A model generated the notes under the pieces. That model did not search any database and was not told the DNA's origin. It saw only the letters and a list, made by a program, of their open reading frames with translations. The position numbers and the translations under genes are program-made. DNA of 64,000 nucleotides from Agarivorans sp. Alg241-V36 (GTDB lineage Bacteria > Pseudomonadota > Gammaproteobacteria > Enterobacterales > Celerinatantimonadaceae): the NCBI RefSeq assembly GCF_900537085.1, contig NZ_UNRE01000004.1:310001-374000 (forward strand), read 5' to 3'. Each line of letters begins with the position of its first letter. Position 1 is the first letter of the stretch. Shown here one piece after another: positions 1-64,000 of the stretch.

Positions 1-731
1 TCAGTGGCTTCAAACACTTCAGTTAAGTAAGGGTTGTCGATATCAGGGCCCATAAATTTAAGGTTTGAATAGGATGCTATGTTTTGCTCTGTAGAAATCA
101 GAGTTTGAACTTGTACGTTATAATCGCTACAAACATAAAAATGTTGTCTAATTGCCCCTTTCTTATAAAGCAAACCTTTTGCCCGAGAAAACTGGTCTTT
201 ATCGTTATACCCCATAATTGAACATAGCTGATTTGTTACTTGTGTAATAGCCTTAAACTTTGCTAATGCCGCATCAAAATCTTGCTCAAGCTGCAGCTCG
301 TCATTACCTATCGATTCAGTATTGAAGGAACCCAGCTGCACTTCACCACTCCACATATTGTTGTATTGGATATGGAAATAGTTTCGTTCAGTTTTAGTGA
401 GTTCTTTAGTGAGTTCTTTAGTGAGTTCTTTAGTGAGTAAATTAGCCGAGAATATATTGCCTGCTGCACTTAAGCTTCCAGAAAGAAGAGCAGAAACAGT
501 GACGACCTCCGTAAGTTTGGAGCGATTTTTAACGGTAGTGCTTTTTTCAACGCCAGGCTTAAGGTAAACCAACATTGGATCCGCGAGCACTTTGTATTGT
601 TGCCTTTCTTTAAACTCTTGGTCGGCAACTTCGCCACCATACAGCCTATTTTCAGCTTGCTCTAAGGTCATCGGTGTTGTACCACAACCGATAAGCGCTA
701 CACATAAACCAAGTGGCCATAATACTTTCAT
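1..731 (-). CDS. Predicted lipoprotein, C-terminus cut by window edge
   Basis: This minus-strand frame is open from an ATG at 731 to the first base of the window, about 243 codons with no stop, so the C-terminus lies outside. A TGGAG ribosome site sits just upstream of the ATG. The N-terminus is a lipoprotein signal: a hydrophobic stretch ending in L-I-G-C with the lipidated cysteine at residue 16, so the mature protein should be membrane-anchored. Residues about 98-113 are tandem L-T-K-E units encoded by a 12-bp repeat. I do not recognise the family. It lies in the AT-rich accessory segment and is probably cargo of the integrated element. Confidence 0.7.
   Translation of the reverse strand, partial: MKVLWPLGLCVALIGCGTTPMTLEQAENRLYGGEVADQEFKERQQYKVLADPMLVYLKPGVEKSTTVKNRSKLTEVVTVSALLSGSLSAAGNIFSANLLTKELTKELTKELTKTERNYFHIQYNNMWSGEVQLGSFNTESIGNDELQLEQDFDAALAKFKAITQVTNQLCSIMGYNDKDQFSRAKGLLYKKGAIRQHFYVCSDYNVQVQTLISTEQNIASYSNLKFMGPDIDNPYLTEVFEAT
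393..440. repeat. 12-bp tandem repeat, four units, inside the lipoprotein gene
   Basis: Four consecutive 12-bp units (TTTAGTGAGTTC on the plus strand; the last differs in its final two bases) run through the lipoprotein gene and encode repeated Leu-Thr-Lys-Glu. The unit is a multiple of three, so gain or loss of a copy would keep the reading frame. Confidence 0.9.
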
Positions 732-1142
732 AACTCCATCCTATTTACTTTATTATCAATATAAATAATTAACCCTAGCAGGTTTTATCGTTCAGTCGAG
801 TTGTAGACATCTTGTCTTCACTCCATTCAGTACGCAGCTTAAGTAAATTATTAAATCTGACTAACTTTCTATGTTTCTCATTTCGAAACTTGGCCAAGAC
901 TGGCAAATCTCTCTAGCTCATTTTTGTCCAATTGTGTTTTAGTGATAATGGTCAGTAATAGGAAGAAAATGATCCGATGAGACGCAGCTTCGCCATCGTA
1001 ATTATTTAGAGATACTAGGCCTTACGAGATCGAACAGGGGAATCGATTCATTGGTCACACAAATATTGATCTTGTATGGAACTGCCTTTTGACTCAATTG
1101 ATAAACTCCTGCTGAGATAAATAAAACCTAAAGGGAGAATAA
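732..1142. other. Intergenic, no gene seen
   Basis: This AT-rich spacer lies between a lipoprotein gene reading left and a secreted-protein gene reading right. It must hold both promoters. I see no convincing ORF, RNA gene or strong repeat. Confidence 0.5.
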
Positions 1143-1643
1143 ATGAAAAAACTGTTGTTAAGCATGTTGCTTCTTGTATCAACTTCTGTTGATGCTGGTG
1201 ATTGGAAGCCTGAATTTAGTTCTGAACAGTGGGAGCATAACTCTGCTTCAGTCGGACTAAAGAAAGGTGATGATTTACTTGTAGTAAGTGTAAATGTAGG
1301 AAGTGGTAGAGACGGTAAACAGCGACTTTATATCGAGCAAGCTGTGGCCTCATTTGAGAAAGAAATTATTAAGACAATATGCAAAGACTCTGAAGACGAT
1401 AAACGCACTGTACTGAATATTAACGGCACTAACGTTCAGTTTGCTAAGAGTTGTATTGAAGAGCCTGATGGTGAGGGTTCATACCTATCAATGACACCTT
1501 TAAATGATGCTGGTATTGATTATGTACTAAAGCAATTTAGGCAGCATAATTCAGTAACAATACAAATCTGGTCTGTTCCTGTATCTATAACGGCTAAAGG
1601 GTTTAATGATTCTTGGAATAGTTTTGGCGGTGATGCGCTTTAG
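1143..1643 (+). CDS. Small secreted protein of unknown function
   Basis: The product has 166 residues. The ATG follows a strong AAAGGGAG ribosome site. Residues 1-19 form a signal peptide (two lysines, a leucine-rich core, then an A-G cleavage region), so the mature protein of about 147 residues should be periplasmic. It contains two cysteines, near residues 80 and 104, which could form a disulfide. I do not recognise a family. It stands alone in the accessory segment with no partner gene. Confidence 0.7.
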   Translation: MKKLLLSMLLLVSTSVDAGDWKPEFSSEQWEHNSASVGLKKGDDLLVVSVNVGSGRDGKQRLYIEQAVASFEKEIIKTICKDSEDDKRTVLNINGTNVQFAKSCIEEPDGEGSYLSMTPLNDAGIDYVLKQFRQHNSVTIQIWSVPVSITAKGFNDSWNSFGGDAL

Positions 1644-2274
1644 GAATCGAAGGGCAATGGATGCCCCACATCCCACATACGCACTCTTAAGCAACTCTTA
1701 GTAATCATTCTAGTAGCTAAATTAAGCAGACTTTTGTCTTTAGAATAAAGGCCATTAGTTACAGATATCTTAACGTTTGGCGAATCCTATAATGACTAAG
1801 GTAACGAGTGTTTCCGAATAAAATGGTGCTAATAGGAGCCGTCTTTTAAAAAGCTCTTCACCTTGATTAGCACACACCAATTGGTCAGCTTCAGAGTATA
1901 TAGATTTGAAGATTCAGTTGGTCTATATGCCTTAACATCACTTCTACAACCAATACCACTGATACGCCTAGTTTCACTCTAATATTAATGTTCAAAACCC
2001 TATCCTTTTGTTGCTTAGGTAGGATGATCTTACCTCTTATTTTCCAGTCTGTTTTTAATTGGAGCGATACGCTCTCATTAAAACCAATTAGCACCTTAAA
2101 CGGCTTAATATCGAACTTTTACCGCTCAAGTGACAGGGAAATTAGTAAGGCACTACGGTGCGGATTTCTGATAATGGCTTTTTAGGTGTACAGTAATCAG
2201 TATCAAGGAGTAAAGCTTGGTTTGGTAAAGCCTGAGAATCGTAGACACTTTCTAAGTTCTCAAAACGCTTTAGC

Positions 2275-2298
2275 TTCCACCCGTGACTCGAAAATGCC
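2275..2298. repeat. 24-bp direct repeat, copy 1 (copy 2 at 2702-2725)
   Basis: The two copies share the core CCGTGACTCGAA and differ at three of 24 positions. They lie about 427 bp apart. Copy 2 overlaps a perfect hairpin with 7-bp arms (2695-2701 and 2706-2712, loop TTTC). Their role is unknown. Confidence 0.7.
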
Positions 2299-2308
2299 GA
2301 TTCTGAGC

Positions 2309-2334
2309 TAGAGTTTTTATCCCCAAAAACTCTA
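2309..2334. repeat. Perfect 10-bp inverted repeat with 6-base loop
   Basis: TAGAGTTTTT (2309-2318) and AAAAACTCTA (2325-2334) are exact reverse complements around ATCCCC. The A/T-rich arms resemble a weak bidirectional terminator, but no adjacent gene clearly ends here. Confidence 0.6.
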
Positions 2335-2383
2335 AATTTGCGAGTTTGACCTAATTTTTCTAATCAGAATAGTCTCTAGTGCT

Positions 2384-2498
2384 GTTTAGTCTACTTACGG
2401 TGTTTACTAGGTAAACAAGCTGTCGACGTTGTTCAGTCTGCTTATCGAGTAAGCAAGACGTTGTTTAGGCTGCTTAAGGTGTTTACCAGGTAAACAAG
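2384..2498. repeat. Array of three related 17-bp palindromes
   Basis: Three 17-bp inverted repeats start at 2401, 2439 and 2480: TGTTTACTAGGTAAACA, TGCTTATCGAGTAAGCA and TGTTTACCAGGTAAACA. The first and third lie in 36-bp repeats (2384-2419 and 2463-2498) that match at 32 positions. The middle copy keeps the palindrome through a paired change, T-A to C-G. Spacing is 38 and 41 bp. They could be operators, recombinase arm sites or RNA hairpins. Confidence 0.75.
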
Positions 2499-2824
2499 AA
2501 GATGGTGTTCTCAGGTCTTACTATTTATCATTATAAAATGACGAAAGCTCTGGTTCTGCTAGCGTATACATCGTTGAAACTCATCGAAGCTATTGAGCGC
2601 TTTGTGGCTACTAAAACCGTCCACCCTTTCTTTACTGGAAGCTTGGTCACTGATGAGGTCTGCAAATACTAGACATTTTTTAGGTTCTAATAATACGGAT
2701 GTTTCCATCCGTGACTCGAAGTTGCCCAAACCAAGTTGCTCCACTTAGTTTGGTTATTGAACGGTGGGTCAAAGTATACAGCCAGCAATATCAGATCGTT
2801 TACGAGCCAGTCCACTTAAACAAT

Positions 2825-4216
2825 CTAATCAACCATCACCTCCAGCATTTTGACCAATTTCTTTTTAGTCTGCCCATCACACTTGAAGAATAAATTTACG
2901 ATCTGCTCTTCTAACTTCTTATCGACCTCTAGTCGACCGGCGCGTTCCAAAATATAGGACTCGACTTTTTCGGCCGGTATACGTAGCTCATCAGCTGAAA
3001 AAACCACATAGCCTTGCGTCACATCTGGGGATTTCGACGTTTTGTGATTCATGAGTCGTTTAATAGTATACGCTCCAACAGAAGCTGATTCAGCCACACT
3101 TGCATAGGTTCGACGTAAATCATGACTCCGAAAGTTTATCGCATTTCCAAGCGCTTCTGCTTGGGCTTCGATCTCCCAGATTGTCTTTTTCGGATCGTTA
3201 ATACATTTTTGGGTGTTCGCGTTTGGGAAAACATACTCACTATTATTTTTTAACGCTTGCCGGCGTAACAGAATTTTTTTAAGTGACTCAGTAATCGGTA
3301 GCTCTAATTCCTGGCCATTTTTTGTTTGGCTAATCCAGAAATACTCCCCTTCAAGCTCTACTCTGCTCCAAGTTAATTGCAGCACTTCAGACCGCCTTAA
3401 ACCTGTGAATAAAGCAAACTCTAATGCGTCACATATAGCCACCCGAGTTAGGTTATATTCTTCTTCGGCTGTATTTCTCACAAGATCCATTGCATCTAGC
3501 CACGTGCTCAATTGGTGGTTACGAATTCGAGTATTTTTTCGCTCTACATTGTGCCATTGCCGAGTAGTTGATAATACTGACACCGGATTTTCGGGAAGCA
3601 ACGATTCATCTTGTTCATCACGATAATAGTCTTTAGAGAAGTTATAAATAGTTCGAAATACTCTGGCCCATAAGTCAGCCTGGGCTTCGCTAGGCCTTCG
3701 CATTCGCTGAACGTCTCCACCCCCATTCTTCCAAGTAATCGTTCCTTGGGTAATGCTTTTGTGCATCTTTTGAATATCGGCACGGCGCACTGCAGCAAGC
3801 GGCTTTTTCAACCAAGCGCAAGAGTAAGTAGATAACACGCTGCGATACTGCTTGGCTGTTCGCGCTTGAATTTTCCCTTCTCTGCACTCTAGATAACGGT
3901 CTAAAGCCTCCTGCAGCGTGACGCCCAGAGATGCCTGCTTGCGTTTTTCATTATTTGGGTTAACTCCAGTAGCTAACTGCCCTAAAATAATGTTTGCTTG
4001 CGATTTAGCCTGCTCGGGTGATAGCTCTGGATAGCGGCCCAAAGTAACAGTGATATCTTTGCCGTGAAGGTTTTTTCGTACTCGAAAGATACACATGCCA
4101 GTTGGCATTTTCTCTAAAATCAGTCCGTTTACTGCCTTATCTCGATATCGTGTGCGACGCCTAGGTCGCTTTAGGTTATCGATTACGCGTTTATTAAACT
4201 TAATATACCTGCTCAT
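2825..4216 (-). CDS. Tyrosine recombinase (phage/island integrase)
   Basis: This is a site-specific integrase of the P4-like family, which moves genomic islands in and out of tRNA genes. An N-terminal DUF4102-type domain (about residues 1-85) is followed by a core-binding region and a catalytic domain. The catalytic set is complete: Arg274 (in G-L-R-R-S-E), Lys299, His365 and Arg368 (in H-D-L-R-R), His391 and Tyr403. I chose the ATG at 4216, which gives 463 residues, because AGGA lies eight bases upstream; a GTG at 4291 would add 25 residues but has no ribosome site. The gene starts about 160 bp from a truncated tRNA-Met, as expected for an element's integrase end. It appears intact. Confidence 0.93.
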   Translation of the reverse strand: MSRYIKFNKRVIDNLKRPRRRTRYRDKAVNGLILEKMPTGMCIFRVRKNLHGKDITVTLGRYPELSPEQAKSQANIILGQLATGVNPNNEKRKQASLGVTLQEALDRYLECREGKIQARTAKQYRSVLSTYSCAWLKKPLAAVRRADIQKMHKSITQGTITWKNGGGDVQRMRRPSEAQADLWARVFRTIYNFSKDYYRDEQDESLLPENPVSVLSTTRQWHNVERKNTRIRNHQLSTWLDAMDLVRNTAEEEYNLTRVAICDALEFALFTGLRRSEVLQLTWSRVELEGEYFWISQTKNGQELELPITESLKKILLRRQALKNNSEYVFPNANTQKCINDPKKTIWEIEAQAEALGNAINFRSHDLRRTYASVAESASVGAYTIKRLMNHKTSKSPDVTQGYVVFSADELRIPAEKVESYILERAGRLEVDKKLEEQIVNLFFKCDGQTKKKLVKMLEVMVD

Positions 4217-4378
4217 GGGAGAAATCCTGTGCCGTCTATGTGCCGTATTGGCCATCAAAAACAGGGTATAAGCATCTATTTTGAATTGCACGTGAGCGAA
4301 GATAAACGTCGATAAAACACTATAAAATCATATGATTAAGTATGATTATCAATGTTTATCAACTTACTTTTTCTCTCG

Positions 4379-4423
4379 CTCATAATCGTTAGGTCCACAG
4401 TTCAAGTCTGTGAAGGGCCACCA
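4379..4423 (+). other. 3' fragment of elongator tRNA-Met (CAT): probable attachment site
   Basis: The sequence matches a tRNA from the anticodon onward: CAT at 4381-4383, a T-arm with stem CACAG/CTGTG around loop TTCAAGT (4396-4412), the acceptor strand AAGGGCC (4413-4419), discriminator A and an encoded CCA (4421-4423). The 5' half (acceptor GGCCCTT, D-arm) is missing; unrelated AT-rich DNA lies upstream. With the tyrosine integrase beside it, this is best read as the att junction left by integration into tRNA-Met. The intact gene should lie at the other end of the element, left of the window. Confidence 0.85.
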
Positions 4424-4428
4424 TGTAC

Positions 4429-4467
4429 AAAGGCGTAGAAGGTTAATACCTACTACGCCTTTTTTAT
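4429..4467 (+). terminator. Rho-independent terminator after the tRNA-Met fragment
   Basis: AAAGGCGTAG (4429-4438) pairs with CTACGCCTTT (4453-4462), followed by a T-run. It sits six bases after the tRNA CCA and is probably the original terminator of the tRNA transcript. This marks DNA to the right as the native chromosomal side. Confidence 0.85.
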
Positions 4468-4680
4468 TGCTGCTTTATTTGAAAGAACACTAAGTTTTTA
4501 GAAGGTACGCTAATGCAACGCTTTTGCCCATTAGGAGCCTCGGTCAACACATACTAGCGGATACAATACAATCAAAGTCGTTAGAGACTCAGGAAACACA
4601 AGCGCGATTCAATTAGTGATTCTTGCTTCTGCAAATTTTCACCATATAGTTCAAATGTTATCACTGGTAGCTTTTAACTA

Positions 4681-5250
4681 TTACAAATTGCCAGCGGCAT
4701 GGCGCTTAGCGATATCTTTAAATAGGTCTAGCATTCCTTGATTAAACAAAAAATCATCACTCATCTTAAAGCTTTGGCATAAATCCATATCTGGGTGATC
4801 GCAGCGGCTACAGTTATCTATGCTGTAACCGGGAATATCTCTACCTATAGAGTTAATGAGCCTTGATATCCCTAACTCCTCGTCACCACAATGCCCGTAA
4901 TGATGAAAACCTTCACTAGTTTGTGGCTTAGTTGGGTCACCAGCGTTAAAAAAGCGCGGTAGGTTCTCTACAAACCATGTCGCTGCACCTATTGGGAACT
5001 CGTATTGCTCTACATGACGAAATGGCTTCCCATTAAACTCGTTAATACTGTCACTCCAGTGATGGAAAATTAACATAACGCCATCAAAATAAAGCTGCCA
5101 ATCATTAGCGGTGTCTTTATCTTGAACATCAGTGATTTCAGCAATTTTTTTCCAAGCGCTAGGTAAGTTTTCCGGCTGGTATACTGGCCATTCTGGCTTG
5201 CGAGGCACTGGCACAAAAGTAGATGCATCAAATACAGGGGGTTTGTTCAT
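4681..5250 (-). CDS. Putative immunity protein
   Basis: The product has 189 residues, no signal peptide and no membrane segment, so it should be cytoplasmic. It is acidic and rich in aromatic residues. A cysteine/histidine cluster (C-S-R-C-D-H and a later cysteine, about residues 147-158) could bind a metal. Its start overlaps the stop of the upstream toxin-like gene by four bases (ATGA), so translation should be coupled. That arrangement and its size suggest an immunity protein. I do not recognise the family; the role is inferred from context only. Confidence 0.6.
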   Translation of the reverse strand: MNKPPVFDASTFVPVPRKPEWPVYQPENLPSAWKKIAEITDVQDKDTANDWQLYFDGVMLIFHHWSDSINEFNGKPFRHVEQYEFPIGAATWFVENLPRFFNAGDPTKPQTSEGFHHYGHCGDEELGISRLINSIGRDIPGYSIDNCSRCDHPDMDLCQSFKMSDDFLFNQGMLDLFKDIAKRHAAGNL

Positions 5251-7496
5251 AATTGTAATCCTGGAATTTTAGTAAGCGCCACCTTCTTCACGATACCATT
5301 TTGTTTGTCTTCCATGGTCCTGAAGGTATCGGGATTTTTATCATAGGAGAAGGTTTCAAGTATACCGTGTGGAGTATCGCCATTAGGATTATTCATATTT
5401 TTGGTAAGGCCGTTACCCAGCCAATGTTCATTAGCACCTGCCTCATTGTATAAAGCTAAGCGATTCTTAAACAGTTTTTTGTCATAATCGGTGAAATCAT
5501 TAGCCTCGAAATACTTATTCTGTATAGCAGCCTTCCATGCACCATCTTTCTTAATTTTATTTAGCGCTGTAACATCTTTATTAAATTTGGCGCTGAATTC
5601 TGGCGTCATTATGTCGTCTATCAACTCAGGGTGAGGTATTTTTTTCTTAAGTTCAGTCTTACTAAAGTTAGCCATGTTGTCATAGTTAGGCACCATGGCG
5701 TAGCTACCAGTCTTCTCAGTAGCTTTGGCTTTGTCGATAATTACCAAGGTATAGCTTTTCTCAGGGTCATAAGGTATACCCACTCCAGCAGTCATTAGCC
5801 TTGGGTCGGTATCCCTATCTTCTAGCTGGTCAAAAGTAGTAGACCAATACTTAATTTTCTCGCCATCATACTTACCCAAATACCCATCCGGCCCTGCATG
5901 GGTTGTCTCAAGTACCCTTACAATATACTTATCATCGATATTACCCGCTTTGGCTATCTCCAATAACTCAGCTTGAGTATATTTAGGTGTATAACCACTG
6001 TTATCAATTATCCTAGCTCTTGAGTCACCCAATAAGCTTTCGGCTTCAGCAAAAGAACCAGGGTTTACCCGTTTGCGTTGATGGCTTGCGACATTACTTG
6101 GCTTTTGTTTACCCGCATCTGTAGGCACTTGTGCCCCAGTAGGTTTAGCAATTTGCTGCTCTACTTTACTGCCTGTGCGGCCAGATTTGGTTTTAAACTG
6201 GGCTTTCTTTTTAAGCTGTTTAGCGAGTGTTTCGAACAAGCCTCCCAGCTTATCCAAATGGCGCACTGTGTTAGCGGCTACAGCAGCGGTTCCTGCACCG
6301 CCGGTAAGGGCGACGAGTATTGCGCCTAGTACAATATCAAATATAGCAGCACCACCCATTTCGGTTAATTCGGTATGGTGCTGTGCGTCGGCAAAGTCTT
6401 TTACAAATTGGAGCAACACCGTTTGAGTTTCACTGTCATCGCTAATAAAACTGGCAATTTCGTAAGCTTCGGTGAGGTTTTCTTTGGTAATGGAGGATGG
6501 ATCAAATCCTAGTGCTTTCACATACGCTCGGTGTTGTTCTGAACGCCAATTACTGGCAAAGCTCTCTGCCCAACCTTTATCGTCATCTACATTGTAAGCA
6601 TCCCAGCCAGCGTTTAAAGCTCGCTTAAGCTGCCCTTGCATGGAGCCAAGCTCTATAAGGTTATAGGTAAATTCAGCGGCATCACCAACCGCCCCCCCCA
6701 CTCCCGTTAACAGAGAGCCAATACTCGACGCGCCCTTTTCAAGGGCATTTAGCTCACCATATTCGGCTGCTATCTTGGCGCCTTCCGCTCTCTCGGCAGC
6801 AATAATGCTACTGAGCACTGCGGTAATTTCGGCTCTAGTGGCCGCAATAGCGGCTTCATCGGGTTGCTCGCCAAACTCAACGTCCACATTGTTAGGCTTG
6901 AGGTTTTGTAGATTCGCTTGGCCGCTAGCATCCAACATACCTTCGAATACTGAACCGTCAGCTAAAGTCGCTTTGTAGGGCAAGTTAGCTGCAGGTGAGC
7001 CGTCTGGCAATGCGCAATACAAATCTAGGGCTTCGAGTATATCTTCTGTCGTTTGGCCACCATGCCCCAAAGGCGCTTGAGTAGACATTGCGCGAGCTAC
7101 AGCGTTCTCTGGTAAGGTTGCAACAGGGACGCCGCCTTCGGCGTCTGTGGGAGGTGTTGGAGCAAAGCTTTCGCCTTTAAAAACTGATACTTCGCCATTT
7201 ACAATGCTGGAGCTTAACCAATTAAGCTTATCTTGATGCGATTTGCTGTGGGCCAAATAGTCATTCGACAATTGTTGGTAGAGTTTGCCAAGGTCAAACT
7301 GGAAGCCCCAATTTGCATTGTGTTTTTGTAATAGTGATTCTACCCAGTATCGGTCGATACTGTTTTGAACAGATTCACTATTAATATCGCCATGCTGTAG
7401 GTGTTTGGGTAAAAACCAATAACTTTGGCCAAAAGCGTCTACTAGCAAGGTTTGATTAAACTTTGAGAACTCAATAGGATTAGATTGTAAATGCAT
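5247..7496 (-). CDS. Large polymorphic-toxin-like protein (possible T6SS effector)
   Basis: I start at the ATG at 7496 (749 residues) because GGGGGA lies just upstream; an ATG at 7511 would add five residues. No signal peptide is visible. In order: an N-terminal region of unknown fold; a linker about residues 160-210 resembling the small beta-sandwich (transthyretin-like) segments of VgrG-linked effectors; a helical region; a glycine/alanine hydrophobic stretch around residues 385-415 that could cross a membrane; a basic linker; and a C-terminal domain of about 260 residues that I do not recognise, the likely toxin. A small gene overlaps its 3' end by four bases. No vgrG, hcp, PAAR or Rhs gene lies nearby, so delivery by type VI secretion is inference. 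Confidence 0.6.
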   Translation of the reverse strand: MHLQSNPIEFSKFNQTLLVDAFGQSYWFLPKHLQHGDINSESVQNSIDRYWVESLLQKHNANWGFQFDLGKLYQQLSNDYLAHSKSHQDKLNWLSSSIVNGEVSVFKGESFAPTPPTDAEGGVPVATLPENAVARAMSTQAPLGHGGQTTEDILEALDLYCALPDGSPAANLPYKATLADGSVFEGMLDASGQANLQNLKPNNVDVEFGEQPDEAAIAATRAEITAVLSSIIAAERAEGAKIAAEYGELNALEKGASSIGSLLTGVGGAVGDAAEFTYNLIELGSMQGQLKRALNAGWDAYNVDDDKGWAESFASNWRSEQHRAYVKALGFDPSSITKENLTEAYEIASFISDDSETQTVLLQFVKDFADAQHHTELTEMGGAAIFDIVLGAILVALTGGAGTAAVAANTVRHLDKLGGLFETLAKQLKKKAQFKTKSGRTGSKVEQQIAKPTGAQVPTDAGKQKPSNVASHQRKRVNPGSFAEAESLLGDSRARIIDNSGYTPKYTQAELLEIAKAGNIDDKYIVRVLETTHAGPDGYLGKYDGEKIKYWSTTFDQLEDRDTDPRLMTAGVGIPYDPEKSYTLVIIDKAKATEKTGSYAMVPNYDNMANFSKTELKKKIPHPELIDDIMTPEFSAKFNKDVTALNKIKKDGAWKAAIQNKYFEANDFTDYDKKLFKNRLALYNEAGANEHWLGNGLTKNMNNPNGDTPHGILETFSYDKNPDTFRTMEDKQNGIVKKVALTKIPGLQL

Positions 7497-7726
7497 GCAT
7501 CCCCCACGCATTACTAATCTGCTTTACAACTTTACACATGGATTTCCCTGTCGCTGCATCTATAAGTATTGACTTAGCAATCAATAAAGTAGCGATGCTA
7601 GCAGGGCAGTGAGTTAATAGTCAACAAGTATAAAAAGGTGTTTGATATTTTTCTAAAACAAGCTCATGTAAACAGTAATGGCAACATTTTACCTTCTACT
7701 TTGCTAGGCGATAGCGTAGGAGAATC

Positions 7727-8176
7727 TTAAACAGGTAAAGGCTGATGATTTTTTACTTCTCGAATAGCAAAGCTACTATCTAATTGGCTTACCATGGTTA
7801 AGCGTTGCAGCTCCCTCACCCACTTTTCATAGGCCGCTAAGTCGGCAGTCAATACTTGAAGTAAGTAATCAAAAGCGCCAGAAACAGTATGGCAACTTAC
7901 CACTTCTGGCATATCTTTCACTGCGGCTTCAAAGGCCATTACCGGTGCGTCTTGATGCTCCTTCAAACGAACGTGCACAAAGGTGGTAATTTGCAGACCT
8001 AGTTTAGTTTTGTTGAGGTGAGCGCGGTAAGACTCAATATAGCCTTGCTGCTCGAGTAAACGTAAACGCCTAGCCACCGGAGAGGCCGACAAGCCTACCT
8101 GTTCCGCCAACTCGGCAGTAGTAAGCCGGCAATCACGCTGAATCAAATGTAATAGCTCTCGGTCAACTTTATTCAT
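7727..8176 (-). CDS. Lrp/AsnC family transcriptional regulator
   Basis: I chose the ATG at 8176, giving 149 residues, because the family starts at M-N-K-V-D-R-E-L-L; the longer frame from 8209 adds an atypical cysteine/tryptophan-rich lead. Residues 1-60 form the helix-turn-helix domain (T-A-E-L-A-E-Q-V-G-L-S) and residues about 65-145 the ligand-sensing RAM domain. It is divergent from the EamA exporter and aminotransferase genes 141 bp away. Regulators of this class commonly control such neighbours in response to an amino acid, so that is the likely role. Confidence 0.9.
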   Translation of the reverse strand: MNKVDRELLHLIQRDCRLTTAELAEQVGLSASPVARRLRLLEQQGYIESYRAHLNKTKLGLQITTFVHVRLKEHQDAPVMAFEAAVKDMPEVVSCHTVSGAFDYLLQVLTADLAAYEKWVRELQRLTMVSQLDSSFAIREVKNHQPLPV

Positions 8177-8317
8177 CCCACACCACCAGCAATCAAAACC
8201 AACAATCATCTTAATATTAGCTAATCGAGCTAAAATAGAGGCAAAACATCATCCAAAAAACCTCCTTTAGCCAGCCAACATTAGCAACAATACCTTATCT
8301 CTATAAGGATATGAATC

Positions 8318-9289
8318 ATGGCTACAACAAGTACCTCTGCAAGCTTAGCTAAATTGCAGGTTGTTCCGCTCTCATGCACCCGCCAGCAAAGGCGCCCGGG
8401 CCTTATTGCAGCGATAGCAACCATCGTAATTTGGTCAACTTACTTTTTGTCCTTACGCAGTAGCGCTCTGTCCCCCCTTAGCGTGCTTGAAATAAGCCTG
8501 TTTCGTTATGTCATTCCGGCTGCTCTGCTATGCCCACTATTGATAAAACGTTGGTCTAAAATCGCTGGTGTTGCTTGGCCCTATTTGCTGGGAATGGTTG
8601 CCGGAGCAGGGCTACCGTTTTTCCTATGCTCCGCTATTGCGATGTCTTATACGCCTGTGGCTCAAGGCAGTACCCTAGTGCCAGGTGTAGCTCCGTTTTT
8701 TGTTACTGCCATTGCTGTTCTGGTGTTTAAGCAGCCCTTTGAGCGCTATAAGAAAATAGGCTTAAGCGCCATCTTCATCGGTGTGTTGCTACTGCTAGCG
8801 AACAGTTTTAGCCAATCCAGCAGCCAACAGCTACTCGGACAAGCGATGTTTTTAGGCGCTAGCTTGTTGTGGGCGGTTTTTACTTTGTCTGCCCGCCAAA
8901 GTGGCCTTAGTCCGCTAGAGACAGCAGCGGTGATTACCGTACCCAATGCCCTCATATTAGTCATTTATGTTTGCTTGAATCCAAGCCATAGTTGGGGAGC
9001 GGGGCAAGTTGCCATTGCGGAGCTGCTTAGCCACATGATGATTCAAGGGATTATTGTTGGGCTACTAGCAAGCTGTTGTTATAGCTTTGCCATTAGTCGC
9101 TTAGGGGCTGAATTAAGCTCAGCCTTGGGCTCACTCACCCCAGTATTGGCTTCACTACTGGCCTTTAGGCTGTTTGCTGAAAACCTCGACCCACTAACAA
9201 TATTCGGTATTATAAGCACAGTCATTGGCGTTGTGATCGCCAGTGGATATAAGCCAAGCAAAGCGCTTGCTTTACAGCTAAAGGAATAA
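8318..9289 (+). CDS. EamA/DMT family transporter
   Basis: The product is a 323-residue inner-membrane protein with about ten membrane segments in two EamA repeats (about residues 29-160 and 170-310). EamA proteins usually export amino acids or other metabolites. The first 25 residues are polar and cytoplasmic. The aminotransferase gene begins two bases after its stop, so the two form an operon. The divergent Lrp-type regulator points to amino-acid or keto-acid export. The substrate cannot be read from sequence. Confidence 0.88.
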   Translation: MATTSTSASLAKLQVVPLSCTRQQRRPGLIAAIATIVIWSTYFLSLRSSALSPLSVLEISLFRYVIPAALLCPLLIKRWSKIAGVAWPYLLGMVAGAGLPFFLCSAIAMSYTPVAQGSTLVPGVAPFFVTAIAVLVFKQPFERYKKIGLSAIFIGVLLLLANSFSQSSSQQLLGQAMFLGASLLWAVFTLSARQSGLSPLETAAVITVPNALILVIYVCLNPSHSWGAGQVAIAELLSHMMIQGIIVGLLASCCYSFAISRLGAELSSALGSLTPVLASLLAFRLFAENLDPLTIFGIISTVIGVVIASGYKPSKALALQLKE

Positions 9290-9291
9290 CT

Positions 9292-10476
9292 ATGTTTGCT
9301 AATCTTCCAGCCGCCAAAGATGATCCTATTTTGTCATTGGGCTTAGCCTTTAAAGACGACACTCGCAGTGACAAAATTGACCTAGGAATAGGGGTTTACC
9401 GCAATGAGCAAGGCGAAACACCGGTAATGAAAGCGGTAAGTATTGCTCAGCAGCGCTTACTGGATCAGCAAATCACTCAGGCTTACATCGGTTTAGCCGG
9501 AAACGCCAGTTACAACCAAGCCATGTTGGACTTATTACTCAGCGGCACCGAGGCTTTCTCACGGGCGATAGCCATGCAAACCCCGGGGGCCAGTGGCGCT
9601 TTACGATTGCTGGCCGACCTTATTGCCAGTGCCAAACCTAATGCTAAAGTATGGCTGTCTAACCCCAGCTATGTGAACCATCAACCCATTATGCAAGCCG
9701 CTGGTTTGGCAGTGGGCTTTTATCCCTATTTCGACCCTGTTAGCAAGCAAGTTGATGAGTCAGCGATGTTAGAACAAGTTGCTAAACTTGGACCCGATGA
9801 CGTACTGCTATTGCATGGCTGCTGTCACAACCCGACCGGTGCTGACATCTCCTTTTCTGCTTGGCAACACATTAGCGAACTCGCACTCAAAAATGGCTTT
9901 TTGCCGTTTGTTGACTTGGCTTATCAAGGCTTTGGCCAAGGTTTAATAAAAGATACCCAAGGCTTACAGCATCTCGCCCGGCAGGTACCAGAGCTATTGA
10001 TTGCCAGCTCTAACTCTAAGAGCTTTGGCTTATATCGAGAACGTAGTGGTGTGGCCATGGTAGTAGGAGAAACCTTACAGCAAGCTACTAACGCCCGCGG
10101 CAAACTCTTCGAGCTGGCGCGTCGCAGCTACACCATGCCACCCAACTGGGGAGCCGCTATTGTGGCCGAGATTCTAAATGATGCTCAGCTAAACCAACAA
10201 TGGCAGCTAGAGCTAAACCAAATGAGCCAACGAATGCGGGGGTTACGCCAATGTTTAGCGCAGGAGTTTGCTCATCAGTCGGGCAGCGATCGCTTTAGTT
10301 ATCTCACCCAGCATCAAGGCATGTTTTCACTCACCGGCTTTAACCAGCATCAGCTGGAGAAACTGCGCGAGCAACACGCTATTTATATCGTTAGTGGCGG
10401 CAGAATAAACGTAGCAGGTTTAGCTAAAAGCTTTATTCCGCGCTTGGTTGAAGCATGTTTGGCGGTGGGTGTTTAG
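9292..10476 (+). CDS. Class I aspartate/aromatic amino-acid aminotransferase
   Basis: The product has 394 residues, typical of the AspC/TyrB group of PLP enzymes that transfer amino groups between aspartate or aromatic amino acids and 2-oxoglutarate. Visible signatures are H-N-P-T-G (179-183), Asp208 with Tyr211 for the cofactor, and the PLP lysine Lys243 in S-N-S-K-S-F-G-L-Y-R-E-R. AAGGA in the end of the exporter gene serves as ribosome site. Coupling to an exporter and an Lrp regulator suggests a specialised role, perhaps aromatic amino-acid turnover, rather than the housekeeping AspC. Confidence 0.9.
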   Translation: MFANLPAAKDDPILSLGLAFKDDTRSDKIDLGIGVYRNEQGETPVMKAVSIAQQRLLDQQITQAYIGLAGNASYNQAMLDLLLSGTEAFSRAIAMQTPGASGALRLLADLIASAKPNAKVWLSNPSYVNHQPIMQAAGLAVGFYPYFDPVSKQVDESAMLEQVAKLGPDDVLLLHGCCHNPTGADISFSAWQHISELALKNGFLPFVDLAYQGFGQGLIKDTQGLQHLARQVPELLIASSNSKSFGLYRERSGVAMVVGETLQQATNARGKLFELARRSYTMPPNWGAAIVAEILNDAQLNQQWQLELNQMSQRMRGLRQCLAQEFAHQSGSDRFSYLTQHQGMFSLTGFNQHQLEKLREQHAIYIVSGGRINVAGLAKSFIPRLVEACLAVGV

Positions 10477-10513
10477 CCCATGCCCAAACGCTAAATGTTG
10501 GGCAGTGGAATAT

Positions 10514-10547
10514 AAAAAAAGGCTAGCAAAGCGCTAGCCTTTTTATT
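10514..10547. terminator. Bidirectional terminator
   Basis: AAAAGGCTAGC (10517-10527) pairs with GCTAGCCTTTT (10533-10543). A-runs and T-runs flank it, so it can stop both the aminotransferase (+) and the coiled-coil gene (-). Confidence 0.9.
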
Positions 10548-10560
10548 TTAGAAAAGCTCG

Positions 10561-12366
10561 TTAAGCGGGTGATTTAGCCTTGGCTTTTAAGGCCAATTCC
10601 AACTTGTCATTGAGCGTTACGTTCGCTTGGCTAAGCTGGCTAATATCTTGATGCGCTTCGGTAATCTCTCGCTGTAGCTGACGATTTGCCAATTCACCGG
10701 CTTTAAGCTTATCTTCTAAGTCGTTTAGTTGACCCTGCAAGTTGCCGCTGTCAATTTGAGCATCAAGGATTTGCTCGTCTAGCTGGCTCAAGGCTTGTTT
10801 AGTTAGCGAGTGTCCATGTTGCTCTTTTCGATAATTAGACTCGAGCGCCACCAACTGCTGCTTAAGGTCTTTAAGTTGGTGTTCCTTATCTAACAAGCGG
10901 CTATCGGTATCTGCCATGCTATTGCTTAACTCAAGCTGAGAGTTAGCCGCAGCCAGCTGCTTACGAATTTGATCTAGCTCCGAAGTAGCTTCTAAATACT
11001 TTGACTCTACTTGCTCTACTCGCTCACGCAGTTCCAGCTCTTGTTGCTGGGTTTTCTCAAGCTCTGGCAACACTTGTTCTAATTGGGCTTCTGCGCTTCT
11101 GCTTACGGTGTCTAAGGCCTGTTTATCGCCACGCAACTCGTCTAGTTCTTGGTTCACAAGCTGCTGTTGCTCGCTTAGCTCTTGAATCGTTTGCGCGTCT
11201 TCTAAACAACGCTGCTCCAATGCGATCAGCTTTTGAGAAAGCTCTTCTTCGCGCTCAGCAGCGGCAGCTAATTCACTACCGTCAGCAACTTGGTCTTGCA
11301 GCTCCGAGTGGGCTTTCTTAGCGGCGGCTAGCTCTTGGTTAAGCTGCTCAACTTGTTCAGTTAGTTGCTGATGCTCTTCACGCTGTTCTTCACTTTGCTG
11401 CTGTAAAGCTTGGCTTTGGGTATCATGCTCTTGCAGTTGTTTTTGCTGTTGCTCAAGGGTTGTTTGCAGCTGTTGATTTGTTGCCTCTATGCTTTGCTTA
11501 GTTTTCACTAGGCTAGTCATGCGTTCACTAACATCACAGTGTTCTTCGGTAAGCTGTTTGGTCAGCGCTAATTCTTTATCCAGAGCTTCACTCATTTCGC
11601 CCAATTGCTTACGCAGGGCCTGCTCGAGTTCAGTTTGTTGCTGCTGTGCTTCTTTACCATTTTGCTGGTAAGCCTCTAGTTCTTGTTGACTCTCTTGCAG
11701 CTGCTGCTCCAGCTCTAGCTTATCTACTTGCAAGCTCTGTAAGCTTTGCTGGTCATTTTCAGCGGCCTGTAATTCGTCTTGCAGGCTTTGAACTTGCTGC
11801 TCAAACTGTTGGTGCTGCTCTTGGTAATTTTGAGTGCTTTGTTCACTATCGTGCAAGGCGCGTTGCGCCTCTTTAAGCTGTTGAACCTGCTCTTCACTTT
11901 GTTGTTTAGATTTGTCGAGCTCACCAAAAAGCTCACTGGTTTTGGCTGCAGCTTGCTCTAATTTTGCACGCAGCTCTTCGCATTCTTGTTCAGCACTTTT
12001 TTGTAGTTTGGCCGCCTCATCGAGTTGCTGGCGGTGCGCAACAATAAGGGCCTCACGCCCCTCTTCCCAGTGTTGTTGTTTTTCTTGAGCAAGCCGTCCA
12101 ATTCGCGCTTCGGTTGACTGCTCCAACTGCACAAACCAATCATTTAATGAATTAGCAAAACCGTTAGGTAGTTGCGCTATCGCATGTTGCTGCTGATAAG
12201 TTTTAGTTAGCTGCTTTTGAGCGCTGGCTTGGGCCTGCTCGATAAGCTGCTGAGAGGGGGCCTCTCCATTGTGCTCGGTTAAAAAATCCATCAGAAATGC
12301 TTCATCAAATGAACCGCCTTCGGCAAGCATTTGGTGAACCAAGGTATCTATGTTTTCAGCGTCCAT
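10561..12366 (-). CDS. Glutamine-rich coiled-coil protein
   Basis: The product has 601 residues. After a short N-terminal segment of about 90 residues, nearly the whole chain is heptad-like and rich in Gln, Glu, Leu and Lys, predicting one long coiled coil from about residue 90 to 595. It has no signal peptide, membrane segment, Walker motif or other catalytic signature. AGGGA precedes the ATG. It is a single gene between terminator and spacer. A structural or scaffolding role is possible, but I do not recognise the family. Confidence 0.75.
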   Translation of the reverse strand: MDAENIDTLVHQMLAEGGSFDEAFLMDFLTEHNGEAPSQQLIEQAQASAQKQLTKTYQQQHAIAQLPNGFANSLNDWFVQLEQSTEARIGRLAQEKQQHWEEGREALIVAHRQQLDEAAKLQKSAEQECEELRAKLEQAAAKTSELFGELDKSKQQSEEQVQQLKEAQRALHDSEQSTQNYQEQHQQFEQQVQSLQDELQAAENDQQSLQSLQVDKLELEQQLQESQQELEAYQQNGKEAQQQQTELEQALRKQLGEMSEALDKELALTKQLTEEHCDVSERMTSLVKTKQSIEATNQQLQTTLEQQQKQLQEHDTQSQALQQQSEEQREEHQQLTEQVEQLNQELAAAKKAHSELQDQVADGSELAAAAEREEELSQKLIALEQRCLEDAQTIQELSEQQQLVNQELDELRGDKQALDTVSRSAEAQLEQVLPELEKTQQQELELRERVEQVESKYLEATSELDQIRKQLAAANSQLELSNSMADTDSRLLDKEHQLKDLKQQLVALESNYRKEQHGHSLTKQALSQLDEQILDAQIDSGNLQGQLNDLEDKLKAGELANRQLQREITEAHQDISQLSQANVTLNDKLELALKAKAKSPA

Positions 12367-12709
12367 GACTTTTCCCTATTGAGCTTGCTCGCGACAAACC
12401 CAACACTGCTACTTTGGTGGCAATAGCAACCACCTATCACTATTGATTAGCGGCACTATATCAACCAGCCAATCAATGGTGCAATCAACAGGCTTTAAAA
12501 CAGTTAAGGTAATCATACTATTGCTGACTCTAAGCAAGTTAAACCGTGTTTAGTCCGCAAAAAGCAAGCACGGGGAAAGTGCTCAAAGCGCAGTATTTAT
12601 TTGTATTTACAAATCTATCACCTAATATTTAATTAGCTACGTTAATATTGAGTTATTCCACTAGAAACAAGATCAATAATTAGCCTGATTAAAAATCTAA
12701 GGTGTTGCT
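12367..12709. other. Intergenic between divergent genes
   Basis: This AT-rich spacer carries the promoters of the coiled-coil gene (-) and the PAS/GGDEF-like gene (+). No ORF or clear operator is visible. Confidence 0.5.
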
Positions 12710-13936
12710 ATGGCTGAAAAAGATCTGATAGAGAAATTGCAGGGTTTTCCATTGGCTTGGCACTGGTCACGTAACAGCAGCCAAGTGCACTGCGATAAGC
12801 AATTGATAGATGCTTTGGCCTACCCCAATGAAGCGCAACTAAGCTTAAAACAGTTAGTGAACCGCTTAGAAGCAGAGCAAGTAAGCTACCTACAGCGTGC
12901 TATTTTTGAAACGCAACACCAAGAGCAAACCCTAGAGCTCAACCTAATCTTCAATATCAAACAAAAACGCTATGTGGGCCAGGTGTTAATTTGGCGCGAG
13001 CTGGTCAATCAGGTAAACGGCTCCATTGAGTTTATTTTGCCTTTACTGGATAAAAGCGAAGAGCAACAACTTATCCAAGAGCACCTGGCCTCTGAATACA
13101 CGCCGGCTATCATCTGTAATCAAAACGACAGCATTATTTGGCTTAACCAAGCAGCCAGCAAAGCACTACAGCAGCCCAGCTATTACTTGCTCGCGAGTAG
13201 AGTTACCCTTGCTGATAACAACGCAACAAACACCAGTAGTAAAATAAAACGCCAGATTAAAAGCTTGGCAGGCCAACTAGTGCCACTAGAAGCAAAATCA
13301 ACCAGCATCCATACCAATGCGCCTAAACAGCGCTTTACCCTTTATAAGTTGGTATCGGAGACAGAACCGGTCTCTGCGCAGCGCGTGTGGAATAGCGAAG
13401 CCAAGTTTGCTCAGCAATTGGCAATAGCTCAAAAGAGTTTAGCCAAGCAAGAAACATTGATTGTATTTGCCCTAAAGTTAGAAAACCAAGACGAGGCCGC
13501 AGCGCAACGACTCCGGCAGCTACTGCTCAGTAATTTAAAAAAACTAAACCAAGCCATATCCATAGCTTGGCTAGGTAAAGGTGCTATCTCGGGTTTCTTA
13601 TCTGCGCCCAAAAAACTACAAGCGATTCAACAGCGTTTAGAGCAAGCCATCAGCCAACTGTTAACGCCAAATGAGCAAGGCAGCATGGGAGCAATACAAA
13701 GCCAAATGGGGGTTTCGGTAATGGGTATCGATGCCAGCAATAGCCAACAAGCCATCGATCATGCTCAAAAAGCCATGTTAAATGCCGAGCCCAAGCCGCT
13801 AGACCAGCTTGCCCAGCAAGCGAGCTTTTTTGATTCACGCTTAAATCAAGCGCGGGATAAGCTCATTCAATCAGCGCAGCCAAACAGCAGTAAACCGAGT
13901 GATAGAGGCGAACTGTACATCGATCTTAGTGATTAA
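12710..13936 (+). CDS. PAS-like protein with degenerate GGDEF domain
   Basis: The product has 408 residues with AAGGTG before the ATG. The first 200 residues look like PAS sensory domains. Residues about 230-375 resemble a worn-out GGDEF domain: the segment G-V-S-V-M-G-I-D then A-I-D-H-A-Q-K-A-M matches the usual C-terminal part (S-I-G-V-A then A-D-x-A-L-Y), but no GG(D/E)EF signature occurs, so it should not make c-di-GMP. It has no membrane segment. It may bind a ligand or act as a protein-interaction module. The assignment rests on my reading of weak similarity. Confidence 0.55.
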   Translation: MAEKDLIEKLQGFPLAWHWSRNSSQVHCDKQLIDALAYPNEAQLSLKQLVNRLEAEQVSYLQRAIFETQHQEQTLELNLIFNIKQKRYVGQVLIWRELVNQVNGSIEFILPLLDKSEEQQLIQEHLASEYTPAIICNQNDSIIWLNQAASKALQQPSYYLLASRVTLADNNATNTSSKIKRQIKSLAGQLVPLEAKSTSIHTNAPKQRFTLYKLVSETEPVSAQRVWNSEAKFAQQLAIAQKSLAKQETLIVFALKLENQDEAAAQRLRQLLLSNLKKLNQAISIAWLGKGAISGFLSAPKKLQAIQQRLEQAISQLLTPNEQGSMGAIQSQMGVSVMGIDASNSQQAIDHAQKAMLNAEPKPLDQLAQQASFFDSRLNQARDKLIQSAQPNSSKPSDRGELYIDLSD

Positions 13937-14098
13937 TCTTAATCGCAGCCCGCTACTTTTAATGATACTGAACCAACTATATATTTTTGTATCTAAATAC
14001 GGCAACTTACTAAAAAAACTCACTTTATTCGCTACATGGCGCTATGATTAAAGACATTAAGTGCTATAACGAATATAACTTTATTGAATGAAAGGCCA

Positions 14099-15991
14099 AT
14101 GATGAAATTTATTTCCAGAACTCTCATCTCTTTGCTGTGTTTACTCGCCACTCAATCTCACAGCTTAGCCACCTCTTTAGAACAAAGTCCTTTCTACGAT
14201 AATGGGCCGCATTATCACCTTGACGGCAAACTGGTAATGGGCCGAATCGAATTCATTTACTATGCCGATGTTGATTCGCTAAAGGGGGTTGGAGTTCCTG
14301 CCAAAATTGACACAGGCGCCGATACTACTTCCATTCATGCGCTCAACATTAGCATTCGCAGTAGCAACCCAAAGTTTGCAGATTTACAAGGCGAAGCCTT
14401 ACTTAAAAGCATTGCTGAAAGTTTTGGCGACCCAAATAGTGAGTGGTGGCTAGAGAGCTTTGATACACCCGAACGCAATATTAAGGCAACAGTTAAGTTT
14501 GATTTAGTTCACCCACATAGCGGTGAGACGATTACTTTAGAGCGACCTTTAGCACGATTGAGTGGTATTCAAGGGCGTGGAGACCACGGCATACTCTATC
14601 GACCAGTAGTTGAGCTTGCTTTGTCTTCTGGCGATATTACCGTAACAACCGCAGTAAACCTTACTGACCGCAGTGCCTTCTCCTACCCCATTTTAATAGG
14701 CAAAACCTTTTTGCGAGAACAAGCTTGGGTGGACTCAAGTTATGACTACTTGCAGCAAGAGCCTGAAGCAAAGATTATTAGCAATAAAGAAACCGCCTAT
14801 TTAGATGACCTTCCATTAGCCATCAGCGTGTCTTTAGCTAACCGACGCACCAGCCTAAATGCCACCAATATAAAGGTAGATAAAGATCAACAGCAGGTTA
14901 GCTTTGATGCAGTAGGCAAAAACAACAAGTCGAAAGCTTATACCCTACCGCTGTTAAAAATGCTGAAAATTGGCGATAAGCACCATCCAATGGTAAACAT
15001 GCCTGTAAGCATCGGCCAAGAAGTAAAACATATAGAGTTATTGCTGCGCGACCGCTCAAAGCGTTCCAGCCAACTACGCCTTGGCACCGAAGCTTTAAAC
15101 CAGTACTTTCTTGTTGACTTAAGTGCTGAGTTTCTAGGTGACAAAGCACTTGAATCGGCAATGGACTTTGCCACTAAGCCACCTTTTATGATGAGCCCTG
15201 AAGAGCAAATCACCTTCGATGAAGTCACTTTTAAAGCTGAACCATCTTTTGCGGTAAACACCACTCTAATGAGAGTGAAAAGCTTAAAAACACTAGAAAG
15301 AAGCGAGCAAAAGAAAACAATAGCCGCTTTCTCCGCCAGTGATATATATAACAACGTCTATGTATTTGAACAGCCAATTGACCGAAACATCGTAGTGGGT
15401 GGAGTCACTCGTCCAGTGATTACACCTAAGACCTCTCTCGCAGGTAAAAACTACCAAACCGACATAGCACTAGAACTAGCCAGTAAAGATGATCCAGAAG
15501 AGCTGTTGATTGGCGAAAGCTTCGCTGATGGCCCAATTTGGGTGAATACTCGCACCAACAATATTTTTGATAAAAGAGCGGTTATTCGTGCCGGTTACGT
15601 AGAACAAGCCGAAGTAGAAGGCCTATCAATTCCAGTGAAACTGGATACCGGTGCCGATGTAAGTTCTATGCATGCCGAGCAAATAAAACGCTTTGATAAA
15701 GACGGTAAAGCCATGGTGACCTTTACCTACCGCAATAGCGACGGTTTAGAGCAAGAGTTCACCCGCGAAGTGGTTGATGAAATGACCATTAAAGCTCGAG
15801 TGGGCGAAAAAGCTAACTCTCGCCCGGTAGTAATGATGGAAGTGAAGCTAGGAGAGGTAACAGAAACAGTTCGGGTTAACCTACAAAACCGAGAAAACTT
15901 TAGCTACAGCATGATCCTAGGAAAAAACTACTTACGTAACGGCTTTGTGGTAAGCAGCGATGGCCGCTTTATTCTTACCAAACAGCCTTAA
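14099..15991 (+). CDS. Exported multi-domain aspartyl-protease-like protein (RimK-associated Zn_protease family)
   Basis: Adjacent ATGs at 14099 and 14102 follow GAAAGG; an upstream TTG at 14084 is less likely. The product has about 630 residues. A signal peptide (about residues 1-25) sends it to the periplasm. Two retropepsin-like domains are visible, each with the D-T-G-A-D motif: one at residues 71-75 (domain about 45-215) and one at 516-520 (about 490-628). Between them lie one or two diverged copies without the motif. The family (PF05618-like) usually has a single domain of about 150 residues, so this chain is unusually long. No ATP-grasp partner is nearby. Whether it is a peptidase is unknown. 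Confidence 0.75.
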   Translation: MMKFISRTLISLLCLLATQSHSLATSLEQSPFYDNGPHYHLDGKLVMGRIEFIYYADVDSLKGVGVPAKIDTGADTTSIHALNISIRSSNPKFADLQGEALLKSIAESFGDPNSEWWLESFDTPERNIKATVKFDLVHPHSGETITLERPLARLSGIQGRGDHGILYRPVVELALSSGDITVTTAVNLTDRSAFSYPILIGKTFLREQAWVDSSYDYLQQEPEAKIISNKETAYLDDLPLAISVSLANRRTSLNATNIKVDKDQQQVSFDAVGKNNKSKAYTLPLLKMLKIGDKHHPMVNMPVSIGQEVKHIELLLRDRSKRSSQLRLGTEALNQYFLVDLSAEFLGDKALESAMDFATKPPFMMSPEEQITFDEVTFKAEPSFAVNTTLMRVKSLKTLERSEQKKTIAAFSASDIYNNVYVFEQPIDRNIVVGGVTRPVITPKTSLAGKNYQTDIALELASKDDPEELLIGESFADGPIWVNTRTNNIFDKRAVIRAGYVEQAEVEGLSIPVKLDTGADVSSMHAEQIKRFDKDGKAMVTFTYRNSDGLEQEFTREVVDEMTIKARVGEKANSRPVVMMEVKLGEVTETVRVNLQNRENFSYSMILGKNYLRNGFVVSSDGRFILTKQP

Positions 15992-16197
15992 ACAAGCTTA
16001 AGTAAACACAAAAAACGGCCCTTGATGCCATTTTTTTATTCCACTAGAAGCGATACTCTAGCCTGCCCAAAAACACTCTTTGCGAAGCTATAGCATTAAC
16101 GCCCATTCAGTTCTGGTAATTAGCTATTAACTCGCTGTTTTTAAAAGCATAGGCTATTTTTATAAGACCAACTCTGATCGCCATGAGACTCTAATTG

Positions 16198-16923
16198 ATG
16201 CGCCCTATGCTGCTACTGTTTCTATTGCTAACTATCCTGCAAATTAACAAGCTGCATGCCAATACTTATACCGTTTACAGTATCAACGCTCCCCCTCTTA
16301 CCATGCTTAACCCAAGGCAAGCTGGCATTGTTGGCGATGTAGTGATTGAGGCATTCTCCCGCTTAGGCCATAAAGTGTCGCTGCAAGAAGTTCCTTGGAA
16401 GCGAGCTCAACGTATTACCAGTGAGGGCGAAAATCTATTTATCATGCCGCTAGCCCTATTACCTTCTCGCGAAAATCATTTTACCTGGGTGGCTTACATC
16501 ATGGATCTAGAGCGCAGCTTTGCCACTACTCATCTGCGCATTGATAGTTACCAACAAGCCAAGGAACAGCTCAACAAGATTGGTGTAGGTCAGGGCTCAG
16601 CGCAAACTCAAATTCTACAAGACAAACTCTTCGACAATAACCAAATCGTAGAGCTAAAAATTGGCTCGGCAAGCGCTAGAATGTTGCAACTAGGGCGTGT
16701 TGACGCCTGGTTTAATGGAACACCTGAAACCATTTGGTATTGGAATCAGCAATTTCCAAAGCAAGCGCTGATAATTGGCGATTCGGTTGCAACTAATTTG
16801 CTGTTCTTAGCAGCATCAAAAAACTCAGATCCTGAGTTAGTTCAGCAGATATCTATCCAGATACAGCAGCTACACGACGAAGGTTTTGTTGAAAAAACCA
16901 AACAGCACTACTTAACCCCGTAG
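16198..16923 (+). CDS. Periplasmic solute-binding protein, family 3-like
   Basis: I use the ATG at 16198, giving 241 residues; a TTG three bases upstream is also possible. A signal peptide of about 22 residues ends near L-H-A-N. The rest follows the bacterial extracellular solute-binding protein family 3 pattern (Y-S-I-N-A-P-P, G-D-V-V-I-E-A, W-K-R-A, then a hinge at G-V-G-Q-G-S). No ABC permease or ATPase gene is adjacent, so it may serve an unlinked transporter or be one of the stand-alone sensors common in marine gammaproteobacteria. Confidence 0.8.
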   Translation: MRPMLLLFLLLTILQINKLHANTYTVYSINAPPLTMLNPRQAGIVGDVVIEAFSRLGHKVSLQEVPWKRAQRITSEGENLFIMPLALLPSRENHFTWVAYIMDLERSFATTHLRIDSYQQAKEQLNKIGVGQGSAQTQILQDKLFDNNQIVELKIGSASARMLQLGRVDAWFNGTPETIWYWNQQFPKQALIIGDSVATNLLFLAASKNSDPELVQQISIQIQQLHDEGFVEKTKQHYLTP

Positions 16924-16944
16924 TAAACTCAAAAGTCAGCGTTG

Positions 16945-18216
16945 CTAAGAGTAATAAGACTTAGATTTGTTAATCAACGGAACAATACTGGCGCCTTGCA
17001 CCAAAATTGAAAATACCACCACTGCATAAGTCATCACCAAAATCATCTCCCGAACGTCGATATTCTTCTCGGGTAGCACCATTACTCCAGCGGGTACCGA
17101 CATCGCCATAGCCAAGGCCAAACCGCCCCGCAAGCCACCCCAAGTTAAAATGGGCACCGACATTGGATTGTATTTTCTAAACAGTGAAAAACCTAAATAG
17201 GGAAGAGCCACACTGACTAAGCGACTTAGTAAAACCAAGGGAATAGCCAGCAACATTAACCACAGATCTTCTAGATGAAATACAAAGCTGATTAGCACTA
17301 AGCCTATGAGTAAGAACAACAGATTATTTAAAAACTCTTCAAGTACATGCCATAGGTGGTCAAAACTTTGTTTACTGGCTTGGGTAAAGTGGCGCTCACG
17401 AGTGATATTACCAATATAAATGCCAGCAACCACCATTGCCAAGGCACCCGACACTCCTAGCTGCTCAGCAAAGACAAAACCAGCTGTCGGAATAGCTAAA
17501 CTCACCAATAGTTCTAGCGAGTCATCCTCGGTATGTTTAATCAAATAGTTAGCGACTAAGCCTAAAACAAAGCTATAGATCACCCCACCACCTGCTTCAT
17601 GTAAAAATAACCAAGAAATAGCAGGAACACTTACGCTTTGATGGGAAAAGGCGATGCCAAAAACCGACACAAACATTACCAAGCCAAAACCGTCATTAAA
17701 CAAAGATTCGCCCTCCACCTGAATCGCTATCTGCTGGGGTGCATTCATCTTCTTAACAATGGCGAGCACGGCAATCGGATCGGTAGGTGAAATTAGTGCA
17801 CCGAATAACAGGCAGTAAATAAAGTCCAAAGGCAAACCAATGTAGGGCAATAGCCACCACAACAAGCTTGCGACTAAAAAGCTTGATAACAAGGTTGAAA
17901 ACAGCGCCAATATGGCAATCTCAAGGCCTTGGCTGGCCAAATGCTTTAAGTTTATGCCCAAACCACCAGCAAATAACAAAAAACCCAACATGCCATGTAG
18001 CAGTAGATTCTGAAAGTTAATTGCGTTAATCGACTCGATAAGCTGTGGCAAGGAATTAAATAAGCCCGTCTCGCCTAGCAAAATCATCACTAGCGACAAA
18101 ACAATAGAGGCTGCGGTGATAGTAATGGTTGATTGCACAGAACCCACTCGACTGTTGATATAGGCAATCAGCATGGCCAAGGCGGCCAGATAACACAGGC
18201 TGTAATAGGTTTCCAA
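16945..18216 (-). CDS. Na+/H+ (cation/proton) antiporter, CPA1/NhaP type
   Basis: The product is an inner-membrane protein with about 12-13 membrane segments. Family signatures are S-P-T-D-P-I-A-V in the ion-binding region, E-G-E-S-L-F-N-D-G-F-G and G-G-L-R-G-G-L-A. It exchanges Na+ (or K+) for H+, a basic need in sea water. I prefer the TTG at 18216 (423 residues) because AAGGGA lies nine bases upstream; a TTG at 18279 is also open. It is convergent with the solute-binding protein gene, 21 bases apart. There is no C-terminal regulatory domain. Confidence 0.88.
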   Translation of the reverse strand: METYYSLCYLAALAMLIAYINSRVGSVQSTITITAASIVLSLVMILLGETGLFNSLPQLIESINAINFQNLLLHGMLGFLLFAGGLGINLKHLASQGLEIAILALFSTLLSSFLVASLLWWLLPYIGLPLDFIYCLLFGALISPTDPIAVLAIVKKMNAPQQIAIQVEGESLFNDGFGLVMFVSVFGIAFSHQSVSVPAISWLFLHEAGGGVIYSFVLGLVANYLIKHTEDDSLELLVSLAIPTAGFVFAEQLGVSGALAMVVAGIYIGNITRERHFTQASKQSFDHLWHVLEEFLNNLLFLLIGLVLISFVFHLEDLWLMLLAIPLVLLSRLVSVALPYLGFSLFRKYNPMSVPILTWGGLRGGLALAMAMSVPAGVMVLPEKNIDVREMILVMTYAVVVFSILVQGASIVPLINKSKSYYS

Positions 18217-18364
18217 GCGGGTAAGTCCCTTAACGAGGCAGCGAATGCTGCAAACTATATTTGCTTTTAGTATAGGCAAGACCGCCGCTAAACAAGCAAT
18301 GCTTTGCCCTAGAAGAGCATTAACACCAGCTAATAGCGAGCTGACTAATCTGAGTTTTACGGGA

Positions 18365-18405
18365 TAAAAAAACCAATAGCCAAAGAGGTTTAGCTGGCTA
18401 TTGGT
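18365..18405 (-). terminator. Rho-independent terminator of the epimerase/kinase operon
   Basis: On the minus strand ACCAATAGCCA (18405-18395) pairs with TGGCTATTGGT (18382-18372) and is followed by seven T residues. It lies 23 bases after the epimerase stop. Confidence 0.88.
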
Positions 18406-18427
18406 GAATTGAGTGCGCCGCTTAGGC

Positions 18428-19612
18428 TTAAGCTTGCATAGCGCGCAGTACTTCTAGGCAGGCCCCAATGGTGTGGTAGTCTATTTTTGCTCCCGGCCTT
18501 GCAACAAGCAGATCTTGCACTTGCCCTTCTCGGCTTAATACTCGCCACCAAGGTTTATGTTGCGCCTCGCAGAAAAACTGCCAACTGTATTTCCACAGGC
18601 TGTCGTAAGCACTCCAGTATTCCTGCTTGCCAGTTGCGCTTGCTAACAAGGCAGCAGCGGCAAACGACTCAGCCTGAACCCAAAAGTACTTTTCGTCATC
18701 ACACACGGCGCCATCAGGCGCGATACCGTAGTAAAGACCACCATATTGATGGTCCCAAGCATTCTCCATGGCAAAGCCGAATAACTTCTCAGCACAGGGA
18801 ATCAGCCACGAAGCCTGATGGTGGCGAGAAAGCATGACTAGTAATTTAGCCCACTCGGTTTGGTGGCCGGGCTGAAAGCCCCATGGGCGATAGAGGTTTT
18901 TGGGATCATCACGATTAAAATCCCAATCCACTTGCCAATCTGCTTGGTAGTGCTCCCAAATCAATCCATCTGTAGTGTAGCCTTGGCGTAAACAAATGTT
19001 TTGAGCAATAACAATGGCGCGATGCAAATAGCGCGGCTCTTGGGTCGCTTCATAGGCTGCGATCATCGCTTCACAGGCATGCATATTGGCATTTTGCCCG
19101 CGATAATCACTTAACACTTGCCAATCAGCGCTTGCTTCGTCTGCGTACAAGCCCCACTCCGCTTGCCAAAAGCGTTGCTCCATTAGTTCAAAAGTCGCTG
19201 CCAACTGTTGTTTCGCTCCGGCTCGGCCTAGTTTAACGGCGGCCGAGTACATTAACATCACAAACGCCAGTCCGTAGCAAAGGTTACTTTTGTCTATTGG
19301 ACTGCCATCATCTAGAACCCAGTTATAAGCTTGGCGTTTCGGGTCAAAATGCTGTTGTTCAACAAACTTGAAACCATGCTCAGCCAGCTGTAAATACTCG
19401 GTATTATTTTCTTGTAAGCCAACATGGGCGAATATATAGGCCAAGCGCGTGGAACTCACCAACTGCTTAAGGCCTTTCTCTTGCGCGTCGCCGTTAGGTG
19501 CTAAAGCTTGAAAATAACCACCTTGTGGATCAATAGCATGCTGCTGATAAAACTGACTAAGCGCAGTAACATGCTGCTCTAAAAACTGTGAACTACGAAA
19601 AACCGGAAGCAT
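18428..19612 (-). CDS. AGE-family sugar epimerase/isomerase, probable mannose isomerase
   Basis: The ATG at 19612 follows GAGGAG at the end of the kinase gene, giving 394 residues. The protein belongs to the N-acylglucosamine 2-epimerase family, an (alpha/alpha)6 barrel. Conserved segments are R-G-Q-N-A-N-M-H (about 170-177), G-H-Q-x-E-W-A-K and W-V-Q-A-E. The family includes mannose isomerases such as YihS that convert mannose to fructose. Two bases separate it from a PfkB sugar kinase, so mannose to fructose to fructose-6-phosphate is the likely pathway. Cellobiose or N-acetylglucosamine epimerisation are alternatives. Confidence 0.8.
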   Translation of the reverse strand: MLPVFRSSQFLEQHVTALSQFYQQHAIDPQGGYFQALAPNGDAQEKGLKQLVSSTRLAYIFAHVGLQENNTEYLQLAEHGFKFVEQQHFDPKRQAYNWVLDDGSPIDKSNLCYGLAFVMLMYSAAVKLGRAGAKQQLAATFELMEQRFWQAEWGLYADEASADWQVLSDYRGQNANMHACEAMIAAYEATQEPRYLHRAIVIAQNICLRQGYTTDGLIWEHYQADWQVDWDFNRDDPKNLYRPWGFQPGHQTEWAKLLVMLSRHHQASWLIPCAEKLFGFAMENAWDHQYGGLYYGIAPDGAVCDDEKYFWVQAESFAAAALLASATGKQEYWSAYDSLWKYSWQFFCEAQHKPWWRVLSREGQVQDLLVARPGAKIDYHTIGACLEVLRAMQA

Positions 19613-19614
19613 GG

Positions 19615-20601
19615 CTACTCCTCGCTGTGTATGAATGCTTGAATGTCTGCGGCGCTGGGTAATGCACTCCAAGCGCCCCGTTTAGTTACCGCCAACGCAC
19701 CTGCTACCACCGCTGCTTGTAGCGCGGTGAGTAGTGGAGCTTGCTGCTCAATCGCCTCAACCAAGGTAGCTGAGTCGCAAATCTGCTGTTCAATGAGTGA
19801 CGCTAACCAAGCGCCGGTAAAGGCATCACCCGCTCCGGTAGTATCTACCACGCTAACTGTTGGTGTAGCGAGGCTAGTTTGCCAATTCGCCGTTAGTAGC
19901 TGCACGTCGGCAGCACCGTCGGTAAGCAAAATAAGGCTGACACCTTGCTCAAAAAGCACCGCTGCTAAATTATCTACTTGGCCAAGTTTGCTAAGGTAGT
20001 CCCACTCTTCTTGGCTCAGTTTTAACATGTGACTTGCCGCGGCCGTTTGCATCACCCGCTGGAAAAGCTGCTCGGTATTTTGCCAAAGCGGTAGACGTAT
20101 ATTCACATCAAAACTGACCAACATCCCGGCTTTGTTAGCGGCATTGACCAGATCAAACGTCGTATTGGCAATGTTATCTTCGGTAAGAGTATTGGAGCAG
20201 ATGTGTAGTATTCCACTGCCTGCCCATACTTGATTGGGGAAATCATCTAATCGTAATTTAAGGTCAGCAGTATTGCTGCGCTGAAAGCTAAAGCTGCGCT
20301 CACCCTCGGCATCCAAACTAACAAAAGCCATAGGCGTGGCGTAGTCTTGGCTACTTAACAAAAAATCACAATTCACCGCTTGGCGTTGCAAGCAATCACG
20401 TAGGTAGTGCCCGGCGGCATCATCACCAACTTGACCAAGCATTAAAGCTTTATGGCCTAATCCGGCAACAGCCACAGCCACATTAGCGGGTGCACCACCG
20501 GGGTATTGCCCATAAATGGGAATGTCTATTTTACCTTGGCGTTGAAACTCCAAAGGGATCCAATCCACCAATACTTCACCAAACGCGAGCAGCTGCGACA
20601 T
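19615..20601 (-). CDS. PfkB-family sugar kinase, probable fructokinase
   Basis: The product has 328 residues and is cytoplasmic. The family motifs are G-G-A-P-A-N (about 35-40) near the N-terminus and D-T-T-G-A-G-D-A-F (about 249-257) with the catalytic aspartate. It should phosphorylate fructose, or a similar ketose, with ATP. It is the first gene of a two-gene operon with the AGE-family isomerase, which supports fructose as substrate. No sugar transporter lies in the operon. Confidence 0.85.
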   Translation of the reverse strand: MSQLLAFGEVLVDWIPLEFQRQGKIDIPIYGQYPGGAPANVAVAVAGLGHKALMLGQVGDDAAGHYLRDCLQRQAVNCDFLLSSQDYATPMAFVSLDAEGERSFSFQRSNTADLKLRLDDFPNQVWAGSGILHICSNTLTEDNIANTTFDLVNAANKAGMLVSFDVNIRLPLWQNTEQLFQRVMQTAAASHMLKLSQEEWDYLSKLGQVDNLAAVLFEQGVSLILLTDGAADVQLLTANWQTSLATPTVSVVDTTGAGDAFTGAWLASLIEQQICDSATLVEAIEQQAPLLTALQAAVVAGALAVTKRGAWSALPSAADIQAFIHSEE

Positions 20602-20752
20602 TGTGTGTCCTCATTGAAAATAGCTAATCAACGTTACACATAAAAACTGCAGGCGTCAGCTGCTAGCTTAAAGATTATTGCGGTTTCCTGAGGTTTTCCG
20701 AGCGGGGTCACGAGCTGAATAGGCAGTTCGATAAACTAATGGTGATTTAGCG

Positions 20753-21166
20753 TTAGTGAGAGACTTTACCGCGCAATTGCTTAGTTTGGCCACGCTGCGT
20801 TTTTTTGTCCATGCGACGACGCTGAGAGCCATAAGTAGCCTTGGTAGGACGTCGTTTCTTTTGCACAACCACTGCACTAAGGATTAACTCTTTTAAACGT
20901 TGTAAGGCATCTTCTTTATTACGCTCTTGAGTACGGTGACTTTGCGCCTTGATGATCAATACGCCGTCTTTACTAATACGCTGGTCGTTGAGTTTTAGTA
21001 AGCGCTCTTTATAAAATGCCGGCAAACTTGAATGGGGAATGTCAAAGCGTAAATGAACGGCACTAGATACCTTATTTACGTTTTGCCCACCAGCGCCTTG
21101 AGCGCGAATTGCACTGAGCTCGATTTCCCATTCACCTAAACTAACGGTATTAGATATTTGCAGCAT
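20753..21166 (-). CDS. arfB: Alternative ribosome-rescue factor ArfB (YaeJ)
   Basis: This is a 137-residue peptidyl-tRNA hydrolase that frees ribosomes stalled on mRNAs without a stop codon. The release-factor-like domain has the catalytic G-G-Q at residues 26-28 (in R-A-Q-G-A-G-G-Q-N-V). The C-terminal 35 residues are strongly basic (K-K-R-R-P-T-K, R-R-R, K-K-T-Q-R-G), the tail that enters the empty mRNA channel. Length and layout match E. coli YaeJ. It stands alone. Confidence 0.93.
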   Translation of the reverse strand: MLQISNTVSLGEWEIELSAIRAQGAGGQNVNKVSSAVHLRFDIPHSSLPAFYKERLLKLNDQRISKDGVLIIKAQSHRTQERNKEDALQRLKELILSAVVVQKKRRPTKATYGSQRRRMDKKTQRGQTKQLRGKVSH

Positions 21167-21273
21167 GATTTCTCTGGTAGCCCTTGCGCTTAGAAGTAGT
21201 CATTGTAACAAACTGCGGCTCGAGGCAACACGACAGTTATTAAGCCGCTAAGACTAAAAATAACCATTCGCTA

Positions 21274-23721
21274 TCAACGCTTTTGCGGCAATAAACACGC
21301 GCTGCTATCACTTAACATTAATTCAAACTCGTCATGCGGCAGAGGCTTGGCAAACCAATAACCTTGAGCAAAATCGCAACCCGCTTCGCGCAGTAAATTA
21401 GCTTGGTGCTCGGTTTCTATTCCCTCTGCAATCACATGAATACCTAACTTGTGCGCCATAACCACAATCGCCTTACACACAATTAAGTCATCGCCATCTT
21501 GCTCAAGGTTGTGAATAAACATTCGGTCAATTTTTAGGTATTCAATATCAAATTTTTGTAGGTAAGCGAGAGAGGAATAGCCGGTACCAAAATCATCCAA
21601 GGCAACCTCTACGCCAGCTTTACTAAAGGCGAGCAGCTTTTCATTCACAACCGGGCTGTTTTCCATCAACAAGCCTTCGGTAATTTCCATTACTACATCG
21701 GCGCTCGATAAGCCTGCCTCAGAAAGCTCTGTAAGCCATTGGTTAACGTCACACTCCGCTTCGTAATACTGTTTAGGAGAAGTATTTATGCTCAATTGAA
21801 TTGGCGCTAAACCGCGCTGCTTCCAAGCTTTAAGTTGGGCAATAGCGGTACTAAATACCCAGTTGCCAATTTCCACCACCACGCCCGTTTCTTCGGCAAC
21901 ATGAATAAAGTCGGCAGGGCTTATCCAGCCTTGGCTTGGGTGCAACCAGCGCACTAGCACTTCGGCTTTTAGCAGCTCTCCGGTATTCAAATCTACAATT
22001 GGTTGATAGTGCAAATGTAGCTGCTTTTTGGCAACAGCTTGGCGCAAGTCATTGGCTAATAAACGACGCACTTGCGCTTGCTCTTGCAGGGATGCAGTAA
22101 AGTAACTAAGTCGATTACGCCCTTCTTGCTTGGCCACATACATGGCTTGGTCAGCATGTTTAAGCAGGTCGTCAATTTTCTCACCGTCATTTGGAGAAAA
22201 CGCCACACCAATACTGGTTGAGATATACACCCTTTCAATACCAAGCTGGAAAGGCGTGCTTAAGGTTTGAAGTACTGCCTCGCCCAGTTCGGCCACCCTA
22301 TCACCATGTTTCGGCTCTTTAAGCAGAATAATAAACTCATCGCCGCCTAAGCGTGCCACGTGCTCGCCCTGCAATATGCAATGCTGAATACGCTGAGCAG
22401 CAATCTGCAGCAACATGTCGCCCATGTCATGACCCAAGGTATCGTTAATGCCTTTAAATTGGTCTAAATCTAACAGCATTAAACTTACTCGTTCGGTCTC
22501 TAAGCGAGTAGCTAAGGCATCACTGAGTAAACGGTTAAGCATGCGTCGATTAGGTAAACCGGTAAGAGGGTCAAAATTAGCTTGCTGCCATACTTGTTCT
22601 TCTGCTTTTTTACGCACTGCCACTTCTTTACTCAGTGCGGCTGTTCGTTGTTTTACACGCTGCTCCAACAGCGTTCTACTGGTGTAAACCTCACCTGCCA
22701 TGGCATTAAACTTGGCAATTAGAGCAGCAATTTCAACCGGAATAAACCAACGTTTGGGATTAACAAACTTACCCATTTCACCGTGAGATATACCTTGAGC
22801 GGTATCAACCACTTGGCTAATTGGCCGCACGATCATACAGGCCAAATACCAAGTGATAACACCAACCACCAATACACACAGTAAGCTCACAAAGAAGGCA
22901 TAGCGTTGAAGTTTTAAAGAGTTCGACTGCAGTTCGGTAATAGGTTGCGGAACTATAATCCCCCAACCGGTATTTGTTACTTTGGCATAACCTGCAATCA
23001 TATCTGCTTGCAGAGCTGGTGAATAAAACTCGCTTACACCAAAGTCGCTATCACGCATCAACACCACTGGTGCTAAGCCAGAAAGGTCTTTAGCCCGAAT
23101 GCTCCACTGCTTATTTGGGTGCGCCAATACTCGCCCATATTGATCAAATATAGCCACATGTCCAAGTTCACCAAATCGCACTTCAGACTGGCTTTCTAGC
23201 AGATATTGCGTTCCCAAGGCGCCCATTAGAAAACGGTCTTGGCCTTGATAAACCACTAAAAAGATTGTTGGCTGAGGCACTCCCTCAACCACTACTCCAC
23301 TAAAATATACTTGGTCTTTATTTGCTCGAGCTTGTTCCATAGCAACTTGAACTTGCGCTGGCACACTAGTGACAATATTTATCTTTGATTCGCCATAGAA
23401 GAAACGTTGGCCTCGCCCTTGTTGCCACTCGAATAAGGCATACAAGTTAATCTCTTCAAGTAGTGGTGATAAGTCATTATGAAAGTGTTCTAGACTGATT
23501 TGCTGATTAGCACTGCTAAAAATAGCCGCTGTATCGTTGGCATAACGAGTCAGCGCAGTGCTTAGATTGCGAGCAATGAGCAAATGCTTTTCATGCACCG
23601 TGGCGGTTTCATTTTGTTGAACTTGATGTTGAACCCAAGAGCTAACCATTAAGGTAGGCAGCAAAGCTGAAAACATACAAATAACAAACAGAATATAACG
23701 TAGAGAGATCCGCCGATTCAT
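21274..23721 (-). CDS. Membrane GGDEF-EAL c-di-GMP protein with periplasmic Cache sensor
   Basis: The product has 815 residues. A first membrane segment (about 8-28), a periplasmic Cache-like sensor (about 30-270), a second membrane segment (about 275-297) and a HAMP domain (298-350) precede GGDEF and EAL domains. G-G-D-E-F is intact at 459-463, so cyclase activity is possible. The EAL domain (about 555-805) reads E-V-L at 587-589, but keeps the metal-binding D-D-F-G-T-G-Y-S segment and K-I-D. It could act as a cyclase, a phosphodiesterase or both. It is a single gene. Confidence 0.93.
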   Translation of the reverse strand: MNRRISLRYILFVICMFSALLPTLMVSSWVQHQVQQNETATVHEKHLLIARNLSTALTRYANDTAAIFSSANQQISLEHFHNDLSPLLEEINLYALFEWQQGRGQRFFYGESKINIVTSVPAQVQVAMEQARANKDQVYFSGVVVEGVPQPTIFLVVYQGQDRFLMGALGTQYLLESQSEVRFGELGHVAIFDQYGRVLAHPNKQWSIRAKDLSGLAPVVLMRDSDFGVSEFYSPALQADMIAGYAKVTNTGWGIIVPQPITELQSNSLKLQRYAFFVSLLCVLVVGVITWYLACMIVRPISQVVDTAQGISHGEMGKFVNPKRWFIPVEIAALIAKFNAMAGEVYTSRTLLEQRVKQRTAALSKEVAVRKKAEEQVWQQANFDPLTGLPNRRMLNRLLSDALATRLETERVSLMLLDLDQFKGINDTLGHDMGDMLLQIAAQRIQHCILQGEHVARLGGDEFIILLKEPKHGDRVAELGEAVLQTLSTPFQLGIERVYISTSIGVAFSPNDGEKIDDLLKHADQAMYVAKQEGRNRLSYFTASLQEQAQVRRLLANDLRQAVAKKQLHLHYQPIVDLNTGELLKAEVLVRWLHPSQGWISPADFIHVAEETGVVVEIGNWVFSTAIAQLKAWKQRGLAPIQLSINTSPKQYYEAECDVNQWLTELSEAGLSSADVVMEITEGLLMENSPVVNEKLLAFSKAGVEVALDDFGTGYSSLAYLQKFDIEYLKIDRMFIHNLEQDGDDLIVCKAIVVMAHKLGIHVIAEGIETEHQANLLREAGCDFAQGYWFAKPLPHDEFELMLSDSSACLLPQKR

Positions 23722-24698
23722 CCTTGAGCCAGAAATGTTAAAAAATAAACGGCGATTTTACATGATATTCACCCATACATGAGTAAATTTTTGCAAAAAC
23801 AGTGCTTAATTGAGCAAGCACTTTTAGTCACCCGTTGCAGAGCTCAACTTAAGTTGCTCACAGCCCTAGGGTTTAGCGTTTTTATTTAGCTTTTTGCTGA
23901 TAAGCATCAACCGCAAATAGCTGCTAATTATCCAGCAATAAAGCCCGTCGAAGGCTGAGCAGTTAAATCAAAATATTTGATATTAACTAGCCTTAGAGTA
24001 ATGCGTTGATTATTTTAAAAAGTGCGGCTTAAATAGTGTTTGGTAAAACTGTTTACCCGCTCCCTTTGTATACCTAAAACCGCCAGTTAAGGCTTTGCAG
24101 AGCACTAGGCCTACATTGCGATACGACTAACAGAAGAGAGCTATGGCTTAGTTAAAGCGCTACAACTATCACTAACGTCAACGGTTAAGCCAAGAACCCA
24201 GAACTAAGCAAAGACTTCAAAGCCCATAAAATTAACAACTTAGCTAATACTACAATTTTAATGATACCAACACAGATAAATCATCACTAAGGGTAAAGCC
24301 CTGCCTACAATGCTCATATTGATTGGTGAACTTTACCAAACTGTCCACGACATGTATCGCTCCAGAAAGGCACAAAAAATGCAACTCGTTGTTTTACTAG
24401 GTTAATATCTGACACCCATAAGCAAAATTCAAAATAACAAGCAAACTAATAGTAAAACTCGCTTGCTAGAAGCTTAAGCAAGAATTTGGCTTGAACGAAG
24501 ACTCGACCAGGGCAATGCAATAACAAAGATTACTTATCGAAATTGTAATTACTTCCTTAAGCACCTGTAAAAGCGCTTTGAACACGACCTCAAGACTAAG
24601 AAACCTAAGCCATTACCCACAAAAAAGCAGCTACATAAATGCAGCTGCTCATCAAATTAACTTATAACTTAGCTTACCTAAGCAAGCTTAAGTAATGC
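23722..24698. other. Long intergenic region without a gene
   Basis: Nearly 1 kb of AT-rich sequence separates the GGDEF-EAL gene start from the end of the formate-channel gene. I found no ORF with a credible ribosome site and no tRNA. The only clear element is the terminator near its right end. It could hide a small RNA; nothing in the sequence proves one. Confidence 0.5.
24621..24650 (-). terminator. Terminator of the formate-channel gene
   Basis: On the minus strand AGCAGCT pairs with AGCTGCT (24643-24649 and 24626-24632) around a ten-base loop, followed by TTTTTT. It lies about 50 bases beyond the stop codon. Confidence 0.85.
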
Positions 24699-26222
24699 TT
24701 AGGCTACTGATTCAGCCACTTCAGCTTTAGTTTCTTCTAGCTTTACTGGGGCTCCTAAAGCTGGACGTAGCGCCTTAAGTACTTGATGACGTGTAACCAC
24801 ACCCACTAATTTGCCACCGTCTACTACTGGGAAAACCTTCGGACGGTAAACGCTACTGTTACGTAAACGTTCTTCTAGAGGCTGATGAGTAGAGCTTAGC
24901 AATACACCCGACTCTGATACTGGGTAAACTTGGGCAACATCAACACTCATGTACTCGGCTAATTTTAATAAGTTGTGATTAGGTGCCACGGTCATAATAT
25001 CCTTTTGCATAATGCTTGCTACGGTAGTTGTACTTGGTTTGCTGTAATCTTCTAGCCACAGCTTTCTTAAGATTTCTAGTTCTGAAACAAAGCCTTGCAG
25101 CTCGTTGTTCTCGTTTACCACAACCGCTCCAGATAGGTCTTGAGCAAGCAAAGCATCACAAGCACTTGCAATGGTCATGTCAGGGCTAAGTGCATTGTCG
25201 GCAGGAGACATGATGTCAGCGACTGTAATTGTTTTTAGGTTTTGCATAGTAGGTTCTCCAACAGGACCAGAATATTGATTTGATAAAACAGAAAATTTAG
25301 GACGTACCGGCTCAAGCTGACTACCTCGGCTGTATACCGACCAGTAGCCCAAGCCAACAATCACTGCTCCGCCAATAATGTTGCCGATAGTGACTGGTAA
25401 TAAATTGTGTGAGGCAAAATTTGCCCAAGTTAAGTGCTCAAAAGCGCTGGCTTGAACACCAATTTGCGCCCAAAAGCTTGGCTCTGCCCAGGTTTTAATA
25501 GCAATACCTAGAGGCACCATAAACATGTTGGCAACAACGTGCTCAAAGCCTGTACTAACAAACATTGCCACCGGCAGTATCACTAAGGCAGCCTTGGCGG
25601 CACTGGTTTTAGCGCTAAAGGTCATCCATACGGCTAAGCACACCAATAAGTTACATAACATGCCCAGCATCACCGCCTGCATAAAGCCATGTTCCAATTT
25701 GTGTTGTGCTATAGATAAGGCGTTAAGCCCCCATTGGCCGTGATCGAGCTGATAAAGCTTTGCGCCACTTACCACGAGTACAAGCAATAAAGCGCCCACA
25801 AAGTTACCTAGATACACCTTGCTCCAGTTCGCTAGCATTGCTCGCGTATTTAATTGGCCGTTGGCGCGAGGAATAATGGATAACACGCTACTAGTAAACA
25901 GCTCACCGCCACATACCACTAACATCACTAAACCCAAGCTAAATGCTAAGCCGCCAAGTAAGCGGCTTACTCCCCAACCTACACCCGCAGAACCCGTGGT
26001 TACCGTGATGTAGAAAACAAAAGCTAAACCAATAAACACGCCGGCACTAAGTGCTAAACTCAAGGTTTTAGCGGTAGTATTAGTTGCCTTTTTATAGGCG
26101 TACTGCTCGGCATACTGGGTCATTTGATCGGGGCTTAGCGCGGCAAATGAAACGCTCTCTTTTGGCGTTTCACTGCTAACTACTTTGGGAGTTGGTAATC
26201 GCTCCACTTGAATATGATTCAT
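24699..26222 (-). CDS. focA: FocA-type formate channel fused to CBS domains
   Basis: The product has 507 residues. Residues about 50-305 are a formate/nitrite transporter domain with six membrane segments; the segments N-x-x-G-x-L, G-Q-W-G-L-N, L-V-C-L-A-V-W-M and G-F-E-H-x-x-A-N-M-F match E. coli FocA, including the central histidine. E. coli FocA ends near residue 285; here about 180 residues follow, with CBS motifs (A-D-I-M-S about 332; S-I-M-Q-K-D-I-M about 398; V-V-D-G-G-K-L-V-G-V-V-T about 465). CBS domains usually bind adenine nucleotides, so formate flux may respond to energy state. It stands alone, divergent from a LysR regulator. Confidence 0.9.
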   Translation of the reverse strand: MNHIQVERLPTPKVVSSETPKESVSFAALSPDQMTQYAEQYAYKKATNTTAKTLSLALSAGVFIGLAFVFYITVTTGSAGVGWGVSRLLGGLAFSLGLVMLVVCGGELFTSSVLSIIPRANGQLNTRAMLANWSKVYLGNFVGALLLVLVVSGAKLYQLDHGQWGLNALSIAQHKLEHGFMQAVMLGMLCNLLVCLAVWMTFSAKTSAAKAALVILPVAMFVSTGFEHVVANMFMVPLGIAIKTWAEPSFWAQIGVQASAFEHLTWANFASHNLLPVTIGNIIGGAVIVGLGYWSVYSRGSQLEPVRPKFSVLSNQYSGPVGEPTMQNLKTITVADIMSPADNALSPDMTIASACDALLAQDLSGAVVVNENNELQGFVSELEILRKLWLEDYSKPSTTTVASIMQKDIMTVAPNHNLLKLAEYMSVDVAQVYPVSESGVLLSSTHQPLEERLRNSSVYRPKVFPVVDGGKLVGVVTRHQVLKALRPALGAPVKLEETKAEVAESVA

Positions 26223-26410
26223 CTACACTAAAACCTGTAATAACAAGCAACTAGAGTCGCTAATGACTGAACGTGTTATTACAATATCGAGAAATTTTTC
26301 GGCTGGTAAGCGGATAATTTTTATGAGCTATATCAAAACTTCTTATAGCACCTATGTTTACTATACTTAGCAGTAAATAAAGCCTCTTAAAAATAACTCT
26401 GGAGTGAGCG

Positions 26411-27316
26411 ATGCGCTATTCTTTAAAGCAACTTACCGTATTTGAAGCCGTTGCAACCCACGGCAGTGTAAGTGCGGCAGCAGACAAGCTCGCGCTCACT
26501 CAATCTGCCGCCAGCATGTCTTTGGCCCAACTGGAAAAACTCTTAGGAAAGCCGCTATTTGACAGGCGTGGCAAGCGTATGGTGCTTAGCCAGTGGGGCC
26601 TGTGGCTGCGCCCAAAGGCCAAGCAACTGCTGTTAGATGCCATGCAAATTGAAGAAGGTTTTGCCGAGCAACACTTGGTAAGCGGAGAAATGCAGCTATG
26701 CGCCAGCCAAACCGCCGCAGAGCACCTAATCCCAGACCTTATCAGTAATGTTGATAGTAACTTCCCACAACTGCGTATTAGCTTTTCTGTAGAAAATACC
26801 GCTGAAGTAATTAATGGCCTAATTAACTACGATTACCAGTTGGGAGTGATTGAAGGGCGCTGTGACGATGACCGAATTGCTCACCAAGTATGGTGTAACG
26901 ACCACTTGGTGATTGTGGCTGCCGCTCACCACCCTTACGCAAAACTAGACCAGGTGAGTGTTGCCCAGCTAGAACAAGCTCGTTGGGTGCTTCGCGAGCA
27001 AGGAGCAGGTACCCGAAGAGTATTTGATAGTGCTATTCAAGGCACCATTGACTCACTAAAAGTTCATCGAGAATATGAGCACGTACCAGTGCTGCGCTCC
27101 TTAGTGGCCAACAATAGTTATTTAAGCTGCCTGCCTTATCTAGATGTAATAAAAGCGCTGGAGTTAGGCGAGCTGGTCAGACTAAACGTACCAGAGCTAA
27201 ACATTGAGCGCTCATTATCATTTGTATGGCGTAATGACACCCCCGAGAACCCACTTCGCGACTTAGTCATCACAGAAGCGAAACGCATGTTCAAAGTCCA
27301 TCATCGCGACATGTAA
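26411..27316 (+). CDS. LysR-family transcriptional regulator
   Basis: The product has 301 residues. The winged helix-turn-helix lies at about residues 1-60 (A-A-D-K-L-A-L-T-Q-S-A-A-S) and the periplasmic-binding-like effector domain at about 90-295. The sequence resembles the YeiE/CysB-like branch, but its effector cannot be read. It is divergent from the formate channel, 188 bp away, a usual layout for a LysR regulator and its target, so control of that channel is plausible. GGAG precedes the ATG. Confidence 0.9.
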   Translation: MRYSLKQLTVFEAVATHGSVSAAADKLALTQSAASMSLAQLEKLLGKPLFDRRGKRMVLSQWGLWLRPKAKQLLLDAMQIEEGFAEQHLVSGEMQLCASQTAAEHLIPDLISNVDSNFPQLRISFSVENTAEVINGLINYDYQLGVIEGRCDDDRIAHQVWCNDHLVIVAAAHHPYAKLDQVSVAQLEQARWVLREQGAGTRRVFDSAIQGTIDSLKVHREYEHVPVLRSLVANNSYLSCLPYLDVIKALELGELVRLNVPELNIERSLSFVWRNDTPENPLRDLVITEAKRMFKVHHRDM

Positions 27317-27340
27317 TTAAAAGGCTTGCATATAAATGTA

Positions 27341-27389
27341 AAAGCACCTAGATTAAATGATAATGATTATCATTTAATCTAGGTGCTTT
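27341..27389. promoter_or_regulatory. 49-bp perfect palindrome with Fur-type 7-1-7 box
   Basis: Arms of 24 bp (27341-27364 and 27366-27389) are exact reverse complements around a single G at 27365. The centre, TGATAATGATTATCA (27358-27372), is a full match to the 7-1-7 Fur motif TGATAATnATTATCA. The palindrome ends on the base before the next gene's ATG, and the only ribosome-site-like bases (AGGTG, 27381-27385) lie in its right arm. As RNA it could hide the ribosome site or end the LysR transcript; as DNA it could bind Fur. Confidence 0.75.
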
Positions 27390-27644
27390 ATGAAATTCTT
27401 CTGCCTTTTATCTAGCTTGCTTAGCAGCAGCGCCCTAGCGCAAACTGCTTCCAATTCAGAGAACCTAAGCCAATGGGAGTCGCTCGCAGTGGCTTTGTCA
27501 TTGGTCGCTACTGCAGTATTTTGCTTATGGGTAATCCGCAAAATAAAAAAGGCGCTAAGCGCGCCCTTACCAAATAGCTTGCCTAGCCATTGGCCAACAG
27601 AGCCAGTTGCTAGAAAAACCTCAATAGCACTAGTATCAAGCTAA
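27390..27644 (+). CDS. Small membrane protein of unknown function
   Basis: The product has 84 residues. A signal-peptide-like start (residues 1-18, ending A-L-A-Q) is followed by one membrane segment (about 31-48) and a basic cytoplasmic tail. The ATG abuts a 49-bp palindrome with a Fur-type box, so iron-dependent control is possible. No family is recognised. It lies between a LysR gene and a convergent glycosyltransferase gene. Confidence 0.6.
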   Translation: MKFFCLLSSLLSSSALAQTASNSENLSQWESLAVALSLVATAVFCLWVIRKIKKALSAPLPNSLPSHWPTEPVARKTSIALVSS

Positions 27645-27673
27645 GTCATTATTGGAATAAGCCGAAGCCAGCC

Positions 27674-28765
27674 TTATACGCTGGTACCAAAATCCTCATA
27701 AATTTTCTGATATTGCTGCTGGGTGCGCTGTAATGAAAACTCATCCAATACCCGCTGGCGACCGGCGCGACCAAACTCAATGAGTTTCTCTGGCTGAGCC
27801 AGTGCCGTTTGAATAATCTCTGCCAGCTTTTGGCTGTCATCAAAATCAAATAACCAACCGTTTTGCTGCTCTTGCACCAGCACCCCGTTTCCGCCCACCT
27901 TGCTGGCAACCACTGCGCGTTTGTAGGCTAAAGCCTCCATAATGGCCAAGGACATGCCTTCGGTTCTCGATGTCATCGCCAGTAATTCGAAACAGTTATA
28001 TATTTTACTGCGATCGCTAACCATGCCATGAAACACCACTTCGGCATTGGCTAGATGCTGTTGGGTAAACTCTTGCAGCGGCGCTAATTGGTCACCAGTA
28101 CCAAAAAAGTGCACTTCAACCTTTGGCTGTATATCACTAGGCAATAAGCGGATCGCCTCAAGCAAGCTAATCTGATGCTTAAGGCTTACCAAGCGCCCTA
28201 CTGAGCCAATCCGCAAACGCCCGTCTTGAGGATGAGGAACGATGTCTTTTTCCTCCGGCATGGCAATACCGTTATCTATCACCGAAGAATCGACATGTTC
28301 CCAACCATGCTCTTCATGAAAGATTTGCTGGCCCTCTTCGGAAACAAAACAAATGCTGTCGATAAAACGGCGAGCAAAGCGATGCACCTTGCGCCAGCGG
28401 TTAGTTGCCAATCGCGCTGCACCATGGCGGGTATAAACAATTTTGCGCTCTAAGCAAAAAGGTAAGATAGGTAAGGACAACATAACAGCAGAAGGAGAAT
28501 GCATATGAATAATGGGGTGGTGTCGATAAGCTTGCCATAAACGCAACTGTACCAGACCTTTCATGCCGCGTATTACTGTCACTTTTATGTTTAGCTCTTC
28601 AGCCACCGCCACAAGGGGGTCATCATGATGCCCCAAAGATATAATTTCAGGATCCATCCCCTGAGCACGTTGTTCTACACATAAATCAATAACAAAACGT
28701 TCTGCTCCTCCCACCTGTAAACTACTCACAACATGAGATATCTTTTTACTTAACGCGCTATTCAC
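27674..28765 (-). CDS. Glycosyltransferase, GT4-like
   Basis: The product has 363 residues and starts at GTG; no in-frame ATG is available upstream. The N-terminal Rossmann-like domain begins with V-G-G-A-E-R. The C-terminal nucleotide-sugar domain has G-R-L-V-S-L-K, F-G-T-G-D and the family E-x7-E motif near S-R-T-E-G-M-S-L-A-I-M-E-A-L. It should transfer a sugar from a nucleotide donor to a cell-surface glycan. It is divergent from two further transferases, so the group probably adds to one polysaccharide or lipopolysaccharide. Confidence 0.88.
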   Translation of the reverse strand: MNSALSKKISHVVSSLQVGGAERFVIDLCVEQRAQGMDPEIISLGHHDDPLVAVAEELNIKVTVIRGMKGLVQLRLWQAYRHHPIIHMHSPSAVMLSLPILPFCLERKIVYTRHGAARLATNRWRKVHRFARRFIDSICFVSEEGQQIFHEEHGWEHVDSSVIDNGIAMPEEKDIVPHPQDGRLRIGSVGRLVSLKHQISLLEAIRLLPSDIQPKVEVHFFGTGDQLAPLQEFTQQHLANAEVVFHGMVSDRSKIYNCFELLAMTSRTEGMSLAIMEALAYKRAVVASKVGGNGVLVQEQQNGWLFDFDDSQKLAEIIQTALAQPEKLIEFGRAGRQRVLDEFSLQRTQQQYQKIYEDFGTSV

Positions 28766-28878
28766 AATATCATTACTTAATTGACTATCCTTAGTGGCAT
28801 TATGATAAGCCAGTTAGGGGTGAAGGATCACTCACTAACTCAAAGAATTTGTTAATTTTTATCAAAGGGTTTACCAGA

Positions 28879-29976
28879 ATGGATTCTTCATTGCGAGTTC
28901 TTGAGGTGGTACAAAGCCTCGAGCGAGGCGGTCGCACAGTTAGATTCATTACCACCGTAAGTGGTTTGAGAGACAACGGTGTGTTTGTATTGCCGATTAG
29001 TTTCAAAACGCCTCATAGTAGCGATCAACAACCCGACCAGCTAGAAGTGCTGCACACTAAGGCTTTTGACGGCCCCTGCATTTTTTACAACTTGGTCAGA
29101 TTAATAAAAAAACACCGAATTAACTTGGTTCACTGCCACTGCGACCGCAGTATGATTTGGGCAGGCTTGGCAGCAAAAGTGTGCAATGTGCCTACCGTGC
29201 TTACTTTTCATCGTTCAATTTTACGCTACTACCAAAAAAACCGAATTAATCGAATTTTAAACCGTTTAGCCAACTGCTTTGTGGCGGTTTCTGAGCAACG
29301 TAGACAACTGCTGATGCAAAACCTGGGGTTAAGCGAGCAGCGTTGTTTAGCCAATCACGCAGGAGTAGATACCCATATTGAGCCATTGCAGCCAGCCCAA
29401 GTACGTAAAAAGCTTAATCTACCCGAGCAGCAAACCGTTTTGTTTAGTGCAGGCCACTTAGGTCGGATTAAAGGCCACCAAGATACCTTAAAAGCCTTCC
29501 AGCTATTGCCGCAAAGAGATAACTGTAAACTGTATATCGCAGGCAGTGGTTCTAAAAAAGAGACCAAGGCACTACTGCGTTACCGCGATAAATTAGGGCT
29601 ACAAGAGCAGGTGGAATTTCTTGGACAAATTAATAACACCGCAGAATGGATGGAAGCTGCTGACATCTTTGTTCAACCCTCTTTAGAAGAGGCCTTTGGT
29701 CTAGTATTTATCGAAGCGGGCTTGCGCCATACTCCAGTATTAGCCACTAAAGTGGGAGGGATCCCCGATATTGTGATTGATGGTGAAACCGGCTTTTTAG
29801 TCCCAGCGGCTAAGCCAGAGCTATTAGCTACTACCATGGCTAAACTGATTGATTCTGAAGCGCTGCGTGAAAGGCTGGGAGAGGCCGCAGAACAAAGGGT
29901 TCGCTCGCAGTTTGATACTCAGCACATGATCAATAACTATTTAGGTATTTTTAACCAACTTCTCAAGGAAGCTTAA
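28879..29976 (+). CDS. Glycosyltransferase, GT4-like
   Basis: I chose the ATG at 28879 (365 residues) because AAAGGG lies nine bases upstream; a TTG at 28849 is less likely. The N-terminal domain has L-E-R-G-G. The C-terminal domain has S-A-G-H-L-G-R-I-K-G, I-A-G-S-G and P-S-L-E-E-A-F-G-L-V-F-I-E-A-G, the GT-B signatures. It precedes a GT2-like gene by 11 bases in one operon. The sugar and acceptor are unknown. Confidence 0.88.
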   Translation: MDSSLRVLEVVQSLERGGRTVRFITTVSGLRDNGVFVLPISFKTPHSSDQQPDQLEVLHTKAFDGPCIFYNLVRLIKKHRINLVHCHCDRSMIWAGLAAKVCNVPTVLTFHRSILRYYQKNRINRILNRLANCFVAVSEQRRQLLMQNLGLSEQRCLANHAGVDTHIEPLQPAQVRKKLNLPEQQTVLFSAGHLGRIKGHQDTLKAFQLLPQRDNCKLYIAGSGSKKETKALLRYRDKLGLQEQVEFLGQINNTAEWMEAADIFVQPSLEEAFGLVFIEAGLRHTPVLATKVGGIPDIVIDGETGFLVPAAKPELLATTMAKLIDSEALRERLGEAAEQRVRSQFDTQHMINNYLGIFNQLLKEA

Positions 29977-29987
29977 GCGAGAGCAGC

Positions 29988-30992
29988 ATGGACAATAATT
30001 CGATAACCGTTGTAATTACCCCGCGAGACCGATATTCAGGCATCATAAATTGTATTCGCAACTTATACCTATGTACCGAACAGCGCTTTGAGTTAAAAGT
30101 CATCGACTTAGATTATCCAAGATCACTTAAGCAAAAAATCGAAAAAGAGCTCGCCCAACACAACAATGCTGAGTTACTCAGTTATGGCCTTATTTCGCCG
30201 ATTCAAGCAATGCAGAAAGTGCGCCCGCTTATCGAAACAGAATACGTGATGTTTCTGGATAATGACTCCAATGTAACAGCTAACTGGCTGCCTCCCTTGC
30301 TAGATATCGCTAAAACCGACCCGCAAATTGCGGTAGTAAACCCAGTAACGCTAGAGAAAGAAGGGGTAGATAAAGGGGCTGAGCTGCGGAATCACCTATT
30401 TACGAACGCGGTGCATACTATCGATTACCAGGGTGAAGATTATCTAATTGAGCATAAATCTTTCCGCCGCTCTTTGCCTGAAGAGCTCCCTCAAGGCATT
30501 CAAGACAGTGAGATGTTCGAGCTACACGGGGTACTCTTTAGCACTAAAGCTCTAAACGATATCGAGCTGCCAGACATGGTGATTCGCGAACATATTGATA
30601 TTGGTATTCAGCTGCGCCAAAAAGGATACAAAATTGTCACCCAGCCAGAATCTATCATTATTTTTGATAACCTAGGCACCAGAATGGCTTGGTACGACAT
30701 GAAGTTCTTCTTCTTCCGTTGGCATCCTAAGTATACCGAAGCCTCTTCGCGCCTTTTTGAACAGCGTTGGGGGTACCGTTTCTATTCCGAGCAAGCTATG
30801 TACCTGTGGGTATTTAGACGTAAAGTGTTTTTGTTTTCGCGATGGTTATATGTTCCGGTTAATGGGGCCAATATGGCAGTGCGTATTGCCGCCAAACTTC
30901 GCTCGTTTATTAAGCCAGTGTGGGATCCCATCAAAGGGGTAGAACAAAAAGCCTCCCCTGCGCCGCTGAGTATGTTTTCTAAAGCCAAATAA
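29988..30992 (+). CDS. Glycosyltransferase, GT2-like
   Basis: The product has 334 residues. The N-terminal GT-A fold begins I-T-V-V-I-T-P-R-D-R, and the metal-binding motif appears as F-L-D-N-D-S (about residues 88-93). The later part is diverged, with many aromatic residues in the last 100. No membrane segment is obvious. It is the second gene of the operon with the preceding GT4 and ends at a strong terminator. Acceptor and donor are unknown. Confidence 0.8.
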   Translation: MDNNSITVVITPRDRYSGIINCIRNLYLCTEQRFELKVIDLDYPRSLKQKIEKELAQHNNAELLSYGLISPIQAMQKVRPLIETEYVMFLDNDSNVTANWLPPLLDIAKTDPQIAVVNPVTLEKEGVDKGAELRNHLFTNAVHTIDYQGEDYLIEHKSFRRSLPEELPQGIQDSEMFELHGVLFSTKALNDIELPDMVIREHIDIGIQLRQKGYKIVTQPESIIIFDNLGTRMAWYDMKFFFFRWHPKYTEASSRLFEQRWGYRFYSEQAMYLWVFRRKVFLFSRWLYVPVNGANMAVRIAAKLRSFIKPVWDPIKGVEQKASPAPLSMFSKAK

Positions 30993-31022
30993 AAAAAGCC
31001 CGGCATAAACCGGGCTTTTTCT
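30993..31022. terminator. Bidirectional terminator
   Basis: AGCCCGG (30997-31003) pairs with CCGGGCT (31010-31016) around CATAAA, with A- and T-runs outside. It serves the glycosyltransferase operon (+) and the next gene (-). Confidence 0.92.
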
Positions 31023-31035
31023 TTTTTGTAAATTC

Positions 31036-31371
31036 TTAGTCTAAAGAAACGCTACCGTTTATATCCGAAGCTTTGTTGTCATACAGTTTATGAGGAAACT
31101 TTTTTTCCAAATAGATTTGGTCTGACTGGGCAATAGAAGAAGAGAAGCGAAGCTTCATTTTTCCGTCACTGTTAATGCCTTTTACCAAGCCAACAACCTT
31201 ACGGCCGCGCATCATTTGACGACAATCGTGAACAAATGAACTTGGCACATGACCTTTAACCACGGTGACTTTTCCGGAGCGCAGTTCACACACAAAGGTG
31301 TAATGAATATGCCTCAAACGGTACACCAAAACTGCTAAAGCAATAAAGCCAATCACTATGCTGATAGTCAA
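31036..31371 (-). CDS. Small membrane-anchored protein, DUF3634-like
   Basis: The product has 111 residues with one N-terminal membrane segment (about 2-18) and a basic soluble part (F-V-C-E-L-R-S-G-K, H-V-P-S-S-F-V-H-D-C). The layout recalls DUF3634 proteins of Vibrio and relatives; the name is from memory and not checked. Its function is unknown. It is a single gene, 336 bp from yceI. Confidence 0.65.
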   Translation of the reverse strand: MTISIVIGFIALAVLVYRLRHIHYTFVCELRSGKVTVVKGHVPSSFVHDCRQMMRGRKVVGLVKGINSDGKMKLRFSSSIAQSDQIYLEKKFPHKLYDNKASDINGSVSLD

Positions 31372-31707
31372 ACGAACACTCCCTGTGTTTAGTTGCTAGC
31401 CGAATAAAATCAAAGCCTTGATGGGCCTTGAAGTGAATAAACTCAACAAGGGTAATATTTAGCGCATCGCTTGGCTAGGTTTAAGCTCAATATTTTGATA
31501 ACAATCAGTAATTTATGCTTGTTTTGATAGCTTGATCAACAAAATCTTTACAAACAGCAACTTGAAAACATTTTCAAAAATTTGACAAAAGCGAACAATA
31601 GTTAACTCGACAAATAAGCTAAACGTACAAAAAACAAGCTTGTTTTAGAAAAGGAAATAGCCGGGGGAGAGGTTTCGCTGCCATCATTGGCAGCGAAATA
31701 ATCAAGC
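31372..31707. other. Intergenic with a 16-bp palindrome and a hairpin
   Basis: AAAACAAGCTTGTTTT (31631-31646) is a perfect palindrome. TTTCGCTGCCA (31673-31683) and TGGCAGCGAAA (31688-31698) form a perfect 11-bp hairpin with a four-base loop just after the yceI stop, probably its terminator although no T-run follows. No gene is seen. Confidence 0.65.
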
Positions 31708-32286
31708 TTACTTCTTAATGCCTTCAATCACTAAGTCCATTGCTACGGTAGTAGATTTAGGACCAAGGTTAGTAGGAATACCAAAGTCTTTCATCACCAA
31801 CTCAGTTGAGCCAACAAAACCAGCGCGGTAACCACCCCATGGGTCTTTACCTTCACCCACTTTAGTTACATCAATCACGATGTCTTTAGTTACACCACGT
31901 AGAGTAAGCTGACCATAAAGCTTGCCACCCTCGTCGCCATTTGCTTCATATTTGCTGCTGCTAAAGCTTGCTTCTGGGTATTGGTCTACTGCTAAGAAAT
32001 CTTTACTGCGAATATGTTTGTCACGCTCAGCGTGGTTAGAATTCACCGAGGTAGCATCAATTTTAACGCTAACGGTAGTCGCCTCTGGAGCACCTTGGTC
32101 ATAACTAAAGTCACCGCTAAAGGTATCAAAGCGACCAACCACGAAGCTGTAACCTAAGTGGTTCACTTTAAAGTTAATTGAAGCATGCGCACCACGAGTA
32201 TCAATGGTGTAATCGGCAGCGCTGGCCGGTAAAGCTAGACCCATAGTGCTGGCTAACAATAATGCGGCTTTAAGTTGTGTTTTCAT
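31708..32286 (-). CDS. yceI: YceI-family periplasmic lipid-binding-like protein
   Basis: The product has 192 residues with a signal peptide (about 1-23, ending A-S-A-A). The lipocalin-like YceI fold is shown by I-D-x-x-x-x-x-I-N-F-K-V-N-H-L-G-Y, then F-S-G-D-F-S-Y-D and the late G-V-T-K-D-I-V-I-D. Members bind isoprenoid chains such as quinone tails. It lies 16 bases after a cytochrome b561 gene, the same pairing as yceJ-yceI in E. coli, so the two should act together in periplasmic electron transfer. Confidence 0.93.
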   Translation of the reverse strand: MKTQLKAALLLASTMGLALPASAADYTIDTRGAHASINFKVNHLGYSFVVGRFDTFSGDFSYDQGAPEATTVSVKIDATSVNSNHAERDKHIRSKDFLAVDQYPEASFSSSKYEANGDEGGKLYGQLTLRGVTKDIVIDVTKVGEGKDPWGGYRAGFVGSTELVMKDFGIPTNLGPKSTTVAMDLVIEGIKK

Positions 32287-32302
32287 TATCTGTCCCTTTA
32301 GG

Positions 32303-32854
32303 TTATTTAGTCGACTTAAGCATTCGAACTAAGGTGTTATCTTTATCTATAAAGTGATGTTTTAGCGCAGCCAAAGCATGGCCAGCAGCCAATACAATTA
32401 GTGCCCAAGCTAAAATTTCATGAATATCGCCAGCTAACTCTTCTTGCTGAGCAATACTGGTAATCGTGGCAGGAACCTCAAACAATTCAAATACCACAAT
32501 GGCGCGTCCATCGGCGGTAGAAATGAGGTAACCCGAAATCATTAAACAAAATAATAGTGTGTAAAGTAGCCAGTGGCCGATCTTAGCTCCCTGCTTCTCC
32601 CAGGTTTTATGGTTAGCAGGAGACTCAGGGTGTGGGTTCAGCGCTCGCCAAATCAGTCGAAATACCATCAACACAAACAGCAGTATTCCTACACTTTTGT
32701 GTATCATTGGTGCGGTTTGATACCAACTAGAATAGTAATTTAAATCAACCATAAATAGCCCTAGCCCAAACAAAGCAAAAACACTTAGTGCCACCAACCA
32801 ATGAATAGCAATCGCTACCCATCCGTACGCTTGTTTGGTATTTCGAATACTCAC
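32303..32854 (-). CDS. yceJ: Cytochrome b561 (YceJ/CybB type)
   Basis: The product is a 183-residue inner-membrane dihaem cytochrome with four membrane segments. Haem-ligand histidines are visible at A-I-H-W-L, M-I-H-K-S, G-D-I-H-E and A-G-H-A-L. It moves electrons between the quinone pool and periplasmic partners. It is the first gene of the operon with yceI. The start lies after GGAGG-like bases in the 5' spacer. Confidence 0.92.
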   Translation of the reverse strand: MSIRNTKQAYGWVAIAIHWLVALSVFALFGLGLFMVDLNYYSSWYQTAPMIHKSVGILLFVLMVFRLIWRALNPHPESPANHKTWEKQGAKIGHWLLYTLLFCLMISGYLISTADGRAIVVFELFEVPATITSIAQQEELAGDIHEILAWALIVLAAGHALAALKHHFIDKDNTLVRMLKSTK

Positions 32855-33301
32855 TACATCCTCCAGATTTCATCGAATATCTTTTAATGAAACTAGCTTC
32901 GCTTAATTCATGAACGAAAAAAATTGAATTTTATGTGAAAAACCATTCGAACAATTAGAAAGAAAACCGCTCAAAGTTTTATTTCACTCTCAAAAAAGCA
33001 ATAAAACATCAGTAAAAGATCTTAGAGTATTTTTTCTTATAGGCTTAAAGCATAGCGCTAAATAAATCCAAAAAGCGCCTTAAAAACCAAGATTTAATCG
33101 GCTAAGTGTAAACTTGCTCAATAGCGGCTCCACATCGAGTGTAGCGCCAGCGTGCGTCATATTACGGTAATAAAATATTCATTTTACCTACTATACTTTT
33201 TACTGCACATTTTGCGTGTCTCGCAGCCGCGAGAAGAAATCAAGTTGGGCTTAACACGCTAGGTATGTTGACCCAATAAAAGTAAGGCTTGGAGTAGGCT
33301 T
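32855..33301. other. Intergenic between divergent genes
   Basis: This is AT-rich and without a gene. A hairpin, TCTCGC (33219-33224) with GCGAGA (33229-33234), lies in the leader of the 55-residue gene that follows. Promoters for yceJ (-) and that gene (+) must lie here. Confidence 0.5.
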
Positions 33302-33469
33302 ATGAAACGATCACGCTTTGATGATATGGACGAATGGGATGAAGAAGACCTAGTTCATAACGCAAAAAGTCATAAAAACCAGCGGGATAAAGCACGTGCT
33401 CGTCGCCGCATCGACGAATACAACGAGCGAAAACAATTAGAACGCTACATAGACGAAGACTATAATTAG
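33302..33469 (+). CDS. Small charged protein, PA3496-like
   Basis: The product has 55 residues. The acidic N-terminus (D-D-M-D-E-W-D-E-E-D) is followed by a basic helix (R-D-K-A-R-A-R-R-R-I-D-E-Y) and an acidic end. This order matches small gammaproteobacterial proteins annotated as PA3496 family; the name is from memory. GGAG precedes the ATG and a strong terminator follows the stop by 14 bases, which supports a real gene. Its function is unknown. Confidence 0.75.
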   Translation: MKRSRFDDMDEWDEEDLVHNAKSHKNQRDKARARRRIDEYNERKQLERYIDEDYN

Positions 33470-33483
33470 TCACAATAATCGCG

Positions 33484-33514
33484 AAGGGGGAAGTGTTGGC
33501 ACTTCCCCCTTTCT
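33484..33514 (+). terminator. Strong terminator of the 55-residue gene
   Basis: AAGGGGGAAGTG (33484-33495) pairs perfectly with CACTTCCCCCTT (33500-33511) around TTGG, followed by TTC. It may also act on the convergent gene. Confidence 0.88.
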
Positions 33515-33557
33515 ATTGCCATCGCAACAAGACAACTAGGTTGTTGATAGCTTGGAT

Positions 33558-34004
33558 TCACATACCGCGTTTTCGAAAAAACTGAGCTGGGTCGCCAGGG
33601 CTATTCTCGAATAACTCAAAGGATTTCTCGGCGATCAGCTCGCCTGCGAGTTCTAAGGTCATCCGCCAGGTGCCAAGCTTATTGCTCACCGGCGCCCAAA
33701 TAGTATCACCCAAATAAAAATCCCAATCGTTACTACGTATATACTCTTCGCCGTCAAAGGGCGGCATGATTTCCCCTTCATTATTGGGAATATTGGGATG
33801 GTAGATACAGTATTTAAGCTTCATTCCTTTGGCTTTTTTAATGTTCACAATCAAGCCAAATTCAACATCTATCTGTGCTTCTACCTGCGTAGTAAATTCG
33901 CTCACTTGTGGCAGCGCCTTAGCATCACTATCCCATTTATTATAAATGCCGTAACTGTGTAACTTAACTTGGGGTTTTGCCTTCGCCATTGCCGTAAAAC
34001 TCAC
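33558..34004 (-). CDS. Conserved hypothetical protein, DUF3859-like
   Basis: The product has 148 residues from a GTG, or 143 from an ATG at 33989. It is cytoplasmic with no signal or membrane segment. Segments such as Y-G-I-Y and G-T-W-R-M-T-L-E suggest a beta-sandwich. I recall this layout as DUF3859, without certainty. It is a single gene. Its function is unknown. Confidence 0.65.
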   Translation of the reverse strand: MSFTAMAKAKPQVKLHSYGIYNKWDSDAKALPQVSEFTTQVEAQIDVEFGLIVNIKKAKGMKLKYCIYHPNIPNNEGEIMPPFDGEEYIRSNDWDFYLGDTIWAPVSNKLGTWRMTLELAGELIAEKSFELFENSPGDPAQFFRKRGM

Positions 34005-34159
34005 CTTATTTAACTTATAAACACGCTATTTTACCTTAGAGCTAGCGTTATCTGCCATTACAATCCTTTCCCCGGCTTTACTTAAGGTGTAGGCTAAAAG
34101 CATAAATAAATCATAGCTAGGCGCTTAAGCCCCAGGCTAAATTTCTCAAGGATGAAGAT

Positions 34160-34609
34160 ATGAAAAAGCTACTGACAGCAGCCCTTGTTTTTGCCAGTTG
34201 TTCACTTCAAGCAGCACCAATTAATGAATTATTAGAGCTCAACGACAGCGAACTACAAATGCAGGTGATTCGTAACAACCTCAATCAGGCACTAATTCGT
34301 CAAAACCCTCCTTTAAAGAACTTTCAACCAGTACTAGAAGAGTGGGCAAATACCTACCTAACTTGGGAAGAGATGAAGCCTAAAATTGCCGAAGTTTACC
34401 TAAAGCATTTTACTGATGAAGAGTTGGAGCAGTTGGTGGCTTTTTACAAAACCCCTGTTGGCAAAAAAAGCCAAGAGCTTAACGCCACCCTAATTCGTGA
34501 AACCGCTCTAGCTAGCGCATTAGTCGCCAAGGGGCATCACAAAGCGTTAGAAGACATGCTGCAACAAGCCGCTGCACAACAAAAGAAAAACGCCGCAGGC
34601 GATCAGTAA
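34160..34609 (+). CDS. Secreted DUF2059-family protein
   Basis: The product has 149 residues. AAGGATG precedes the ATG. A signal peptide (about 1-19, ending L-Q-A-A) is followed by a helical domain with the family segment F-T-D-E-E-L-E-Q-L-V-A-F-Y-K-T-P-V-G (about 94-111). DUF2059 proteins are periplasmic and of unknown role. It is convergent with yhhQ, with a hairpin between them. Confidence 0.85.
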   Translation: MKKLLTAALVFASCSLQAAPINELLELNDSELQMQVIRNNLNQALIRQNPPLKNFQPVLEEWANTYLTWEEMKPKIAEVYLKHFTDEELEQLVAFYKTPVGKKSQELNATLIRETALASALVAKGHHKALEDMLQQAAAQQKKNAAGDQ

Positions 34610-34618
34610 TTGTGTCTT

Positions 34619-34657
34619 AGTGGTAATGCCAATGTTTAATAAATAGGCATTACCACT
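34619..34657. terminator. Hairpin between convergent genes
   Basis: AGTGGTAATGCC (34619-34630) pairs with GGCATTACCACT (34646-34657) around a 15-base loop. It has no T-run on either side, so termination efficiency is uncertain. Confidence 0.65.
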
Positions 34658-34664
34658 TACAAGC

Positions 34665-35318
34665 TTAAGCGATAGCGCTACTTGGCTTTAAACGACGTTG
34701 TAAAAAGTGTAATAACATGCCGTAAAGCGGTACAAATAAGGCTAAGTTAACCGCTAATTTAAAGCCGTAATCCACCCAGGCTATTTCTACCCAATGCTCA
34801 GCCATAAAGGCGTCACTACTGGCATAAAACGCCACCGCAAAAAATAGCAAGGTATCCACCAAGTTACCAAATACACTGGAACCCGCAGGCGCTACCCACC
34901 AATGTTTTAACTGGCGTAAACGGTCAAATACTTTTACGTCTAACAGTTGCCCCACCGAATAAGCTAAGAAGCTGGCTAAGGCAATACGTGCCACAAAGCC
35001 ATTCCAAGCCAGTAAGCCGCTCATACCTTGATATTCACCTTGATAAAACAGCACCGACACGACATAACTCACCAACAAGGCCGGCAGCATTGCGGTAAAG
35101 ATAATTTTGCGTGCTCGCGACGCTCCAAACAAGCGCACGGTTAAGTCGGTAGCTAAGAAAATAAAGGGAAAAGTAAACGCACCCCAGGTGGTGTGAAAAC
35201 CAAATACCGTGAAGGGCAATTGCACCAAGTAATTGCTGGCAGCAATAGTAACGATATGAAATAAAGCGAGAATAATCACACTGCGGCGCTCGGCCTCAGT
35301 TAATTGTAAAAACCACAT
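34665..35318 (-). CDS. yhhQ: Queuosine-precursor transporter YhhQ
   Basis: The product has 217 residues with about six membrane segments (COG1738/YhhQ family). Visible signatures are F-P-F-I-F-L-A-T-D-L-T-V-R-L-F-G and the late G-N-L-V-D-T-L-L-F-F. YhhQ imports preQ0/preQ1, precursors of the modified tRNA base queuosine. A preQ1-I riboswitch lies directly upstream and supports the assignment: excess preQ1 would shut down its translation. Confidence 0.93.
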   Translation of the reverse strand: MWFLQLTEAERRSVIILALFHIVTIAASNYLVQLPFTVFGFHTTWGAFTFPFIFLATDLTVRLFGASRARKIIFTAMLPALLVSYVVSVLFYQGEYQGMSGLLAWNGFVARIALASFLAYSVGQLLDVKVFDRLRQLKHWWVAPAGSSVFGNLVDTLLFFAVAFYASSDAFMAEHWVEIAWVDYGFKLAVNLALFVPLYGMLLHFLQRRLKPSSAIA

Positions 35319-35329
35319 ATATAGAACAA

Positions 35330-35365
35330 CCTATCTTTTTGTTAATTGGGGGTGAGAGAACCCAA
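35330..35365 (-). promoter_or_regulatory. preQ1-I riboswitch upstream of yhhQ
   Basis: On the minus strand TTGGG (35365-35361) pairs with CCCAA (35350-35346) around a ten-base loop that ends in C (35351), the position that recognises preQ1 in the Thermoanaerobacter tengcongensis aptamer. The tail TTAACAAAAAGATAGG closely follows that aptamer's UUAACAAAACAAGG, including loop lengths. The terminal AGG is the likely ribosome site, 11 bases before the yhhQ ATG, so ligand binding should block translation. Confidence 0.82.
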
Positions 35366-35630
35366 GGGCGGCGGAGTATTCCACAACTATTGGCTAACTG
35401 CAATAGCTAAACGATTAGTCAAGAAATTCTGCGTTTTTGATTTTTTTGGTGATAACTAACAGTTTTTGAGCAAACACACCTATCAAGGCTTCGCTCACTG
35501 TCAGTTCTTAGTTAAACTGAGCTATTGCCCTGCCCGCGCTCAAACCCACGATTGGTTTGTTCTCTCATCGTGGCAGCAGCACTTGCTACAGCAGTGAGTG
35601 CTAAGTTTAGCTAATTTAAAAGGATGCACT

Positions 35631-38600
35631 TTGTCTGGCTTATTGCGGATCATCTTGATCGATACTCACCTTAAAGGTGTGGTAGAACTTAAACTCGACC
35701 AACACAGCAATATATGTGGTACTAACGCTTCAGGTAAAACCACATTACAGCGTCTTATTCCGGTGTTTTATGGCGAATATCCTAGCCGCGTAGTGCCAAG
35801 TACTCGCGACAGTTTCGAGCGTTGGTACTTGCCACGAGAAGCCAGCTACATCATCTATGAATACCAGCAATATAACGGTCAAGTTGCCCAAGTGGTGCTG
35901 TCTTCTGGTCGCGAAGACCAAGGAGTTAAGTATCGCTTTATCGGCAAGCCTTTTGAGCTAAGCGATTTTGTGGATAAACAAGATGAGCAAGGTACCTGGT
36001 TTTTGGCTCCCGCTAAACTGGGCCAAAAACTCAAAAAGCAAGAGTACAATGGCGCCGCGCTAGCCACTACCCGATTTCTAAATACCCGAGAATTTCGGGC
36101 AATTATTCAAAACGACCGCAGTTTACAAAATGCCGGCGACAGCGATTTAAAAGCCTTTGCTCGCCAGTTTTCTATGTGCGATCCAAAACATGGCCTGCGC
36201 CATATTGAAAAGCTCGCCAAAGCAGTGCATTCCAAAGAAGGCAAAATGGAAACCATCAAGTCGATGATTGCCGCCATTTTGGAAGAAGAAGGCGTTACTT
36301 TAAAACCCACTTGGGTAGACGCCAACAAAGCGCAGGCGTGGATCCAAGAAACCCGCTTAATTCAGCAGTTTGAAGCGATTCGCCCTAAATTTGTAAAGCT
36401 TGAGCAAATTAACCAACAACTGCTCAGCAGCGAAGCTCAATTACACCAACTAGATAAAAACCTGCAAAACGATGAAGCAGAGCTATTTAGCCAAAGTGAA
36501 CAGGCGCAACGTCAACTTAACCAGTTAAAACAAAAGTTAAGCGAGTTAGAACAGGAATGGCAAAATCAACGTGAGCAGCTAAACCAAGCGGTTTCTAGTG
36601 CCAATGCCGATGTTTCAAGTTTCGATAAGCAACTTAATCATATCGAAGATGACTACCAAGCTTGGCAAGACAAAAACATCGAACACGCACTTAGCGCGGT
36701 TGAGCAACTGCCGCTATGGCGTGAGCAAGTAAGAGAAGTGAGTGAGCGCCACCAGTTGCTCACCGAGCAGCACAGCGACATTGAAGCTCACTTCAACCAA
36801 CGCAAGAGTGAAATTAACGAGCAGCTCAACTCGGCGCTAAACAAACTGCATAAAAACAAAGATCAGCTGCAGCAGCAGCTCAACCAAGAAAAGCAGCAAC
36901 AACAAGCCGAGCTAAATAACGAACAGCAGCAGCAACAAAAACAAATTAGCCAGGTTGAGCAGAGCTTCCAACAGCAGCAACATAAAAACCAATTAGAACT
37001 GGCGCAGCTAGAGGCTGGCACCCTGCAAATGGGTTATACCGAAGAAGAAAGCCGCCAGCTTAATATCATGGACAATCGCCTCGACGAGGCCAACCAACAG
37101 CAACAATTACTGTCTGCACAAGTACGCCAACACAACGAACAATTGCACAGCTTAAAGCAGCAGCGCCAACAAGCTGACCAAGCCTTAGCCACTGCTAGCC
37201 AACAATCTCGCCAGCTAGAACAAAAGCTAAGTGGACTAAAAGACAGCTTACAACCGGCCGATGGCAGCCTACTGGCACACTTGCGCAGCGAGCACCCACA
37301 GTGGGAGCAAAGCATTGGTAAACTAATTAATCCTGAGCTGCTCAACCGTCGTGATTTAAAGCCACATAGCGAAACAAACCATAACAGCGTATTTGGCTTA
37401 GCCTTAGATTTAAAAGCCATCGACGCCCCCGAGTGCGCCGCCACCGAAGAGCAAATTAAGCAACAAATTGAGCAAATCCAGCAAGCTTTTAACGAGGCTC
37501 AAAAGCAACTCAAACAGGCTGAATTAGCGCTTGGCGATGCTAACAAAGCGGTGCAGCAACAAGACTTATCGGTTGCCGAAGCCACTGCCGCTCATCACAA
37601 CAGTGAAGACCAGCTAAAGCGTCTGCAAGAAGAAAAACAACTACTTAAAGAAAGCTTTTCTAGTGCCCTTAAACAGCGCCAAAGTGTGGGGCTGGAAAAG
37701 CAAACTAAGCTAAAAGCCTATTTAGAGAATGCACAAACGCAGCATCAAGAATACTTAGACGAGTTACGCGAGCAGCACCAAGAAGCCAAATTAGAAAAAA
37801 TGGCCTGGTGGGAGGAAAAGGTTGATGCCTTAGCCTTGCAACTAAGCCAAGCTCAAGACGCCATTAGCAATCGTCAGAAACAAGCCAAAGAGGCGCTAAA
37901 ACAGTCGGAACAATGGTATCGCGGCGAGTTGCAAGCTCAAGGCTTAGATGACCAGCTGATCGTTGATTTAGCCAAACAAAAGCGCCAACTTAACCAACAA
38001 ATTCAAGACGCCGAGCAGTATCGCGATGAAGTAAGCGAATACAAAATTTGGCACCAACAAGTGTGGCTAAACCAAAAACCACAACTTAACGATGCCCTTG
38101 CTAATGCTCGCCAAGCTCAGAGCACCGCCAAACAAGCACTTAACGAGCAACTAGCGCACTTCAAACAGCAGCGCGATAGCCAACAAGGTGAGTTAAGCAA
38201 GCTTAAGCAAGCGCTAGAACAGCTGCAGCAACAATATGGTCAAACTCAAAATCTGTTGCGTAAAATCAAGCAATTGGCTTTACCAAAACAAAGCAATAGC
38301 GGCGAAGCAATAGAAGCCGCCGGCACAGCTGCCGAGCGAGCCCGCCAAGCCGAACAGCAAATTCAGCAACGTAACCAGCAGCTTGAGCAAGTAAACGAAT
38401 CGGTTCGCCACTTTGACAGCTTATTGGCCCAGCAAGCGGGCTCTGACTTAAGCGAAACTTGGGAGCGTTCACGCGCCGCTTGTAGGCGCAGCAACGAGGA
38501 AGGTGAAAGCACCCTCGCCTATCGTGAATTAGTGCCACACCTGTCTGAACTGTTAAACGGTTTAGTGCCGCAAAAAGTCCAAGGTTTAATCGACCACGGT

Positions 38601-39350
38601 CGTAACTTGGGCATGAGCATTAGCAGCTTCTATCAAAACTTAAGCGACATTGACCAACGAATTCTCAGCCAAAGCCGTCGCATAACCCGCGAAATTGGTG
38701 AAGACTTAAGCCTTGATGGCGTATCTGATTCAGCAGTAAAAATTCGCTCTAAGATTAGCGAACTAGAGTTTTGGGATGAACTAAAAACCTTTGTTGATAA
38801 CTTCCAAGCTTGGCAGCAGCAAGGCTTTAATCAACTGCCCGACGAAGACTACGCCACCAGCATGCGGGTAGCGCTAGATATTATTGGCCGCAGCGCACTT
38901 AAAGAAGGGGTCTCTCGCCTATTGCTGATCGAGCTAACCCTGCGCGAGGGCAACAGTGACCTAGTGATCCGCACCGACCGCCAGCTTAATGAATCCAGTA
39001 GCCACGGTATGGCCTACTTAATTTTGTGTAAGTTTTTATTGGCCTTTACCCGCTTACTGCGCGGCAATGCTGATACCTACATTCATTGGCCCATTGATGA
39101 ACTAGGTACCTTGCACCAAAGCAATGTGAAGAAGATCTTTGATGCCTGTGACCATAACCAAATTCGCATTCTAGGTGCCTTCCCTAACCCAGAATCTGAA
39201 GTATTGGACTTGTTCACTCACCGCTACATCATCAACCGTGAAAAGCGCCAACTGCAAGTTGTGCAGCCACGGATTAATCCTTTACAAGAAAAGCTAAAAG
39301 CAGCCCAAGCGGCAAAAGCCAGTACTAAACAAGCGGAGGCTGAGCTATGA
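35631..39350 (+). CDS. SMC-like ATPase of a MksB/DUF3584 type
   Basis: I chose the TTG at 35631 (1239 residues), six bases after AAGGA; a GTG at 35598 lacks a site. The ATP-binding head is split, as in SMC proteins. Walker A is G-T-N-A-S-G-K-T (30-37), followed by the Y-L-P motif (66-68) that I recall as diagnostic of DUF3584. Near the C-terminus are a signature-like N-E-S-S-S-H-G-M-A (about 1119-1128) and Walker B with acidic pair (P-I-D-E, to about 1157). Residues about 240-1000 are a Gln-rich coiled coil with an interruption near 550-600, a possible hinge. It is coupled to two smaller genes. It is neither MukB nor RecN by its N-terminus. Chromosome organisation or defence is inferred. Confidence 0.85.
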   Translation: MSGLLRIILIDTHLKGVVELKLDQHSNICGTNASGKTTLQRLIPVFYGEYPSRVVPSTRDSFERWYLPREASYIIYEYQQYNGQVAQVVLSSGREDQGVKYRFIGKPFELSDFVDKQDEQGTWFLAPAKLGQKLKKQEYNGAALATTRFLNTREFRAIIQNDRSLQNAGDSDLKAFARQFSMCDPKHGLRHIEKLAKAVHSKEGKMETIKSMIAAILEEEGVTLKPTWVDANKAQAWIQETRLIQQFEAIRPKFVKLEQINQQLLSSEAQLHQLDKNLQNDEAELFSQSEQAQRQLNQLKQKLSELEQEWQNQREQLNQAVSSANADVSSFDKQLNHIEDDYQAWQDKNIEHALSAVEQLPLWREQVREVSERHQLLTEQHSDIEAHFNQRKSEINEQLNSALNKLHKNKDQLQQQLNQEKQQQQAELNNEQQQQQKQISQVEQSFQQQQHKNQLELAQLEAGTLQMGYTEEESRQLNIMDNRLDEANQQQQLLSAQVRQHNEQLHSLKQQRQQADQALATASQQSRQLEQKLSGLKDSLQPADGSLLAHLRSEHPQWEQSIGKLINPELLNRRDLKPHSETNHNSVFGLALDLKAIDAPECAATEEQIKQQIEQIQQAFNEAQKQLKQAELALGDANKAVQQQDLSVAEATAAHHNSEDQLKRLQEEKQLLKESFSSALKQRQSVGLEKQTKLKAYLENAQTQHQEYLDELREQHQEAKLEKMAWWEEKVDALALQLSQAQDAISNRQKQAKEALKQSEQWYRGELQAQGLDDQLIVDLAKQKRQLNQQIQDAEQYRDEVSEYKIWHQQVWLNQKPQLNDALANARQAQSTAKQALNEQLAHFKQQRDSQQGELSKLKQALEQLQQQYGQTQNLLRKIKQLALPKQSNSGEAIEAAGTAAERARQAEQQIQQRNQQLEQVNESVRHFDSLLAQQAGSDLSETWERSRAACRRSNEEGESTLAYRELVPHLSELLNGLVPQKVQGLIDHGRNLGMSISSFYQNLSDIDQRILSQSRRITREIGEDLSLDGVSDSAVKIRSKISELEFWDELKTFVDNFQAWQQQGFNQLPDEDYATSMRVALDIIGRSALKEGVSRLLLIELTLREGNSDLVIRTDRQLNESSSHGMAYLILCKFLLAFTRLLRGNADTYIHWPIDELGTLHQSNVKKIFDACDHNQIRILGAFPNPESEVLDLFTHRYIINREKRQLQVVQPRINPLQEKLKAAQAAKASTKQAEAEL

Positions 39351-40006
39351 GTAAATTAAGCGCCACCGGCATGAGCGAAACCGGTCGGATTTTAGAAGCC
39401 CTGTTAAGTGGCCAATTTATCTGCCAAGTGAGTGACGAAGATGGTTTTCATTTTTTAGCTGAAGAAGCTAACCGTGAGCGCATCGACAGCCACTTGCATG
39501 TACTTAACCGCCGCCTAGCCAGCGCTTGTGAAGGCGAATTGTATTTTTGTGCCTATCGCGAGCTAGGTGACAATGAGCATAAGGTGATAAGCCAGCAGTT
39601 TAGCGAAATAGCCGGCAGCTTGCTGCCGCTCACCGAGTGGCTAATTCTCAGCCAAGAAGCACAAGGGCAAGATAGCCCAATTAGTGCTGGTGTAGCGCTG
39701 CGTTTAAGCGAGCTGCAAACCGTGGTGGAAGACACTCCAGCACTGCGTGAACAACTGGCAAAAATTTCTCAGTACAAGTTATTTGGCTCAACCAGTAGCC
39801 AAGTAGATGGTCAGTTAAAACAAGTATTTAAGCGCCTGTGTGAACAAGGCTACTTGGTTCGCCCTAACCAAGAAAAACAAATCTACATAGCCACCGCTAA
39901 AGTGGATTACATTTTTGAAGTAATCAGCTTTATTGATGAAGCGGAAGGTTTAGGCCTAGAGCAACAAGCCATGGATGCCATTGGCCAGCAGGAGCCCTTA
40001 CTGTGA
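39347..40006 (+). CDS. MksE-like winged-helix subunit
   Basis: The product has 219 residues and overlaps the SMC-like gene by four bases and the next gene by four bases. Segments such as L-L-S-G-Q-F-I-C, L-F-G-S-T and I-Y-I-A-T-A-K-V-D-Y-I-F-E-V-I resemble MksE/DUF4194 subunits, which bind a kleisin and carry winged-helix domains. It probably bridges ATPase and kleisin. The family call is from pattern memory and context. Confidence 0.7.
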   Translation: MSKLSATGMSETGRILEALLSGQFICQVSDEDGFHFLAEEANRERIDSHLHVLNRRLASACEGELYFCAYRELGDNEHKVISQQFSEIAGSLLPLTEWLILSQEAQGQDSPISAGVALRLSELQTVVEDTPALREQLAKISQYKLFGSTSSQVDGQLKQVFKRLCEQGYLVRPNQEKQIYIATAKVDYIFEVISFIDEAEGLGLEQQAMDAIGQQEPLL

Positions 40007-41217
40007 ACCAACATTTGCAACAAGCAGGCTTAAAGCTATTTAAGCTGCTTGCGCGTCATGGCGAAAGCTTGATGCATGCTTACGTTAACGGCAAGCTAGA
40101 CGAAAGTAAGTTAGACAATAAGCAAATCGATTCGCTGCTGAAAGCTGGGGTCATCTGGCGACCTTCGGTTGACGAAGGCTTGCACCTTAGCTCTAACCTG
40201 CGCTCCTTGCTTGAAGAAGCCCTAAGCGATACCCGAAATAGGCAAATTGATTCTAATGTTGGTTCGCGTTTAGAAACCATTAAAACCTTGGCAGCACACT
40301 ATAAAGAAGCCTTACATATTGGCGATTTAGCCGCAGCCGACGTTTACCTCAATGATTTGAGCGAACACAGCTACAGCCTCACCGAAAGCCTGCGCCATAG
40401 CTCGCGGGTATTGTGGAGCCGCATCAACAATGAGTTTGGTTATGTACCGAGTTTAAGTGCCAAAATTCGTGAAAATGAGTTAGCCCAACAACAAGTGAGC
40501 GAATTACTCAACAGCCTCGCCTTGCTCAACTTTGATACCTTGAGCCAAATAGCCGGGGATATTCGCGAGCTGCGCCGGATATTAGTACTAAACCTAAGCC
40601 AAGCGGTCTACGACTGCACCCAAGAGCTAGCGGTAGTGCAAACGCGCTTGCTCACCTTGCTGGGGCGTTTTCGTGAATTGCGTGGTAAGTCGCGACTGCT
40701 CAAAGGCTTGCAGCTCTTTCATGCTCAGCATCCCGACTTCAGCCCTCAGGACCCTACTCAGCAAATCGACGTAGCTAGCTTGTTTAACCAAGCTCCTGCG
40801 CTACTCGCCAAGGCCAGTGTTGATATTCATAACAGCGAGCATGAACACGACTTACTGTTATCTCTTAGCCAGTTAAACCTACATCGCCAAACTAAAGCCA
40901 GTGAAACCGACACCGAGCATGCCGTTTCCCTAGAAGGTGCCGAAGAGTTTGCCTTGCAAGAGCAAAAGATAAAGCAAGATGTAGAGAACTACTTGTTAGG
41001 CGTTATAGAAAGTGCAGCGGGTCAAACCGCCTTAGAGTACTATCAAGAACAGGATCTAGAGTGGGACGCCGAAGCTTGGTTATACCAAGTATGGGGCAGC
41101 TACCATGCTCTGCCAGAAGAGCAGCGCGATTACTTTGCGCTAGACCCCATCGAAGACCCACACCCAATCTTTAGCGGCAACCGGATTGTTCGCGATTTAC
41201 AGGTATGGTTACGTTAA
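40003..41217 (+). CDS. Kleisin-like subunit of the SMC-type complex
   Basis: The product has 404 residues and is translationally coupled to the MksE-like gene. It is mostly helical: a winged-helix-like start (about 1-75), a helical middle (about 85-240) and a C-terminal part rich in acidic residues (about 300-404). Size and position match MukF/MksF/JetA kleisins, which link the two heads of an SMC dimer. No direct motif proves it. No fourth gene (the Toprim-type nuclease JetD/MksG) follows; a terminator lies 11 bases after the stop. Confidence 0.6.
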   Translation: MNQHLQQAGLKLFKLLARHGESLMHAYVNGKLDESKLDNKQIDSLLKAGVIWRPSVDEGLHLSSNLRSLLEEALSDTRNRQIDSNVGSRLETIKTLAAHYKEALHIGDLAAADVYLNDLSEHSYSLTESLRHSSRVLWSRINNEFGYVPSLSAKIRENELAQQQVSELLNSLALLNFDTLSQIAGDIRELRRILVLNLSQAVYDCTQELAVVQTRLLTLLGRFRELRGKSRLLKGLQLFHAQHPDFSPQDPTQQIDVASLFNQAPALLAKASVDIHNSEHEHDLLLSLSQLNLHRQTKASETDTEHAVSLEGAEEFALQEQKIKQDVENYLLGVIESAAGQTALEYYQEQDLEWDAEAWLYQVWGSYHALPEEQRDYFALDPIEDPHPIFSGNRIVRDLQVWLR

Positions 41218-41228
41218 TCAAGCCACAA

Positions 41229-41257
41229 TAGGTACTTAGTAAGCTAAGTACCTTCTT
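41229..41257 (+). terminator. Terminator of the SMC-like operon
   Basis: GGTACTTAG (41231-41239) pairs with CTAAGTACC (41244-41252) around TAAG, followed by TTCTT. Confidence 0.8.
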
Positions 41258-41386
41258 GCCGACTAATTAAGCTGCGCCTATATTTAATTACAAGCACTTA
41301 CGTTTAACATACAGAAATATTTGACTGACTAATTCATTATTTTAGAATATGCCAAATGTTGGGCCGGTACGCATTAGAGAGTAGAT

Positions 41387-42067
41387 ATGAAAGTAGTTGA
41401 TTTTATTAAGAAAAAGCGTGAAATGCTAGCCCAAAACCCATTCGAACTTAAAGATTGGTTGTCTCCAGCTATTCGCGATCACTGGATTGAATTCCTAAAT
41501 AAAGCCCATGATAGTCAATTAGTTAACTGGGTAAGAGAGCATCAATTAAGTTCCAATGGTGAGCAACAAGCTAGCTTTAAAGAAACCATTGAGTTACATC
41601 CTAAAGCTGAAGCCTTGTTAGAAGAACTGTCGATGCAGCTGGGTGAAGAAATTCATATTGGTGATTGGCTTAATGTTACCCAAGAACGAATTAACCAGTT
41701 TGCTGATGTTACCAAAGATCACCAATGGCTACATACTGACCCGCAGCGCGCTGCAGAAGAGTCGCCCTTTAAAACCACCATTGCCCATGGTTTTCTAACC
41801 TTGTCTTTATTGCCCGCACTTACAGAGAGCGTAGACCCAGACAAGCCGCTTTATCCATCGGCAAAAATGATGGTGAATTACGGCATCAACCAAGTTCGTT
41901 TTCCTTACCCGGTTAAAGTAAATAACCGGATTAGAGCGCGCACCCGCTTAACCAAAGTCATCCCGATTAAGCGAGGCTTAGAGCTGGTAAAAGAAATTAC
42001 CGTAGAAATTGAGGGCTGTCGCCGCCCGGCTTGTGTTGTGGAATCGGTGGTTCGTCTCTATTTTTAA
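41387..42067 (+). CDS. MaoC-family enoyl-CoA hydratase/dehydratase-like protein
   Basis: The product has 226 residues. A hot-dog fold MaoC domain occupies about residues 80-215 with the active-site region F-A-D-V-T-K-D-H-Q-W-L-H-T-D and A-H-G-F-L-T-L-S. Such enzymes hydrate enoyl-CoA thioesters. The first 75 residues are an added helical part not typical of the smallest members. It is a single gene; the substrate is unknown. Confidence 0.88.
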   Translation: MKVVDFIKKKREMLAQNPFELKDWLSPAIRDHWIEFLNKAHDSQLVNWVREHQLSSNGEQQASFKETIELHPKAEALLEELSMQLGEEIHIGDWLNVTQERINQFADVTKDHQWLHTDPQRAAEESPFKTTIAHGFLTLSLLPALTESVDPDKPLYPSAKMMVNYGINQVRFPYPVKVNNRIRARTRLTKVIPIKRGLELVKEITVEIEGCRRPACVVESVVRLYF

Positions 42068-42121
42068 TCGCCACAACTCGCTATGATGGTTCACGTTAGG
42101 GTTTAGTTAAAGGAGCTTAAC

Positions 42122-43108
42122 GTGAACACAGCGCATTCTCATTCTATCTCTGTTCAGCAGCATACCCATCAAGATAAACCTTCTTACCAATATTTACTGA
42201 GTCAACCAAACACGCTAGAAAGCGCTAAAGATTACCCTTTAATGCTGTTTTTGCACGGCCGTGGGGAAATTGGCGGTGAGATAGAAACGCTGCTCAATTT
42301 TGGCCCTAATAGCTATTTAAAACAGCATCATCTAGACGCAATTTGCATTACCCCGCATGTACCAGAAGGCCGCGATGGCTGGGCTATTGCGGAGCTGATT
42401 AGCTTGCTCGACCAACTAGAGCAGCAATTTCCTATCGATAAACAGCGCATATATTTAACAGGGTTAAGCATGGGCGGATTTGGCGTGACCAATTTAGCCT
42501 TAGCCCAGCCACAGCGTTTTGCAGCTTTAACTATATTGGCGGCGGGTGACCCAAATCGCTTAGCCCCGTGGTCATTAAACTTACCGGCTCGCCCTGTTTG
42601 CGAAGAGCTATACCAACGGCTTAACCAGCTACCCATTTGGTTAGCTCACGGCTTAAAAGACTCGGTGATACCTGCAGAATTTTCGGTAGAACTGGCAGGC
42701 AAGCTTGGTCAAATGGAGCGTCAAGCTCCGCTACAAAGCACTTGGTATCCACAGCATGAGCATAATATTTGGGATGATTTTTATGCCACTAGTAGCTTTT
42801 GGATTTGGCTATTTGAACAAACCAACCCAAGCCCTAAAAGTGAGCGACAAAGTCTGCAAGATTTAAGTCACCTTGCCGGTGACTATGGTAATCAACATGA
42901 CTATGTCAGCATTAGCTATTGCGAAAAGCAGGGGCTTAAGCTGCTCTGTAAAGACTTACAAGACAATGAGCTTAGCTTCAGTCTTTATCCGGTGGCCAAA
43001 GATCTACTATTTTGTGAAATAGGCTGCTTACGCTTTATCGGGCAAGCAAGCCAAACTCAGTTAGCCTTAACTCGCCTTACCCTACTAGATAAATTGGCCT
43101 TAAGTTAA
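42122..43108 (+). CDS. Alpha/beta hydrolase, esterase/phospholipase-like
   Basis: The product has 328 residues and starts at GTG behind AAAGGAG. The oxyanion region is F-L-H-G-R-G-E, the nucleophile serine is in G-L-S-M-G-G (about residues 116-121), an aspartate lies in H-G-L-K-D-S, and the histidine near H-E-H-N-I-W. The hydrolase fold ends near residue 235; the last 90 residues form an extra domain. It has no signal peptide, so it is probably cytoplasmic. The substrate is unknown. Confidence 0.85.
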   Translation: MNTAHSHSISVQQHTHQDKPSYQYLLSQPNTLESAKDYPLMLFLHGRGEIGGEIETLLNFGPNSYLKQHHLDAICITPHVPEGRDGWAIAELISLLDQLEQQFPIDKQRIYLTGLSMGGFGVTNLALAQPQRFAALTILAAGDPNRLAPWSLNLPARPVCEELYQRLNQLPIWLAHGLKDSVIPAEFSVELAGKLGQMERQAPLQSTWYPQHEHNIWDDFYATSSFWIWLFEQTNPSPKSERQSLQDLSHLAGDYGNQHDYVSISYCEKQGLKLLCKDLQDNELSFSLYPVAKDLLFCEIGCLRFIGQASQTQLALTRLTLLDKLALS

Positions 43109-43112
43109 ACCG

Positions 43113-43454
43113 CTAAGTAATGCGTTTTACGTAGCTTTCGCGCTGAATATCTAGCACTTCAGCGCTAAGGCTTTTTACCATAGGCAAATCTGCAGCTAAG
43201 CCTTCTACTAGCCCAGTAGTTAAAGCTAGCTTTTGCTCAGCGCTTCTTCCCGAAAGAATATGTAAACGCAAATGCACAAAGCTGTGATCGTCTAAACCAC
43301 TTAATACATCTTGATAGGCAAACGCTCGCAGCTTGATTGCCGCAGGCTCAAATTCGCCGCTATTCTTCAGTAAATCAAAAGCCTTAGCCAATACTTCACT
43401 AATAGCAATTTGTTCACTCAAGTCTTGAGAGTATTCAACAATACAATGAGGCAT
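43113..43454 (-). CDS. 5-carboxymethyl-2-hydroxymuconate isomerase-like protein
   Basis: The product has 113 residues of the tautomerase superfamily. After Met removal the N-terminal proline (M-P-H-C-I-V-E-Y-S) is the expected catalytic base. Length and the H-V-R/F-V-H-L-R-L segment match CHMI proteins, which act in homoprotocatechuate breakdown. No other gene of that pathway lies nearby, so the true substrate may differ. It is convergent with the hydrolase gene, four bases apart. Confidence 0.85.
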   Translation of the reverse strand: MPHCIVEYSQDLSEQIAISEVLAKAFDLLKNSGEFEPAAIKLRAFAYQDVLSGLDDHSFVHLRLHILSGRSAEQKLALTTGLVEGLAADLPMVKSLSAEVLDIQRESYVKRIT

Positions 43455-43808
43455 ATTAATTAGGATCCGTTAATCATTCGCGCTGATTTTTGCAGCAGTT
43501 TATGGGTTATTGATACAAGACAGAAGCTTTAATGTGTAGCTAGCCTAGAATAACCAGGCAACTCGCCCCATGCCGCGCCTAAAACGATTTTTCCTCAAAC
43601 AATATTCAACCGCAAAAACATCAATAAAGCCTAGTAAAAACTTGTTAAAAATTTAACTTTTACGATAGAAAATATTATTTTGTAATACAATTTATAAAAA
43701 CTAAGGATTTGTTGATCTAGATCACGCCTTTCAAGTATGCTCGCTCAGATAATGCACGCCCGTTTGAGCACTGTGCTTTTTTTAACCTTTGACTTGGAAT
43801 CATCAACT
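43455..43808. other. Intergenic between divergent genes
   Basis: This AT-rich spacer contains the FNR/CRP-like site described separately. An ATG at 43737 is in frame with the acetate transporter, but the added 24 residues do not fit the family. Nothing else is seen. Confidence 0.5.
43712..43725 (+). promoter_or_regulatory. FNR/CRP-like operator upstream of satP
   Basis: TTGATCTAGATCAC matches the FNR consensus TTGATnnnnATCAA at nine of ten fixed positions and is also close to a CRP half-site pair. It lies about 85-97 bases before the satP start, a position that suits activation. The site is inferred from sequence only. Confidence 0.5.
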
Positions 43809-44414
43809 ATGAGCAATACTACTACCGCTAACCCAGCCCCACTTGGATTGATGGGTTTCGGTATGACTACCGTGTTATTAAACATCCACAATGCTGGCTT
43901 TTTTCCAATTGATGCAATGATTTTGGCTATGGGCATTTTCTACGGTGGTTTATCTCAAGTTATTGTAGGGATTATGTGTTTCAAACGTGGTGATACTTTT
44001 GGTACCACTGCCTTTACCTCTTACGGATTGTTCTGGTTAACCCTAGTTGGTTTGCTGGTATTGCCTAAAATGGGCTTAGCAGAACCAAGCCCACACGCAT
44101 TTATGGGTTGGTACTTAGCACTTTGGGGCTTGTTCACCGCATTTATGTTTGTTGGTTCTTTACGCTACCCAACCGCTAAGCAAGTGGTATTTGGCAGCTT
44201 AACCATATTGTTCGCTCTGCTAGCACTTCGTGATTTTACCGGCAGTGAGTTGATTGGAACAATTGCTGGCTACGAAGGTATTTTCTGTGGTCTATCGGCT
44301 ATTTACTTTGCAATGGCTCAAGTACTTAACGCTGAATATGGCCGCACTATTTTACCTGTTGGTCGCCCAGTGAAATTTGAAGACAACAGTGCGCCACTAA
44401 AAGTGGCTGCGTAA
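43809..44414 (+). CDS. satP: Acetate/succinate transporter SatP (GPR1/FUN34/YaaH family)
   Basis: I chose the ATG at 43809 (201 residues), where the family's [14 protein letters not shown] begins. Six membrane segments follow, with N-x-x-x-G-F-F near residue 30. The family carries acetate and succinate across the inner membrane. An FNR/CRP-like site upstream suggests control by oxygen or carbon source. Its 3' end overlaps the convergent lipoprotein gene by 68 bp. Confidence 0.92.
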
Positions 44415-45297
44415 GCGATACCTGCTTTAACAACTGTGCTACCACGGCCGGATTTTCTGGCTGTGGGTTATCTTCAATAAGTGATTGAAGATCTTCAATA
44501 TAAGCGTCTATCTTAGCTAAGATATGACGCTTTTGTTGTTTATTGGCCAAGGCTAATACCTCGCTCATGCCTTGTGCCCACAATTGCCGATTACGATAGA
44601 AGCGTTCAGCCAAACCCGGCGGCCACAAAGATTCTGAATTAACCATTAATACATAAAATTCTTGCTCAAAGTTTTCTGACTTACTCTGCCCACTAAGGGA
44701 ATAAGCAAGATATTGCTGCCAGCGACTTTGTACATTGTGCCAATCGGCGCGAGTATCAATAAGCTGATTCGCCAGCTGTTCTATCACCTGTTGTTGTTGC
44801 GGTGATACATCGCCAAGCCAGCGCTCAACGCTGTTAGAAATATGTTCAATACGATAATCATAATGACTTTGTTGGCGGTCGCTATCTTCGCGCTGTTCGG
44901 CTAGCTTAGCCATAAAATCAGATAGCTGTTGCGAGGAAGCGGTTTGCGCCAGCTGCGCGACATCTAAATATACATGACCCGCCAATACTCGATAATGCTC
45001 TTGCCAAGCAGCAACTTGCTCTAACAACTGCTGTTGGCTAATACCACCATTAATTTGCGCATGAAACAGCTGTAGCTGGGCCAAATACACCGGCAACTGT
45101 TCGTGCCTATGCCAAGTTAGCCAGCTTTTAAGCATGGGTTTAAAGACCGCTTTTTGTTCACTGTTCATTTCGATGTAATCATCGATGTACCAATAAGCCA
45201 GCCAATTAAGGTTGTTATACACAAAGCGCATACCACAGGCGCTCAGCAAGCCGCTGAGTATCAATATCAGTATCCAACGATAAGGCTTCGTTTGCAT
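44347..45297 (-). CDS. DUF6279-like lipoprotein
   Basis: The ATG at 45297 follows an ideal AAAGGAGGTG site, giving 316 residues. A lipoprotein signal has the lipobox L-S-A-C with cysteine near residue 21. The mature protein is helical and begins [15 protein letters not shown], a pattern I recall from DUF6279 proteins. It is probably attached to the outer membrane. Its function is unknown. The last 22 codons overlap the end of satP on the other strand. Confidence 0.75.
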
Positions 45298-45449
45298 AAC
45301 ACCTCCTTTACTAAACAGACCCAAAGAACCGGAAATAGTTCTCACTCTACAGCTATTTAATTATTAAGGCTTGTGAGATTAATTCAAGCGGAGTAGATTA
45401 GCCCTACTTGCAGTAGTGGCGTGAAACCAAGCACGCAACGGATGGTTAA

Positions 45450-45905
45450 TTGATTGGTTTAACTCAGAAATTATTAATGGTATTAGCAGTTATTGCTGGC
45501 GCTTTTGGTCTTGGTATTGGCTTAAGTTACTGGCAGCAACAGCAACTTGAAACCCTAGACTTTACTCACTGTGAACAGCTAGAAAAAGGCAGCTGTGAAT
45601 GGCAAATTGCTGAACAAACTTGGCAACTAAGTTTACCCAGCAACCAGCTTCCTGCCATGTTAAGCCAAGCGCTTGAGTTAAGCACCAACCTGGATAACCC
45701 TCCTCCCTTGGAGCTGCGTTTACAAGGGATAGAGATGTACATGGGTGAAATCAAACTGCAGCTCGAACCCAGCGAAAATGGGCACTATCAAACAGATATT
45801 TTACTGCCGATTTGTAACACTGGAAAAATGCGCTGGCGAGCAGAAATTGTTTCTTTAGATCCCAGCCAAGCCCTTGCTCTTAGTTTTGAGGTAGATAGCC
45901 AATGA
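45450..45905 (+). CDS. Membrane-anchored protein of the copper-delivery operon
   Basis: The product has 151 residues from a TTG; an ATG at 45477 is the alternative. One N-terminal membrane segment (about 6-26) anchors a periplasmic domain of about 120 residues with cysteines near 41, 49 and 122. Its stop overlaps the Sco1 gene start by four bases, so it should work with that pathway. I do not recognise a family. Confidence 0.7.
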   Translation: MIGLTQKLLMVLAVIAGAFGLGIGLSYWQQQQLETLDFTHCEQLEKGSCEWQIAEQTWQLSLPSNQLPAMLSQALELSTNLDNPPPLELRLQGIEMYMGEIKLQLEPSENGHYQTDILLPICNTGKMRWRAEIVSLDPSQALALSFEVDSQ

Positions 45906-46507
45906 AATACCTAGCATGGATTGCTTTGATTATTGTTAGTGGATTAGCCGGAGTGATGAGCTTCCAATGGTTGTCTCCAGAGCAAAGCCAAATTGCCGCA
46001 AGCAATAAAGTGATTACTACTGTACCGGCCAACTTGTTCAAAATAACTAGCAGTGATGGGCGCTTTACCGAGTTAAACCAGAACAAGCAGCTTTACATTG
46101 CTTACTTTGGCTTTACCCACTGCCCAGATGTTTGCCCAACCTCCTTAGCCGTGCTTAGCGCCGCTTTACAAGGAATAACTGAGCCACAACGCCAGCAGCT
46201 GCAAAGCTTATTTGTAAGTGTTGACCCAAAGCGTGATGACCCAGAAACAGTCAGCACCTATGCCGGCTATTTTCATCCTGATATTGTCGGTTTAAGCCCT
46301 CAAGAAGGTCAGCTGTTAGGCTTAACCCAAAGTTTGGGCGTGTATTATAAATATGTTGAGCTCCCCGATTCTCAACTGGAATACAGCGTTGACCACAACT
46401 CATTTTTCTACTTCTTAAATGCTAAAGGCGAGTTACTGGCGAAGGTGCCTCACACCCTAGACCCACAGCCTTTAGTAGACAAAATCCAACAATTACTTCC
46501 CCAATAA
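45902..46507 (+). CDS. SCO1/SenC-family copper chaperone
   Basis: The product has 201 residues. One N-terminal membrane anchor (about 4-22) precedes a thioredoxin-like domain with the copper-binding C-P-D-V-C (Cys74, Cys78) and a distal histidine in V-D-H-N. Sco proteins deliver copper to the CuA site of cytochrome c oxidase. It overlaps the preceding membrane-protein gene and lies 14 bases before a PCuAC gene, a usual pairing. Confidence 0.93.
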   Translation: MKYLAWIALIIVSGLAGVMSFQWLSPEQSQIAASNKVITTVPANLFKITSSDGRFTELNQNKQLYIAYFGFTHCPDVCPTSLAVLSAALQGITEPQRQQLQSLFVSVDPKRDDPETVSTYAGYFHPDIVGLSPQEGQLLGLTQSLGVYYKYVELPDSQLEYSVDHNSFFYFLNAKGELLAKVPHTLDPQPLVDKIQQLLPQ

Positions 46508-46521
46508 AATAAGGATTAACA

Positions 46522-46968
46522 ATGCGCTCAATCTTGCTCGCTCTCAGTCTTTTATTTAGCTTTAATTTGCTCGCCAATGAAGCAGCCATAACAGTAAGCG
46601 ACGCCTATGCGCGAGCCACCCCACCTAATGCGCCCACCAGCGCTATCTTTCTGAAAATGAGCAACACTAGTGAACAAAAGGTAAGCTTGGTATCAGCCAG
46701 CACACCTGCAGCTGGGCGTGTGGAATTGCATACCATGTTGATGGACGGCGATGTTATGCAGATGCGTAAGGTTAACGAGATAGAGGTCGCTTCGGGAGAA
46801 GTTGTAGAGTTAAAGCCTGGCGGTTTGCACCTAATGCTATTTGACCTACAAACTAAGTTCGCGGAAGGTGAAGAAGTAGAATTAAACTTGGAATTTTCTG
46901 ATGGTAGCCAGCAACAACTTACTGCGCCGATTAAAAAAGTAATGCACAAAATGAAGCATCACCACTAA
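46522..46968 (+). CDS. PCuAC-family periplasmic copper chaperone
   Basis: The product has 148 residues with a signal peptide (about 1-18). The copper site is visible as H-T-M (about 73-75), then methionines near 81-86, and a later H-L-M (about 102-104), the H(M)x10Mx21HxM arrangement. It ends in a His/Met-rich tail (H-K-M-K-H-H-H), which may add metal binding. With Sco1 it loads copper into cytochrome oxidase. A hairpin follows the stop. Confidence 0.93.
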   Translation: MRSILLALSLLFSFNLLANEAAITVSDAYARATPPNAPTSAIFLKMSNTSEQKVSLVSASTPAAGRVELHTMLMDGDVMQMRKVNEIEVASGEVVELKPGGLHLMLFDLQTKFAEGEEVELNLEFSDGSQQQLTAPIKKVMHKMKHHH

Positions 46969-46982
46969 TAAACACTTCTTCT

Positions 46983-47008
46983 TGGGATTAAGCTCGCGCT
47001 TAGTCCCA
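46983..47008. terminator. Hairpin between convergent genes
   Basis: TGGGATTAAGC (46983-46993) pairs with GCTTAGTCCCA (46998-47008), one G-T pair, around TCGC. It has no T-run; it is probably a shared terminator. Confidence 0.65.
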
Positions 47009-47022
47009 GCAATTCGATACTT

Positions 47023-48216
47023 TTACTCAGCTAAATGTCTATCGAGAGAAATACCGTAGTCACGCGCCGAGACCGCACCTTCGATTTCCTCATGGGTGTA
47101 CTTACTTAAATCGATGATTTTCACTTCGGTATGAGTATTAGTGCGAGTATTAAACACTTGCTTAATTACTGGCTGTAAGGGTTTAAGCTCGTTACGCTCA
47201 ACCACCACACCCAGCTTCCCAGACTTTAGCTTCACTAAAGTACCAACCGGGTAAACGCCCATACAGCGGATGAATTTTTCAACCAAGGCTTTATCAAACT
47301 GGGTGCCGACACCTGAAAGCAAAATTCGGAAGGCAGCCGTAGGTGGCATGCCACTTTTATAGACTCGGTCGGCGGTAAGCGCGTCGTAACAATCTACAAT
47401 GTTGGCCATACGCGTATAGGCAGACAGCTCATCGCCCTTTAATTGGTTGGGATAACCTAAGCCGTCTAAACGCTCATGGTGATTGCTGGCAATCTCTAGC
47501 ATGATATTACTAATGCCTTCTTGAGCCTTTAGAATATTATGGCTATGCACCACATGCTCTCGCATGATCACAAACTCATCGTCGGTGAGACGACCGGGTT
47601 TATGCAAGATTTCGTCGGGTGTATTGATTTTGCCGATATCGTGCAGCATTCCGCCCATGAGTAAGTGTTTTTGCTTAGATCTTCCCATGCCCAGAGAGCG
47701 CCCAAAATAGGCCAGCAACATACCTACATTTAGAGAGTGCTCCATGAGATATTTGTCTTTGGCACGAATTTTTGCCAAACACAGCATGGCGTTACTTTGG
47801 TTTTCTAGCGAATCAATTAAGCCTTCGGCAGCTTTCTCCATTGGCTCAATATCAATGGGCTCGCCTTGTTGTAGCTGCTTAAAGTACTTTGACTGTAAGC
47901 TTTTGGCCTCATTAAATAGCTTCTTAGCGGCTTGCTTTTCGCTTTCTTCGCTGCGTTTTTTAGGCTTGCTACTTGAACTGGTGATCTCTTGAGACTTTTG
48001 CTCTGCGCCTTGATCAGCAAATACACTTCTCGACCAATCTACATTAACAACCTTAACCCCTTTGTTTTTTAACACACTCACTTGCTGAGCTTGGGTAATA
48101 CGTCCAGATTGAGCAACGCTGGTTTTGCCAGTTTGGCTGGTAATGGATACAACAAACATACCTTCTTTTAGGGCATCAATGTTGATGGTTCTTATATCGG
48201 CTTTAGGGCTTGTCAT
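47023..48216 (-). CDS. HD-GYP c-di-GMP phosphodiesterase
   Basis: I use the ATG at 48216 (397 residues); a TTG four codons upstream is possible. An N-terminal DUF3391-like domain (about 8-95) and a linker precede the HD-GYP domain (about 140-340). Metal residues are His192-Asp193 (in L-H-D-I-G-K) and His246-His247; Gly-Tyr-Pro is intact at 254-256, so it should hydrolyse c-di-GMP. It has no membrane segment. A GAF-domain gene lies upstream on the same strand. Confidence 0.93.
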   Translation of the reverse strand: MTSPKADIRTINIDALKEGMFVVSITSQTGKTSVAQSGRITQAQQVSVLKNKGVKVVNVDWSRSVFADQGAEQKSQEITSSSSKPKKRSEESEKQAAKKLFNEAKSLQSKYFKQLQQGEPIDIEPMEKAAEGLIDSLENQSNAMLCLAKIRAKDKYLMEHSLNVGMLLAYFGRSLGMGRSKQKHLLMGGMLHDIGKINTPDEILHKPGRLTDDEFVIMREHVVHSHNILKAQEGISNIMLEIASNHHERLDGLGYPNQLKGDELSAYTRMANIVDCYDALTADRVYKSGMPPTAAFRILLSGVGTQFDKALVEKFIRCMGVYPVGTLVKLKSGKLGVVVERNELKPLQPVIKQVFNTRTNTHTEVKIIDLSKYTHEEIEGAVSARDYGISLDRHLAE

Positions 48217-48368
48217 ACGGCTTGGCAATCACTCATCCAAAATACTGCTTAATGTAGAAAACACTGCTTAATGAATACTAAAGCAATCACAAAAAATTGC
48301 TTTCCTTAGAAGTGTAGATTGTTATCGCTATCAAAAAAGGGAAACGAAATGTAAATTTATTAACAAGT

Positions 48369-48791
48369 TTAATCAACTGCTAAATCTACCAGCTTTAAGT
48401 ATTCTTTCGCTAAAACTTGTATTTTATCCATATCTTTATCTGAGAACCCTTGTTTCTTTGGTTCTAAAGAGGAGAAATTGAGTGTTCCAATAATTTCACC
48501 GCGCTTGACTAGGGGAATCCCTATGTAGCTTTCTAAATGCATCGCCTGATAACAGGGGTGCAAGCACATATCGGTCATTGCGCCCACTTGGTGATAAGCC
48601 AATACCTTTTCTTGGCTGACAACATCTGCGCAGTAGGTCATGTCTACTGGGAACTCATCCCCGGCGCGCACTAAATCAAGGCTAGAGTATGCTGCCAGCA
48701 CCACGTAACGGTTATCTTGAATATTACTAACAATGCCCAGTTGCATGCCAAAAGCTTGAGCTGCATCCTTCAACCACTGTTGCACGTCCAT
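48369..48791 (-). CDS. Stand-alone GAF-domain protein
   Basis: The ATG at 48791 follows GGAG, giving 140 residues; a TTG at 48803 is less likely. The whole protein is one GAF domain, with Y-I-G-I-P-L and G-T-L-N-F-S-S near residues 90-108. Three cysteines (in T-Y-C-A-D, M-C-L-H-P-C) could sense redox or bind a ligand. It has no output domain. It lies upstream of the HD-GYP gene and might act with it. Confidence 0.85.
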   Translation of the reverse strand: MDVQQWLKDAAQAFGMQLGIVSNIQDNRYVVLAAYSSLDLVRAGDEFPVDMTYCADVVSQEKVLAYHQVGAMTDMCLHPCYQAMHLESYIGIPLVKRGEIIGTLNFSSLEPKKQGFSDKDMDKIQVLAKEYLKLVDLAVD

Positions 48792-48870
48792 GGCTAACTC
48801 CAAACAATATCGAAAAAAAGCTTATTAACAATAAACTAATCTTAGCTTAGATTCGTTTGTTGTTTTAAAG

Positions 48871-49689
48871 ATGCTTAGTATACTTTGGTCCATGCAAACA
48901 CTCGAGCTTTGGCGTTTAGGAATTTTTGTTGGGCTACTGGCCCTTTTTATGCTGCTAGAACTAGCTTGGCCAAGGCACCCGCGCAGCATTCCCCGCAGTC
49001 AGCGCTGGCCAGCAAACCTAGGCTTAATTTTACTTAATAGCCTGTGTGTAAAGCTGCTCTTTCCGATTACCACTTTGGCGCTAGCAAGTTGGGTTAAGCA
49101 CCAACAATGGGGCTTGTTTAATCAACTACAAGTAAGTGCGTGGCTGCTAGTTCCTGTTTGTGTGGTGCTGCTAGATTTAGCCATTTACTGGCAGCATAGG
49201 CTATTTCACGCCCTCCCTTGGCTGTGGCGAGTTCACCGGATGCACCATGTAGATCCCGATTACGATGTAAGTCTAGGGCTGCGTTTTCATCCCATTGAAA
49301 TAGTGCTATCTATGCTGATTAAGCTTGGTTTAATCATACTGGTAGGCGTACCGGTATTGGCAGTATTTCTGTTTGAGGTAGTACTCAACGCAATGGCCAT
49401 GTTTAATCACAGCAACCTTAAACTTCCTTTAAAGCTGGACGCTTTATTAAGAAAGCTTGTGGTGACTCCTGATATGCACCGAGTACATCACTCTCAACAC
49501 TATCAAGAACATAACGCTAACTACGGTTTTAATTTGGCAGTGTGGGACCGATTTTTTCGCACATATGTCGCTCAGCCAAAAGATGGCCACGATAAGCTAA
49601 AATTTGGCTTAAGCCATTGGCCCAATGCTAAAGATAACCGCCAACTTAAAGGCTTGTTAAGCCTGCCGTTTCGCTCTGCTAAGAAATAA
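48871..49689 (+). CDS. Sterol desaturase/fatty-acid hydroxylase family protein
   Basis: The product has 272 residues; an ATG at 48892 would remove seven. About four membrane segments carry the histidine clusters that bind two irons: H-R-L-F-H (about 111-115), H-R-M-H-H (about 124-128), then H-S-N-L and H-R-V-H-H-S. The family inserts hydroxyl groups or double bonds into lipids using O2. The substrate is unknown. It is a single gene. Confidence 0.88.
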   Translation: MLSILWSMQTLELWRLGIFVGLLALFMLLELAWPRHPRSIPRSQRWPANLGLILLNSLCVKLLFPITTLALASWVKHQQWGLFNQLQVSAWLLVPVCVVLLDLAIYWQHRLFHALPWLWRVHRMHHVDPDYDVSLGLRFHPIEIVLSMLIKLGLIILVGVPVLAVFLFEVVLNAMAMFNHSNLKLPLKLDALLRKLVVTPDMHRVHHSQHYQEHNANYGFNLAVWDRFFRTYVAQPKDGHDKLKFGLSHWPNAKDNRQLKGLLSLPFRSAKK

Positions 49690-49838
49690 ACTAAAGCCAA
49701 GCAGCAATAGATTAACCAGCCTTAAATTGATTGGCTGAATTACTTCAAATTTCTGCATAAACGGTTTTACAAAACTCCACTTGGAGAGTCGCTCACTTCC
49801 TTGCTATATTTCAGCTCCGCGCGCATAAGGAAATAGAG

Positions 49839-50747
49839 ATGTATAGCAGCTTATTGATGATTTTAGGGGCATTAGTTGTCGGTTACCTGATTCCCGTAAA
49901 ACATCCCTCGGCCTTAGTTGCCATTCGCCGACTAAGTAGCTGGATGCTCTATTTGATTCTATTTTTAATGGGTTATGGTTTGGCCTTTATTGATAACCTT
50001 GGCCAAAACATTATTCAGCTATTTAGCCAAAGTGCTGTATTAGTGGGTTTATTGCTTATTTTTAACCTGAGTGCGCTGTACTTTGTCGGCCGCTATTTGG
50101 CAATGCCCGCCGCTGAACCGATACACAAAAAAAGCAATAACAAACTCGCCATGTTTAAAGAACCGGCTTTACTTATTGCTCTGCTGCTATTTGGTTTGGT
50201 TTCGGGTCTGGTTTACCAACAGCAATTACCCGCTCAGTCAGTATTGGCCGAATACGCGCTTATTTTGCTGATTTTCTGCATTGGTATCGAGCTACGCAGT
50301 GCTGGGATTAGTGTTCGCCAAATGCTACTTAATCGACGCGGCTTAATCATTGCGGTGGTGATGGTGCTTAGCTCCTTACCTGCAGGTGCTATTACTGCGT
50401 ACTTGTTCGACCTACCATTAAACCTAGGTTTAGCCATGAGCAGCGGCTTTGGCTGGTATTCATTATCGGGCGCCTTGCTGAGTAAAGCAGCCACCCCGCT
50501 AATTGGCAGTACTGCCTTTTTTGCCGATTTAAGCCGCGAGCTAATTACCCTGCTATTAATTCCTTTTTTAATGCAACGCTCACCCGCTGCCACTATTGGT
50601 TATGCAGGGGCTACCGCAATGGACTTCTCCTTGCCGATGTTGCAACGGGCGGGCGGCAACCAATTAGTGCCAGTTGCCATCGCTAGTGGCTTTATTCTTA
50701 GCCTACTCTGCCCGCTTATGATTTTATTGCTGGTTAACTTTGCTTAA
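49839..50747 (+). CDS. lysO: Lysine exporter LysO (YbjE family)
   Basis: The product is a 302-residue inner-membrane protein with about eight to ten segments. AAGGAAATAGAG precedes the ATG. The family pattern is visible in the N-terminal D/N-x-L-G-Q-N part and the conserved G-F-G-W-Y-S-L-S-G and L-S-R-E-L-I-T/F-F-A-D. E. coli LysO exports lysine. I see no lysine riboswitch in the 149-bp upstream spacer. It is convergent with arcB, four bases apart. Confidence 0.88.
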   Translation: MYSSLLMILGALVVGYLIPVKHPSALVAIRRLSSWMLYLILFLMGYGLAFIDNLGQNIIQLFSQSAVLVGLLLIFNLSALYFVGRYLAMPAAEPIHKKSNNKLAMFKEPALLIALLLFGLVSGLVYQQQLPAQSVLAEYALILLIFCIGIELRSAGISVRQMLLNRRGLIIAVVMVLSSLPAGAITAYLFDLPLNLGLAMSSGFGWYSLSGALLSKAATPLIGSTAFFADLSRELITLLLIPFLMQRSPAATIGYAGATAMDFSLPMLQRAGGNQLVPVAIASGFILSLLCPLMILLLVNFA

Positions 50748-50751
50748 GGCA

Positions 50752-53094
50752 TTAATCAGGCTTGTTAAAGTCGGCGATAGCCTTATCTAGTAGTTTCAAG
50801 TCTTCTGGGTAATCGTGGCTGAGTTGGTGAATCCAATCTTCCACGTTATCCCACCAAGCAGGTAGCTCAGGTGATTGGATTTTATTGGCCAAGCGTTGGA
50901 TCCTAGCCAAACCAATCGAGCCCGCTGCGCCCTTAATCTTGTGGGCCTCAGAAGCAATGCCGTCTTGGTCTTTTGCAAACAAGTTACTTTCGAGTACTTT
51001 CATATAATCAGGCATCACTTGCTTGAACAAATTAATGCTGTCGTTAAGTACTTTTACCCCAATAGTTTCACAGAATTGCTCCACCAAATCTAAATCCAAG
51101 ATGGGCATGGAGCTGCGACTTAGTGCTTGCTTGGGGCTTACCACGGGCTCAGCTTCTGGCTCTTGACCAATCGCAAATACACTGTTAAAGCAATGCACTA
51201 CCGCATTGCGATTAATCGGTTTATGGATAACATCAACCATGCCGGCTTGGGCGAACTCGTTTTTGCTGTTTACCACATTGGCGGTAAGCGCCACCAAAGG
51301 TGGCAAGTGTTGCTGGGCAAACTGCTCGTGCCAGCGCTTGGCAATATCAAAACCACTCATATCTGGCAGTTGGATATCTAACAACACCAAATCAAAGTTA
51401 TCAGGGTCAAACACCTCAATAGCCTGTTCACCGCTCATGGCCACCTCAACGTAGTGGCCCAGTTTTTCGAGTAAGGCTTTAGCAATGGTGACATTTAGTT
51501 CTACGTCTTCAACTAATAGTATGTCTAGCGGAGGATGGTCAATTTGTTCTGCTTCATCAGGAATGGCATCTAAGGTCACCTTTAGCTTAACGCTAAAACA
51601 TGAGCCTTCGCCCTCTGCGCTGCTTACCTGAATATCACCGCCCATTGCCCTAACCAACTGCCGAGACACCGACAAACCAATGCCAGTACCGGTTGCTGAT
51701 TTACTGCCTTCAACTTGATAGTACATGGCGAAGATTTCTTCTAACTGATCTTGCGGAATGCCTGGGCCAGTATCCTCAATGATTAACTCCAGTTGAACTT
51801 CTTGCTCAGACAAAGGCTCGGCTTTTACCGTTAAGGCCACTTCGCCCTGCTCGGTAAACTTGACCGCATTGTGGGTCAAATTCCATAGCACTTGGCGTAA
51901 GCGAGTTGGGTCGCCCATGATGCTATTGGGAATAGGGCCTATTTGCTCAAAACGAAAATCTAAACCTTTGCTTTGTAGCTGCATCTCGGTGAGGGTTTCA
52001 ATGTCGGTCACCAGCGCTTTAAAGTCCATTGGCTCAAGCGACACCGCAAATCGGCGTCTGTCTAACTTATCTAGGTCAATGATGTCATTAAAGATATTAC
52101 CTAAGGTAGTGGCGCTTAATAAGATGGTATTAACATGCTTACGCTGGTTATCGTTAAGCGGGGTATCTAGCAGCATTTGGCTTAAACCCACCACCCCATT
52201 GAGCGGTGTGCGCAGTTCGTGGCTAAGGGTAGAGATAAACTGGGTCTTATCGCGGTTCGCTTTCTCTATGCTAGCTTGCTGGCGCATTCTCTCGGTAATA
52301 TCACGGCCAAAACCTAACAAACCTAAGCGGTTGCCATTACGTCCGTAAAACGGCACTTTTCGCAGTTCAAAAAAGGCTTTACGCCCATCCGGATACTCTA
52401 GCCATTGCTCGTAGGTTAGCTGCTCATCGTTATCGAATACTTGATGATCGGTTTCAACGATTTTATCGGCGATGTCTTCTGGGTAAACATCATAAGGCGT
52501 TAAACCAATAAGTTGTTTTTCGGAGCGCCCCACCAATTGCTCTAAGGCCAAGTTACACCCCGAAAATTGCCCTTGCTCATTGCGGTAATAAACTAAGTCG
52601 GGCGAGCTATCAATAAAACTACGTAGCAAAGCAGAGTGCTCTTCTAGCTCTTGTTGAGCTTGCTGGCGCTGTTTTATTTCTTGCTCTAGATTGGTCATCG
52701 CCTGACTACGCGCCGCCTCGGCTTTTTCACGCTCGTCAATTTCGTTGTTAAGCTGGCTAATGTTAGCTTGAAGTTTAGTGGTGAGCTGAAGATCGCGAGA
52801 ACGCATCTTCTCCAATTTGCGGATCATCTTGCTTAAACGCTGGCGTGAGTCTTCTATTTGCTCTACCACCACCGACATAAAAAATACCGCCCATGGGGTA
52901 ATAATTAAACCAAAGAATACTGAGCGAACCAAATCCACAGAAGATACCTTTCCGGTAAGCGCTAAAGTCACGCTCATCTGTATCGCTAAGGCCACCAATA
53001 TAATGGCGCTGGCTAAGCTAATAGTGAATTTAACAACGCCCAATCGAGATAATAAATGAACGTAATAAGTGGCAAGATTCTTCAGTGGCGTCAT
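50752..53094 (-). CDS. arcB: Aerobic respiration control hybrid kinase ArcB
   Basis: The product has 780 residues. Two membrane segments (about 21-46 and 57-77), a coiled linker and a PAS domain (about 155-270) precede the histidine kinase (His292 in S-H-E-L-R-T-P), receiver (Asp573 in L-L-D-I-Q-L-P) and phosphotransfer domain (His718 in A-H-K-I-K-G). These positions nearly equal those of E. coli ArcB (292, 576, 717). ArcB senses the quinone pool and phosphorylates ArcA. Of the two redox cysteines known in E. coli, Cys180 is present, but the position of Cys241 is Phe241 here. Confidence 0.95.
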   Translation of the reverse strand: MTPLKNLATYYVHLLSRLGVVKFTISLASAIILVALAIQMSVTLALTGKVSSVDLVRSVFFGLIITPWAVFFMSVVVEQIEDSRQRLSKMIRKLEKMRSRDLQLTTKLQANISQLNNEIDEREKAEAARSQAMTNLEQEIKQRQQAQQELEEHSALLRSFIDSSPDLVYYRNEQGQFSGCNLALEQLVGRSEKQLIGLTPYDVYPEDIADKIVETDHQVFDNDEQLTYEQWLEYPDGRKAFFELRKVPFYGRNGNRLGLLGFGRDITERMRQQASIEKANRDKTQFISTLSHELRTPLNGVVGLSQMLLDTPLNDNQRKHVNTILLSATTLGNIFNDIIDLDKLDRRRFAVSLEPMDFKALVTDIETLTEMQLQSKGLDFRFEQIGPIPNSIMGDPTRLRQVLWNLTHNAVKFTEQGEVALTVKAEPLSEQEVQLELIIEDTGPGIPQDQLEEIFAMYYQVEGSKSATGTGIGLSVSRQLVRAMGGDIQVSSAEGEGSCFSVKLKVTLDAIPDEAEQIDHPPLDILLVEDVELNVTIAKALLEKLGHYVEVAMSGEQAIEVFDPDNFDLVLLDIQLPDMSGFDIAKRWHEQFAQQHLPPLVALTANVVNSKNEFAQAGMVDVIHKPINRNAVVHCFNSVFAIGQEPEAEPVVSPKQALSRSSMPILDLDLVEQFCETIGVKVLNDSINLFKQVMPDYMKVLESNLFAKDQDGIASEAHKIKGAAGSIGLARIQRLANKIQSPELPAWWDNVEDWIHQLSHDYPEDLKLLDKAIADFNKPD

Positions 53095-53161
53095 TAAGCC
53101 CGATTCCTTTTATAGCGCGAAGCAAGCTAAGCAAATGTTAGCTAATCCATAAAATAAAGAT

Positions 53162-53175
53162 GGTTAATATTAACC
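53162..53175. promoter_or_regulatory. 14-bp perfect palindrome between arcB and folE2
   Basis: GGTTAATATTAACC lies 68-103 bases from the two divergent starts. It could be an operator for either gene. It does not match the Zur consensus well enough to assign it. Confidence 0.4.
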
Positions 53176-53264
53176 TAGCTTTTATGGTATAACAGCCCAT
53201 CTTTTTGATGTCATCTAAATGCAATGAGCCTAGCTCACGCATACCCTAGGGGAGTACTAAGTGC

Positions 53265-54191
53265 ATGTCTACAGCAATGCCTGACGTAGCAAACTCAAGC
53301 CGCGCCCAAACCGAAGGAAAACTCGATTGGGTAGGTATGAGCCAAATTGAAATGCCAATTATGCTGGCATTTGAAGCCCAAGTAGCTAGCCGCGTAAGTG
53401 CTAAAATTGAAGCCTTTGTTAGCTTAGATGACCCACAGGCCAAAGGCATTCACATGTCTCGCTTGTATTTGATATTGGATCAATTATCTAGCGAAGGTGT
53501 GTTGGATTATGCGGGATTACACCGCATTTTGGATCAGTTTATTGAAAGTCATCAAGATTTAAGTGACCAAGCGCAGGTTCGCTTTAGTTTTGACTATCAT
53601 TTACGCCGTAAATCCTTGTTATCGGGCAAAACAGGTTGGAAGGCTTACCCGGTTTCAATCACCGCTACACGCCATCAACAACAAACCACCATTGAGCTAG
53701 AAGTGGAAGTTCCGTACTCGTCTACCTGCCCTTGCTCAGCCGCACTATCACGACAACTTATTCAGCAAGCTTTTAAACAACAATTTGCCGATGAGCAAGT
53801 TTCCAGTGAAGCGGTGAATCAATGGCTTGGCAGCAATGACGGCATCGTAGCTACGCCACACAGCCAACGCAGTATTGCTCAGCTAAAAGTGAAAGTTAGC
53901 CAAGAGCAGCAAGACATTCCGATTATTAGCTTAATTGATGAAGTAGAAGGCAGCTTAAAAACGCCGGTGCAAGCAGCGGTTAAACGCGAAGATGAGCAAG
54001 AGTTTGCCCGCCTCAATGGTCAAAACTTAATGTTTTGTGAAGACGCTGCTCGCCGCCTACAACATAGCTTGAATGGTCGTGACGATTTAGCGGATTTTTG
54101 GCTAAGAGTGAATCACTTAGAAAGCCTACACGCACATGACGCAGTGAGTGTAGTCACCAAAGGCATTAAGCAAGGTTACAGCGCCTATTAG
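53265..54191 (+). CDS. folE2: GTP cyclohydrolase IB (FolE2)
   Basis: The product has 308 residues. GGGGAG precedes the ATG. It catalyses the first step from GTP to tetrahydrofolate and, in many bacteria, queuosine. The active-site metal cysteine and partner residues are in [11 protein letters not shown] (about 153-163), and the N-terminal K-I-E-A-F-V-S-L and G-I-H-M-S-R segments are typical. FolE2 often backs up the zinc enzyme FolE under zinc limitation. Its stop overlaps the convergent cyclase gene by four bases. Confidence 0.94.
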
Positions 54192-56005
54192 GGCGCTGCT
54201 TTTACGTCTTCAATAGCGCTATCGCCAGCACTGCAATAACGTGCTTTACCTTGATGTTTAGCACGATAAAGCTGTAAATCAGCCACCCGTACCAGCTCGC
54301 CGTAATCCACCCCTTGTTGCGGAATAACACTGGCCACACCAATACTCACCGACACAAAGTCACTAACATCAGAAAACTCGTGTGGAATGGTGGCTTGGTT
54401 CATATTGTTTAACACGGTTTCAGCTATCTGCTTAGCACCTTCGCTGCCGGTATTAGGCAACAATATAGCAAATTCTTCGCCGCCATAACGAGCCACTAAA
54501 TCAGAACCACGCTTCACCGAGCGGCTGATTAACTTAGCCACTTGGCGCAGAGCTTCGTCGCCTTGTTGATGGCCGTAATTGTCGTTATATTGCTTGAAGC
54601 AGTCGATATCGAGCAGTAGCAAACTTAGCTCCACCCCTTCACGACGATGAGTTAACCACAGCTGCAGTAGTTTCTCATCAAAGCTACGACGGTTGGCCAC
54701 TTGGGTTAGACTGTCGATAAAGCTCAGCTCTTGTAGCTGCATAATCGCGTCAGCCAATTGTTGTTCAGTCGCTTTACGCTCGGTAACATCACGAGTGATA
54801 AAGATAATGCCGCGCTCGCCGCTTACATCATCAAAATACGGACCTTTAATCACCTCATACCAAATTTGATGGCCATCATCTAAATACACCAGTTCTTCAT
54901 AACGAAGCGGCTTGCCATCTTCAAGAATCTGTCGATTTTGCAGTTGATGTTGCTCGAGCTGTTCTTCGCTCAAGACTTCAGTAAGGTGCTTACCTAACAG
55001 CTCATCGCTGGTATAGCCAAACATTTTTGCGAAGGGTTCGTTGCCACCAACAAAGTTACCCTTATCGTCAATAAAGCCCAGCGGATCGGGGGTTGAATTA
55101 AACACCGTTCGGATAAGGTTATTTTGCCGCCCCAGTTCTTTTTCAGAGCTGATTCGATTTTGGTTTTCGTGCTCAAGTTTACGGTTAAGCTCGTGCCATT
55201 TAGTCACGTCGTAAGACACATTAAGCACACCGGTTACTTCGTCTTGCTGGTTTTTGAGTGGATAAACATTATTTTGCAGCAGAATTTGTCGGCTATCTGG
55301 GGCACTAAACCATTCGGTATGCTGGCAAGGCTCGCCCGCCAACACCTGGTCATCGTAAGTTTGGCTGCGTTCTAACTCGTTACGGGTCAAAAAGTCGCTA
55401 AGCTTCTTACCAGTAAGTTCACCTGGCTTTAAGCCATGAAAACCCGCCCATGCCTGGTTACAGCCCAGTAAGCGCTCATTAGCATCTTTAAAATAAATAA
55501 ATTCTGGAATGGAATTAAGCACGTTAGCAAACAATTTTTGCTCTTGCTCTATTCGATTTAAATAAGAATACCCTTGAGCATTTTCATAGGCATTTATAAA
55601 CCATACTTCACGGCCATTATGCGCAGTGAGACTGGCGTAAAGCAGCAAAACCCGGGTTTGCTGAGGGAAACTTACCAACCAGTGAACACCTTCAATTTTA
55701 GCCGAAGACTGATGTGATTTAAGTAGCTCTAACAATTGCTCGAAGTGAGCAGAATCTGAGAACTGCCAATGTTTACCATTGTTAGCCAATTGCAGTAATT
55801 CACATACACGAGGGTTAGCAAAAATAACCTGTTTGGCTTCTATATCGATCATCAGCTGGGCAGCGGGAGACTTCACCATTGCGGCACGCTGCGCGCGCAC
55901 TTTGCTGCGAGCCACGGCCCACATAATAATGACCACTACTAGCAGTATGCTGAGTAGTGCAATGGTAGCCTGCATCCAGACTGTAGGATAAAAACTTTCG
56001 TGCAT
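54188..56005 (-). CDS. PAS-GGDEF diguanylate cyclase
   Basis: The product has 605 residues. One N-terminal membrane segment (about 11-32) is followed by a PAS-like region and two clear PAS/PAC domains (about 160-275 and 290-410; E-R-K at the second end). The GGDEF domain (about 430-590) has the active form R-Y-G-G-E-E-F and an N-N-M/S-I-G-V pattern, so it should make c-di-GMP. No EAL domain is present. It lies between folE2 and yhcC. Confidence 0.94.
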
Positions 56006-56106
56006 CGATTGTCCATTTTTTCTGCAACCGATGCTACTTTACCTGATTATATGACATAAGAAAATAATCATTTACTAAACAAGCAATTAGCTCACATTTA
56101 GTCCAC

Positions 56107-57021
56107 TTATTTAGTGGCTAATGCGCTGCCTTGTGGCCCCTCGGCGGCCAGTTTTTTAGCGATATCGGTTAGGGCTAACCATTTGTTTTGGCACCAATTT
56201 GGCGCCAGTAAAACCGGTGGCCGAGCATGTGCACTCACCCGATGATAAACCACATGAGCAGGGGTATGGCGAATCAGCTTTACCGCTTGCTCAACATAAT
56301 GCTGCTGAGTCATGGTCTGCAAACGGCCAGCTTGCCACGCTTTAGCCATGGTGCTTCCCTCAACCACGTGTAAGGGGTGCAGCTTAATGCCGGCAATATC
56401 TTCGGCCAGAACCGCATTAAGCGACTGCATATAGTGCTCAGGCTGTTCGCCAGGCAAACCCAAAATAAGATGGGCACATACTTTTAAACCATGTTGGTGA
56501 GCACGTGCGACCGCCTGTTGAAAGGCGGCAAAGTCGTGGCCGCGATTAATCTTCTTTAAAGTCTCATCATGGGCCGTTTGTACGCCAAGTTCTAACCAAA
56601 CTTCCTTACCTTGAGTTTGGTATTCGGCCAGCATTTCTAACACCGCATCGGGTACACAGTCTGGGCGAGTGCCAATACACAAGCCTACTACCGAGTCGTC
56701 AGCTAGGGCTTGTTGGTACATTCCGCGCAGATATTCAACTTCCGCATAGGTGCTGGTATAAGCTTGAAAATAGGCCAAATAACGAATGTTTTTGTGCTTT
56801 AACTCAGCTTTGCGGGCATCGAGCTGCTCACCTATTGGCATCATTTGCTGCTGCGGCTTAACAAAGGCATCTACGTTGCAAAAAGTGCAGCCACCTTTAC
56901 CAATACTACCGTCACGATTAGGGCAGGTAAAATCACCATCTACACTAAGCTTACGAACCTTGCCGCCAAACTGTTGCTTAAGATGACGACCTAAAGTATT
57001 TACGTATAAATCTAACTGCAC
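56107..57021 (-). CDS. yhcC: Radical SAM protein YhcC (TIGR01212 family)
   Basis: I use the GTG at 57021 (304 residues) since the family begins L-Y-x-N-T-L-G; a GTG at 57030 is possible. The radical SAM domain has the family-specific cysteines C-P-N-R-D-G-S-I-G-K-G-G-C-T-F-C (about 32-47), which hold the [4Fe-4S] cluster. Its reaction is not established. In E. coli yhcC is next to arcB; here folE2 and a GGDEF gene lie between them, a sign of a partly kept gene order. Confidence 0.9.
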   Translation of the reverse strand: MQLDLYVNTLGRHLKQQFGGKVRKLSVDGDFTCPNRDGSIGKGGCTFCNVDAFVKPQQQMMPIGEQLDARKAELKHKNIRYLAYFQAYTSTYAEVEYLRGMYQQALADDSVVGLCIGTRPDCVPDAVLEMLAEYQTQGKEVWLELGVQTAHDETLKKINRGHDFAAFQQAVARAHQHGLKVCAHLILGLPGEQPEHYMQSLNAVLAEDIAGIKLHPLHVVEGSTMAKAWQAGRLQTMTQQHYVEQAVKLIRHTPAHVVYHRVSAHARPPVLLAPNWCQNKWLALTDIAKKLAAEGPQGSALATK

Positions 57022-57298
57022 AACAACCACTCAATACTGAAAACTTAGGCCGAGCCTAAAACGGCCAGCAGTTTAGCCAATAGCCAAGCTGGCCGCTTAG
57101 TTGTAGATCAAGAGAAGTTAAATTTTAATCATCAACTCGTGTTGACCTTTGGAGCTGCTTTTAGCAGCAGTTATGGCTAATTCGCGTAAAGCAGTAGAAA
57201 TGAGCCACAAACGCAGCCAAAGGCTTTAGCAAAGATCAACAGCGCCTAATGAAGCTGCTATACTACGCGCCGCCCACTAGTCGCACCCAGGAACCAAC

Positions 57299-57676
57299 AT
57301 GAGCACTCAAGCATTAATCGAAGCAAACGACCGACTCACTACCAAGCAGCGTTATCAAAGTTTTATCGAGCAAACTCGCAAGAGCCAACAGGTTTGGACC
57401 TTAAGTGACGAGCAAGGCTGTTTGATTATTGAAACTGGTGACGAAAAAGTATTACTGCTTTGGAGCGAGCAAGCGCTAGCAGAGCACTGGGGCAGCAAAG
57501 ATCACAGCAACTTTAAAGCACTTGCCATTAGCTTGAGTGATTTAACAGATAAATGGCTACCAGGCATGGCAAACGATGGCTTCGACCTAGCAGTTGCCCC
57601 GAGTTTTGCAGGTGAAGGTACTATTGTTTCCCCGTTAGACCTAGCCGACGAGCTTAGCAGCGGAAAAATTAAGTAA
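57299..57676 (+). CDS. DUF2750-like protein
   Basis: The product has 125 residues and is cytoplasmic. The order R-Y-x-x-F-I-E-Q, V-W-T-L, then W-x-x-x-A-L-A-E and L-A-V-A-P-S-F-A-G-E-G fits DUF2750 proteins as I recall them. Its function is unknown. It precedes tyrS by 125 bp on the same strand, with an inverted repeat between. Confidence 0.75.
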   Translation: MSTQALIEANDRLTTKQRYQSFIEQTRKSQQVWTLSDEQGCLIIETGDEKVLLLWSEQALAEHWGSKDHSNFKALAISLSDLTDKWLPGMANDGFDLAVAPSFAGEGTIVSPLDLADELSSGKIK

Positions 57677-57693
57677 GCCGAGTATTTAGCGCG

Positions 57694-57732
57694 CTTAAGT
57701 CCACTAAGCAGTTTTTTTAGCAAGGACTTAAG
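57694..57732. repeat. Inverted repeat upstream of tyrS
   Basis: CTTAAGTCC (57694-57702) pairs with GGACTTAAG (57724-57732). An inner run of T residues (57712-57718) lies in the loop. It could be the end hairpin of the upstream gene or part of the tyrS leader. Confidence 0.55.
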
Positions 57733-57801
57733 TGTAGAATCTTCGGCTCGAAAATTGTTCATAGCGCCCAAACGGGTACAGAAATACAAACAGGTTAAAT
57801 T

Positions 57802-59088
57802 ATGACGACAACGGTTAATCCATTATTAGAAGATTTGAAGGCGCGCGGCCTAGTTGCTCAATGCACTGCCGATGAAGAACTGGCCGAACACCTTTCTAGT
57901 GGAGCCCGCACCCTGTATTGTGGTTTCGACCCTACAGCCGACAGCCTGCACATTGGCAGCCTAGTACCGCTACTTATGCTTAAGCGCTTTCAACAGGCTG
58001 GCCACAAACCTTTAGCCCTAGTGGGTGGAGCTACTGGCTTAATTGGTGACCCAAGCTTTAAAGCCGCCGAGCGCAAACTTAACAGCGATGAAGTAGTGAC
58101 CGGCTGGGTTGGCAAACTGCAAAAGCAAGTCAGCCAATTTATCGCATTTGGCGAACAAGACAACGCCGCCAAGGTAATTAATAACCTTGATTGGATTGGT
58201 CAAGTTAACGTGATTGATTTCATGCGTAATGTGGGCAAGCACTTTAGTGTTAACGCGATGATCAAGAAAGAGTCAGTGAAACAGCGTATCGACCGCGATG
58301 AATCTGGCATTTCATTCACCGAATTTAGCTATATGCTGCTGCAATCTTACGACTTTGCAGAGCTAAGCGATAAAGAAAACACCACCCTACAAATTGGTGG
58401 TTCAGATCAGTGGGGCAATATCACTGGTGGTATTGACTTAGCGCGCCGCATGTACAGCAACAAAGTGTACGGCTTAACCATGCCGCTAGTAACTAAAGCA
58501 GATGGCACCAAGTTTGGTAAAACTGAAACAGGCACCATTTGGTTAGACCCTAAACGTACCTCACCTTACGCCTTCTACCAGTTCTGGATTAATACCGCAG
58601 ACGCCGACGTATATTCGTTCTTACGTTACTTCACCTTTATCGATGTTGCAGAAATTGCTGCCATTGAAGAGCGTGACAAAGCCGCTCAAGGCCGCCCAGA
58701 AGCACAGGGGATTTTAGCTAAAGAAGTCACCCGCTTAGTACATGGCGAAGAAGGTTTAGCCTCTGCCATGCGCATTACTCAAGCGCTATTCTCTGGTGAT
58801 TTAGCCTCTCTTAGCGAGTCGGACTTAGAGCAGCTAGCCCAAGATGGTTTACCAACCACTCAACTTGAGCAAAGCGAAGCCGGTTTGGTTGAAGTTCTTA
58901 CCGCTAGCGAGTTAGCAAAATCGAATAAAATGGCCCGTGAGTTTATTGGTAACGGCGCAGTGTCAGTAAACGGTGAGAAACTCAACGACCCACAACTGAC
59001 TCTGCAAGCCTGCGATGCCTTATACGGCAAGTACTCAGTGGTTAAGCGCGGTAAAAAACTATTCAGCTTAGTGATTTGGGCCAGCTAA
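57802..59088 (+). CDS. tyrS: Tyrosyl-tRNA synthetase
   Basis: The product has 428 residues, a usual length. It charges tRNA-Tyr with tyrosine. The class I signatures are H-I-G-S (about residues 50-53) and K-F-G-K-T (about 235-239). Tyrosine recognition appears in Q-x-G-G-S-D-Q-W-G-N. An S4-like RNA-binding domain occupies about 360-425. A strong terminator follows. Confidence 0.97.
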
Positions 59089-59113
59089 GCCGCAAATTAC
59101 CAAGCCATCGATA

Positions 59114-59149
59114 AGAGTAAGTAGTGCTAACTGCTTACTCTTTTTTTTT
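59114..59149 (+). terminator. Terminator of tyrS
   Basis: AGAGTAAGTAG (59114-59124) pairs with CTGCTTACTCT (59131-59141), one G-T pair, followed by eight T residues. Confidence 0.93.
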
Positions 59150-59326
59150 GCCTAAAACAACAGGCCTCTGCACTATAACCTGCGCAATATTTAGCTTCCC
59201 TCAAAGCCCTCACTCGTCCCAAACAAATTGTTCAACCAATATAAATAAATGTTAACCAGTTTACAGATTACCGGCCAACAACATGGCAGAATTGGTTCAC
59301 TTATTTAATTTGTATGAGTCAATACC

Positions 59327-60655
59327 TTGTTAAGAAACACTTTATTACTGGCTGCAGCCAGCCTAGCCTTTAATGCACAAGCCAAAGATTGGGAAGATTA
59401 CACCGTACCAGCCGACCCCGGCTTTGGTAATACTTGGGAATTAGTTGAAGCATTCTCAGATGATTTTAACTACCAAGGAAAAAACCAGCAGTTCAGCGAA
59501 AAATGGAATGACCACTACCACAACGCGTGGACCGGCCCAGGTTTAACTGAATGGAGTTCTGCACATTCCGATATTGTAGATGGAAAGCTAGTCATTAAAG
59601 CGGCTAGAAAACCTGAATCAGACAAAGTCCACTTAGGTGTTGTCACGTCTAAAACACCAATTGTTTATCCGGTATACATGGAAGCAAAAATTAAAGTTGC
59701 TAACCAAGTATTGTCATCAAACTTTTGGTTATTGAGTGCTGATGATAAACGCGAGTTAGATATTCTAGAGATTTACGGTAGCGACCGCGCCAACCACCAC
59801 AAGCATTCACGCCATGCCAATACCAATTACCATGTATTCATCCGCGACGAAGAGAGTAACGAGATAATCAAAGACATTGGCTCTCAGCAACACCACTTTC
59901 TAGCTAACGAAGCCCCCTACCGCGATAACTTTCATCGCTTTGGCGCTTACTGGATAGATCCGTGGAATGTTGAGTTTTATATTGATGGACGCTTGGTGCG
60001 TCGCTTAACTAAAACGTCACTAAAAGATCCAGAAAACCTTGGTTTAGACCGCGAAATGTTCATGATTATCGACATGGAAGACCATGACTGGCGTTCAAGT
60101 GTTGGCCATATTGCCAACGATGCAGACTTAGCCGACGAAAGCAGAAATAAAATGTTGGTGGACTGGGTTCGAGTGTACACACCCGTTGAAGCAAAAGAAG
60201 GTGAGCAAGAGTTAGCAGCGATTCAACTACCCAATGGAGCCGCCGGCCTAAGTTTGCGCCACAGCACTAAGTGCTTTGAGATTAGAAACCCACGCTCAGA
60301 AAAAGGTGGCCGTTATCGCCAAAACTACTGCGACCACCGTAGCCAACAACAAAAGTTTTTATTTAGTGAGCAAACAAGTAGTCAAGGCCAGCAAATTAGC
60401 ATTAAAAACGCCGCCAATGAGTTTTGTGTCGTTGCCCGTGAAGGTAAGCAAGACTTGCGTCAGCAAAAGTGCGACGCAAACGCAACAGCTCAGTCTTGGG
60501 TATTATTAAACCAAGGCCAAAATTGGTTCAGTCTGCAAAACCTCGCCACTGGAGAGTGTTTAGAAATGGCGAAAGGTTCTAAAAAAAATGGCAAGCAATT
60601 GTCTTTAGGAAGCTGCGAAACAGCCGAGCACCAAAGTTTCAAATTTGTTCAGTAA
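59327..60655 (+). CDS. Secreted GH16 beta-agarase with ricin-type domain
   Basis: The product has 442 residues. A stop at 59315 and the signal peptide (about 1-19, ending A-Q-A) force the TTG start at 59327, which has no clear ribosome site. The GH16 domain (about 25-295) has the E-x-D-x-x-E motif as E-L-D-I-L-E, with nucleophile Glu143 and acid/base Glu148. Residues about 310-442 form a ricin-B/CBM13 lectin with Q-x-W-like repeats and cysteines. It should cut agarose beta-1,4 links outside the cell; porphyranase activity is possible. An aldehyde dehydrogenase gene follows by 61 bp. Confidence 0.88.
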   Translation: MLRNTLLLAAASLAFNAQAKDWEDYTVPADPGFGNTWELVEAFSDDFNYQGKNQQFSEKWNDHYHNAWTGPGLTEWSSAHSDIVDGKLVIKAARKPESDKVHLGVVTSKTPIVYPVYMEAKIKVANQVLSSNFWLLSADDKRELDILEIYGSDRANHHKHSRHANTNYHVFIRDEESNEIIKDIGSQQHHFLANEAPYRDNFHRFGAYWIDPWNVEFYIDGRLVRRLTKTSLKDPENLGLDREMFMIIDMEDHDWRSSVGHIANDADLADESRNKMLVDWVRVYTPVEAKEGEQELAAIQLPNGAAGLSLRHSTKCFEIRNPRSEKGGRYRQNYCDHRSQQQKFLFSEQTSSQGQQISIKNAANEFCVVAREGKQDLRQQKCDANATAQSWVLLNQGQNWFSLQNLATGECLEMAKGSKKNGKQLSLGSCETAEHQSFKFVQ

Positions 60656-60716
60656 TTTACCGCTTAGGCAGAACTGTACAGCCTAAGCCCAAGTTTATTA
60701 TCACGATAGGTTATTC

Positions 60717-62162
60717 ATGAAAAATTATCAGATGTACATCAATGGTAGCTGGATTGACGCAAAATCTGGCGCAACAGCCGAGGTGCTTAACCCTTCAACC
60801 GAGGAAGTGATAGCCACCGTTGCAAACGGCGATGAAACAGATGCCGAGTTAGCAATGAGCGCCGCATTAGCGGCACAAAAACAGTGGCGTAAACTACCCG
60901 CCCGTAAACGCGCAGAAAAACTCTATGAACTGGTGGCAGAGATAAAAGCTAACCGTGACTTCTTAGCTAAATTGCTGGTTCAAGAGCAAGGAAAGCTGCT
61001 TAAAGTTGCGCGTATGGAAGTAGACGTAACCTGCTCATTTATTGAATACGCCTGTGAATGGGCACGCCATATTGAAGGTGACATTGTTGAATCAGATAAC
61101 CCTGACGAGCACATTTGGATCCACAAAGTACCACGCGGTGTGGTAGTAGCGATTACGGCTTGGAACTTTCCGCTCGCCTTGGCTGGTCGAAAAATTGGCC
61201 CAGCCTTAGTTGCCGGCAATGCCATTATTGTAAAACCCACTACCGAGACCCCGTTAGCCACTTTAGAGCTAGCCAAGCTAGCCGACAAAGTCGGTTTACC
61301 TAAAGGTTTACTCAACGTGGTCACCGGCCCAGGCAGAACCCTTGGCGATGCACTAGTGCGCCATCCGAGCACCAGTATGATCTCAATGACCGGTAGTACT
61401 CCTGCTGGTCAAGCCATTGTGCGCGCTACTTCAGACAACTTGGCTCATGTGCAATTAGAGTTGGGCGGTAAAGCACCTTTCATTGTGCTGGAAGACGCCA
61501 ATATAGATGCTGCGGTGGATGCAGCACTGAGCTCCAAGTTTGATAATTGTGGTCAGGTATGTACCTGTAATGAGCGTTTATATGTTCATCAAGCCATTTA
61601 CTCAGAATTCATGGAAAAGCTACTGGCTAAAGTCACCGCGCTAAAAGTGGGCGACCCAATGAACGAAGATAGCGACATGGGGCCCAAAGTAAGCGCTAAA
61701 GAGCTAGCCAATATGGAAGCCATGGTTGCAAAAGCCCTTGAAGAAGGGGCGAAGTTGGCCTGTGGTGGTAAGAGACTAAGTGGTCCAGGGTTTGAAAAAG
61801 GCTATTGGTTTGAGCCAACAGTTTTTACTGACGTAACCCAAGACATGAGCCTCGTTCACGAAGAGATCTTTGGCCCTATTTTGCCCGTAGTTAAATTTGC
61901 TGAGTTTGATGAAGTGATTAACTATGCCAACGATTCTGAGTATGGTTTGTCAGCGATGATTTTCACCAACAGAATCAAGTTAGTCATGGATTTGGTAAAC
62001 GACCTTGAATGCGGAGAGATTTATGTAAACCGCGGCCATGGCGAACAACATCAGGGCTTCCACAATGGCTACAAGCTTAGTGGCTCTGGTGGCGAAGATG
62101 GTAAGTATGGTTTTGAGCAATACCTAGAGAAAAAGACCTTTTACGTAGATTTCTCTAAATAA
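60717..62162 (+). CDS. Aldehyde dehydrogenase, AldA-like; possible 3,6-anhydro-L-galactose dehydrogenase
   Basis: The product has 481 residues and is cytoplasmic. Active-site residues are Asn150 (in T-A-W-N-F-P), Glu248 (in L-E-L-G-G-K) and Cys282 (in C-G-Q-V-C). The sequence resembles lactaldehyde dehydrogenase AldA. Enzymes of this type oxidise 3,6-anhydro-L-galactose in agar degraders, and this gene lies 61 bp after a beta-agarase gene on the same strand, so that role is plausible. L-lactaldehyde from fucose or rhamnose is the alternative. Confidence 0.88.
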   Translation: MKNYQMYINGSWIDAKSGATAEVLNPSTEEVIATVANGDETDAELAMSAALAAQKQWRKLPARKRAEKLYELVAEIKANRDFLAKLLVQEQGKLLKVARMEVDVTCSFIEYACEWARHIEGDIVESDNPDEHIWIHKVPRGVVVAITAWNFPLALAGRKIGPALVAGNAIIVKPTTETPLATLELAKLADKVGLPKGLLNVVTGPGRTLGDALVRHPSTSMISMTGSTPAGQAIVRATSDNLAHVQLELGGKAPFIVLEDANIDAAVDAALSSKFDNCGQVCTCNERLYVHQAIYSEFMEKLLAKVTALKVGDPMNEDSDMGPKVSAKELANMEAMVAKALEEGAKLACGGKRLSGPGFEKGYWFEPTVFTDVTQDMSLVHEEIFGPILPVVKFAEFDEVINYANDSEYGLSAMIFTNRIKLVMDLVNDLECGEIYVNRGHGEQHQGFHNGYKLSGSGGEDGKYGFEQYLEKKTFYVDFSK

Positions 62163-62182
62163 CACGGTTTTCTTAGGAAGTG

Positions 62183-62215
62183 AGCCAAGCACTTATTAGC
62201 ACCAAGTGCTTGGCT
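62183..62215. terminator. Strong hairpin after the aldehyde dehydrogenase gene
   Basis: AGCCAAGCACTT (62183-62194) pairs perfectly with AAGTGCTTGGCT (62204-62215) around nine bases. No T-run follows, so it may be a pause site or an RNA-stabilising end rather than a classic terminator. Confidence 0.6.
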
Positions 62216-62286
62216 ACCCGCAGTTTAGAAATCGGAGAAAAACAAAAAAGCAACAATAACTAAACGCAAATGATAAGGGTGGCACC

Positions 62287-62373
62287 ATGTTCTACATCGG
62301 ATTCTTTTTAAGCTTAGTGATGATTTATTTGGGCATGCTCGAAGTTATACAGTGGCGACGCCAACACCAATAA
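62287..62373 (+). CDS. 28-residue single-pass membrane microprotein (candidate)
   Basis: A short frame encodes one hydrophobic helix (about residues 1-19: F-Y-I-G-F-F-L-S-L-V-M-I-Y-L-G) and a basic end (Q-W-R-R-Q-H-Q). AAGGGTGG lies five bases before the ATG, a better site than many genes here have. Such small proteins often bind a larger membrane complex. It lies alone between the aldehyde dehydrogenase and an unknown gene. No family is recognised. Confidence 0.5.
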   Translation: MFYIGFFLSLVMIYLGMLEVIQWRRQHQ

Positions 62374-62563
62374 TGACTCACGAACTATTCTGAGATCTTA
62401 GCCAACCAGGCTATGTATACAACTACGCCTCCTTGGTAGGCGACATCAAGCTCAGCTCATTCCCAAAAATGAGTAAGCCGCAAGTTAAGTTCTCGCCAAT
62501 TTACTCTAAGCCCATGATATGCGATGCTTTAATTCGCTAGCATTACCACGGAAAAATTGCTGA

Positions 62564-63310
62564 ATGAACGTGATAGATACCAAGGCCTTCCCGGTGATAC
62601 CGCCACATATTCAGCTGCAATTTGGCTATCAAGTGGTAGAACTTGGTCACTCCTATTTCTCAATTCAACAACTCGTTTCTATCGAACAGCCGCATCAGCT
62701 TGCAGCTTTAATGGAGGGATATTTAGAGGGCTCGCTGAGTAGTAAATTTAGCCAAGAATATATGCTTCTCGCCATACTCGGTGCCATTGTGTTTTGGCAG
62801 CAAAGTGGGCAGTTAAATGCTAACGACGCCAGCATCGCTCAGCAACTATCAAATCGCCTTCATCAGCATTTAAGTTCACTGGCTCGAGCGCGAGGCGACA
62901 GTAATGAGCTAGCCCCAGCTACACCGCAGCCAGCAAATATACGAAGCCACTATTGTCAGTTTGAGTTCGCCGATAACTGGCAAATAAAAGTAGGCAAGTG
63001 TAGCCCAAATCAGCGCTTTGGCATTTGGTTTAGCAGCCCAATTACTTGGGATGTAGAACCACCGCTGCCTTATATTTTGCAACAGCTTAATGCCTGCGCT
63101 AAGGCTTTGTTGCTCGCTCCACTTAGTCAAGCGCAGCTTAAGCTAGCACTTGAGCAAACACTTAGCGCTTGGTTGGCGCAATTTGGTCTGCAGCATCCCC
63201 ATGTACTGCAGCCTTATGCCGAATGGGAGTTCGAAGATCTTAGCCTCACCCAACAAGCTTTATGCGAAGTATATTGCCAAGCTCAGGCCTTGTTAGACAG
63301 CCTAGCCTAG
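62564..63310 (+). CDS. Hypothetical protein
   Basis: The product has 248 residues and is cytoplasmic, with no signal or membrane segment. It is rich in Leu, Gln and Ala and has two cysteines in a C-Q-F-E/K-C-S-P context near residues 128 and 145. No motif is recognised. The ribosome site is weak. Codon use looks like its neighbours, so it is probably a real gene. Confidence 0.6.
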   Translation: MNVIDTKAFPVIPPHIQLQFGYQVVELGHSYFSIQQLVSIEQPHQLAALMEGYLEGSLSSKFSQEYMLLAILGAIVFWQQSGQLNANDASIAQQLSNRLHQHLSSLARARGDSNELAPATPQPANIRSHYCQFEFADNWQIKVGKCSPNQRFGIWFSSPITWDVEPPLPYILQQLNACAKALLLAPLSQAQLKLALEQTLSAWLAQFGLQHPHVLQPYAEWEFEDLSLTQQALCEVYCQAQALLDSLA

Positions 63311-63491
63311 CTCGCAGACTATTTGTTGATTTATGAAACAAGGCCTATTTTGACCACTTGCTTAATATAATCCCTACCTTTGTCTTAAAAAAGTCATAAA
63401 TCTTACCTAAGCTGCTTGCAGTTCACTGCCTAAGACGGTAACTATGGTTTAACAAACCAGTGTTTGGTTTTAACAGATTTTAAGGAATGCT

Positions 63492-63920
63492 ATGCAAATT
63501 CGCCCTATTCATGAAGAAGACGCGGTTGACGTGGCCATGCTAGCAAAGCAGCTAGGCTACAACCCAACGGCACAAACAGTGCTACCGAATATTCACGCTA
63601 TATTAGAAAACCCAGCTCATCAGGCTTTTGTTTACCTTAACGAGCAAGAACAAATAGTGGGTTGGGTTCATGTATTTATCGCCCTACGTTTAGGCTCATT
63701 ACCCTTTGCCGAAATTAGCGGTATGGTGGTGGATCAAGACTCGCAAAATCAAGGTATTGGCCGCGCGCTGGTTAAACAATGCCGCCATTGGGCCACTAGC
63801 CGCGGCGTAGGTGAAATAAGAGTTCGCTGCGATAGTACTCGCGAACAAGCCAATCAATTCTACCAGCACATCAAATTTAAACAGCGTAAAACACAACGGG
63901 TATTTGTGCGCGATCTGTAG
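63492..63920 (+). CDS. GNAT-family N-acetyltransferase
   Basis: The product has 142 residues. AAGGA precedes the ATG. The acetyl-CoA-binding motif Q-N-Q-G-I-G-R-A-L-V is at about 88-97, after the beta strand I-S-G-M-V-V-D. It acetylates a small molecule or protein amine; the substrate is unknown. It is a single gene. Confidence 0.9.
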   Translation: MQIRPIHEEDAVDVAMLAKQLGYNPTAQTVLPNIHAILENPAHQAFVYLNEQEQIVGWVHVFIALRLGSLPFAEISGMVVDQDSQNQGIGRALVKQCRHWATSRGVGEIRVRCDSTREQANQFYQHIKFKQRKTQRVFVRDL

Positions 63921-63983
63921 CTGTTCCTTCACTTTGCTTGTGGTAATATTCCGCTGATTTTTCCTTTTGATAAAGAGACGGTT

Positions 63984-64000
63984 ATGACTACAGCAATTAT
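63984..64000 (+). CDS. Start of a gene cut by the window end
   Basis: An ATG at 63984, after GAGACGG, opens a frame (M-T-T-A-I) that runs off the window. Only five codons are visible, so the product cannot be named. Confidence 0.5.

Follow-up and report, generated by a model that had tools for sequence, protein, structure and literature searches.

An ATPase-first SMC-KITE-kleisin operon in Agarivorans, probably the core of a Wadjet/MksBEFG-like system whose nuclease gene was deleted

Wadjet (JetABCD), MksBEFG and EptABCD each encode an SMC ATPase, a KITE protein and a MukF-like kleisin in one operon. According to PMC10123090, the MksBEFG operon of C. glutamicum runs mksFEBG and has MksG as its nuclease, and MksBEF of P. 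aeruginosa is ordered mksFEB; the latter is described as a three-gene SMC complex that stands without a nuclease beside Smc-ScpAB. It is supposed in reviews that plasmid-cutting ancestors gave rise, by losing the nuclease, to condensin-like MksBEF and perhaps also to MukBEF. The first-pass annotation of a 64,000-nucleotide stretch of Agarivorans sp. Alg241-V36 (contig NZ_UNRE01000004.1, positions 310,001 to 374,000; hereafter the window) had reported a nuclease-less SMC-kleisin operon of an uncommon MksBEF-like type. Here we compare this operon with the systems above and with its relatives in 197 genomes sampled from the order (genomes are numbered with the prefix G, the window's own being G000, loci with L and families with f).

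The operon consists of three ORFs on the + strand (35598-39350, 39347-40006 and 40003-41217), with neighbours sharing 4 bp at each junction, as first read; all features below are on the same strand. We placed the start of the SMC gene at a TTG at 35631, the second start in its ORF, which is preceded by AAGGA. This gives an ATPase of 1239 aa (35631..39350) whose N-terminus, MSGLLRIILIDTH, resembles ORF starts in G005, G006, G009 and G011; starting instead at a GTG further upstream (35598) would lengthen the protein to 1250 aa. The SMC carries the three motifs picked out at first reading, and their key residues are invariant in 13 aligned relatives: a Walker A GTNASGKT (residues 30-37, 35718..35741; G30, N32, G35 and K36 invariant), a Y-L-P motif (Y66, L67 and P68 invariant) and a Walker B W-P-I-D-E (residues 1153-1157, 39087..39101; D1156 and E1157 invariant). 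An S-S-S-H-G stretch (residues 1122-1126, 38994..39008), with S1124 and G1126 invariant, is a candidate ABC signature motif, its role being suggested by its location ahead of Walker B. A KITE protein of 219 aa (39347..40006) and a kleisin of 404 aa (40003..41217) follow. Beyond the kleisin, a hairpin (AGGTACTTAG-TAAG-CTAAGTACCT, 41230..41253) probably marks the end of the transcript, with a perfect 10-bp stem (-14.1 kcal/mol, z -4.2) and similar hairpins in G002 and G004. This hairpin, the terminator of the first annotation, has a poor T-run and is missing from the output of a consensus terminator scan.

To identify the proteins, we ran profile searches, a check proposed with the first annotation. 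The SMC matched Pfam DUF3584 (PF12128) over its full length (1051.6 bits, cut-off 31, model positions 1-1190 of 1191), making it a clear member of that unnamed family. The KITE protein passed the MksE cut-off narrowly (PF21980, 27.7 bits, cut-off 27), and MksE was also matched by 14 of 17 aligned KITE relatives at E 0.1 or better. MukB gave no match, and the JetC and JetB profiles of PADLOC matched only weakly, with best E values of 0.016 for JetC and 0.0011 for JetB and no match for the kleisin; among 13 aligned SMCs, four matched JetC1 and four LmuB at E 0.001 or better. Profile-profile comparison linked the SMC to JetC (E 8.1e-11, over 45 columns around Walker A only) and the KITE protein to JetB (E 6.7e-6), while other pairings reached 0.0082 or worse and 60 column-shuffled runs 0.044 or worse. 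Profile searches of the SMC, KITE, kleisin and nuclease alignments against the PDB returned unrelated rows only, and a search of viral contigs with the SMC alignment found no relative among 517 pattern matches. An identification as the Smc of Smc-ScpAB was rejected (SMC_prok_B, 14 bits against a cut-off of 567), as was MukBEF, PF04310 being unmatched in G000 and in the window SMC.

The third protein, which had been no more than a guess at a kleisin, matched no Pfam family and had no profile-profile match to JetA. Its AlphaFold2 model (mean pLDDT 74.3, pTM 0.41) is laid out as a winged helix, a helical bundle, a low-confidence linker (about residues 243-310) and a C-terminal winged helix. The top nine Foldseek rows are all chains from MukBEF, MukEF or JetABC(D) entries, with a best E of 1.2e-3, so that no row passes E 0.001, and with kleisin chains assigned from lengths and titles. 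In VIA-align, which also contributed to the assignment, the helical bundle resembles STAT and CorA as well. Together, these results give good support to the operon encoding a complex of a DUF3584 SMC, a KITE protein and a kleisin of the MukF/JetA/MksF type.

One difference from Wadjet is gene order. In the window's subfamily the order is SMC, KITE, kleisin and then, where present, nuclease; in Wadjet it is kleisin, KITE, SMC, nuclease. Among 20 loci around JetD_C or weak DUF7281 matches, 14 were canonical kleisin-KITE-SMC-JetD loci as judged by size and position (kleisin about 480-675 aa; first gene cut in L177), from the same taxonomic order as the window. The reversed gene order noted at first reading is confirmed for the window. 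Another of the 20, in G118, has the canonical order with a 287-aa nuclease, and five lack the full set. The ATPase-first order marks the whole subfamily, which the PADLOC profiles barely detect (E 0.001-0.03 for JetC and JetB). The kleisin without a JetA sequence match and the lack of a nuclease further set the window apart from Wadjet. We do not file the operon as Wadjet, since a JetD-type nuclease is absent from both the window and its genome. MukBEF shares the MukF-like kleisin fold and the KITE partner, but the window's SMC is DUF3584 and its genome has no match to the MukB N-terminal domain and no MatP. The MukBEF gene order also differs. The likeness to P. aeruginosa MksBEF, a nuclease-free three-gene complex beside Smc-ScpAB with a different gene order, was drawn from its description. 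In the literature searched (excluding subscription papers and preprints), DUF7281 is named nowhere and DUF3584 only in passing, in five papers, and a search of the same scope on Wadjet types, JetD loss and Shewanella and Psychromonas condensins found no description of the subfamily.

The fourth gene of the subfamily became apparent when we mapped neighbours in relatives, a check also proposed at the outset. DUF3584 was over cut-off in 75 of the 197 genomes, and we compared 75 loci from 74 of these (G027 in two fragments) together with the window. A fourth-gene profile matched 43 loci, which correspond to 43 of the 75 DUF3584 genomes, the matches in G095 (E 1.8e-5) and G116 (at a contig end) being weak or incomplete. 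This fourth gene lies 3' of the kleisin gene, overlapping it or within 100 nt of its end in 40 of the 43, the other three standing at 191, 483 and 4856 nt. All four copies scanned are clear members of the unnamed Pfam family DUF7281 (PF23947, 59-123 bits), whose model exceeds its cut-off in 44 genomes, including 43 of the 75. The Toprim acids E151, D204 and D206 are invariant in all 17 diverse rows, as are K98, N152, R176, G177, G209 and Q280. In five genomes (G010, G077, G094, G109 and G196), the DUF7281 gene of the operon scored above the cut-off of Pfam JetD_C, PADLOC JetD1 matched all three relatives' nucleases scanned (E 4e-4, 2e-4 and 2.8e-8), and profile-profile comparison reached E 2.2e-9 with canonical JetD and E 0.14-0.36 with JetA, JetB and JetC. 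A structure model built from only two rows (mean pLDDT 37.9) was not used. Because of the Toprim residues and these JetD matches, we consider DUF7281 most likely to be a divergent Toprim nuclease of the JetD/MksG type, predicted from sequence and short, at about 275-315 aa against about 380-450 aa for JetD. Many relatives of the window resemble Wadjet in adding a fourth, Toprim nuclease gene. Since 43 of the 75 genomes have such a gene in the operon itself, the nuclease-less state does not define the type; of the initial description as an uncommon MksBEF-like type, what stands is an SMC-KITE-kleisin complex in unusual order that is not MukBEF.

The window itself has an empty slot (41218..41386) where its congener G001 carries a 295-aa DUF7281 Toprim nuclease. 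The core of G001 is 98% identical to that of the window over 1348 core columns, and a junction alignment places its nuclease gene exactly between the kleisin and the next gene. No nuclease remnant was found in the slot by profile or blastn; a 12-nt likeness seen by eye between 41255-41266 and the 3' end of the G001 nuclease is too short to count. As the first annotation held, there is no nuclease at the locus, and neither DUF7281 nor JetD_C has a match in the whole of G000. Its further suggestion of a defence system that recruits a nuclease encoded elsewhere is thinkable in that purified JetD-type nucleases require the SMC core, as a review relates, which would allow a partner in trans. This we regard as very unlikely, as the genome holds no match to the two families searched, and the JetD_C search likewise rejected a trans-acting JetD.

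DUF7281 is present in one of seven genomes of the window's genus (G001) and in four of 12 in its family. In the sister genus, the gene is intact in G009, and G011 retains 157 nt that are 85% identical to the 3' part of the G009 gene. Among 35 nuclease-less loci searched by profile, the best and only candidate was again G011 (E 0.049), and blastn of 36 downstream stretches found a remnant in G011 alone. To trace the history of the gene, we built a 76-row tree of the concatenated core (quick search, LG+G4, several long branches flagged; L110, L114 and L118 omitted for contig ends or a broken ORF, L134 and L136 as the G027 fragments, and L141 as equal to G172). Nuclease presence requires at least 16 changes on this tree, of which supported branches force 15; the count does not tell gains from losses. 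That blindness leaves room for a three-gene form that is older, with the nuclease as a plug-in gained several times, and G182 of f6 groups with f11 on the core tree, indicating that the operon moves between families. We nevertheless consider repeated gain very improbable. Nuclease divergence tracks core divergence (Mantel r 0.87, 0 of 2000 permutations; nucleases of L110 and L132 omitted), the nearest neighbour of a nuclease is among the three nearest cores in 35 of 42 cases, a decayed remnant persists in G011, and the nuclease occurs in seven plasmid copies and in G119 and G066, the rows that diverge most. The nucleases of G001 and G009, from one family, are sisters (SH-aLRT 98). From this sister grouping and the nuclease-core correlation, we read most changes of state as losses, while allowing for exchange between close species. 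Deletion of the nuclease in the window's lineage is well supported; the nuclease-less close congeners may share one loss, G001 having kept or regained the gene. Compared with MksBEF, nuclease loss is here visible within genera.

To assess constraint on the remaining core, we calculated dN/dS by NG86, with some pairs saturated. Between the window and the nuclease-less G002 and G004, respectively, values were 0.032 and 0.035 for the SMC, 0.007 and 0.008 for the KITE protein and 0.025 and 0.023 for the kleisin. In f2, the nuclease-less pairs whose dS was usable gave 0.011-0.066. In nuclease-bearing pairs, the core ranged from 0.000 to 0.081 and the nuclease from 0.07 to 0.27 (six pairs). Among 19 genes around the locus compared with G002, the KITE gene ranks 2nd, the kleisin 6th and the SMC 9th lowest, so that constraint on the core resembles that on ordinary chromosomal neighbours and is not exceptional. 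Walker A is intact in all 33 nuclease-less tree rows; across the 76 rows, the Walker A pattern was unmatched in one (G119) and a Walker B pattern, which was too narrow, in 19. The intact Walker A and the dN/dS of 0.007-0.035 within the genus make it extremely unlikely that the operon is a leftover being lost with no present function, even though its effector is gone and one Shewanella-type nuclease-less pair, G137-G096 (f6), is exceptional in its looser constraint (0.13, 0.05 and 0.11). The constraint instead favours some role independent of the nuclease: that the core is so well kept despite the loss points to another job, for instance the organisation of DNA.

A different job for the core would be that of a non-cutting plasmid silencer, which would still favour small circular DNA and would compact plasmids so as to sequester or silence them. 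The kinship to Wadjet speaks for this, as does the precedent of Smc5/6-like silencing given in a review, and the plasmid-borne copies tie the lineage to plasmid conflict. A kleisin search found seven plasmid records, and in all seven the KITE, kleisin and nuclease genes are consecutive and preceded by ATPase ORFs. The nuclease is thus present in 7 of 7 plasmid copies against 43 of 75 genomes (Fisher p 0.039, a small sample with relatedness ignored). The Enterobacter copy, in which the SMC is interrupted by an IS256-like element, adjoins a gene of the TnsD family together with genes whose annotations are SAVED and ThiF, surroundings that suggest defence cargo and recall Wadjet, MksBEFG and EptABCD, which also have plasmid copies; in the V. 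campbellii copy, the annotation divides both the SMC and the kleisin into two ORFs. Set against silencing, the operon occupies the same chromosomal place, flanked on both sides by the same genes, in 7/7 genomes of the genus, and the SMC is present in 12/12 genomes of the family, unlike patchy defence genes; purifying selection on the core is also similar to that on its neighbours. We therefore judge a silencer to be unlikely.

Our preferred reading, which we think probable, is that the operon is the core of a four-gene Wadjet/MksBEFG-like system, had its nuclease deleted here and is now an accessory, non-cutting organiser of DNA. The ancestor would have been a plasmid-restricting system of SMC, KITE, kleisin and DUF7281 nuclease, from which the nuclease gene was presumably deleted in the window's lineage. 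The remaining core would still assemble into a ring that, powered by ATP, loads onto DNA and extrudes it, and would no longer be able to cut circular DNA. By analogy with MukBEF, MksBEF and JetABC, its present function may be loop extrusion and DNA organisation. The motor would have been kept for its own usefulness, its most likely role being that of an accessory condensin alongside the Smc-ScpAB of the genome.

We compared this accessory role with the other condensins of the order. G000 has a Smc (965.6 bits, G000:C2) and ScpA, and no MukB (PF04310) match. MatP was rejected as a partner: each of the 53 genomes with MatP among the 197 is a MukB genome and none is DUF3584-only. A strong MukB match is found in 69 of the 197, ScpA in 95 and DUF3584 in 75 (relatedness ignored), MukB and DUF3584 occurring together only in G119. 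Of the 75, 55 have ScpA and 19 have neither ScpA nor MukB. We ran a Smc profile on 18 of these 19, leaving out G102, which has an SMC_hinge match; SMC_hinge (PF06470) itself was too insensitive, having missed the Smc of G000. Smc was found in G009 and G037, and 13 f11 and three f3 genomes showed no Smc match above the coiled-coil background. Each of the 13 f11 genomes has one strong SbcC_Walker_B match, in a gene adjoining an ORF of 401-408 aa in the six loci compared, with SbcC beside SbcD in both genomes scanned. By Smc, ScpA and MukB profiles, the 13 have no condensin other than the DUF3584 complex, which is present in all of them, and 12 of the 13 keep the nuclease. This counts against the accessory-condensin reading, as losing the nuclease is then no simple sign of a housekeeping role. 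More tentatively, and as a possibility we would not bet on, the DUF3584 complex may be a further class of bacterial condensin derived from a plasmid-cutting system, with a detachable nuclease lost many times and with f11 using a mostly nuclease-bearing form as its sole condensin.

DUF7281 and the DUF3584 operon, the latter hardly seen by PADLOC profiles, thereby gain a likely function. The step of nuclease loss can be compared among congeners whose cores are about 98% identical but of which only some carry the nuclease, so that the switch is open to direct testing. The family f11 is one in which the DUF3584 complex may be the only condensin; if so, one machine would there both organise the chromosome and restrict plasmids.

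Profile searches for Smc, ScpA and MukB gave no match in 13 genomes of family f11 (G021, G045, G064, G083, G100, G115, G129, G141, G153, G165, G176, G186 and G196), and the DUF3584 complex was the sole condensin-like SMC that profile searches found in them. The DUF7281 nuclease, encoded by the fourth gene of relatives' operons, was kept alongside this complex in 12 of the 13. Three genomes of family f3 (G078, G095 and G110) also carry the DUF3584 complex, and the same Smc, ScpA and MukB profiles found no match there; one of the three, G095, has a canonical Wadjet locus besides. In G060, a genome of the Shewanella family, a DUF3584 operon that lacks the nuclease (L073) occurs together with a JetABCD locus of the canonical kind (L179). 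MatP was found in 53 of the 197 genomes sampled from the order, all 53 being MukB genomes; within this sample, it is absent from some MukB families.

On one side of the operon in the window lies a queuosine-precursor transporter (34665-35318; 348 bits to NF008406). The neighbour on the other side (41387-42067) encodes a protein of 226 aa that partially matches PaaZ-like sequences and is probably a MaoC-type dehydratase.

On the Enterobacter hormaechei plasmid pVIM-Exn692, a four-gene copy (L147), its SMC gene split by an IS256-like element, adjoins a TnsD-family gene and SAVED, ThiF and Mov34 genes. Locus L081 of G182, a member of the Shewanella family (f6), is a four-gene operon of the f11 type, an instance of transfer between families. 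At L190 (G118:C18), the gene order is kleisin-KITE-SMC, and the nuclease, 287 aa long, scores 36.7 bits against DUF7281; this locus is possibly an intermediate between canonical Wadjet and the subfamily found in the window.
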